NCBI GenBank assembly: GCA_028288675.1
Contig: JAQBNG010000198.1
Location: 1 to 35,280, forward strand
DNA from: Flavisolibacter sp.
GTDB taxonomy: Bacteria; Bacteroidota; Bacteroidia; Chitinophagales; Chitinophagaceae
Reading direction: 5' to 3'
Length of the DNA: 35,280 nucleotides
In this document: one piece after another, positions 1 through 35,280 of the stretch
Numbering within the stretch: the stretch's first letter is position 1
How the letters are laid out: every line of letters starts with the position of its first letter
Notes under the pieces: generated by a model
Told to the model about the DNA's origin: nothing
Database searches by the model: none
The model's input: only the letters and a program-made list of their open reading frames with translations
Translations under genes and position numbers: made by a program

Positions 1-1
1 T

Positions 2-859
2 GCTTCCTCAATTGCGACAACTTCACTTTTAAGTAAAGATGAATACATCAAAAGAATACAGTTGCTTCAAACACATATTCATCGTGGCGATTGTTACGAA
101 ATTAATTTCTGCCAGGAAGCGTTTGCAGAAAATGCAGTTCTTGATCCATTTATAGTGTATCAAAAATTAGCGGCCATCTCACCTAATCCTTTTTCGGCAT
201 TTTATAAAGTAAAAGATAGGTACCTGCTTTGTGCCAGTCCCGAACGGTTCTTAGCAAAAAAAGGACATAAGGTTTTTTCACAACCTATTAAAGGAACTAT
301 TAAAAGAGATTTAGACAACAGTATTCAAGACGATGACCTTAAAGAAGAACTGCGCAATAGTCAAAAGGACAGATCTGAAAATGTAATGGTGGTTGACCTG
401 GTACGAAACGATCTTACCCGCATTTGTAAAGAGGCGTCGGTAAAAGTTGATGAGCTCTACGGAATCTATTCTTACCCGCAGGTGCATCAAATGATCTCAA
501 CTATCAGCGGAGAATTAAAGCAGGATATTAGCTTTTCTGAAATCATCAGGGCTACCTTTCCTATGGGTTCTATGACCGGCGCACCAAAACACAGGGTTAT
601 GCAGTTAATTGAAAAATACGAGCCAACGGCCAGGGGAATTTTCTCCGGTGCTGTAGGTTATATTAGTCCAACTGGCGACTTTGATTTTAATGTGGTGATA
701 CGAAGCCTTATGTACAATGCAACGTGCAGCTATTTATCATATCAGGTTGGCTCTGCCATTACCTTTTATAGCGATGCCGAACAGGAATGGGAAGAATGTT
801 TGCTGAAAGCGGAGGCAATTAAGAGGGTTCTTGGAGGAGAATCAGCAGTTAATAGTTGA
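2..859 (+). CDS. pabB: Aminodeoxychorismate synthase component I (PabB-like), 5'-truncated by the window edge
   Basis: Chorismate-binding enzyme that aminates chorismate to 4-amino-4-deoxychorismate on the folate pathway. The frame is open to the left edge: the first visible codons read ASSIATTSLLSKDEYIKRIQ, which is family sequence, so the TTG at 62 is not the start and the N-terminal part lies outside. The visible C-terminal catalytic half has GDCYEINFCQ, the PIKGTIKRD segment, ENVMVVDLVRNDL, GSMTGAPK and QVGSAITFYSD, all typical of this superfamily. The PIKGT lysine is the mark of aminodeoxychorismate synthases; anthranilate synthases (TrpE) have PIAGT. The glutamine amidotransferase partner is not in view. 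The gene converges on the lytic transglycosylase gene, and its stop codon lies in a short inverted repeat. PabB is preferred over TrpE or isochorismate synthase on the lysine alone. Confidence 0.88.
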   Translation, partial: ASSIATTSLLSKDEYIKRIQLLQTHIHRGDCYEINFCQEAFAENAVLDPFIVYQKLAAISPNPFSAFYKVKDRYLLCASPERFLAKKGHKVFSQPIKGTIKRDLDNSIQDDDLKEELRNSQKDRSENVMVVDLVRNDLTRICKEASVKVDELYGIYSYPQVHQMISTISGELKQDISFSEIIRATFPMGSMTGAPKHRVMQLIEKYEPTARGIFSGAVGYISPTGDFDFNVVIRSLMYNATCSYLSYQVGSAITFYSDAEQEWEECLLKAEAIKRVLGGESAVNS

Positions 860-939
860 CGACTATTACTGCTGTTCCTAAATAAAGACAGCGGAGGTTG
901 CCTCCGCTGTCATCTGTCAATTATCATCTGTCAACTATT
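848..939. repeat. Inverted pair of short quasi-repeats at two gene ends (pair A)
   Basis: AATAGTTGAC (851-860) and its exact complement GTCAACTATT (930-939) flank the terminator stem. The right arm also contains a direct repeat ATCTGTCAA at 912 and 926, a period of 14. The left arm contains the pabB stop codon (857-859) and the right arm the stop codon of the opposing gene (935-937). Confidence 0.5.
887..911. terminator. Perfect 11-bp stem between convergent genes
   Basis: The arm GACAGCGGAGG (887-897) pairs perfectly with CCTCCGCTGTC (901-911) around a 3-nt loop. On the minus strand the stem is followed by TTTATTT, so it works best as the intrinsic terminator of the transglycosylase transcript. 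On the plus strand there is no clean T-tract, but it may still stop pabB transcripts. Confidence 0.75.
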
Positions 940-1957
940 TCATTGCTATCCCAAGCATCATTGCTATAGAAAGATCAAGAATTTTAGACTTATTAGTTTT
1001 AAACACCTGCATTTTTTCGTTGGGCAGGCGTAGGTCATAAACACCATTAGCCGAAAGCTGCCTGTCAAAATTCGGGTTCAACTTATTAAACTCTTTAATG
1101 TTTATTACTACATTTTGCGCAATAGCTTGCGAATGATATTTCCCTTTAATGGTTTCTACAGCCAAAGAGCCATCAGCAACAATTAATGTAGTTGAAATAC
1201 TTAACCGGTCTGTTTCAGATTTAGTCAGCGTAGTCAGGCCGCCTTCTTCACCTTCCATAATGTAATGTGTTGCAATAAACTTCTTTACATGGTTACGGCT
1301 TTCGGCGGGGAGGTTATACTGCAAATCCCAAAAATTACGGCTGCCGCTACGTTTAATAGCTGCATTTACTCTTGCCGGACCGCCATTGTAAGCTGCAATA
1401 ACTAAAAGCCAGTCTTCGTACAAATCGTACAAATAAGCTAAGTAGCGGGCTGCAGCATAGGTGCTTTTAAAATAATCACGTCTTTCATCTACACGGCCGT
1501 TTACTTTCAGGCCAAGGTCACGGGCTGTTTCAGGCATTAGCTGCCAGGGGCCTCCGGCACCTTTAACAGAAGTAGCACCGATGCTTAATTCAGATTCAAT
1601 AACCGCGAGGTACTTTAATTCGGTAGGTAACTTTCTTTTTTCCAGTGCAGCTTCGATAATAGTAAAATAACGCCTGCCGGAAATCTTTAGTTTAGCAAGG
1701 TTGCTTCCTTCCAGTTCCATGTAATCCTGAACAAAAGAAAGGGCTTTTGGGTTGAGCTTCCCCAGATGGAAATTGCTCTCAGTGCCTTGTTCAAATAAGT
1801 CCTTGAAACCAGTTTTGGGATTTACTTTCAAGAGTCCTAAATCAACAGTGTCAGTTGTATCGCTTTGGTTAGAGCCTCGTAGTGGTGAGGCGGCGGCATA
1901 ATCCTTTATTAAAAAACTAACAAGGATAGTTGCCAACAATAAAAGTTTGTTCATCAC
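935..1957 (-). CDS. Lytic murein transglycosylase, MltD-like
   Basis: A 340-aa exported protein expected to cleave the glycan strands of peptidoglycan to 1,6-anhydromuropeptides in the periplasm. An N-terminal hydrophobic signal segment (about residues 1-23) is followed by an SLT/GEWL-fold domain at about 95-225. The motif VIESEL places the catalytic glutamate near E121, and GAGGPWQLMPETARDLGL and AAYNGGPARVNAAIKR are the usual SLT motifs II and III. The C-terminal 100 residues could hold one degenerate LysM-like unit (AIAQNVVINIKEFNKLNPNF), but no clear LysM array is visible, unlike Escherichia coli MltD. It lies 48 nt after gatA on the same strand and is probably the last gene of a tatA-gatA-transglycosylase transcript. 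Confidence 0.88.
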   Translation of the reverse strand: MMNKLLLLATILVSFLIKDYAAASPLRGSNQSDTTDTVDLGLLKVNPKTGFKDLFEQGTESNFHLGKLNPKALSFVQDYMELEGSNLAKLKISGRRYFTIIEAALEKRKLPTELKYLAVIESELSIGATSVKGAGGPWQLMPETARDLGLKVNGRVDERRDYFKSTYAAARYLAYLYDLYEDWLLVIAAYNGGPARVNAAIKRSGSRNFWDLQYNLPAESRNHVKKFIATHYIMEGEEGGLTTLTKSETDRLSISTTLIVADGSLAVETIKGKYHSQAIAQNVVINIKEFNKLNPNFDRQLSANGVYDLRLPNEKMQVFKTNKSKILDLSIAMMLGIAMK

Positions 1958-2005
1958 AATCTTTTTAAAGGGTGAACCGAAAACACACAGGAACCTTACT
2001 CTCCT

Positions 2006-3418
2006 TTATTGTTGCATCAGCAGATGCGTAAAGCGTCGCAAACATACCTCATTCTGTGGAGACGAGAGCACTTGAAGTCCAAAAGAAAGGTTAGAAGAAT
2101 GCTTAAATAGTGGTAAACTAACCGCAGGCAGCCCACATAAATTAGCAAATACGGTAAAAATATCGCCCATATACACGGCTATGGGATCAATATTTTGCTG
2201 GCCTGTTTTATAGGCAACTAAAGGTGAATTTGGAGCAATAATAAAATCGAAGTCGTTGAAAATCAACGCTGTTTGGTCATTAAGTAATCTTCGTACCTGT
2301 TGGGCTTTGGTGTAGTACGCCTCAAAATAACCGGCACTTAATACAAAGGTGCCCAACATGATCCGCCGCTTTACTTCAGTTCCAAAACCGCTTTTACGAT
2401 TCTGTTGGTAAAATGTGGCAAGTTCTTTAGTATCCGTGGCAGCTTTTGTAGCGTATCGTACCCCGTCGTATCGGGATAGATTAGAAGAAGCTTCCGCAGT
2501 AGTTAGGATATAGTAGGTAGGAACGATATATTCAGTCAGCGGAAATTCAACCGGTTCAACAATATGTCCTTCAGCTTGCAGGCTCTTTATCTTTTCGCTG
2601 ATCGCTTTGGAAATCTCGGTGTCAATAGAGGGATGGTTAATCCATTCGGGGAAATAAGCAATCTTAAATTTTTTGTCTGATTCGACATTTTGTGCTGATG
2701 AAAGAGGCTGTCTCAAAGCCGTGCTGTCAAAATCATCGGGACCAGAAATGACTTGCAAAATGACTGAAGCATCCTCCACAGTATTGGCCAATACTCCTAT
2801 TACATCAAAAGAAGAAGCATATGCAATCAACCCATGACGGGAAACCCGTCCATAAGAAGGCTTATAACCAACCACTCCGCAAAAATCTGCTGGTAAGCGG
2901 ACAGAACCTCCTGTATCACTCCCCAAAGAAGCCATGCATAAGCCCGCTTTTACAGAAGCCGCACTACCACCCGATGAGCCACCCGGAACCCTACCTGTAT
3001 CTATTGGATTTAATACCGGCCCGTAAAAGGAATTTTCATTGGTAGAGCCCATTCCAAACTCATCGCAGTTTTGCCGGCCAATAATAATTGCGCCTTCTGC
3101 AAGTAAACGTTCAATTGCAGTAGCCGAATAAAGTGAAGTAAAATTTTGGAGTATGCCCGATGAAGCAGAAACGGCATGGCCTTTATAGCAGATATTATCT
3201 TTCAAGCCGATTACTACCCCATGCAGTTTGCCTTTGATTTCTGATTTATCAAGTTCTTCTGCACGGGCTAAAGCTTCCTCGGCAAAGACTTCAATAAAAG
3301 CATTAAGAGAAGAACGCTCTTCTATACAGGAAATAAAATGTCGTACCGCCTGCGTGCAAGTGGTACGACCGCTCTGTAGATCGAGCATATACTGCTCAAT
3401 GGATGAAAAGGAAAACAA
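2006..3418 (-). CDS. gatA: Asp-tRNA(Asn)/Glu-tRNA(Gln) amidotransferase subunit A
   Basis: A 470-aa amidase-signature enzyme that releases ammonia from glutamine (or asparagine) so that GatB can convert Glu-tRNA(Gln) or Asp-tRNA(Asn) to the amidated form. The Ser-cisSer-Lys triad is visible: K73 in GLKDN, S148 in GGSSGGSAA and S172 in GSDTGGSVR, with the same 24-residue spacing between the serines as in characterised GatA. GRQNCDEFGMGSTNENSFYG and VVGYKPSYGRVSRHGLIAYA are strong GatA signatures that separate it from general amidases. Length is normal for the family. It follows tatA by 17 nt. gatB and gatC are not in the window, so the genes are dispersed here. Confidence 0.95.
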   Translation of the reverse strand: MFSFSSIEQYMLDLQSGRTTCTQAVRHFISCIEERSSLNAFIEVFAEEALARAEELDKSEIKGKLHGVVIGLKDNICYKGHAVSASSGILQNFTSLYSATAIERLLAEGAIIIGRQNCDEFGMGSTNENSFYGPVLNPIDTGRVPGGSSGGSAASVKAGLCMASLGSDTGGSVRLPADFCGVVGYKPSYGRVSRHGLIAYASSFDVIGVLANTVEDASVILQVISGPDDFDSTALRQPLSSAQNVESDKKFKIAYFPEWINHPSIDTEISKAISEKIKSLQAEGHIVEPVEFPLTEYIVPTYYILTTAEASSNLSRYDGVRYATKAATDTKELATFYQQNRKSGFGTEVKRRIMLGTFVLSAGYFEAYYTKAQQVRRLLNDQTALIFNDFDFIIAPNSPLVAYKTGQQNIDPIAVYMGDIFTVFANLCGLPAVSLPLFKHSSNLSFGLQVLSSPQNEVCLRRFTHLLMQQ

Positions 3419-3435
3419 ATGGTTGTCCTGGTGGC

Positions 3436-3657
3436 TTATGGTTGTGTAGAAGTAGAAGTCGTAGTGGAACTAATAGGACGACCATCTTTTTCGTTCACGC
3501 CTTCTTCAATTTCTTTTCTCACATTCGCTTTGGCATCGTTAAACTCACGAACGCCTTTGCCTAATCCACGCATCAATTCAGGAATTTTTTTACCACCAAA
3601 AAGTAAAAGCACAATAACCAGGATAATCAGAATTTCGTTAAAACCTAAAGGACCCAT
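3436..3657 (-). CDS. tatA: Sec-independent protein translocase TatA/TatE
   Basis: A 73-aa pore-forming subunit of the twin-arginine translocon, which exports folded proteins. It starts [21 protein letters not shown], a short N-terminal membrane helix, followed by the hinge and amphipathic helix [20 protein letters not shown] (the FGGKKIPEL motif is diagnostic) and a charged tail rich in S and T. It could be called TatA or TatB; the short length and lack of a long cytoplasmic helix favour TatA. It is the first gene of the tatA-gatA-transglycosylase run and has a good promoter just upstream. Two ferritin-like proteins with twin-arginine signals are encoded about 19 kb away in the same window. 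Confidence 0.93.
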
Positions 3658-3688
3658 AAAACGGATTTAAGTAGTGATAAATAGAAGT

Positions 3689-3696
3689 CAAAGGTA
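3689..3696 (-). promoter_or_regulatory. Bacteroidota-type -7 box upstream of tatA
   Basis: Reading the minus strand, TACCTTTG matches the TAnnTTTG consensus exactly, about 32 nt upstream of the tatA ATG at 3657. No convincing TTG -33 element is seen at the expected distance. Confidence 0.55.
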
Positions 3697-3730
3697 TTTT
3701 AAAAATAATGGCTTCCTCATCTATTTTAAA

Positions 3731-3765
3731 ATAAAAAAGCGTCCTGCCATCCGGCCAGACGCTTT
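3731..3765 (-). terminator. Intrinsic terminator of rplS
   Basis: AAAGCGTC (3736-3743) pairs with GACGCTTT (3758-3765). On the minus strand the stem runs into a T-rich tract (TTTTTTATTTTA). It lies 20 nt after the rplS stop and insulates rplS from tatA. Confidence 0.85.
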
Positions 3766-3784
3766 ATAAATACGTTTACTAAAC

Positions 3785-4156
3785 CTATTTAGTTTTTTGC
3801 ACGATAGCTCTTTTCTTTTCCTGGATACGGGCACTCTTACCACTACGTTCGCGCTGGTAGAAAAGTTTAGCCCTACGTACACGACCTGATTTGTTTACAA
3901 CAACAGATTCAATGTTAGGAGAAAAGAAAGGAAATAATCTTTCAACACCAATACCATCGGATATTTTACGAACCGTGAAGGTGGCTGTAGCGCCTTGGCC
4001 CTGTGATTTAATCACATCGCCACGGAACGACTGGATACGCTCTTTAGTTCCCTCAATGATCTTATAATTCACGGTGATATTATCACCGGCTTTAAACTTA
4101 GGTAAGCTTTTTTTGCTGGTTAATTGGTCATGCACAAAGGCGACGGCAGCGTTCAT
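3785..4156 (-). CDS. rplS: Large-subunit ribosomal protein L19
   Basis: Ribosomal protein at the 30S-50S interface. The 123-aa product contains FKAGDNITVNYKIIEGTKER, IQSFRGDVIKSQGQG, TFTVRKISDGIGVERLFP and RVRRAKLFYQRERSGKSARI, the canonical L19 sequence. The open frame extends two codons further to a TTG at 4162, but the ATG at 4156 (MNAAVAFV) is chosen as the better start codon and the usual length. It is monocistronic, with its own promoter and terminator. Confidence 0.97.
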   Translation of the reverse strand: MNAAVAFVHDQLTSKKSLPKFKAGDNITVNYKIIEGTKERIQSFRGDVIKSQGQGATATFTVRKISDGIGVERLFPFFSPNIESVVVNKSGRVRRAKLFYQRERSGKSARIQEKKRAIVQKTK

Positions 4157-4175
4157 AATCAAAAATTTAGGACGG

Positions 4176-4183
4176 CGAAGGTA
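4176..4183 (-). promoter_or_regulatory. Probable -7 box of rplS
   Basis: Minus strand TACCTTCG is a one-mismatch match to TAnnTTTG, 20 nt upstream of the rplS ATG. A similar TTCG variant, TATCTTCG, lies upstream of rny. There is no clear -33 element. Confidence 0.35.
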
Positions 4184-4297
4184 GGGGAAACGCTTTAGAA
4201 TTTTGAATTTAGGATTACCGATTTTGAAAGAATGAATGTGATTTAGAAAGATTTTAAGAAGTTGTCTGAATTATTCTGAACTAGGATGAGAAAGATT

Positions 4298-4390
4298 CAT
4301 GGGATTACCGGGATTAAAAAAGCCGTTCTTTCAAACGGCTTAAATAAATTAATGCTTATCCAACTTATCCCATCCATCCCATAAATCCCG
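4298..4390. repeat. Inverted pair of GGGATT-type quasi-repeats around the rny terminator (pair E)
   Basis: The left arm (4298-4317) contains GGGATTACCGGGATT; the right arm (4364-4390) contains the complementary series ATCCCATCCATCCCATAAATCCC. Between them sits the rny terminator stem. The match is imperfect, built from repeated GGGAT/ATCCC words, and looks like the other quasi-repeat pairs in this window. The flanking 4200-4297 is AT-rich with further GGATT/GAAAGATT-like words. Confidence 0.45.
4315..4341 (-). terminator. Intrinsic terminator of rny
   Basis: AGCCGTT (4321-4327) pairs with AACGGCT (4334-4340). On the minus strand it is followed by six T residues. It lies about 60 nt after the rny stop. 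Confidence 0.8.
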
Positions 4391-4401
4391 TTTCAGATAA
4401 T

Positions 4402-5988
4402 TTATCTAGCCACATTCACCGCTCTCTTTTCCCTGATAACAGTCACTTTGATCTGTCCTGGATAGGTCATCTCAGTTTGGATCTTCTGGGCAATTTCAAA
4501 CGAAAGTTTTTCGCTGTCACCGTCAGTTACTTTATCGGCTTCCACTATTACGCGAAGTTCACGACCGGCCTGGATGGCATACGCCTTTTCTACTCCTGTA
4601 TAACCTTGGGCAAGTGTCTCCAGATCTTTGATCCGTTGCAGGTACTGTTGCATGATTTCTCTGCGAGCACCCGGGCGGGCACCACTAATAGAGTCACAAG
4701 CCTGTACGATAGGAGAAATCACAAACTGCATTTCCATTTCATCATGGTGGGCGCCAATGGCATTGATTACCGCTGGTACTTCGCCATATCTTTCAGCTAG
4801 TTTCGCTCCTAATAAAGCATGGCTTAATTCAGTTTCCTCGTCCGGCACTTTGCCAATATCGTGTAGCAAACCGGCACGTTTTGCTAGTTTGGGATTCAGC
4901 CCTAATTCAGCCGCCATAATACCGCACAGGTTAGCTACCTCACGGCTGTGCATTAATAAATTTTGACCGTAAGACGAACGAAACCGCATTTTGCCAACTA
5001 GCCGGACTAGTTCTTTATGGAGGCCATGAATACCTAATTCAATAACAGTACGTTCCCCAATTTCCATGATCTGTTCTTCAATCTGGCGTTTGGTTTTTTC
5101 CACTACTTCTTCAATGCGGGCAGGGTGAATACGTCCATCGGATACTAGGCGTTGTAAACTTAATCGGGCAATCTCTCGGCGAAGCGGATCGAAACAGGAA
5201 AATAAAATTGCCTCCGGCGTATCATCCACAATCAAATCAACACCTGTAGCAGCTTCAAGGGCACGAATGTTTCTACCCTCCCGGCCAATGATCTGCCCTT
5301 TGATTTCATCACTTTCCAAATTGAAAACAGTAATGGCATTTTCAATAGCCTGTTCTGAAGCCGTACGCTGAATGGTTTGAATAATAATTTTGCGGGCTTC
5401 TTTGTTTGCCTTTTGTTTGGCTTCGTCAATAATTTCCTGCTGCATGCCAAGTGCCCTGGATTGAGCCTCTTGTTTTAAGCCCTCAATTAGTTGCGATCTT
5501 GCTTCATCAGCCGTAAGGTTCGCTAACTTTTCTAAACGGCGGGTATGTTCGTCCTGGTGTTTTTCTAACTCAGCTTGCTTGACTGATACAACTTCAATTT
5601 GCCGGGAAAGGGTTTCTTTAATGACAACGTTTTCTTTCAACTGGCGTTCCAACTGCTCTGTTTTTTGATTTATGGCCAGTTCTTTCTGAATAGCGGCCTG
5701 CTCTTTTTGGCGGGCTTTGGACTCAATTTCGCCCAGTTTGCGGTTGCGTTCCATGATCTCTTTATCATGGTCAGCCTTTAATTGTACAAATTTTTCTTTG
5801 GCTGCAATTTCTTTTTCTTTTCGAAGTGTTTCGGCCCTTAATTCGGCTTCTTTAATCAGGCTTTGTGCGTGAAGGTCAGCTTCATCAAGCTTCCTTTTCT
5901 GGTCCTTCGCAAAAATAAATTTGCCTGCTACAATACCTAACAGCAGGGCTACAACGGTAATAATAAGTGTGACTATGTTGAGATCCAT
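4402..5988 (-). CDS. rny: Ribonuclease Y
   Basis: A 528-aa membrane-anchored endoribonuclease that starts decay of many mRNAs. It has an N-terminal transmembrane helix (about 5-25, [20 protein letters not shown]), a long Lys/Glu-rich coiled coil (about 30-200), a KH RNA-binding domain around [21 protein letters not shown], and an HD phosphohydrolase domain with the catalytic HD at H376-D377 in LLHDIGK, followed by GAHHDE. Length and domain order are normal for RNase Y. It lies downstream of zapA on the same strand, separated by 265 nt that contain a palindromic repeat and a probable promoter, so it is probably transcribed on its own as well as possibly by read-through. Confidence 0.96.
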
Positions 5989-6053
5989 TAAAGAGTTTTT
6001 TAAAAGTATTATTTATAGATAAATGTTTCATTCCGACAGCTTTGTCAGGGTAG

Positions 6054-6061
6054 CGAAGATA
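6054..6061 (-). promoter_or_regulatory. Probable -7 box of rny
   Basis: Minus strand TATCTTCG (TAnnTTTG with one mismatch) lies about 65 nt upstream of the rny ATG at 5988. It resembles the rplS box TACCTTCG. Confidence 0.35.
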
Positions 6062-6199
6062 GAAAAATGGGAGGTAACTTTTGCACAGGTTCAAAGTAGA
6101 TAGGCTGGAAGATAATTTGTAACCCCTTTTTTATGAACAGTTTACCAGTAGACACCATCCTTTTGCGGCATTTATTCCGCCCCACAAAGAGAAGCTGCC

Positions 6200-6263
6200 A
6201 AACCTATGAGGTTTTTGAATCAAGTTTCAAATAATAAGAGTCTTTCAGAAACCTCATAGGTTT
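6200..6263. repeat. Nested palindromic repeat overlapping the zapA stop codon
   Basis: AAACCTATGAGGTTT at 6200-6214 and its exact reverse complement at 6249-6263 form a 15-bp perfect inverted repeat with a 34-nt spacer. Each arm is itself a 6-bp palindrome (AAACCT/AGGTTT). The spacer holds a further TTTGAA/TTCAAA stem. The zapA stop codon (6254-6256) lies inside one arm. It may act as a transcript end or RNA-stability element between zapA and rny. Confidence 0.7.
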
Positions 6264-6559
6264 TCTTTGTTACCCTCCAGCGCCCCGTCAATTATCTTCT
6301 CCAATGTTTGCAGGCGACTGCTAACATTATCCATATTTACCACATTGGAGATCGGTGCATGTTGTTCCGTGGCAAACCATACCAGCACCATGGCAATATA
6401 ATCCTGCATGTCCTTACCGGCGAACATAGTTTTATATTCTACAATTTTATCATTGATGGTCTTGGCAGTTTTACGCACTACTTCCTCATCTGCGGGCTGA
6501 ATGCGGATGCGGTAGTTTCTGTCGCCGATGACTAAGTTGAGAGGTATGAGGTCGTTCAT
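6254..6559 (-). CDS. zapA: Cell division protein ZapA
   Basis: A 101-aa FtsZ-ring-associated protein. The start LIPLNLVIGDRNYRIRIQPADEEVVRKTAKTINDKI matches the ZapA globular head (ZapA proteins start with a short beta strand and a cis-binding helix), followed by a helix around DYIAMVLVWFATEQ and a C-terminal coiled coil (NVSSRLQTLEKIIDGAL). Length is normal. It lies downstream of a coiled-coil protein gene and pheT on the same strand. The last codons and the stop fall in a palindromic repeat, so the final residues (KENL) may be repeat-derived. Confidence 0.88.
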   Translation of the reverse strand: MNDLIPLNLVIGDRNYRIRIQPADEEVVRKTAKTINDKIVEYKTMFAGKDMQDYIAMVLVWFATEQHAPISNVVNMDNVSSRLQTLEKIIDGALEGNKENL

Positions 6560-6560
6560 G

Positions 6561-6740
6561 AGGTGAATGATGAATGGTGAATGGTCAATAGTGAGCTAAT
6601 GCACACCATTTTATACTTTACTTATTATTGGTTTTATAAAATATTAAAAGAGAACTTTTCCTTATAACTATTGAAGAACACCTTGCTGTGGCGTGGCTGT
6701 ATCATTCATTACTCACCATTGACCACTCACCATTCACCTT
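6561..6740. repeat. Inverted pair of GGTGAATG-type quasi-repeats between the coiled-coil gene and zapA (pair B)
   Basis: The left arm (6561-6595) is built from GAATG/GGTGAATG words and ends GGTCAATAGTGAG. The right arm (6704-6740) is its imperfect complement (CTCACCATTGACCACTCACC, then CATTCACCTT). The arms match along about 28 nt, with one extra 7-nt unit in the left arm. The left arm starts 2 nt upstream of the zapA ATG and the right arm reaches the stop codon of the coiled-coil gene. The 100 nt between them are AT-rich with no visible feature. Confidence 0.65.
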
Positions 6741-7023
6741 ATTCGCTTAAATACGCTATCGTTCTGTCTATCTCTTTTATATACTGATTTAACTTTCGCT
6801 CAAACGTTTTTTTGTCTTTGTCAGTCATTTCACCAGCGGCCAGTTTTAAAATGGAAACCTGTTGCTGCATTTCATCCATTGTAGCTTTAGTCGCCGCTTC
6901 TTTTGCTTTTGATTCTGCCAGTTCCTCCTTCAATTTTTCCGCTTCACGTTGCAAACGGTGGTATTGCTGCAGCAACCGCTGAAGCTTTTCATTTAAGATG
7001 GTAAACTGCTGATCAACGGTCAT
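6739..7023 (-). CDS. Small coiled-coil protein between pheT and zapA (ZapB-like?)
   Basis: A 94-aa, highly charged, predicted all-helical protein: FTILNEKLQRLLQQYHRLQR and AEKLKEELAESKAKEAAT are heptad-rich, and the C-terminal third (TFERKLNQYIKEIDRTIAYL) also looks like a coiled coil. It has no signal peptide or membrane helix. Its ATG overlaps the pheT stop by one base (TAATG), so translation is probably coupled. I do not recognise a defined family; the location next to zapA and the shape suggest a divisome accessory protein of ZapB type, an inference from context only. Confidence 0.8.
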   Translation of the reverse strand: MTVDQQFTILNEKLQRLLQQYHRLQREAEKLKEELAESKAKEAATKATMDEMQQQVSILKLAAGEMTDKDKKTFERKLNQYIKEIDRTIAYLSE

Positions 7024-9440
7024 TATTTTCTTATTTCAACACCGAGAGTCTTTTCTAAAGTAGTCATGATCTTATTCATCCAGCCATCAGTTTCTTTATC
7101 AGTCAAGGTTTTTTCTTCATCTAAGAAAGTAAAGTTTACGGCTAATGATTTTTTGTCCAGGCCAAGTTTTTCACTTTCAAAAATATCAAACAATCTTACT
7201 TCCTGCAGGCCAGGCATGCGAAGCCTTTTAATGCTCTCTTCTATTTCGCCAAACTGCATGGATTTTGGTACTACCATCGCCAGGTCCCTTTCTACCGATG
7301 GATATTTTGAAAGCTCCTTTACCTGTACTTTGCTGACCGCTTTTACCATCAAAGCATCCCAATAAAGATCAGCGAATAAAACAGGCGTCTTTACATCAAA
7401 CTTTTGAGACAAGCTTTTCTTCACAATACCAATCGTTCCTATTTTTTCTTTACCAATAGTTACAGATAAAGCGGCATCTATTTCAGTTCTTTCCTGTTTG
7501 CTCCATTGTGCTCCTTTTATATTCAACGATCGCAAAATTGAATCGGCAACACCTTTTAAATAGTAAATATCGGCCGCCGTACTTTTCTCTTTCCACGAAG
7601 TTTCAGTCAATTGACCGGTGGCATACAAGCATAAATGATTGTTTTCTTCATACGCACCAACACCTGATGTACTATAGGTTTTACCAAATTCAAAAAATCG
7701 CAGTGAGGAATTTTTACGTGCCATGTTATGCCCTATTACTTCCAATGCCGTATGAAGCATAGATGGACGCATGATATTTAACTCGTTGCTTAAATTGTTT
7801 AAAAGCTTTACCGATCTAGCTAATTCTTCTTCCGAAAAATAAGCAGAGTTGGTAATTGAATTGGTCAGGATTTCGGTAAAGCCAACGCCGGTTAATACAC
7901 TGGATATTTTCTCTTTGAAGGCTTCGGTTTTATAATCCTCTTCTACGGATGGTGTGATAGTAATTGAGGTTGGAATTTCTATATTATCCAGTCCATCAAT
8001 GCGTAAAATTTCTTCAACAATATCAGCGGGAATGGTAACATCAGGCTTATGATATGGCACTTCTAACACTATCGCTTCTGCATCTTCTTTAATAACTGTA
8101 AACTGCAAACTTTCTAAAATGGTTTTTACTGTTTGGATTGAATAAATTTTACCGCTTAATTTTTTTAAGTAGCTATATTTTAAAGTAATTTCTTTTTTGG
8201 ATTCCGGGGCCGGATAAACATCTACCAGGTTGGAAGCAATCATTCCGCCGGCAATTTCTTTAATCAGCATTGCGGCTCTTTTTAACACGTTTACAGTTGC
8301 CGATATATCAACGCCTTTTTCAAAACGTGAAGCCGCATCGGTACGTAACCCATGACGGAAAGATGTTTTACGAATGAAGCCCGGATTGAACCAGGCGCTT
8401 TCCAAAAAAATATTTTTTGTAGCAGCAGTTACCCCGCTTTTTGCACCACCAAAAACACCGGCAATACACATTGGCAACGTGCCATCGCAGATCATTAAGT
8501 CTTCGTTATTTAGCTTTCGTTCTTTTTCATCCAATGTAATAAATGGTGTGCCTTCAGGCAACGTTTTTACTACTAGTTTTTTATCGCCTATGGCATCGTA
8601 ATCAAAGGCATGAAGCGGCTGCCCTGTTTCGTGCTGTATATAGTTAGTGATGTCAACAAGGTTATTAATAGGACGAACACCTACCGCCTTCAGCCGCTGC
8701 TGCAGCCAGTTTGGCGAGCTGTCTACTTGTACATTAGCAATGCAAATACCTGAATATCGTTTACAGGCTTCGCTATTTTCAACAGAAACTGATATGTCTA
8801 ATGAACGGGCATCAACACTAAAATCGTCAGTTGGTAAAACCGGTTTCACCTGTACCTTATCATGGTGCGAAAGATAAGCACAAACATCTCTTGCCACACC
8901 CCAATGGCTCATGGCATCCATACGGTTAGGCGTGAGGCCTATCTCGTAAATGACATCTTTAAAAGGTTTGAAATAATCAACAGCAGTTGTGCCAGGTTGT
9001 ACATCATCGGGCAATATCATAATGCCTGCATGTGATGTGCCTAAACCAATTTCATCTTCGGCGCAAATCATTCCATGGCTTTCTATGCCACGAATCTTTG
9101 CCAGTTTCATTGTCAGGGGTTCACCGGCTGCAGGATAGATGGTTGTACCAACCGTTGCTACCACTACTTTTTGTCCGGTAGCTACATTAGGTGCCCCGCA
9201 AACAATCTGTAATGCTTCACCACCTGTAGTTACTTTAGTGAGCTTTAATTTATCGGCATTAGGATGCTGGGTTACTTCCAGCACTTCGCCTATTAGTAAA
9301 CCTTTTAGTCCACCTTTAATTTCTTCAAAAGGTTCCATTTTTTCTACCTCAAGGCCAATGGAAGTTAAGATATGTGAAAGCCTTTCAGGGTCTATGGTAA
9401 TAGGTAAGTATTCGCTTAGCCAGTTATAAGAAATTGTCAT
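7023..9440 (-). CDS. pheT: Phenylalanyl-tRNA synthetase beta subunit
   Basis: An 805-aa subunit of the alpha2-beta2 enzyme that charges tRNA(Phe). The N-terminal MTISYNWLSEYLPI is characteristic, followed by an EMAP/OB-type tRNA-binding domain (about 40-150; LLIGEVLEVTQHPNADKLKL and VVCGAPN-like IVCGAPNVATG), the B3/B4 editing domain (PLHAFDYDAIG), the B5 domain and catalytic-like core, and a C-terminal FDX-ACB anticodon-binding domain (KYPSVERDLAMVVPKS, LFDIFESEKLGLDKKSLAVN). Length is normal. pheS is not in the window. It is the first gene of a pheT-coiled-coil-zapA run with its own promoter. Confidence 0.97.
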   Translation of the reverse strand: MTISYNWLSEYLPITIDPERLSHILTSIGLEVEKMEPFEEIKGGLKGLLIGEVLEVTQHPNADKLKLTKVTTGGEALQIVCGAPNVATGQKVVVATVGTTIYPAAGEPLTMKLAKIRGIESHGMICAEDEIGLGTSHAGIMILPDDVQPGTTAVDYFKPFKDVIYEIGLTPNRMDAMSHWGVARDVCAYLSHHDKVQVKPVLPTDDFSVDARSLDISVSVENSEACKRYSGICIANVQVDSSPNWLQQRLKAVGVRPINNLVDITNYIQHETGQPLHAFDYDAIGDKKLVVKTLPEGTPFITLDEKERKLNNEDLMICDGTLPMCIAGVFGGAKSGVTAATKNIFLESAWFNPGFIRKTSFRHGLRTDAASRFEKGVDISATVNVLKRAAMLIKEIAGGMIASNLVDVYPAPESKKEITLKYSYLKKLSGKIYSIQTVKTILESLQFTVIKEDAEAIVLEVPYHKPDVTIPADIVEEILRIDGLDNIEIPTSITITPSVEEDYKTEAFKEKISSVLTGVGFTEILTNSITNSAYFSEEELARSVKLLNNLSNELNIMRPSMLHTALEVIGHNMARKNSSLRFFEFGKTYSTSGVGAYEENNHLCLYATGQLTETSWKEKSTAADIYYLKGVADSILRSLNIKGAQWSKQERTEIDAALSVTIGKEKIGTIGIVKKSLSQKFDVKTPVLFADLYWDALMVKAVSKVQVKELSKYPSVERDLAMVVPKSMQFGEIEESIKRLRMPGLQEVRLFDIFESEKLGLDKKSLAVNFTFLDEEKTLTDKETDGWMNKIMTTLEKTLGVEIRK

Positions 9441-9466
9441 GTAATCGTATCTGTTTTAGAAGGTGT

Positions 9467-9474
9467 CAAAGATA
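9467..9474 (-). promoter_or_regulatory. Bacteroidota-type -7 box upstream of pheT
   Basis: Minus strand TATCTTTG is an exact TAnnTTTG match, 26 nt upstream of the pheT ATG. A TTG lies about 22 nt further upstream as a possible -33 element. Confidence 0.6.
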
Positions 9475-9647
9475 AGACCTCGCTCTTGCCTCTCTTCAAC
9501 AAGTTGTATAGAACAGTAAGGATATGCATTGAAAGCACTTGCTGGATTCTATAAGCTATAAAACAATAAGCGCTAAAAAAAATTAAGTAAATCTGTGTTG
9601 ACTTGTCTTACTGTATAAACTGTATTCCGGTATGTCGGTACTAATAA

Positions 9648-11381
9648 TTAGGGGATGGGTGTGTATCCTTCTGCGGCGTCATCGCCCCGGTTATCGGCAA
9701 CAGCTTCAAAACTCCCATCAGGTAAAACTTTAATGGCTTCCACTCTTCCAATACCACCACGCTCTACAATTTTATAACCCATCTTTTCTAAGGCTGCACG
9801 TACAGCCACCGGAAAAGTTTTCTCTACATCAACCTGGTCGGGCAGCCATTGGTGGTGAAATTTAGGGCGGTACACAGCATCTTCCGTAGTCATTCCAAAA
9901 TCAATAATATTTACTATAGTTTGAAAAACAGACGTAGGAATTGTTGTGCCCCCCGGTGTGCCCACCACTAAAAAAGGTTTACCGTTTTGTAATAAAAGAG
10001 TAGGTGCCATTGAACTCAGCATGCGTTTGCCTGGAGCAATAGCATTGGCCTCGCCTCCAACAGCGCCATAAAAATTTGGTACGCCGGGTTTAGCACTAAA
10101 GTCATCCATTTCATCATTCAGTAAAAAGCCGGCGCCCCCAACTACCGTTTTACTTCCGTAACCGTTATTTAATGTGGTAGTAACCGATACGGCATTACCC
10201 TGTTTATCTATCACACTTATATGTGTAGTTTGTTCGCTTTCTTTCATTGGTAAAACTCCCGGCTTAATCACAGTACTGTTACCTGCTACTCCCGGCTGGT
10301 AATCTTTCATGCGCTCTTTCAAGTAGGTATCTGCAACCATACCAGTTGCCGGCACTTTATAAAAGTCAGCATCACCCATAAATTCAGCACGGTCGGCATA
10401 AGCACGGCGTTCAGCCTCAGTCATAAGCTGCACTGCCATTGCCGAATTAAAACCATACGTAGGTAGTGGTTTGTCTTCAACCATCTTCAACATTTGATGT
10501 AATAATGTACCGCCGCTGCTTGGCATTGGCATGCCCACGACTGTATATCCTTTATAATTGAACGAATGGGGAGTGCGCCATTTGGCAGTATAATTTTTTA
10601 AATCATTCAAAGTGATAATGCCGCTTCCACGCTTCATTTCTGCAACAATCAAATCAGCAGTTGCACCTTCATAAAATCCGGCCGCTCCATTGTCTCTTAT
10701 TCTTTTTAAAGTGTTAGATAGATCCGTTTGGGTTAATGTATCGCCGACTTTCCATGCAATGTTTTTTTGAAAAGCTGTTCTCATGGTGTTGTACTTTGCC
10801 AGAGTATCCTGTAAATAGTTTAACGAAACCGCTTCTCTTTGGGTAAGTACAAAACCGTTTTGCGCTAAGTCAATGGCGGGTTGTATCAATTTAGCAAATG
10901 GCAGCGTCGCATATTTCATACTTTCAAACAAGCCGGCAATGGTTCCAGGCACACCGGCTGCCAAATGGCCATTCAAACTTTTTCCTTCCACTACATTACC
11001 CGCCGCATCTAAATACATGTCACGGTGTGAAAGGGCGGGCGCCATTTCACGATAATCTAATGCAATAGTTTCGCCTGTTGAAGTTCGTGCAACCATAAAG
11101 CCGCCGCCACCAATATTGCCTGCACCCGGATATACTACTGCCAGTGCTAACTGCGTAGCGATAGCCGCATCAAATGCGTTGCCGCCGCTCTTCATGATTT
11201 CAACACCTATTTTACTGGCAAGCGGGTGGGCAGAAGCAACTGCACCGTTTTTTACTATTGATTTTTTTAAAGATGTGTATTGATAAGGATTAACAGGACC
11301 GTTACTGCCTACTATATTTTTGGTAGAAGAGCAGGCGAAAAAAAACGAGATGGTTATAAATGACAGAATCTGAAGCCGCAT
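9648..11381 (-). CDS. ggt: Gamma-glutamyltransferase
   Basis: A 577-aa N-terminal-nucleophile hydrolase that transfers or hydrolyses gamma-glutamyl groups, for example of glutathione. The signal peptide ends in FFFAC|SST with a lipobox-like cysteine at 17, so it is probably an envelope lipoprotein facing the periplasm or surface. The N-terminal part (KNGAVASAHPLASKIGVEIM, GGNAFDAAIATQLALAVVYP, NIGGGGFM) is typical. The precursor should self-cleave before T385 in EQTTHISVID, which becomes the nucleophile; the small-subunit signatures GFLLNDEMDDFSAKPG and MLSSMAPTLLL follow. It is divergent from the TonB receptor gene, with about 125 nt between the start codons. Physiological substrate unknown. 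Confidence 0.93.
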   Translation of the reverse strand: MRLQILSFITISFFFACSSTKNIVGSNGPVNPYQYTSLKKSIVKNGAVASAHPLASKIGVEIMKSGGNAFDAAIATQLALAVVYPGAGNIGGGGFMVARTSTGETIALDYREMAPALSHRDMYLDAAGNVVEGKSLNGHLAAGVPGTIAGLFESMKYATLPFAKLIQPAIDLAQNGFVLTQREAVSLNYLQDTLAKYNTMRTAFQKNIAWKVGDTLTQTDLSNTLKRIRDNGAAGFYEGATADLIVAEMKRGSGIITLNDLKNYTAKWRTPHSFNYKGYTVVGMPMPSSGGTLLHQMLKMVEDKPLPTYGFNSAMAVQLMTEAERRAYADRAEFMGDADFYKVPATGMVADTYLKERMKDYQPGVAGNSTVIKPGVLPMKESEQTTHISVIDKQGNAVSVTTTLNNGYGSKTVVGGAGFLLNDEMDDFSAKPGVPNFYGAVGGEANAIAPGKRMLSSMAPTLLLQNGKPFLVVGTPGGTTIPTSVFQTIVNIIDFGMTTEDAVYRPKFHHQWLPDQVDVEKTFPVAVRAALEKMGYKIVERGGIGRVEAIKVLPDGSFEAVADNRGDDAAEGYTPIP

Positions 11382-11407
11382 GAAAATGATTTAAAAATGA
11401 CAAGTTA

Positions 11408-11415
11408 CAAAGTTA
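11408..11415 (-). promoter_or_regulatory. Bacteroidota-type -7 box upstream of ggt
   Basis: Minus strand TAACTTTG is an exact TAnnTTTG match, 27 nt upstream of the ggt ATG. It shares the short divergent control region with the TonB receptor promoter. Confidence 0.5.
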
Positions 11416-11445
11416 ACAAAGGATGAAAATATGTTTCAGAACGGC

Positions 11446-11453
11446 TATCTTTA
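11446..11453 (+). promoter_or_regulatory. Possible -7 box of the TonB receptor gene
   Basis: TATCTTTA matches TAnnTTTG except for the last base, and lies 54 nt upstream of the chosen ATG at 11507. Its position inside the longer reading frame argues against the upstream ATG at 11423 being the start. Confidence 0.35.
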
Positions 11454-11506
11454 AAATTCAGTTAACTCATTTTTTATTTCTTTTTGATAACCCAAAATCA
11501 CTACTT

Positions 11507-14254
11507 ATGATTGGAGTCAACACTTCTGTGCGTAAAGGAGTTTTCCTGCTTTTTAGTTTTATTTTTTCTCTTGCGGCATTTGCGCAAAACACTACGGTAC
11601 GAGGTACCGTAAAAGATCCGAACGGCCTGCCGCTGCAAGGCGCTTCAGTAGTAATTGAAGGCACAAAAAAAGGAGTAGTTACCGATATCAATGGTGCTTA
11701 TTCCATAAGTGTTGCACCGGGTACTTATACATTGGTAATTACTTATGTAGGTATGCAGCAGCAAAAACAGCCGGTGGATGTGCCTGCAGGCGGACTAAGT
11801 GATGTTAGCTCTAACCTGCAAAGCGCTGGCGATCTTAACCGGATCGTTATTGTTGGCTCCCGTTCAGCTACCGTACGTTCTTCTACACAAACCCCTGTGC
11901 CGGTTGATGTGATTTCTGCAAGAGAGTTGCAGGCTACAGGGCAGGTAGAGCCCACACAGATGTTGAATTTTATCGCCCCATCTTACAATTCATCAAGGCA
12001 AACAGTAGCAGATGGCACCGACCATATTGACCCTGCCACCCTCCGTGGCTTAGGTCCCGACCAGGTGCTGGTTTTAGTAAATGGAAAACGCCGTTACAAT
12101 ACGGCGTTGCTGAACGTAAATGGTACTATCGGACGCGGATCCGTTGGTACAGATTTAAACTCCATACCTCCCGAAGCTATTGAACGCATAGAAGTATTGC
12201 GTGATGGCGCTTCCTCACAATATGGTTCCGATGCAATTGGTGGTGTTATAAACGTGGTGATGAAAAAGAACAATAAAGGAACTACGTTATTTGCTCATGC
12301 AGGTCAGTATTACGCAGGCGACGGTGGAGTAAGACAGATAGGCTTAACCCAAGGATTTAAACTTGGGAGCGAAGGCTTCTTAAGTATATCAGGCGATCTG
12401 CGTCATCGTGATGCAACCAACCGTGTGGGTGACTACCAGGGTAATGTTTATAATGCCTTACCCAATAATTATACACCAGGTCAGTTTGACAGCGTAATGG
12501 CGATTGATATTCCTTTCTCTGCTCAAAAGGGATTTAACAGAAAAAACAATATGGCCATTGGCAACTCGCAGTTAGATAATGGCGGGTTTTTAATTAATGC
12601 CGGCATACCGCTTAGTGGCCGTACACAGTTTTTTGCTACCGCCAGTATGAACTGGAGAGATGGAAAAGCGGCGGGCTTTTACCGCTATCCATATCAAACC
12701 GGCCAGGTGATCACCGCTTTATATCCTGATGGATTTCTTCCTTTGATTAATTCAATAATTAAAGACAAATCGTTTATTGTTGGCGTTCAGGGAAAAATGG
12801 CTGGTGGCTGGAACTGGGATGCAAGCCAAACAGGTGGTGGCAACTCTTTCCGCTTTGATATTACCAATACTAACAATGCCACGCAATTTGCTTTGGGTAA
12901 GGCTGCGCAAACCGAATTTTATGCGGGCACATTGGTATTTAATCAATACACCACCAATGTAAATTTTTCAAAAGATATGGGGGCTAAAATGGGCCTGAAG
13001 TCTTTCAACTTTGCTACCGGCGCCGAACTGCGTTTTGATAACTATCAAATTCAGGCAGGCGAAGAAGCTTCCTGGAAAAATTATGATCCGACTTCCGGTA
13101 AGGTAGGAGGGGCACAGGTGTTTTCTGGTTTTCAACCCGTAAATGCGGTGAATGAAACACGGACAGTGGGTGCCGCTTATGTAGATGTGGAGAGCGATAT
13201 AACAGACCGGTTCCTGGCAAATGTTGCAGCCCGTTTCGAATCTTACAGTGATTTTGGTTCTAACATAGCCGGTAAGCTGGCCTTACGCTACAAGGCCGCC
13301 GACGCTTTAAGCTTTCGTGGTTCAGTAAGCAACGGCTTCAGGGCGCCAAGCATGCATCAGCGTTATTTTAGCTCAGTCGCTACTGTATTTGTTAGTGTGA
13401 ATGGCGTTTTAACTCCGGTGCAGAATGGTACATTCCGTAATAACAGTGAGTTGGCAAAAGCTTTTGGCCTTCCATCGCTGGAGGCAGAAAAATCTATGAA
13501 TTACAGTGTTGGCTTAACATCCAGGTTGACCGGCGGCTGGAACTTTACGGTTGATGCTTATCAAATCGATATCAAAGACCGCATTGTGCTGACAGGGATC
13601 TTTAGAAAAACCAGCACTGTTGTGGCAAGCTTACTGGCAGCATATCCTGATGTAAATACAGCTGCCTTTTTCTCTAATGCTATTGATACAAGAACAAAAG
13701 GGCTTGATGTAGTGATTTCGAAAGATACACGCATGGATAAAGGTTCGCTGAGGGCCACACTGGCTGCCAACTTTAATAAAACAAAGGTGACAAAAAATAA
13801 GGACCTCCCTGCCCCTTTGAAAGCCGATCCTACATTAGGAAATGTTTTATTTGACAGAGAGCAAAAGTCAAGAGTTGAAGAAGCGCAGCCCCGTAATAAA
13901 ATTAGTTTGGGATTGAACTACCTGATTGGCAAATTTTCAGTAAATGCAAGGTCTACCCGCTTTGGCGAAGTAGCTACAAAAGACATTACCAACCCTTTAC
14001 TTGATGAAGAATTTGACCCACGTGTTATCACAGATTTAAGTATTGGCTATAAAATTTCGAACTTTGCCACCCTTACCATAGGTGCCAATAACATTGGCGA
14101 TGTGTATCCGGAGAAATTGAAAAAGATCGACTACAGGAACCGTTTGGATAACAGCAGTTTTGGTCGCTTTGTTTATAGTCGTGCCGCTACGCAGTTTGGC
14201 TTTAACGGTGGATACTATTTTACCTCACTTGTGTTTGACATAGGTAATTTATAA
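11507..14254 (+). CDS. TonB-dependent outer-membrane receptor with carboxypeptidase-regulatory-like domain
   Basis: A 915-aa outer-membrane importer powered by TonB-ExbBD. The start at 11507 gives a clean signal peptide (MIGVNTSVRKGVFLLFSFIF, cleaved after AAFAQ); the frame continues to an ATG at 11423, which would put 28 odd residues in front of it. Next come a CarboxypepD_reg-like domain (VRGTVKDPNGLPLQGASVVI, GAYSISVAPGTYTLVITYVG), a plug domain (PVPVDVISARELQATGQVEP, LRGLGPDQVLVLVNGKRR, IERIEVLRDGASSQYGSDAI, GGVINVVMKK) and a 22-strand-type barrel. It lacks a SusD partner and the SusC-specific extensions, so it is not a SusCD pair. The ligand is unknown; a metal chelate or peptide is as likely as a sugar. 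It diverges from ggt and ends in a strong terminator. Confidence 0.92.
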   Translation: MIGVNTSVRKGVFLLFSFIFSLAAFAQNTTVRGTVKDPNGLPLQGASVVIEGTKKGVVTDINGAYSISVAPGTYTLVITYVGMQQQKQPVDVPAGGLSDVSSNLQSAGDLNRIVIVGSRSATVRSSTQTPVPVDVISARELQATGQVEPTQMLNFIAPSYNSSRQTVADGTDHIDPATLRGLGPDQVLVLVNGKRRYNTALLNVNGTIGRGSVGTDLNSIPPEAIERIEVLRDGASSQYGSDAIGGVINVVMKKNNKGTTLFAHAGQYYAGDGGVRQIGLTQGFKLGSEGFLSISGDLRHRDATNRVGDYQGNVYNALPNNYTPGQFDSVMAIDIPFSAQKGFNRKNNMAIGNSQLDNGGFLINAGIPLSGRTQFFATASMNWRDGKAAGFYRYPYQTGQVITALYPDGFLPLINSIIKDKSFIVGVQGKMAGGWNWDASQTGGGNSFRFDITNTNNATQFALGKAAQTEFYAGTLVFNQYTTNVNFSKDMGAKMGLKSFNFATGAELRFDNYQIQAGEEASWKNYDPTSGKVGGAQVFSGFQPVNAVNETRTVGAAYVDVESDITDRFLANVAARFESYSDFGSNIAGKLALRYKAADALSFRGSVSNGFRAPSMHQRYFSSVATVFVSVNGVLTPVQNGTFRNNSELAKAFGLPSLEAEKSMNYSVGLTSRLTGGWNFTVDAYQIDIKDRIVLTGIFRKTSTVVASLLAAYPDVNTAAFFSNAIDTRTKGLDVVISKDTRMDKGSLRATLAANFNKTKVTKNKDLPAPLKADPTLGNVLFDREQKSRVEEAQPRNKISLGLNYLIGKFSVNARSTRFGEVATKDITNPLLDEEFDPRVITDLSIGYKISNFATLTIGANNIGDVYPEKLKKIDYRNRLDNSSFGRFVYSRAATQFGFNGGYYFTSLVFDIGNL

Positions 14255-14329
14255 AAATAGAAATAAGCTTTAGTGTTTTACCAGGCAGATGCAAGTAAAA
14301 CGGTGATGGCGCCTCTTCATAAATTTTAT

Positions 14330-14355
14330 AAAGGCAGCTATATATAGCTGCCTTT
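14330..14355 (+). terminator. Terminator of the TonB receptor gene
   Basis: AAAGGCAGCTA (14330-14340) and TAGCTGCCTTT (14345-14355) form a perfect 11-bp stem around TATA, followed by ATTTATCC. It lies about 76 nt after the stop codon. Confidence 0.75.
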
Positions 14356-14359
14356 ATTT

Positions 14360-14565
14360 ATCCTGCATCCATATGAAGTCATGACAATTATGATTATTCC
14401 TAGTTAAAGGGGTGAGAGTTATTAAAATAAGAACTGAATTATCAAGCTTTGGCATTCCACTTTTGGAGTCATTCACCCACCTGGTAGATTATTAGATAGA
14501 TAAGATGCAATTTGCAGTTGGCCTGCTACTGTTTTATTACACTTGCATTTCTCTTGTCCGGTATC
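14360..14565. other. Intergenic stretch without recognised genes
   Basis: Part of the 468-nt gap between the TonB receptor and the M14 peptidase. After the receptor terminator, I see no convincing open frame, repeat or tRNA up to the promoter-like site at 14543-14573. Confidence 0.4.
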
Positions 14566-14579
14566 TATCTTGCGTGCGC

Positions 14580-14668
14580 CAAACTATTATTTAAATAGGT
14601 GTTGCTGTTCCGGTATAACCTAAGCCGTCCTACAGTAACGAACCCTCCGGAAACGGAGGGTTTTGTTT
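14580..14668 (+). ncRNA. Candidate small RNA with its own promoter and terminator
   Basis: A TTG at 14543-14545 lies exactly 20 nt upstream of TATCTTGC (14566-14573, TAnnTTTG with two mismatches), a spacing like that of the promoter at 27636. A perfect intrinsic terminator CCCTCCG-GAAA-CGGAGGG (14643-14660) followed by TTTTGTTTT ends the unit. The predicted RNA would be about 90 nt and contains no ORF of note. Alternative: a leader with attenuator controlling the M14 gene at 14723. The family is not recognised, and the ends are estimates. Confidence 0.35.
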
Positions 14669-14669
14669 T
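14643..14669 (+). terminator. Perfect GC-rich intrinsic terminator upstream of the M14 peptidase gene
   Basis: CCCTCCG (14643-14649), GAAA tetraloop, CGGAGGG (14654-14660), then TTTTGTTTT. It ends whatever transcript enters from the left and stands 54 nt before the next start codon. Confidence 0.9.
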
Positions 14670-14722
14670 CTACAGAGGTTAAAAATTTCAGCCCTAATAT
14701 TGTTGCTTAATAATTTCATTGC

Positions 14723-17233
14723 ATGAAACAAATTTTTATATTACTGCTGTTTTTCTTCTATCAGAATTCCTTTGCACAAGTACAAACGCCTGAGCAATTC
14801 CTGGGTTATAAAATAGGCACACATTACACGCCGCACCATCGCATTGTAGAATACTTTAAAGCAATAGCTGCAGCATCTCCATCTACTATTAAGTTGCAGC
14901 AATATGGCGTTACCAACGAGGGACGTCCGTTATTAGCTGCCTTTATTTCTACAGCGCAAAATATTAGCAATCTTGAAAGCATCCGCACCAATAATCTTTC
15001 TCTTACCGAAGGCAAAGGTGCTGGAAGTTCTGCTCCTGCAATTGTATGGCTTAGCTATAATGTTCATGGCAACGAGACTTCTTCATCGGAAGCCGCAATG
15101 TTAACCTTATTTGCTTTGGCTGACCCCTCAAATGCGCAAACAAAAACCTGGATGCAAAACACTGTTGTTATTATGGATCCATGTTTGAATCCCGATGGCC
15201 GCGACCGGTATGTGAACTGGTTTAATTCAGTTTCAAACAAAACCTTTAATCCATTAGCCGAAAGCCGTGAGCATCGCGAGCCTTGGCCCGGTGGCAGAAG
15301 CAACCATTACAACTTTGACCTTAACCGCGATTGGGCATGGCAAACGCAGGTAGAAACACAACAGCGCCTTTCTTTATACAACCAATGGCTGCCACAAGTT
15401 CATGTTGATTTTCATGAGCAGAGCTATAACGAGCCTTATTATTTTGCACCGGCGGCAGAACCTTTTCATGAAGTGATTACACCGTGGCAAAGGGAGTTTC
15501 AGAACACCATTGGTCGCAACCATGCAAAGTATTTTGATGCGAATGGCTGGTTGTATTTCACCAAGGAACGTTTTGATCTTTTGTATCCGTCGTATGGTGA
15601 TACATACCCTATTTATAACGGCTCTATTGGTATGACGTATGAACAAGGTGGCGGGCCATCAAGTGGACTTGGGGTGATTACCGAAAACGGCGATACATTA
15701 ACGTTAGGTGACAGGGCGCAACACCACTTTACAACTGGATTGAGCACAGTAGAAATAGCTTCAAAAAATGTGGCTCGTTTAGTAACGGAGTTTCAAAAAT
15801 TTTATCGTGATGCAAGTGCAGGCATCGGTCCATATAAAGGATATGTAATTAAAGCAGATGATAATAGCACTGATCGCATGGGGGCGCTTATCACCCTTTT
15901 AAACCGCAACGGTATTCGCTTTTATAAAGGCCGTGGCACTAACCTTCGCGGACTGAATTATAACACCTTGAAAGAAGAAAACTTTGGTGTTTCATCAACG
16001 GATATTATCATCCCATCTGCGCAGCCAAAAGGAGCTTTGGTAAAAGTTTTATTTGAACAGAATACAAAATTGAGCGATTCGGCTACTTATGATATTACTG
16101 CATGGTCGCTGCCGTATGCTTATGGCCTTACTGCTTATGCTACCACATCTGTTCTTCCATCGCTTGAGCCCTTTGGTTCTATTCAATTATTAAATGCAGG
16201 TACTAACGAATCGCCGTATGCGTACATAATCCCGTGGACAGGAATTTCCGCTGCTAAACTAACCGGCCAGCTTTTGCAAAAAGGGGTGAAGCTGCGTTAT
16301 GTTACAACGCCATTTTCGGCCAGCGGGCAAAATTTTAACCGTGGCTCCGTAGTGGTGATGCGTAACGGTAATGCGGCATATGCCGATCTCTGGAATACGG
16401 TTCGGACCGCAGCCAACGAAGCTTCTGTAAAACTAATTCCGGTAACTTCTGGTTTTGTTGATAAAGGCCTTGACTTCGGGTCATCTGCAGTAGTGCCAAT
16501 GAAGGCCCGGAAAGTGGCAATGTTTACAGGTGAAGGAGTGGGCAGTTTAGCGGCAGGAGAAGTGTGGTATTATTTTGAGCAAGTGCTTAACTACCCCGTT
16601 ACTTTAATTAACGCTGCCGATGCAGGCCGTATGAACTGGAGTAATTACGATGTAGTGATTATGCCTGATGGCAACTATCGTTTTTTAAATGAAAAAGCTT
16701 CAGCAGATGCCTTGAAAGCATGGATAAACAACGGTGGTAAACTAATAGCGATGGAAAGTGCGGTAAATGGGTTATCAAAACTTGATTGGGCTATTAAAGC
16801 AAAGAAACCGGAGGACAGTAGCAGTAAGGAAAAAGATAAAGATCCTTACACCGCTTTGCGTCGTTATGATGACCGTGAACGGGTGGCATTAAAAGACTAT
16901 ACACCCGGCTCTATTTACAAAGTAGAATTAGATAACACACATCCTTTGGCGTTTGGTTATCCGGGCTATTATCATACGTTGAAAATGGATAACAACCAAT
17001 ACGAGTTTTTAAAAGAGGATGGCTGGAATGTGGGTGTTGTAAAAAAAGAAGGGCCAGTGTCAGGATTCGTTGGTACTAATTTGACCAAACGGTTACGTAA
17101 CCACCTTGTGTTTGGCGTACAGGAAGTTGGCCGTGGCACGGTTACTTACTTTACTGATGACCTACTCTTCCGCAGCTTCTGGGAAAACGGGAAACTGCTT
17201 TTTGCTAATGCTGTTTTTTTGGTAGGACAATAA
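14723..17233 (+). CDS. Secreted M14-family zinc carboxypeptidase with C-terminal amidotransferase-like fold
   Basis: An 836-aa exported metallopeptidase (signal peptide MKQIFILLLFFFYQNSFAQ). The M14 domain covers about 25-360: zinc ligands H115 and E118 in YNVHGNETSSSEA, NPDGRDRYVNW, the substrate-binding FDLNRDW, third ligand H231 in VDFHEQ and the likely catalytic glutamate E307 in MTYEQGG. The C-terminal 450 residues include a segment like a class I glutamine amidotransferase/ThuA fold (YDVVIMPDGNYRFL, LKAWINNGGKLIAMES) seen in large Bacteroidota M14 proteins. It is 76 nt upstream of a PIG-L deacetylase gene that also ends in an amidotransferase-like segment; the two probably form one transcript. 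The cleaved substrate is unknown. Confidence 0.88.
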   Translation: MKQIFILLLFFFYQNSFAQVQTPEQFLGYKIGTHYTPHHRIVEYFKAIAAASPSTIKLQQYGVTNEGRPLLAAFISTAQNISNLESIRTNNLSLTEGKGAGSSAPAIVWLSYNVHGNETSSSEAAMLTLFALADPSNAQTKTWMQNTVVIMDPCLNPDGRDRYVNWFNSVSNKTFNPLAESREHREPWPGGRSNHYNFDLNRDWAWQTQVETQQRLSLYNQWLPQVHVDFHEQSYNEPYYFAPAAEPFHEVITPWQREFQNTIGRNHAKYFDANGWLYFTKERFDLLYPSYGDTYPIYNGSIGMTYEQGGGPSSGLGVITENGDTLTLGDRAQHHFTTGLSTVEIASKNVARLVTEFQKFYRDASAGIGPYKGYVIKADDNSTDRMGALITLLNRNGIRFYKGRGTNLRGLNYNTLKEENFGVSSTDIIIPSAQPKGALVKVLFEQNTKLSDSATYDITAWSLPYAYGLTAYATTSVLPSLEPFGSIQLLNAGTNESPYAYIIPWTGISAAKLTGQLLQKGVKLRYVTTPFSASGQNFNRGSVVVMRNGNAAYADLWNTVRTAANEASVKLIPVTSGFVDKGLDFGSSAVVPMKARKVAMFTGEGVGSLAAGEVWYYFEQVLNYPVTLINAADAGRMNWSNYDVVIMPDGNYRFLNEKASADALKAWINNGGKLIAMESAVNGLSKLDWAIKAKKPEDSSSKEKDKDPYTALRRYDDRERVALKDYTPGSIYKVELDNTHPLAFGYPGYYHTLKMDNNQYEFLKEDGWNVGVVKKEGPVSGFVGTNLTKRLRNHLVFGVQEVGRGTVTYFTDDLLFRSFWENGKLLFANAVFLVGQ

Positions 17234-17309
17234 TTGCCGCACAGCCTAAAACAATTGCGGCCATAAATAGTATAGTTTTCTTTAGCTATCCTTTTCAATT
17301 TTTGTACTG

Positions 17310-19814
17310 ATGAAATACATATATCTCACTTTCTTTTATTGCTTCGCTCTTCTTTCTGCGAAAGCGCAAACGCCATCCTTCCCAACGTCTGGTGATATTT
17401 ATTTGGGTCTAAAAAAGCTTAATGTTTTAGGCAGTGTGTTATATGTTGCTGCGCACCCCGATGATGAGAACACAAGATTGCTGACCTACTTTTCAAAAGA
17501 TAAGGCATACCGTACGGGCTATTTATCATTAACCCGTGGTGATGGAGGACAGAACTTAATTGGAGAAGAACAAGGAATTGAATTAGGGTTGATTCGTACA
17601 CAGGAATTATTAGCAGCAAGGAGAATTGATGGCGCTGAACAATTTTTTTCAAGAGCCTATGATTTTGGTTTTTCAAAATCGCCCCAGGAAACTTTTACTA
17701 AATGGGATAGGGAAAATATTTTAAGCGATGTGGTTTGGGTGATACGAAAGTTTCAGCCCGATGTCATTATCACCCGTTTTCCTACAACCGGTGAAGGAGG
17801 CCACGGTCACCATACGGCATCTGCCATTCTTGCCAATGAAGCTTTTACTGCAGCTGCTGATGCCAGGCGTTTCCCCGAACAATTAAAATATGTACAACCA
17901 TGGCAGGCTAAACGTATTTTATGGAATGGCTTCAACTTTGGCGGCGGCGCAAATACTCCAATAACCAGTGACCAGTTGAAGCTGGATGTTGGCGGTTTTA
18001 ACCCGGTGCTTGGAAGAAGCTATGGTGAGATAGCTGCCGATAGCCGGAGCCAGCATAAAAGCCAGGGTTTTGGTGTGCCGCGGAGCAGGGGTGAAGCATC
18101 AGAATCTTTTACAACTACAGCCGGTGTGCGGCCATCAACTGATTTATTTGAAGATGTTATAACCGATTGGAAAAAGGTAAAAGGAGGTGATGCTATTACG
18201 GCTCTTATTAATAACACAATTGCTTCGTTTGATTTTTTAGCGCCGCAAAAATCAGTGCCTCAATTAGTGAAGGTTTATAAAGCCTTGCAGGGGCTGCCGA
18301 CTGGTTATTGGCGGGATAAGAAAATGAAAGAAACAAAAGATCTGATTGAAGCTGCAAGCGGTTTGTGGATGGAAGCTTTTACAGCAAACCAGTATGCTGT
18401 GCAAGGTGATTCCCTTCGAATAAACTTTGTTTTAAATGATCGTTTGGGTGCAGGTATCACAGTAGAAAAAATAACTGTTGAAAACTTTGATTCAACCGTA
18501 AATAACCTTCTTACAAAAAATAAAAACCTGGCTTTCAGCAAAACAATTTTCGTTGATAATGAAAAGCCGATTACCCAACCTTATTGGCTTAAGGAAAAAA
18601 TGCAGGAAGGGTATTTTGTAGTTACAGATCAGCAAATGATTGGACAACCCGACGTTCAAACTGCTTACACTGTTAGCTATACGTTGCGCATGGGTGGCGA
18701 AAGTTTTTCTTTTACAAAACCGTTGCGCTATAAGTTTACCGACCCGGTAAAAGGAGAAGTCTACCAGCCGGTTTATGTAATTCCATCTGCTACGGTTATG
18801 GCCAGTCCTTCTATTTTATTATTTAAGAATCATGAAAAGGGTAGCAGTGAAATCTCTCTCCAGGTAAATGCTAATAAACCGTTACAGGGCAAAGCTGATG
18901 TGCACATCAAATCATTAGCCTACGACAGCACGAAAACCGATGCGGGATTTTCGTTACTCACTAACAGTAGTAAGTTTTATTCTTTTGCTTTAGATAATGG
19001 TAAAGCAGGTATCAGGCCTACTGATAATTTGTATGGCTCGTTCCATTATACCGACAACCAAAAAGAAGCGGTTGCATATCTTTCTATGCGAAGCATCAAT
19101 TATGATCATGTACCCTCAATAAGATATTTTTATGGGGATGCTGTTAAGCTGGTTTCTGTTGACTTAAAAACGGAAAATAAAAAGGTTGGTTACATAGTGG
19201 GCGCAGGCGATAAAGTGCCAGATGCACTGGAACAAATGGGTTATGAAGTAACGCTTTTAACTGATAAAGAACTGGCAAGAAATAACCTGCAACAATTCGA
19301 TGCAATCATCAGCGGTGTTAGAGCTTATAATACTAACGAGTGGCTAAATGGCTATTATGAAAAGCTAATGAAGTATGTTGAAGGTGGCGGCAACCTTGTC
19401 GTTCAATATAATACCAGCAGCAACATCGGTCCTGTAAAAGCAAAGATTGGCCCTTACAATTTCAACATCAGCCGCAACAGAATTACGGACGAAAGTGCGG
19501 CCGTTAAATTTTTAAAACCGGAACATCCTGTTTTAAATTTTCCAAACAAAATTTCACAGGATGATTTCAAAGGATGGATACAGGAACGCAGTATCTATCA
19601 TGCAGATAATTTAGATGCTCACTACGAAAGCATCCTGCGCATGAATGATCCCGGTGAAGCTGCGCATGATGGCAGCCTGGTGATTGCAAAATATGGTAAA
19701 GGATTTTTTACATACACCGGTTTGGTTTTCTTTAGAGAGTTGCCCGCCGGCGTGCCGGGAGCCTATCGTTTATTGGCTAACATCATTGCTTTAAATAAAA
19801 TAAAGGGATCGTAA
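17310..19814 (+). CDS. Large secreted PIG-L/LmbE-family deacetylase
   Basis: An 834-aa protein with a signal peptide (cleavage after SAKAQ). The PIG-L domain spans about 38-300: the zinc/catalytic motif AAHPDDE (H49, D51, D52, E53), RGDGGQNLIG, RTQELLAARRIDGAEQFF and HGHH (165-168). The family removes N-acetyl groups from amino sugars or their conjugates. The remainder holds beta-rich segments and a C-terminal amidotransferase-like region (FDAIISGVRAYN, LMKYVEGGGNLVVQYN). The protein is about three times as long as MshB or BshB, so it is not assigned to thiol biosynthesis. Its stop overlaps the start of a 54-aa membrane protein (TAATG), and a sodium:solute symporter lies further downstream, suggesting deacetylation coupled to uptake; that role is inference. 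Confidence 0.9.
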   Translation: MKYIYLTFFYCFALLSAKAQTPSFPTSGDIYLGLKKLNVLGSVLYVAAHPDDENTRLLTYFSKDKAYRTGYLSLTRGDGGQNLIGEEQGIELGLIRTQELLAARRIDGAEQFFSRAYDFGFSKSPQETFTKWDRENILSDVVWVIRKFQPDVIITRFPTTGEGGHGHHTASAILANEAFTAAADARRFPEQLKYVQPWQAKRILWNGFNFGGGANTPITSDQLKLDVGGFNPVLGRSYGEIAADSRSQHKSQGFGVPRSRGEASESFTTTAGVRPSTDLFEDVITDWKKVKGGDAITALINNTIASFDFLAPQKSVPQLVKVYKALQGLPTGYWRDKKMKETKDLIEAASGLWMEAFTANQYAVQGDSLRINFVLNDRLGAGITVEKITVENFDSTVNNLLTKNKNLAFSKTIFVDNEKPITQPYWLKEKMQEGYFVVTDQQMIGQPDVQTAYTVSYTLRMGGESFSFTKPLRYKFTDPVKGEVYQPVYVIPSATVMASPSILLFKNHEKGSSEISLQVNANKPLQGKADVHIKSLAYDSTKTDAGFSLLTNSSKFYSFALDNGKAGIRPTDNLYGSFHYTDNQKEAVAYLSMRSINYDHVPSIRYFYGDAVKLVSVDLKTENKKVGYIVGAGDKVPDALEQMGYEVTLLTDKELARNNLQQFDAIISGVRAYNTNEWLNGYYEKLMKYVEGGGNLVVQYNTSSNIGPVKAKIGPYNFNISRNRITDESAAVKFLKPEHPVLNFPNKISQDDFKGWIQERSIYHADNLDAHYESILRMNDPGEAAHDGSLVIAKYGKGFFTYTGLVFFRELPAGVPGAYRLLANIIALNKIKGS

Positions 19815-19978
19815 TGGTTGAGAAAAAGCCGAATAGCAACCGGGGATATATTGCCTTTGCATTTGTGATCTTGCTTGGTTATGCCATTGGCATCTTTATT
19901 AAAAGAGTACCGTTGGGATTGATGATTGGACTGGTGTTAGGCTTGCTGGGCTCTGGGTTGTTGAGAAGAAGGCGATAA
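19814..19978 (+). CDS. 54-aa membrane protein coupled to the PIG-L gene
   Basis: A short frame starting at an ATG that overlaps the PIG-L stop by one base (TAATG). The product begins MVEKKPNSNRGYIAFAFVIL and has two hydrophobic stretches (about 12-29 and 33-50) separated by KRVP, ending in RRRR, so it is probably a two-helix inner-membrane hairpin with positive ends inside. Coupling and coding character support a real gene. I recognise no family. It is the last gene before the GxxExxY insertion unit; its stop is 11 nt from the left inverted repeat. Confidence 0.75.
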   Translation: MVEKKPNSNRGYIAFAFVILLGYAIGIFIKRVPLGLMIGLVLGLLGSGLLRRRR

Positions 19979-19989
19979 GTTATTTGAGG

Positions 19990-20488
19990 CAAATTTTCTC
20001 GCAGCGAACGCCAAGGAGCAGCGTCGCAACGATAGACTCATTCATTATTGCTTTAATAATAATTGCCATGACAGAAAATGAACTAGCGACACTTGCATTA
20101 GACATTTCCTTCAAGATTCATCGTATGTATGGTCCTGGGTTATTTGAATCTGTTTATGAAGAAATTTTTTCTTACGAATGGAATAAAACGGGCATTCCCT
20201 TTTTAAAGCAACATCCTGTTCCCCTAATACACGAGACAATAAAACTGGATGCCGGATTTCGGGCAGATGTGATTTTAGATAATAAAATAATCATTGAGTT
20301 CAAAAGCGTTGAAGCTTTGGCAGACATACATTATAAACAACTCCTTACTTACTTAAAACTTACACACTTAAAATTGGGTCTCTTGATTAATTTTAATGTA
20401 GTCTTACTTAAAAGCGGTATACACAGGATAGCTAATAATCTATAGATCGTTGCGACGCTGCTCCTTGGCGTTCGCTGCGTGAAATTTG
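19990..20488. mobile_element. GxxExxY unit: gene bracketed by perfect 34-bp inverted repeats
   Basis: The left arm 20000-20033 is the exact reverse complement of 20446-20479 (34 of 34 bases; it begins CGCAGCGAACGCC and ends GTCGCAACGAT). Similarity continues outward through CAAATTT, giving arms of about 43 nt. The right arm begins immediately after the stop codon of the GxxExxY gene. The arms are GC-richer than the surroundings and made of CGCAACG-like words. No target-site duplication is obvious and no transposase is present. The unit sits between two small membrane-protein genes of an apparent operon. Whether it moves by itself is not shown by the sequence. Confidence 0.7.
20068..20445 (+). 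CDS. GxxExxY family protein
   Basis: A 125-aa protein. It carries the family signature GPGLFESVYE near residues 27-36 and a C-terminal GFRADVILDNKIIIEFKSVE, which resembles the D-x(n)-ExK core of PD-(D/E)XK nucleases. The longer frame runs back to a TTG at 19984 through the inverted repeat, but the ATG at 20068 (MTENELATLALDISFKIHRM) gives the usual family length. The family is known by sequence model only and is scattered across distant lineages, often suggesting lateral transfer. The gene lies wholly between the two inverted repeats and is likely cargo or catalyst of that unit. Biochemical activity is unknown. Confidence 0.85.
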   Translation: MTENELATLALDISFKIHRMYGPGLFESVYEEIFSYEWNKTGIPFLKQHPVPLIHETIKLDAGFRADVILDNKIIIEFKSVEALADIHYKQLLTYLKLTHLKLGLLINFNVVLLKSGIHRIANNL

Positions 20489-20512
20489 TTCCATCAAATA
20501 AAATTTGTTTGC

Positions 20513-20629
20513 ATGAAATCTGACGAACCCCCACTTTTCAAATCCTGGACATCCTGGTATATTCTTGTGATTGGTTTTCTGATCCTTTTAATTTTTCTCT
20601 TCTATCTCTTTACCAAAAAGTTTGCATGA
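20513..20629 (+). CDS. 38-aa single-helix membrane protein upstream of the symporter
   Basis: A very short frame: start MKSDEPPLFKSWTSWYILVI, one hydrophobic helix (about 15-33) and the end FTKKFA. Its TGA overlaps the symporter ATG by four bases (ATGA), so the two are very likely translated together. By analogy, several sodium:solute symporters have a small membrane-protein gene directly upstream (YhdT with PanF, the DUF485 protein with ActP), but this one is shorter and I recognise no family. It starts 24 nt after the right end of the GxxExxY unit. Confidence 0.72.
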   Translation: MKSDEPPLFKSWTSWYILVIGFLILLIFLFYLFTKKFA

Positions 20630-22365
20630 ACAGTACCGATTGGCTGGTGATAATTTTTGTGCTGGCAGGCATCATACTTTATGGCTTGTATAAAAGCCGC
20701 ACAACAAAAAACCTTGAGGGTTATTTTCTTTCCAATCGCAACCTTCCGTGGTATGTCGTGCTGCTAAGTATCATGGGTACGCAGGCAAGCGCCATTACTT
20801 TCCTTTCCGGGCCCGGACAAGCCTTTGCGGATGGAATGCGCTTTGTGCAATATTATTTTGGATTGCCATTAGCGATGGTAGTTATCTGCATCACTTTTGT
20901 TCCACTTTTTAACAGGCAAAAAGTTTTCACAGCGTATGAGTTTTTAGAAACCCGTTTCGATAATAAAACAAGATCACTTACTTCATTTTTATTTCTTTTA
21001 CAGAGGGGCGTTTCAACCGGCATAAGCATTTATGCACCTTCTATAATTATTTCTTCACTGTTTGGGTGGGATATTTTCTGGACCAATATAATCATGGGTG
21101 GATTACTAATTATCTATACGGTTGCCGGTGGTGCAAAAGCGGTTGCGCACACACAAAAAATTCAACTCTTTATCATCTTTGCTGCTATGGGGGCCGCTGC
21201 TTATACGGTTATAAATTTATTGCCTGATAATGTAGGCATCATAGATGCATTACACATTAGCGGCAAAGCCGGACGTACCAACGTTATTACAACAGGAATG
21301 ACAGAAAGCGGTTTTGACTGGAATGACCGCTACAATATTTGGAGTGGAGTAATCGGCGGCTTCTTCCTGGCACTCTCTTACTTTGGTACCGATCAGTCAC
21401 AGGTAGGAAGATATTTAACAGCACAAAATAACCGGCAAAGCCGCATTGGATTATTAATGAATGGCCTGATAAAAGTGCCGATGCAATTCGGTATTTTATT
21501 GATTGGTGTACTGGTATTCGCTTTTTACCAGTTCAATCCATCGCCTGTTTCCTTTAATGAAGGATTGCTGAGTGAGGTAAATGCAACATCGCATAAAGAC
21601 TCCGTTCAACTATTGCAAAGCAGGTATGACTCGGCAATGGTTTTAAAAACGAAAGCTGCTCAATCATATCTAACGTCATTGCATCAAAATACAGAAACCG
21701 GCACTATTGAAAAGGAACTTAAAGTGCTCAACGCAAAAACAGATTCTTTGCGAAACGATTTTAAGCGCATGGCAAAAGCATCTGTGAATAAAAAAGGCGA
21801 TGATGCCAATTACGTCTTTCTATCTTTTGTAAAAACCTACTTGCCTACAGGTTTAAAAGGCTTGTTGATTGCCATTATATTTTTAGCGGCATGGGGCTCT
21901 ATTGCTGCAGCATTGAACTCTTTGGCGGCAAGTACAGTAGTTGATTTTCATCAGCGGTTTAGCAAAGTGAATACGGAAGAAAAAGAATATAAAATAGCCC
22001 GTTGGTACACCCTGGCCTGGGGTATTTTTTGTGTGTTGATTGCGCAGTTTGCTGGCAACCTGGGGCAAAGTTTAATTGAAACAGTAAACATTTTAGGCTC
22101 CCTGTTTTATGGTGTTATCCTTGGAATTTTTTTAGTGGGATTTTATTTGAAAAGAGTTGGCGGAACGGCCACCTTCTTTGCTGCATTGGTAGTTGAAATA
22201 GTTGTATTGCTACAGTTCTTCCATGATAAAATTTCGTTTTTGCAATGGCTGCCAGAGGTTAGTTTTCTATGGCTAAACGCTATTGGCGCTTTGGGTGTGA
22301 TGCTTCTGGCTATGGTTGTGGAGAAACTGTTACGGCTTTGCCATTCTGCAGTAAATGATAAATAA
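20626..22365 (+). CDS. Sodium:solute symporter (SSS family)
   Basis: A 579-aa inner-membrane secondary transporter of the LeuT-fold SSS family. It has about 13 hydrophobic segments; the N-terminal region GYFLSNRNLPWYVVLLSIMG, then TQASAITFLSGPGQAF, FTAYEFLETRFDNKTRSL and YTVAGGAKAVAHTQ, is typical. A soluble, charged insertion lies at about 310-400 (HKDSVQLLQSRYDSAMVLKT through FKRMAKASVNKKGDD) between membrane helices, then AAWGSIAAALNSLAASTVVD follows. The insertion is in frame and looks native. The substrate cannot be read from sequence. Co-transcription with the PIG-L and M14 genes would suggest an amino sugar, sialic-acid-like compound or peptide product, an inference only. Confidence 0.92.
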   Translation: MNSTDWLVIIFVLAGIILYGLYKSRTTKNLEGYFLSNRNLPWYVVLLSIMGTQASAITFLSGPGQAFADGMRFVQYYFGLPLAMVVICITFVPLFNRQKVFTAYEFLETRFDNKTRSLTSFLFLLQRGVSTGISIYAPSIIISSLFGWDIFWTNIIMGGLLIIYTVAGGAKAVAHTQKIQLFIIFAAMGAAAYTVINLLPDNVGIIDALHISGKAGRTNVITTGMTESGFDWNDRYNIWSGVIGGFFLALSYFGTDQSQVGRYLTAQNNRQSRIGLLMNGLIKVPMQFGILLIGVLVFAFYQFNPSPVSFNEGLLSEVNATSHKDSVQLLQSRYDSAMVLKTKAAQSYLTSLHQNTETGTIEKELKVLNAKTDSLRNDFKRMAKASVNKKGDDANYVFLSFVKTYLPTGLKGLLIAIIFLAAWGSIAAALNSLAASTVVDFHQRFSKVNTEEKEYKIARWYTLAWGIFCVLIAQFAGNLGQSLIETVNILGSLFYGVILGIFLVGFYLKRVGGTATFFAALVVEIVVLLQFFHDKISFLQWLPEVSFLWLNAIGALGVMLLAMVVEKLLRLCHSAVNDK

Positions 22366-22393
22366 AAGGTGATGCATCCGGCACCACCTTTTT
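22364..22393. terminator. Terminator between symporter and ferritin-like genes
   Basis: AAAAGGTG (22364-22371) pairs with CACCTTTT (22385-22392), giving A- and T-flanks usable from both convergent genes. It overlaps the last base of the symporter stop region. Confidence 0.7.
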
Positions 22394-22412
22394 CTAAGTA
22401 ATATATAAGTAA

Positions 22413-23303
22413 TTACACTACAAACGGATCAACAATAGCTGTTACCTGCGCTTTTGTCAAAGGTTCATCAAAAGCTTCTGACGCTTCGTTTGCAGAGATC
22501 ACCGCACCACCAATATTAGTAATGGGAACGGTTGCCTGGCTTACCACTTCTTCGCCTGCATAACTCATTTGAATAGCAGCATTTGCTCCTGCATTACCAG
22601 TATCAATACCACTTTGTGCCAGGGTTATCCAGGGCTGTAACGTTACACCCGCAGGAACCAGTGAACCACTTGCAAGGTTGCGCCGCATTTGGCGAATGTG
22701 CGAAGCATGGCGGGCTTCTACTGCATGAATCTGGAGAGCAGCAGTTAATACATCATTGTTGTTGATTAATCGTGGCGCCTGGCCTTTGTAAGCTCTAACA
22801 CCTGTGTCTTCAAAGGTCTGCGCAACCGCCAGCATCACACCATAATTTGAAGCAGCTGCTGCAAAAGGTCCCATCCTGCTTCCGTTACCACCTGTAAAAT
22901 CAAATGAAGCGGCTGTATAAACAGGTGGCGTTACACCTAATGAATTTAAAACCGTTTTCAGAAAGGCAACGTGTGCCACTTCATGGTCGCGAATTACTGT
23001 AAGGGCGCCTTGTGCAGGGCCGGCAGGAACGCCGATAGCAGCAAAAGTGCCTACTACACCTTTATAAAATTCCGCTTCAAGATTTTCAAGTAAGTAAGCA
23101 AACAGCAATACGTCTTTTACATCGTCGTTGGTTTGGCCGTAAGCTTTATTGAACATAGACCCTAAGGCAGATGGCACGGCGGCCAGTGCCAGTGTTTTAC
23201 CAATAAATGAAAAGCGTTTCATCACCTTTCTGCGGCTATCTAACCTATCGTAAACCTCAGGATCTACGTTTTCTATCTCGTGTAATAAATTATGTACGTT
23301 CAT
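22413..23303 (-). CDS. Ferritin-like domain protein, probable Tat substrate (second of a tandem pair)
   Basis: A 296-aa protein with an N-terminal Tat-like signal: SRRKVMKRFSFIG, then a hydrophobic segment ending around ALGSMFNKAYGQ. The four-helix ferritin-like domain follows, with diiron-type residues in YLLENLEAEFY, IRDHEVAHVAF, FEDTGVRAY and VEARHASHIRQM (two E-x2-H pairs plus two glutamates). The C-terminal 80 residues, after PWITLAQSG, are poorly defined. It is separated from its paralogue by 12 nt, so both are likely one transcript. Ferritin-like proteins of this type bind a di-metal centre; the function (iron storage, oxidase or stress protection) is unknown. The twin-arginine core is less perfect than in the neighbour. 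Confidence 0.82.
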   Translation of the reverse strand: MNVHNLLHEIENVDPEVYDRLDSRRKVMKRFSFIGKTLALAAVPSALGSMFNKAYGQTNDDVKDVLLFAYLLENLEAEFYKGVVGTFAAIGVPAGPAQGALTVIRDHEVAHVAFLKTVLNSLGVTPPVYTAASFDFTGGNGSRMGPFAAAASNYGVMLAVAQTFEDTGVRAYKGQAPRLINNNDVLTAALQIHAVEARHASHIRQMRRNLASGSLVPAGVTLQPWITLAQSGIDTGNAGANAAIQMSYAGEEVVSQATVPITNIGGAVISANEASEAFDEPLTKAQVTAIVDPFVV

Positions 23304-23315
23304 GATTTTTTTGTT

Positions 23316-24059
23316 TTAAGAGGTAGGAAGATTATTTGCGATGATTCTGTTTCTTACATACGTGGAAGCAATAGCTAAAACCTGCGGTGGATTTAGGGCA
23401 CCATCAAGAGCATTTGCAGTATTAGCACCAAGAGGAGCCAGGGAAGCAAGGTCAGCAAATGAGCCGTTACTGATTAAATCACGGATTAATGCCGCATGGC
23501 GGGCTTCTACAGAAACAATCTTTCCTGCTAAGGTCAGGTAGTCTGCACTTACAAGTAATTTACCTGCGCCATTGTAGGCTGCTACACCAAGGTCTTCAAA
23601 TGCTTTTGCAGTAGCTAATACACTGTCGCGGCTGCTGAAGTTGATCGAAGAAAAATCTACATCCAAACCCTGGATCGCACTTGTACCAAGAGCTGCTTTA
23701 AAAAATTCACGGTGGGCAATTTCGTGGTCTCGGATGTCTTTCAGGTATTCACCTTCGAGGGCATTCATCCCGGAATAAGGGGTAGCCATTACCTGTGTGT
23801 AAAAGGCGGCTTCCAATTGCTCTAAAGCATAGGCATAGTTAAGAATACCAATGTCGCCACTACCTAAGTTTACGCCATCTGTACCACTACCATCATCATC
23901 TCTGACGCAGCCTGTAAGGCCAACACCACTAATCACTAATGCAGATGCACCGGCCATCCCGGAAAAACGTAAAAACTTTCTGCGTGAAAGTTCCTTTTGA
24001 GCAAGATCGTCAAGTAGCGTCCGGTCTCCCTCTTTTTTTGTGCGATTCAAAATTTCCAT
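23316..24059 (-). CDS. Ferritin-like domain lipoprotein with a Tat signal (first of a tandem pair)
   Basis: A 247-aa protein with a strong twin-arginine signal SRRKFLRFSG at about 26-35, followed by a hydrophobic stretch and a lipobox (GVGLTGC, C at about 51), which suggests export as a folded, metal-loaded lipoprotein. The ferritin-like four-helix domain carries the expected ligands: YALEQLEAAFY, IRDHEIAHREFF, AFEDLGVAAY and VEARHAALIRDL. It is paralogous to the next gene along the same strand. No TAnnTTTG box is obvious in the 258 nt upstream, so a different sigma factor is possible. The tatA gene in this window supplies one translocon component. Confidence 0.85.
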   Translation of the reverse strand: MEILNRTKKEGDRTLLDDLAQKELSRRKFLRFSGMAGASALVISGVGLTGCVRDDDGSGTDGVNLGSGDIGILNYAYALEQLEAAFYTQVMATPYSGMNALEGEYLKDIRDHEIAHREFFKAALGTSAIQGLDVDFSSINFSSRDSVLATAKAFEDLGVAAYNGAGKLLVSADYLTLAGKIVSVEARHAALIRDLISNGSFADLASLAPLGANTANALDGALNPPQVLAIASTYVRNRIIANNLPTS

Positions 24060-24262
24060 ACGTAATGTTTAAGGGTGAGAAATTAGATTCTCGTTAGTAA
24101 AAAGGTCTTCATTTGTTTAAGAATGACATTAGTTACGTAAACATTTGTGCCCATAGATTTATAGTATGAAAGTTTTTTATGTTGAGGTAATTAATTCGTT
24201 TACCCAAATTGTTCAAACAATACATTTGTTTTAATACCGGGATGTAGAATAAACGATACAAT

Positions 24263-24298
24263 AAAAAAAGCATCACGTTATGGCGTGATGCTTTTTTT
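24263..24298. terminator. Perfect 15-bp bidirectional terminator
   Basis: AAAAAAAGCATCACG (24263-24277) and CGTGATGCTTTTTTT (24284-24298) are perfect complements around a 6-nt loop. It ends the DUF2911 transcript (minus strand) 20 nt after its stop and insulates the ferritin-like pair. Confidence 0.92.
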
Positions 24299-24317
24299 AT
24301 AATGGACGAGATAAAAT

Positions 24318-25154
24318 TTATTTCAGTGTAGCCAATAGCTTTTCATTTAAGGCTACATAATCATCGTTCTTTTGTTCCTTAGCTAACTCAATAGATTTGT
24401 TAGCAATCTTTTTTGCTTCCTCTTTTTTACCCTGCTTTGCTAAAGCGTTCGCTTTCTGATGATAAACCCAAAACGCTTTTGGGTTTTGCTCAATGGCTTT
24501 ATCAAGCCAGGTAATAGCCTGGGTTAGGTCTTTACCATTATCCATATAATACATAGCGGCGTTAAAGTAAGGACGACTGTCTGTACTCATAAGACTATTG
24601 ATCTGTGCCATCACTTTCGTATCCACATCGGTTGAAATTGGCAGCGTTACCAGTGTTTTATCCCATACGATAGTAAGGTCGATACTTGTTGCTTTTACGT
24701 TGTGAAACTGCATGCTGAATGATTCAAACGAATTAGGCAGCGGTGAAGGCTTCACATTTACACGAACAACATCCATTTCCTGTTTGTAAGCTGCAGGGCT
24801 TGTTACATCGGTTTGTTTGCTGATAATAAGAGTCCAGGCATCTTTTTCAGGAATAGAAAGCAGGCCATATTTACCGGCCGGAACTTTAGTGCCGCCAATT
24901 ATTACTTCATCACTAAAATTAAGTATAGTAGCGCTGTTAGCGCCGGTGCGCCATACTTTGCCATAAGGCACAAGGTCACCAAAAATTTTACGTCCTTTCA
25001 TGCCAGGGCGGGAATACGTAAGTTCAATGGAACCAAGGCCGAAATCCTGCTTAATGGTTTGGGTAGGAGAGGGGGCTGGTGTTTTTAGCGGTTGCGCATG
25101 TACTGCAAAGGAAGCAGTGATAATTCCCGCACATAGAAGCAATTTCTGTATCAT
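24318..25154 (-). CDS. Secreted DUF2911 protein with C-terminal TPR-like helices
   Basis: A 278-aa exported protein. The DUF2911 domain covers about 28-165: QDFGLGSIELTYSRPGMKGR, LVPYGKVWRTGANSATIL and VPAGKYGLLSIPEKDAWTLI are the core motifs. The C-terminal 90 residues form TPR-like helices (YFNAAMYYMDNGKDLTQAIT, ALAKQGKKEEAKKIANKSIE). The frame extends to a TTG at 25175, but that codon lies inside the promoter box. The ATG at 25154 gives MIQKLLLCAGIITASFAVHA, a good signal peptide, and is chosen. The molecular function of DUF2911 is unknown; such proteins are common in Bacteroidota. Monocistronic. Confidence 0.88.
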   Translation of the reverse strand: MIQKLLLCAGIITASFAVHAQPLKTPAPSPTQTIKQDFGLGSIELTYSRPGMKGRKIFGDLVPYGKVWRTGANSATILNFSDEVIIGGTKVPAGKYGLLSIPEKDAWTLIISKQTDVTSPAAYKQEMDVVRVNVKPSPLPNSFESFSMQFHNVKATSIDLTIVWDKTLVTLPISTDVDTKVMAQINSLMSTDSRPYFNAAMYYMDNGKDLTQAITWLDKAIEQNPKAFWVYHQKANALAKQGKKEEAKKIANKSIELAKEQKNDDYVALNEKLLATLK

Positions 25155-25172
25155 ACTGTTAGAGGTTTTGGG

Positions 25173-25180
25173 CAAAGATA
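25173..25180 (-). promoter_or_regulatory. Bacteroidota-type -7 box of the DUF2911 gene
   Basis: Minus strand TATCTTTG matches TAnnTTTG exactly, 18 nt upstream of the ATG at 25154. A weak TTTA lies 20 nt further upstream. The box decides against the alternative TTG start. Confidence 0.6.
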
Positions 25181-25215
25181 AAGAACTGCTATGCTTATTG
25201 TAAAGGTTGATTACT

Positions 25216-25381
25216 GTGGAATGTAAAACCGCAGAATATAAAATATAAAATTTAAAACTGTTATCACTTTGGTAGTAGAAGCCTTACTTTTTCAAACTGC
25301 TGCCTGAAAGGTTTCTTATTTAAAAAAGGGGTTTATCTGATTTTTACATTCTGTTGTTTTATATTCTACATTTTATATTTC
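25216..25381. repeat. Inverted pair of GAATRTAAAA-type quasi-repeats (pair C)
   Basis: The left arm (25216-25258) holds GAATGTAAAAC and AGAATATAAAATATAAAATT. The right arm (25342-25381) is an imperfect complement: TTTTACATTCTG, TTTTATATTCTACATTTTAT. The right arm ends 7 nt from the stop of the lipoprotein gene. It is AT-rich, so some similarity may be by chance, but GAATGTAAAA and AGAATATAAAA occur in exact inverted form. Confidence 0.4.
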
Positions 25382-25387
25382 TTCCGC

Positions 25388-25954
25388 TTATTCATTTACA
25401 TCGTCAATATATAACCTATAACTTCCTTTTACCTCTCCACCACCATTTTTGTCCCATACCCGGTAGTGAATAATGAAGTAATCAATATCCCGCCGTGTTT
25501 TACTAATAATAGCCTGGAGGTAAACACGACTTATGCCACCCTTACCAACAACAGGCATCTTGTGAAAAAGGCTGGGTATATTGACTACCGGTTCGCCTTT
25601 ATCAGTTACAACTTCCTGGGATGCATCCATAGATGTTTTTCGATTATCTGCCAGCCAGTTTTTATCAAATTCCAGGTTTAAATAAATAGAATCTCCTAAT
25701 GAAATCGTGTTAGTTCTTGGTAGCAGGCTTCCGTTTTCAAAAGATAAGTAAGCACGGGCTATTTTTATTTTTCCCGATTCATGCACAATAATGTTATGCA
25801 GTATTTCGCCTTTACTATTTGTTGCAATACTATCTGCGATTGCAGTATTTCTATTTTGAATGGCGGCTTTTTTTGTATTGTCCTCTTTTGCAGGATTATT
25901 GCAGGCATACAAGCCTAAGATAGTTTGCAGCCAAAGCAGCAGCAACATTTTCAT
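25388..25954 (-). CDS. Hypothetical lipoprotein
   Basis: A 188-aa protein of unknown function. The N-terminus MKMLLLLWLQTILGLYACNN is a lipoprotein signal with cysteine at 18 (LYAC). A polar linker (25-50) precedes a beta-rich domain (about 55-185: IIVHESGKIKIARAYLSFEN, TISLGDSIYLNLEFDKNWL, YFIIHYRVWDKNGGGEVKGS), which could be an immunoglobulin-like or jelly-roll fold. Probable -7 box TATCTTTT lies shortly upstream. It stands alone, with gaps of more than 200 nt on both sides. I do not recognise a family. Confidence 0.75.
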   Translation of the reverse strand: MKMLLLLWLQTILGLYACNNPAKEDNTKKAAIQNRNTAIADSIATNSKGEILHNIIVHESGKIKIARAYLSFENGSLLPRTNTISLGDSIYLNLEFDKNWLADNRKTSMDASQEVVTDKGEPVVNIPSLFHKMPVVGKGGISRVYLQAIISKTRRDIDYFIIHYRVWDKNGGGEVKGSYRLYIDDVNE

Positions 25955-26296
25955 AAAATGATTTGAGAGGAAAAGATAGCGAAATGCAAACAGCTTGCGG
26001 GTGGAAGGAGCTTTTAAAACAAAACCCGAAAAAGCAGAAAGTGATCCGGTGTAATCTTATGAACTAAGGCGGTTGGCTTGGTTCTTCCGGATATTAGATT
26101 AGATGGATTTCTCTGCCCGTGCGGGTTGTACGAACTGTTATGGGAATGAAAAGAACTACGGTTTAAAAATCCAATATAGCGACAGAAGGGTTAATAAAAT
26201 TTTGATTAGGGTACTTACTGTATAGGGAACGGATTATGGTTTTTTACAACCAGGATTTGAATTTCATTAAGTTCCCTCTGCGCTTATTGGAAAAGC
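25955..26296. other. Intergenic gap of 342 nt
   Basis: Apart from the presumed promoter of the lipoprotein gene near 25971-25980, I see no open frame of coding quality, no strong stem and no repeat here. Confidence 0.4.
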
Positions 26297-26620
26297 TCAT
26301 TTTAAAACGACTTTGCCTCCTTTTATACTTTCATCATTTTGGAATGCATCGTATAAATAAGTGCCCTTCGTAAGGCCTTCTACTGTTAGTTTATCATTTT
26401 TCTTTAGCTGTGTTTGATAAATTAATTTCCCTTCCAGGTCAAACAAATAAAACTGGAGCGTAGCCTGGTTAACAGAACTGATAGTGATGCTGCCCTCGTT
26501 ATCAGGTGTGGGATATACTTTAACGGTATCGGTTGCTTTGTAAAATTTTACCGGAACTACATCAACTGTATTTTGAAAATTGCCTGACGAAACAATTAGT
26601 AACAGGGAAAGTAGTTTCAT
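26297..26620 (-). CDS. Mini-protein consisting almost only of a T9SS type A sorting domain
   Basis: A 107-aa protein. The signal peptide MKLLSLLLIVSSGNFQ is followed by about 20 residues and then a typical type IX secretion C-terminal domain: VYPTPDNEGSITISS, LQFYLFDLEGKLIYQTQL, LTVEGLTKGTYLYDAF and KGGKVVLK at the very end. Normally this domain ends a large secreted cargo protein; here there is almost no cargo. The frame extends upstream to 26647, overlapping the previous gene, but the ATG at 26620, 11 nt after that gene's stop, gives the clean signal peptide. It is very likely co-transcribed with the beta-barrel protein. It could be a regulator, decoy or surface peptide. Confidence 0.8.
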   Translation of the reverse strand: MKLLSLLLIVSSGNFQNTVDVVPVKFYKATDTVKVYPTPDNEGSITISSVNQATLQFYLFDLEGKLIYQTQLKKNDKLTVEGLTKGTYLYDAFQNDESIKGGKVVLK

Positions 26621-26631
26621 AGATTGATTAT

Positions 26632-27597
26632 TTACCATTTTGGACATCCCATGCCGGCTGCATCGCTGTTATCAAACAGCCTCCATCCAAAGCGAAGGAT
26701 AGAAGAAAAGTAGGAGTCCTTGTTCTTAGTGTTACCACGTTGTTCTCCAATGAAAAATGTTCCTCCCTGGCTAGATGGACCAGAGTTGAGCTTGTTATTT
26801 TGAACCGTCTTTGCTATTACGGCGTTTTCCGGTGTCAGGTATTTATCATATAAAGCCGGATTAATGTAATCATTGCTTAAATCATCAACATAGTCGGTGA
26901 AGGTTTTACGGTGCATAACTTCAAATCCTAAGTACATATTTTCTTTTGCATACCATTTTATACCCATGCCAAGAGGTATTTCCATTGATGTAAGTTTGTA
27001 GCGTGGCCTTTCAGGGTATTCAGTCATACCTTGTCCTTCAATCTGTAGTGGCTCCAGGTCAACCCAACGTGTAGTTCCGTTTGGCGAGCGGTATTGTGTT
27101 TGTGGTTTGAATTTAAATATGCCTAACCCGACAACACCATATGGACGAACTTTTCCTTTTAATTCCTCATACTCTTCGAAGAAAACAGTAGGATAAAATT
27201 CAACGGCTCCATATGCTTCCAAAAGTGAAGAGCGGAAGGAAAGGTTACGCACATAGCGGTAAGTTTCAGCGCCTCCTTTTTCTTTAATTAGTGAATCAGC
27301 GCCTTCCAGAACTCCATGATTAAGGGCTATTCTAAAGCCCAGCCATTCAGTGGGGTGATAGCTTATAAAAAGCCCTTTTGCCATTTTTGTTACAGGCAGG
27401 TTTACATCTTTTACAAAGTAAGTTCCCTTACCAAGGCCGCCACCCAAGTCGCCTAAAAAGATAAGTGGTCCAAGACCGAGGCCCACCTCGAATTTGCCAT
27501 TAGCGGTTGCGATGGATTGTGCTTTGGAAAAAAATGCACAAAGAGAAAGTGTGCAGATAAGTACGGTTGTTCTTACAACTTGTACAGTTCGTGTCAT
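26632..27597 (-). CDS. Outer-membrane beta-barrel protein (DUF6089/PorG-like)
   Basis: A 321-aa exported protein (signal peptide ending FFSKAQ). Alternating hydrophobic strands and the early motif FEVGLGLGPLIFLGDLGGG, then LFISYHPTEWLGFRIALNHG and LEGADSLI, resemble the DUF6089 group, which includes the T9SS outer-membrane protein PorG. YGVVGLGIFKFKP and SSILRFGWRLFDN look like further barrel strands. The end AAGMGCPKW is a cysteine-containing tail. The assignment to PorG itself is not secure; a generic outer-membrane beta-barrel is the safe call. The next gene on the same strand encodes a bare T9SS sorting domain, which fits a T9SS link. Confidence 0.72.
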   Translation of the reverse strand: MTRTVQVVRTTVLICTLSLCAFFSKAQSIATANGKFEVGLGLGPLIFLGDLGGGLGKGTYFVKDVNLPVTKMAKGLFISYHPTEWLGFRIALNHGVLEGADSLIKEKGGAETYRYVRNLSFRSSLLEAYGAVEFYPTVFFEEYEELKGKVRPYGVVGLGIFKFKPQTQYRSPNGTTRWVDLEPLQIEGQGMTEYPERPRYKLTSMEIPLGMGIKWYAKENMYLGFEVMHRKTFTDYVDDLSNDYINPALYDKYLTPENAVIAKTVQNNKLNSGPSSQGGTFFIGEQRGNTKNKDSYFSSILRFGWRLFDNSDAAGMGCPKW

Positions 27598-27635
27598 AAG
27601 GATGGATTTGTTTTAACAGGATTGGGATTACAACA

Positions 27636-27666
27636 CGAAAGTATAAGACCATACTTTAAATTGCAA
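27636..27666 (-). promoter_or_regulatory. Promoter of the beta-barrel/T9SS-domain pair
   Basis: Minus strand TTG (27666-27664), 20 nt, then TACTTTCG (27643-27636), one mismatch from TAnnTTTG, about 39 nt upstream of the ATG at 27597. Confidence 0.55.
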
Positions 27667-27725
27667 GCGGTAGTAGAAAAATTTTAAAAGTCAAGGGTTT
27701 GTACACACTGCGTTTCGTGGATATA

Positions 27726-28175
27726 CTACGTAGTTTTTAGCATGTAAATGTGCGGTATGCCATCCTCTATATAACCCTCGCCGATTTGAAAAAATCCAAA
27801 CGATTCATAGAATTTTCTGAGATAAAGTTGTGCCCCGATCTTTAGCGGGACGGCCCCGAATAATTGGTAAGCAGTGTTAATAGATTCCTTCATTAGTTCT
27901 TTACCAGCACCTGTGCCGCGTACGGATGGAGAAGTAACAACACGGCCGATTGAAGGTTCTTTATAAATAACATCGGGAGGAACAAGGCGGGTATAAGCAA
28001 CTAATTTGTTATCAGTAAACCCAAGCAGGTGATAAGATGCCTGGTCTTTATCATCCGCATCCTGAAACAGGCAGTTTTGTTCCACTACAAAAACTTCATT
28101 ACGTAGTTGGAGCGCAGCATATAATTCGTCGGGCTTTAGCTCGTAAAAAGGCTTTAATATCCACTGTATGTGCAT
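27726..28175 (-). CDS. GNAT acetyltransferase, ElaA-like
   Basis: A 149-aa cytoplasmic protein expected to move an acetyl group from acetyl-CoA to an unknown amine. The start IQWILKPFYELKPDELYAAL and LRNEVFVVEQNCLFQDADDK are typical of the ElaA group, and the acetyl-CoA loop is seen as GRVVTSPSVRGTGAGKELM; a C-terminal strand-helix FYESFGFFQIGEGYIEDGIP follows. The frame extends to 28232, but the extra 19 residues are translated from the AATAGGCAAT quasi-repeats upstream. The ATG at 28175 gives the family length and is chosen. Confidence 0.87.
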   Translation of the reverse strand: MHIQWILKPFYELKPDELYAALQLRNEVFVVEQNCLFQDADDKDQASYHLLGFTDNKLVAYTRLVPPDVIYKEPSIGRVVTSPSVRGTGAGKELMKESINTAYQLFGAVPLKIGAQLYLRKFYESFGFFQIGEGYIEDGIPHIYMLKTT

Positions 28176-28186
28176 CCGCAAATTTA

Positions 28187-28320
28187 GCAATGTGTAATAG
28201 GCAATAGGCAATGTGTAATAGGGAATAGGCAATAAACAACTGGCAAAGTAATTAACAAAACGGAAATCTAATAATACGCTTCTGGAGCCATTCCCGTTGC
28301 TTATTGCCTATTGCCTATTC
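28187..28320. repeat. Inverted pair of AATAGGCAAT quasi-repeats (pair D)
   Basis: The left arm (28187-28234) is GCAATGTGTAATAGGCAATA followed by further copies, with GCAATGTGTAATAG present twice (28187 and 28207). The right arm 28301-28320 (TTATTGCCTATTGCCTATTC) is its complement. The left arm starts 11 nt upstream of the acetyltransferase ATG; the right arm ends 5 nt from the M28 stop. Between them are 66 nt with no visible feature. Confidence 0.7.
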
Positions 28321-28325
28321 TTTCC

Positions 28326-29675
28326 TCATCTTCCAACTGCAGGAACAACTGGCAAACTTTCATTGCCTGTTGCTGTTACAGCCTGTACAGCAAAAAAATA
28401 ATTGTCTTTTGAATAAGGTATTGTAGTAGAAAGTTGAGAAGTAAATATTTTCTTTTGCCATACCGGCGATGTGGTTTCCCGCATTAAAATATAGTAACCC
28501 GTTGGCTTGCCGTTTTTGGGCGCTTTCCAGCTAAGCGTTGTGGAGTTGGTAAGATTTTTCACATCTACCAAAACCGTTTGCGGTACCGATGAAGCTTTTG
28601 CCAAATTGGCCAGCGTCGCTAAGTTTATACCTGTGTTTTTACGCAGGTATTCAAAGTCCATGAACTCAATAAGGTCGCCATAGACGATGCCTTTTTCTGT
28701 GCGAAGGTCCTGGTGTTGATGGTTATAGTTTTCATTCATTTCAGTAATGCGAACGGCGGCAAAGCCACGTTGCACAAAAGGCGTATGATCGCCGCCGCGA
28801 AGAAAGCGGTCGTTTCGATAAACCATCACTACATCTAAATTTTCTACATAGCGTTCACCTACTTCTTTCAGGTAGCGGGCCAGCTGCCTTGTTTTCCCAT
28901 CATTCTCTAAACCAAGGCTGCGAATGTTTTGAAAAGCACGGCCGGTATCCTGTACAGAAAAGGCTTCGCTAAACACACGAACCTTTGTATTGTCGATAAT
29001 GTTTGTTTCATTACTGTTATTGCTACCCATAATGTCGTTGTTCAACATCGCATCAATATTCCAGGCCTGTTTCTTTGCTTTTTCGGCCAAATATCCGGCA
29101 CCTAATAAACCTTGTTCTTCACCACTTACTGCCACAAAAATTATGGTGGCAGGAAAGCTTCGCTTACTCATAATTCTTGCACATTCCATAACCGCCGCTA
29201 CACCGCTGCCATCATCGTTTGCGCCTGGGGCGTCGGCGGTCTTATTCATTACATCGCTAACACGGCTATCTAAATGGCCGCTGATCAAATAAATACGGTC
29301 ATCGCTTGCATCTGTGCCTTTAAGTATCGCCATAGCATTACCTAAGTTAACTGCTGCACTTACCCTGCGCCCATCGGGTTGCAATGTAATAGTATCAACC
29401 ATTGCTGTTAATCTTCCACCGCTTTGTAAAGCAAATTCATTAAACTTTTGCACCACCCATTCTCTGGCGCCGCCAATGCCTTTCTTTTTATCTGTTGTAG
29501 TACTTATTGTACTGCGGGTACCAAAGCTTACCATCTTGTTGATATAGCTCTTCATTGAGTCGGGTGAAATTTCTTTAACCATCGCTTCTATTTCAGGGTC
29601 ACGCTGAATGATGGTTTGGGCGGAAGAAAGAGAAGTTATCGCGAGCAGGGTTACAATAAAAAGGCTTTTTTGCAT
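28326..29675 (-). CDS. Secreted M28-family zinc peptidase with C-terminal fibronectin-III-like domain
   Basis: A 449-aa exported aminopeptidase-type enzyme (signal peptide MQKSLFIVTLLAITSLSSAQ). The di-zinc site is complete: H134 in SGHLDSR, bridging D154 in GANDDGSGVAA, E186-E187 in SGEEQGLLGAGY, D214 in LNNDIMG, and a late histidine in NYNHQHQDL. After about residue 355 a beta-sandwich of fibronectin-III type follows (VDVKNLTNSTTLSWKAPKNG, YYILMRETTSPVWQKKIFTS). No T9SS sorting domain is seen, so it probably stays periplasmic. It probably clips N-terminal amino acids from peptides. It diverges from the signalling cluster. Confidence 0.9.
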   Translation of the reverse strand: MQKSLFIVTLLAITSLSSAQTIIQRDPEIEAMVKEISPDSMKSYINKMVSFGTRSTISTTTDKKKGIGGAREWVVQKFNEFALQSGGRLTAMVDTITLQPDGRRVSAAVNLGNAMAILKGTDASDDRIYLISGHLDSRVSDVMNKTADAPGANDDGSGVAAVMECARIMSKRSFPATIIFVAVSGEEQGLLGAGYLAEKAKKQAWNIDAMLNNDIMGSNNSNETNIIDNTKVRVFSEAFSVQDTGRAFQNIRSLGLENDGKTRQLARYLKEVGERYVENLDVVMVYRNDRFLRGGDHTPFVQRGFAAVRITEMNENYNHQHQDLRTEKGIVYGDLIEFMDFEYLRKNTGINLATLANLAKASSVPQTVLVDVKNLTNSTTLSWKAPKNGKPTGYYILMRETTSPVWQKKIFTSQLSTTIPYSKDNYFFAVQAVTATGNESLPVVPAVGR

Positions 29676-29997
29676 GTGCTGAATTTATTGGATAAAAATA
29701 AGAAGAGATGGGCATAGGCATTTGGTACATTTTATATTGCAGCACGATATAAGATTTTATTGAAAATCAGTCGCGGTACTACCGTTAGTTAAATACTATT
29801 TCTAACCTGCATATAGACAATATCCTTTTTTGGCTATGAACCTTTTAGCGGAGTCTTTCATTTAATTTTTTTTGATATACCAGCTCGACGTATAGTCTTT
29901 CTTACAATAAAAATGTTTTACGGATGAGTTGAATGAATTAAAGTAATTTACCCGGGTTTAAGTCCAATATAGTATTCTAAACCTATCATCAAAACCA
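29676..29997. other. Divergent intergenic region of 322 nt
   Basis: It lies between the M28 gene (-) and the first receiver gene (+) and must carry both promoters. I find no exact TAnnTTTG box, no stable stem and no ORF of coding quality. It is AT-rich throughout. Confidence 0.4.
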
Positions 29998-30501
29998 ATG
30001 ACAACAGCACTCACTAACTGCTCACAAAAGACACATTCCACTAAAAACATTCTGCTGGCAGATGACGACATTGATGATTGCAGCTTTTTCAAGGATGCAT
30101 TAGATGGATTGCAACAAGATACATGCCTTACCACAGTTACCGATGGGGAGCAGCTAATGAATCTTCTTCATACAAATGAGCCTTTACCGGATATAATCTT
30201 TCTGGACATAAACATGCCACGTAAAAACGGCTTTGAATGTTTATTAGAGATAAAGCGCCACAACAAACTGAAAGAACTCCCCATTATCATATTTACCACA
30301 ACCTTTGAACAAGGTGTTGTTGACCGGCTGTACAGAAGCGGGGCTCATTACTTCATATGTAAACCCCCGTCATTTTCGCATTTCAAAGAAGTAATACAGC
30401 AGGCATTAACACTTATAGAGAGGGAAAAGACAGCACAACCTCTTAAAGAGCACTTTGTACTTAAAGTAGATAAACGACCCGGTTTCTTACAGGCAAATTG
30501 A
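29998..30501 (+). CDS. Single-domain response regulator (Rcp1-like)
   Basis: A 167-aa stand-alone receiver. Phospho-acceptor D70 in IIFLDINMP, acidic residues D22-D24 in LLADDDIDD, T100 in IIIFTT, and K122 in FICKPPS match a functional CheY-type receiver. There is no output domain; the tail after about 145 is short and charged. Such regulators usually relay phosphate between kinases or act by protein binding. It is followed by a histidine kinase 57 nt downstream on the same strand. Confidence 0.9.
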   Translation: MTTALTNCSQKTHSTKNILLADDDIDDCSFFKDALDGLQQDTCLTTVTDGEQLMNLLHTNEPLPDIIFLDINMPRKNGFECLLEIKRHNKLKELPIIIFTTTFEQGVVDRLYRSGAHYFICKPPSFSHFKEVIQQALTLIEREKTAQPLKEHFVLKVDKRPGFLQAN

Positions 30502-30558
30502 AAAGTGCACCAGAGAAGTGTACAATTTATTTAGGTATAATAAAATGCAGATCCAACT

Positions 30559-32007
30559 ATGGCTAAGAAAGTAAACCAGGATAAGAATGAATTACTCATT
30601 GTTCGTAAGGAACTTGCAGATCAAAAAGCAGAAAAGGATAAATTGGCAGCCGAGTTAAAAACTGCTAATAATGAGTTGCTTTTCCAGGACCGGGAAAAGG
30701 GCAAAAGGGCGGCTGAGTTAGGAATCGCTAATAAAGAACTCGTTTTTGAAGATGCAGAAAAAGGAAAAAGGGCGGCTGAGTTAGGAATTGCAAACATTGA
30801 GCTTGACTATCAGAAAGACGAAAAGGAAAAACGTGCTGAAGAATTAACCATTGCAAATAAGGAACTGGCTTATCAAAATAAGGAGAAGGAAAAACGGGCT
30901 GGTGAGTTAAGTATCGCCAACATAGAACTTGCCTATCAAAATGATGAGAAAGAGAAACGTGCCGAAGAATTAACCCTGGCTAATAAAGAGTTGCTCTTTG
31001 AAAACGGGGAGAAGGAAAAAAGAGCAGCTGAGTTAGTGGTGGCAAACAAGGAACTGGCCTATCAGAATAAAGAGAAAGAAAAGCGGGCTGCTGAATTAAT
31101 TATTGCAAATAAAGAGCTTGCCTATCAGAATAAAGAAAAAGAGAAAAGAGCTGTTGAATTAAGTATTGCCAACATAGAGCTTGCTTATCAAAACGAAGAA
31201 AAAGAAAAGAGGGCCGAAGAACTAACTACTGCTAACAGGGAACTTAAACAAGCCGAAGACGACATTCGTAAACTCAATGACGAACTAGAACAGAAGGTAG
31301 TTGAGCGTACAGCACAATTAGAATCTGTGAACAGGGAACTTGAATCATTTTCCTACTCAGTATCACATGATTTAAGAGCGCCGATCAGGGCCATTAATGG
31401 TTATACAAGAATTATAATGGAAGATTATGCCGGCAAATTTGACGCTGACGGTACAAAAGTTCTTAACTCCATCATGCACAGTTCAAAAAAAATGGGGGAA
31501 CTGATAGATGACCTGCTTGCCTTTTCTAAATTAGGAAGAAAGCAGGTTACTGTATCGGCGATCAATATGTCCGCACTGGTTGAAATGGTAAGGGAAGAAT
31601 TATCATTTGAAGATGATGAGAACATCCCGGAATTTAAAGTACAGGAGCTCCCTGATGCTAAAGGAGATCAGTCGCTCATTAAACAGGTATGGATCAATTT
31701 AATTTCCAATGCCATCAAGTATTCGAAATATAAAGCAAAAGCAAAAATCGAGATCGGGGCTTATGAAAAAAAGAACCAGGTGGTTTACTTTGTAAAGGAT
31801 GATGGAGCCGGATTTGATATGCAGTACTACGATAAACTTTTCGGGGTTTTTCAACGCTTACATTCGCAGGAAGAATTTGAAGGAACGGGGATTGGACTGG
31901 CTATTGTACAAAAAATAATACACCGGCATAATGGAACTGTCTGGGCAGAGTCGAAGCTAGACAAAGGAGCCTGCTTTTATTTTAGCCTGCCTAATGGAAA
32001 ACTCTAA
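30559..32007 (+). CDS. Sensor histidine kinase with nine tandem 21-aa coiled-coil repeats
   Basis: A 482-aa cytoplasmic kinase with no membrane helix, PAS or GAF domain. Residues 36-224 are nine copies of a 21-residue unit of the form ANKELAYQNKEKEKRAAELII, and a further helix runs through 225-262. The HisKA dimerisation domain follows, with phospho-acceptor H270 in SVSHDLRAPIRA, then the ATP-binding domain: N box WINLISNAIKYSK, G1 KDDGAGFDMQYYDKL, F box FGVFQRLH and G2 GTGIGLAIVQKI. It is related to the phytochrome-type kinases that pair with Rcp1-like regulators but lacks their sensor, so the signal is unknown; a partner protein binding the long helix is possible. Confidence 0.92.
   Translation: MAKKVNQDKNELLIVRKELADQKAEKDKLAAELKTANNELLFQDREKGKRAAELGIANKELVFEDAEKGKRAAELGIANIELDYQKDEKEKRAEELTIANKELAYQNKEKEKRAGELSIANIELAYQNDEKEKRAEELTLANKELLFENGEKEKRAAELVVANKELAYQNKEKEKRAAELIIANKELAYQNKEKEKRAVELSIANIELAYQNEEKEKRAEELTTANRELKQAEDDIRKLNDELEQKVVERTAQLESVNRELESFSYSVSHDLRAPIRAINGYTRIIMEDYAGKFDADGTKVLNSIMHSSKKMGELIDDLLAFSKLGRKQVTVSAINMSALVEMVREELSFEDDENIPEFKVQELPDAKGDQSLIKQVWINLISNAIKYSKYKAKAKIEIGAYEKKNQVVYFVKDDGAGFDMQYYDKLFGVFQRLHSQEEFEGTGIGLAIVQKIIHRHNGTVWAESKLDKGACFYFSLPNGKL
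30664..31230 (+). repeat. Nine tandem 63-bp repeats inside the histidine kinase gene
   Basis: The DNA repeats every 63 bp (21 codons) without interruption. Codons vary between copies, so the copies are diverged and not a recent exact expansion; units 7 and 8 are nearly identical in protein (NKELAYQNKEKEKRA). The repeat is in frame, so copy-number change would not break the gene. One and a half similar units occur in the kinase at 32595. Confidence 0.92.
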
Positions 32008-32073
32008 AATAAATCCTGTTTTTCTACAGGTTAGAAAACAAAATTTAATTTAATAAGACATCAATTTTAAAAG

Positions 32074-32514
32074 ATGAATTACGATAATGTTGAAATTTTA
32101 TTTGCTGAGGATAGCATGGATGATGCTACACTCACCATTCGTGCCTTAACTAAAAGCGGTTTTTTAAATAAACTTCATCATGTAAAGGATGGAGCTGAAG
32201 CGCTTGATTTTCTTTATTGCAGAGGCCTTTATGCTTCGCGAAATCCTGATGGGAAACCGAAGCTCCTATTGCTGGATTTGAAAATGCCAAAAGTAACAGG
32301 AATGCAGGTGTTGGAGAAAGTAAAAGCTGATCCGGCTTTCAAATCGATACCGGTGGTGATACTTACTTCATCCCAGGAGGATCCTGATATAGCACAATGC
32401 TACGCTCTTGGAGCAAACAGCTATATAGTAAAACCTGTTGACAGTGATAACTTCTTTCACGCTATAAAAGAGATGGGAATGTATTGGATGATTTTAAGCC
32501 AGCCAGCCCAGTAA
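32074..32514 (+). CDS. Single-domain response regulator (Rcp1 family)
   Basis: A 146-aa receiver with the longer loop of the Rcp1 group (DFLYCRGLYASRNPDGKPKL). D68 in LLLLDLKMP is the phospho-acceptor; D13 and D16-D17 (AEDSMDD), T98 in VVILTSS and K120 in YIVKPVD complete the site. There is no output domain. It lies between two kinase genes and its stop overlaps an in-frame ATG of the next gene (TAATG), suggesting coupled expression. It probably receives phosphate from one or both neighbouring kinases. Confidence 0.92.
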   Translation: MNYDNVEILFAEDSMDDATLTIRALTKSGFLNKLHHVKDGAEALDFLYCRGLYASRNPDGKPKLLLLDLKMPKVTGMQVLEKVKADPAFKSIPVVILTSSQEDPDIAQCYALGANSYIVKPVDSDNFFHAIKEMGMYWMILSQPAQ

Positions 32515-32594
32515 TGCAAACATTATTATTTGATGTGGCAGGAAATGATGGCAAAAAAGGCGATCAAATAGCCAAATATTTAGATAGTATAAAA

Positions 32595-33809
32595 ATGACA
32601 GCCGATCTTAAAATACTTATTCTTGAAGATAATGAAACTGACGCTGACCTGGTTTGTCGTCAATTAAAAAAATCCGGATTGTCCTTTGCTTCTGAAATTG
32701 TTCATACCCGTAAAAAGTATGAGGATGCACTTCAAAACTTTAAGCCTGATGTTGTATTATCAGATTATTCACTTCCCGGTTTCGACGCGGTAACTGCCTT
32801 TCGCATCAAGCAAAATAAATTGCCACTTATTCCTTTTATTATTGTTTCCGGTATTATTGGCGAAGAAAATGCTGTTGAACTTATTAAAAATGGAGTTACC
32901 GATTATACGCCAAAGAATAACCTGGTTGGCTTAGCCCAGAAAATTATAAGGGCATTAAAAGAGGCAGAAGAAAGTAAAGAAAGAAAAAGCATTGCTGATA
33001 AACTGGCAATACAGACAGCAGAATTAATAGTTGCCAACAAACAACTTCTTTTTCAAAACGAGGAGAAGGAAAAGAGAGCGGCCGAACTTGCTATTATTAA
33101 TAAAGAACTTCTTGCATTTTCCTATATATCCAGCCACGATTTGCAGGAGCCATTACGTAAAATACAAACTTTTGTCACACTCCTTTTAGAGAATGAACAT
33201 CAAAATTTATCGGACAAAGGCAAGCATACGTTGCATCGAATGGAACTGGCCGCAGCAAGGATGCGGCACCTTATTAATGATTTACTTGCTTTATCCCGCG
33301 TTAGTACAACGGAGCTGGAGTTCGAATATACCGACCTCAATAGTATAGTAGAAGAAGTAAAAACAGTGCTCAGAGATATCATCCAGGAAGAAGGCGCAAC
33401 CATTGAAGCCACTGAATTATGCCATGCTACTATTATTCCATTTCAGTTTCGCCAACTGCTTCGCAACCTGCTTAGCAATTCAATTAAATTTTCAAAGCCA
33501 GGCGTTCCGCCACATGTAATAATAAGCAGCAGCTTTATAAATGGTAGTGACTTAAAAGATCAAAAATTGATACCCGGTAAAGAGTATTGCCTTATTAATG
33601 TCACGGATAACGGCATTGGATTTGAGCCTCATTTTAGTGAACGTATTTTCGAAGTCTTTCAAAAGCTTCACAATAAAGAAATATATGAGGGCACGGGTAT
33701 GGGCCTTGCTGTTGCAAAGAAAATTGTAGAGAACCACAAGGGCATTATAACAGCAACAAGCGAATTAAATAACGGCACCACATTTCATATTTATATCCCG
33801 GTGATTTAG
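32595..33809 (+). CDS. Hybrid protein: N-terminal receiver followed by histidine kinase
   Basis: A 404-aa protein with the domains in receiver-kinase order. The receiver (about 4-118) has D12 (LEDNETDAD), phospho-acceptor D57 in VVLSDYSLPGF, S85 and K107 (YTPKNNL). A linker of one and a half copies of the ANKQLLFQNEEKEKRAAEL repeat (about 143-171) leads to the HisKA domain with H181 in ISSHDLQEPLRK, then the ATPase: LLRNLLSNSIKFSKPG, VTDNGIGFEPHF, FEVFQKLH and GTGMGLAVAKKI. The frame opens at 32484; possible starts are 32514 (overlapping the previous stop, TAATG) and 32595. The latter begins directly at the receiver fold and is chosen, with moderate certainty. It is the last gene of the signalling cluster. 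Confidence 0.88.
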   Translation: MTADLKILILEDNETDADLVCRQLKKSGLSFASEIVHTRKKYEDALQNFKPDVVLSDYSLPGFDAVTAFRIKQNKLPLIPFIIVSGIIGEENAVELIKNGVTDYTPKNNLVGLAQKIIRALKEAEESKERKSIADKLAIQTAELIVANKQLLFQNEEKEKRAAELAIINKELLAFSYISSHDLQEPLRKIQTFVTLLLENEHQNLSDKGKHTLHRMELAAARMRHLINDLLALSRVSTTELEFEYTDLNSIVEEVKTVLRDIIQEEGATIEATELCHATIIPFQFRQLLRNLLSNSIKFSKPGVPPHVIISSSFINGSDLKDQKLIPGKEYCLINVTDNGIGFEPHFSERIFEVFQKLHNKEIYEGTGMGLAVAKKIVENHKGIITATSELNNGTTFHIYIPVI

Positions 33810-33966
33810 CGGTATAAATTATTAAACATTGAACACAAATAGATTATCGCTCTTGAGACACACCCTCGCAGGAGTGTTTCAGTAATTACACTTGGTAAAT
33901 AATTCGTTTTATTTTTAAAGCTCGCTACATGCATTTTTTGAATTGTTGATAGCACAAATGCACATC

Positions 33967-35235
33967 CTAATACCCATACTTTTCCTTCCATAAACTCTTT
34001 AAATACCTTCGCAACTCTTCCTCTCTTGGGTTCTTTCCCGGCTCATAAAATGCAGTGCCTTTTATTTCATCCGGTAAAAACTCCTGCTCGGTAAAATTGT
34101 TTTCAAAGCTGTGTGCATACTTGTAGTTTTTACCATAGCCCATGCGCTTCATTAAGCTAGTTGGCGCATTGCGTATGTGCAAGGGAACTGGTAAGTCGCC
34201 TTGTCTGCGCACCATCTCCAAGGCTTCTTCAATAGCCATGTAAGAGGCATTGCTTTTATGCGAGGAAGCGAGGTAGGATGCGCACTGGGCTAAAATAATT
34301 CTTGCTTCGGGATAGCCAATTTTATTTACGGCGTCAAAGCATGCATTAGCTAATAATAAAGCGTTAGGATTTGCATTGCTGATATCTTCCGATGCGAAAA
34401 TTACCATACGCCTTGCAATGAATTTTACATCTTCACCACCTTCGATCATACGTGCCAGCCAGTAGATAGCGCCATTAGGATCGGAGCCACGCATGGATTT
34501 AATAAAGGCGGAGATGATATCATAATGTTGTTCGCCTGATTTGTCGTAAAGGGCAATGCGTTGCTGGGCGATGGCCATTACTTTTTCATCAAGAATAATG
34601 AACTGTTCTGTTTCTGATAAGGCGTCTATAACTATCTCAAAAAGATTCAGCAATTTTCTTGCATCACCTCCCGACAATCGTAATAGCGCTTCCGTCTCTT
34701 TCAATTCAATATTCTTGTTCTTTAATTCTTCATCCTTCTCCAGGGCCTGGTGCAACAGCTTAATTAAATCATCTTCCCCTAATGGCTTTAGTACATACAC
34801 CTGGCAACGACTGAGCAAAGCACTGTTTACTTCAAAAGAAGGGTTTTCTGTAGTGGCACCAATCAGGGTTATAATGCCTTTTTCCACAGCGCCTAGTAAA
34901 GCATCCTGCTGGCCTTTATTAAAGCGATGAATTTCATCAATAAATAAAATGGTTCCGCTTTGTAATTGCGCCTGTGCTATAGATTCACGAACATCTTTTA
35001 CACCGGCGCTGATGGCGCTTAACTGGATGAAAGGAACACTTAACGTATGCGCAATAATATTGGCTATGGTGGTTTTACCTGTACCCGGCGGCCCCCATAG
35101 GATCATAGATGGAATCTTGCCTCTTTCGATGGCTGAACGTAAAATACTTCCAGTACCGGTAAGGTGTTCCTGGCCAACAAGATCATCTAAAGTTTTTGGC
35201 CGCATTCTTTCTGGTAAGGGTGCTGAAGAATTCAT
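33967..35235 (-). CDS. rarA: Replication-associated recombination protein A (AAA+ ATPase)
   Basis: A 422-aa member of the RarA/MgsA/WRNIP1 family, which acts at stalled replication forks. Features: [20 protein letters not shown] near the N-terminus, Walker [10 protein letters not shown] (48-56), Walker [11 protein letters not shown] (D100-E101), sensor 1 GATTENPS, arginine finger in LLSRCQVY, and the C-terminal tetramerisation region with [20 protein letters not shown] and [18 protein letters not shown]. Length is typical. The C-terminus ends [11 protein letters not shown]. It converges on the signalling cluster, with 157 nt between; a weak stem lies near 33855-33882 (ACACCC/GAGTGT), not strong enough for a firm terminator call. 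Confidence 0.95.
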
Positions 35236-35241
35236 AGGTCA

Positions 35242-35280
35242 AAGTAACCGCAGATTAACCACAGATGTGCAGGATTTAGA
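35242..35280. repeat. Possible CAGATT-type quasi-repeat at the right edge
   Basis: Upstream of rarA the words CCGCAGATTAACCACAGATG and GCAGGATTTA repeat a CAGAT/CAGGATT core at 11-15-nt spacing. It is cut by the window edge, so a matching arm could lie outside. It also must overlap the rarA promoter region. Confidence 0.3.

Follow-up and report, generated by a model that had tools for sequence, protein, structure and literature searches.

The GxxExxY gene that lies between inverted repeats in the window (the whole 35,280-nt stretch of Flavisolibacter DNA analysed here) is probably one copy of a very small, promoterless and slow-moving mobile gene cassette whose arms work at the DNA level. The cassette consists of a gene for a PD-(D/E)XK nuclease set between two inverted arms, each made of a few tandem units of about 9 nt, and by this reading it would insert, or survive best, between the stop codon of one gene and the start codon of the following gene in an operon. 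There it would read with the operon, and the host operon could thereby express the nuclease gene. The arms would be DNA-level ends that matter during movement and decay independently once the unit is resident, and the nuclease, being kept by selection in residence, would also do something in the cell. The window copy, with its exact 34-nt arms, would be a young arrival.

Direct comparison confirmed that positions 20000-20033 are the exact reverse complement of 20446-20479, the gene being framed by perfect 34-nt cores as the first-pass annotation had claimed. A repeat search extended these to a pair of 42 nt that is 95% complementary, with the left arm at 19992..20033 (plus strand) and the right arm at 20446..20487 (minus strand), 412 nt apart, and this pair is the longest and first among the 14 inverted pairs listed for the window. 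When a small gap is allowed, the match grows to 51 of 56 columns, from 19980 to 20501, and takes in the imperfect outward extension by CAAATTT that had been read from the sequence earlier (TTATTTGA..CAAATTT, 19980..19991 on the plus strand, for the left arm, and as far as 20501 for the right); such an extension is not general in the GxxExxY family. The arm score of 42 compares with a maximum of 21 in 2000 Markov-1 shuffles of the unit's own flanks. By eye, the left arm core (plus strand, within 20000-20033) divides into four degenerate units, TCGCAGCG, AACGCCAAG, GAGCAGCG and TCGCAACG. The gene runs on the plus strand from an ATG at 20068 to the TAG stop codon at 20443-20445 (20068..20445) and encodes 125 aa, and the right arm does begin at the very next base, 20446. 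A 153-aa ORF listed from a TTG at 19984 has a start that precedes the arm core and is mechanical only. The complete arm-gene-arm unit thus spans about 510 bp. The same genome gave no other copy of these arms, either by DNA search or with one exact pattern. Elsewhere in the window, a gene-less inverted-arm pair occupies 28187-28320 (27 nt, 89%, 49 nt apart, units GGCAATA by eye) and ends 6 nt from the stop of a minus-strand ORF (28326-29675), before the next codirectional ORF; it shows the same junction habit, and its units resemble those of the 23S-IVS protein family described below. Nine degenerate 66-nt copies, mostly 63 nt apart, lie at 30651-31220 and 33020-33085.

The encoded protein belongs to the GxxExxY family, scoring 120.2 bits against TIGR04256 (cut-off 35) and 116.1 bits against PF13366, PDDEXK_3 (cut-off 22). 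Residues E27, D67, E77, K79, Q91 and Y95 are all present and at least 90% conserved among 39 sequences; in terms of the PD-(D/E)XK fold, E27, D67, E77-x-K79, Q91 and Y95 form the putative catalytic set. An AlphaFold2 model of the protein (pLDDT 93.5) gave weak best fold matches to LHK-Exo, lambda exonuclease and SSO0001, a Cas4, with the Cas4-family ACE1 lower; the best E was 2.9e-3 and none was at or below 0.001, and the top rows had a TM-score to the query of at most about 0.5, many with a large rmsd. With a limit of E 10, Pfam returned only PDDEXK_3, in a search in which the HMMER filters drop most weak matches. No transposase domain was found in the protein by Pfam and profile searches at that limit, Pfam gave no Y1 (HUH) transposase match, a PDB sequence search gave no match, and a PADLOC search reached 0.021 at best. 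Among 19 pairs of intact copies that share a junction, dN/dS was 0.03-0.23 in the 12 with unsaturated synonymous change, the other seven being saturated, and pN/pS pooled over all 19 pairs was 0.105. Judged from these coding sequences, the nuclease is under strong purifying selection while resident, which suggests that its task goes beyond a single act of jumping, or that its continued action benefits the host or the unit.

Inverted arms frame the gene at 140 of 177 distinct full-length GxxExxY loci when 300 nt upstream is compared with 300 nt downstream at a score of at least 15, a threshold chosen after the first controls were seen, and the other 37 loci have no arms at this threshold. By the same search, arms turned up in 16 of the 433 shifted controls, in 65 of 877 flanks that had been mispaired, in 29 of 885 Markov shuffles and around 4 of 68 further small genes, these four including one more GxxExxY copy and one Y1_Tnp gene. 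The examination of GxxExxY flanks that had been proposed as a check came out in favour of conserved arms. The 206 input loci comprised 75 from a similarity scan, 48 from profile searches, 80 from 19 chosen copy-bearing genomes, two further copies from the window's own genome and the window itself; 204 had a match, 184 of these were full length, 183 had flanks and 177 were left after removal of six duplicates. They were chosen by similarity to the window or from copy-bearing genomes, and are not a random sample; many come from MAGs. The 75 loci of the similarity scan are mostly from Bacteroidota, with some from other bacterial phyla and archaea, and among the 61 kept, arms reached the threshold in 34 of 42 from Bacteroidota, 3 of 4 from Planctomycetota, 3 of 3 from Pseudomonadota, 0 of 2 from Acidobacteriota, 0 of 1 from Verrucomicrobiota, 0 of 1 from Bacillota and 7 of 8 from others. 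By profile searches, 150 of the 244 genomes from the host family have GxxExxY, with as many as 15 matches in a single genome; some of the matches contain stops or are truncated. One contig (L061) carries two GxxExxY genes about 1.4 kb apart (1249-1581 and 3001-3369), each with inverted arms, and an IS200-like transposase gene with arms (L085) was met by chance among the control genes. Carriage of the unit by phages or viruses was considered and set aside: phage records gave no tblastn match for GxxExxY, and no viral contig was confirmed in one scan with the window protein alone, which detects close relatives only. Four plasmid records contain GxxExxY, all predicted to be non-mobilizable. On a plasmid of Sphingomonas parapaucimobilis (L272), the gene is flanked by fabD and fabG; an arm-like stretch was seen to its left, and no right arm was found.

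The arms are alike in plan, not in letters. They consist of tandem units, with matches at a lag of 9 at 0.354 compared with 0.283 in shuffled arms, and lags 8 and 10 also raised. Units seen by eye include CACAAAG, CGCAGCG, ACAGAG, CACGGATT, TTAAG and others, and most of the close protein kin of the window copy have the arm head TTTC[A/T]CGC or a variant of it, also by eye. Sharing of 6-mers between arms rises with protein identity (rho 0.356, compared with a maximum of 0.118 in 999 permutations, shared descent not being allowed for); the first Mantel run, like the G-U count given below, used 144 elements, before duplicate removal. The relation holds among hosts of one family (rho 0.344), the curve is the same for same-genome and different-genome pairs, and the 60-nt flanks outside the arms show no relation with protein identity (rho -0.012). 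In 103 of 140 elements, the two arms are closer to each other than to the arm of the element with the nearest protein, and this is so in 70 of the 83 where the nearest protein is 60-80% identical. On this evidence, arm sequence tracks the protein and not the host, and the unit ends at the arms. Such co-divergence hints that the nuclease may recognise the arms, and common descent of the unit would give the same; that the nuclease recognises the arm units and cuts there to release or place the cassette is offered as a tentative proposal, somewhat short of an even chance. Across the 140 elements, direct repeats were not in excess over mispaired ends, as a target-site duplication would leave, and inverted repeats outside the arms were not above mispaired controls, as a general target palindrome would require. 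Insertion into a hairpin, an idea that came from the outward extension in the window, was rejected on the same count, outer repeats being at the level of the mispaired controls in the 140 elements.

By mechanical ORF calls, on which both orientation and spacing rest, the unit reads in the direction of the upstream gene in 125 of 138 cases, compared with 161 of 220 control pairs, and begins a median of 5 nt past the upstream stop and ends 7 nt before the next codirectional start. With the length of the unit removed, the reconstructed spacers are at most 40 nt in 80 of 123 cases; this is far above the 4.5% expected if insertion simply followed intergenic length, and above the 44% of unweighted codirectional pairs that are this close. 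The bias towards tight junctions may stem in part from selection against other landings and from the need for a promoter. A unit so placed would have no promoter of its own and would be expressed from the operon. The genes at some junctions (nuoF, nuoG, PreA and its partner, split methionine synthase, Gfo/Idh/MocA beside a sugar isomerase-type gene, and radA) were named by profile at one or two loci each, those at the remaining loci by similarity. At seven loci (L125, L078 and five more), the GxxExxY gene sits exactly between the split halves of methionine synthase, one of them in a Verrucomicrobiae genome.

The rival that survives best, which we hold to be a real if minority possibility, is that the nuclease is a passenger: cassettes of unrelated small genes (GxxExxY, the 23S-IVS protein and perhaps others) would be placed by shared machinery acting in trans, and the nuclease would be cargo with a use of its own in defence, repair or self-maintenance. 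In support of this, the same genomes carry genes for 23S-IVS proteins (TIGR02436/PF05635; 18 matches in the genome of the window) that are likewise framed by inverted arms, at 23 of 27 readable loci (30 fetched, three at contig edges) compared with 3 of 108 controls. These units sit in even tighter junctions, the reconstructed spacer having a median of 3 nt and being at most 40 nt in 19 of the 22 with arms and both neighbours. In part of PMC10053308, the 23S-IVS protein PF05635 is likened to Avd of diversity-generating retroelements. That an unrelated family, whose protein is not known to be a nuclease, has the same architecture means that the nuclease need not be the mover, which may be elsewhere. 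The junction between nuoF and nuoG in relatives holds either family, or a HEPN gene. In 30 genomes, picked since some were known to be filled there, 28 such junctions were readable, with GxxExxY in nine, the 23S-IVS protein in three, a HEPN gene in two, an ORF without a Pfam match in two and spacer only in twelve (7-113 nt; one, in G061, keeps an arm-like remnant by eye). Because two unrelated proteins share both the architecture and a junction, a common mechanism of placement has to be taken seriously as a rival, and conservation of the nuclease while the arms decay is also as expected for cargo. Against it, the arm units of the two families differ by eye, and the arms closely follow the GxxExxY protein, as they would for a specific partner, even if common descent would give the same.

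Two separate GxxExxY clades occupy nuoF|nuoG, and the copies there in G157 and G274 have no full-length ATG-started frame. In the second group (L046, L049, L131, L134, L136 and L149), the arm units are reversed, with CTTTGCG in the left arm. The genome of the window has a HEPN-domain gene and a 106-aa ORF at its own nuoF|nuoG (L329), and that of G012 has a HEPN gene (L322), neither with arms by eye. We consider it possible, if doubtful, that cassettes of this plan at operon junctions make up a general, as yet undescribed class, in which small genes of unrelated kinds are each set between two arms. An unknown mechanism would then aim at the few bases between stop and start, rebuild both arms as mutual copies at each jump and reuse hot junctions (nuoF|nuoG above all, even for different families, but also the PreA operon and split metH). 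The GxxExxY nuclease would be one such mover and would recognise the units of its own arms.

The 168 loci with both neighbours fall into 115 different junctions, of which 24 are recurrent, and this recurrence would also be expected of a homing cassette, in which the nuclease would cut the unoccupied junction in a relative and the cassette would be copied in during repair, each lineage staying at its own junction. The absence of a target-site duplication fits such a mechanism, and so does the fact that all 11 pairs of copies with at least 90% identity share a neighbouring gene, none being at different junctions. We nevertheless regard homing as unlikely: among pairs with at least 75% identity, 61 share no neighbouring gene and 36 share one, the close kin of the window copy are found at nuoF|nuoG, in the PreA operon and at the junction between the PIG-L and symporter genes, and homing does not need inverted arms. 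For the mobile cassette that we prefer, the lack of any pair of at least 90% identity at different junctions implies that movement is slow or mostly between species; among pairs of copies in the same genome with at least 75% identity, one only is at different junctions. No transposition event was seen in these comparisons, all of which are between species.

The first-pass annotation had also suggested that the arms, as long RNA stems, might limit read-through into the symporter gene. More generally, the unit could be an RNA-level element like the intervening sequences (IVS) of 23S rRNA, whose arms pair in the operon mRNA, with RNase III removing the insert or read-through being limited. The two arm regions of the window set together do fold into a very stable stem (-81 kcal/mol in one fold), the units lie with the operon, and the IVS elements of 23S rRNA share the form, as far as parts of PMC4990558 describe it. 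These points are outweighed by how the arms mismatch and decay, and we find an RNA-level role improbable. Among arm mismatches in 144 elements, 239 are of the G-U type and 275 of the A-C type, and the lack of a G-U excess gives no sign of selection for RNA pairing. In resident copies that share a junction, 329 arm changes are one-sided and 38 are coordinated, compared with about 25 expected if the sides were independent (the other columns being 573 unchanged, 95 shared mismatches and 139 mixed); 26 pairs were listed, of which three had no scorable arms, leaving 23, and several loci are in two pairs. Since changes are mostly one-sided, with little that preserves pairing, the arms are hardly kept paired in residence. 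Rfam gave only a chance match (E 0.95). On these indirect tests, an RNA stem was set aside as the function of the arms, and a limit on read-through is not favoured. Across what appear to be separate landings, the arms do change together, and the simplest inference is that movement of the unit is when they act or are renewed; a copy with perfect arms, such as that of the window, would then be young.

The operon around the unit is as first described, according to ORFs and Pfam. Upstream on the plus strand, a PIG-L domain protein (17310..19814) is coupled to a 54-aa protein (19814..19978), whose ATG overlaps the PIG-L stop (19814), which has a tblastn match in most same-genus loci and which ends 13 nt before the left arm. 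Downstream on the same strand, a 38-aa protein (20513..20629), with a tblastn match in relatives, has a stop that overlaps the ATG of a sodium:solute symporter family protein (20626..22365). Seventeen congeners were searched, and of the 13 loci in which this junction is readable, 11 have neither the gene nor such arms (three of these 11 show an inverted repeat of another kind, by eye). Relatives thus do not always carry the gene at this place, and the comparison of orthologous loci yielded sites without the unit. In G003, a GxxExxY gene lies at the same junction, encoding a protein 52% identical to that of the window, and in G012 the arms are present without a GxxExxY gene. Kin of the window protein in other operons of other genera reach 74% identity. 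A sister relation of the window and G003 copies was rejected (AU p 0.0197), the G003 protein having a long branch, and, for the symporter tree, a single clade of the three species that bear a copy or arms (G000, G003 and G012) was rejected as well (AU p 1.2e-5). Repeated arrival at this junction is therefore supported, if not proven; since G000 and G003 fall within one group of five species and the G003 branch is long, a single old insertion followed by loss and fast change may also fit. What had been proposed as a minimal mobile unit landed in a symporter-deacetylase operon holds for the structure of the unit, the arms at 140 of 177 loci, the 11 of 13 same-genus loci that lack it and the kin in other operons, and from these we infer the movement itself. 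That it is instead an ordinary inherited operon gene between two ordinary hairpins, absent from relatives by loss, is very improbable: pairs of copies at a single junction do last within a genus, several of them about 95% identical, and copies can therefore be inherited for long, but the copies closest to that of the window occupy other operons, in other genera, both AU tests speak against it, and the arms belong to the unit across many junctions.

Arm pairs without a gene do exist, and in this the findings go part of the way towards the refuting case in which the arms would occur mostly without the gene, as ordinary intergenic repeats. In G125, they are of another arm type than that of the window, and spread of these gene-less arms by the GxxExxY system was rejected for at least seven of the 13 regions fetched, which share sequence far beyond the arms and have apparent ends of their own, by eye. 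These regions (L294-L298, L301 and L303) are copies of what is apparently a dispersed MITE, whose ends resemble CAGGGCAGACGCATTAAAA (by eye) and which carries a gene-less GxxExxY-type arm pair; one mobile element thus seems to have spread the arms of another. The spacer that bears GxxExxY in G201 (L245) is occupied by other ORFs in some congeners (L285, L287, L289 and L290); in G253 it contains, by eye, two arms of another type with no gene between them.

GxxExxY is common, as its presence in 150 host-family genomes attests, yet it is barely named in the literature searched: a passage that was found concerns the classification of RTs, PDDEXK_3 was absent among the matches listed for PDDEXK_3 or inverted repeats, and nothing was found for TIGR02436, for four helix bundle protein with inverted repeats and 23S rRNA, or for mobile Bacteroidetes IVS. 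The unit belongs to an arm-framed kind of operon cassette that is widespread and, judged from that literature, apparently undescribed. If this is true, many GxxExxY and 23S-IVS genes are riders and not operon members, and guesses at their function based on the operon would mislead. The unit would also reduce the problem of mobility to a minimal kit of one 125-aa nuclease-family protein and two arms, and nuoF|nuoG, empty or filled by different riders in relatives, offers a natural experiment.

Among known systems, the IVS of 23S rRNA is the closest in form. As described in parts of PMC4990558, it is a small selfish unit of 0.4-0.5 kb, proposed to be mobile, with one short ORF, complementary borders, sporadic occurrence and recurrent insertion places, and it resembles the window unit in its complementary borders around one ORF, its size, its sporadic distribution and its recurrent sites. 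It differs in that IVS elements lie in rRNA helices with an S23 ORF (S23/IVP, PF05635), whereas the window unit lies at an mRNA operon junction with a PDDEXK_3 gene and has arms without RNA signatures; IVP genes as arm-framed units at operon junctions, seen here, are absent from those parts of PMC4990558. REPs, which form inverted pairs and are tied to specific RAYTs (in parts of PMC3116915), are similar in having a single gene with inverted repeats and gene-less derivatives. However, a RAYT is a tyrosine (Y1) transposase and the GxxExxY protein has no such match, and no further arms of the window type were found in its own genome, the gene-less pairs of G125 being of another arm type. With insertion sequences, the unit shares inverted ends, one gene and scattered, decaying copies, but it has no transposase domain or target-site duplication, its gene encodes just 125 aa, its bias towards operon junctions is strong and its arms have a period of about 9 nt. 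Lambda-exonuclease and Cas4-like nucleases weakly match the predicted model in fold (best E 2.9e-3) and have a conserved QxxxY pair in common with it. Rpn proteins (YhgA-like, PF04754) are PD-(D/E)XK nucleases. In the portion of the literature consulted, they are broadly distributed and tied to RecA-independent horizontal transfer; they belong to a different Pfam family, the window protein matching PF13366 only. Finally, an integron gene cassette carries one attC, at its 3' end, whereas the unit described here has its arms on both sides of the gene.
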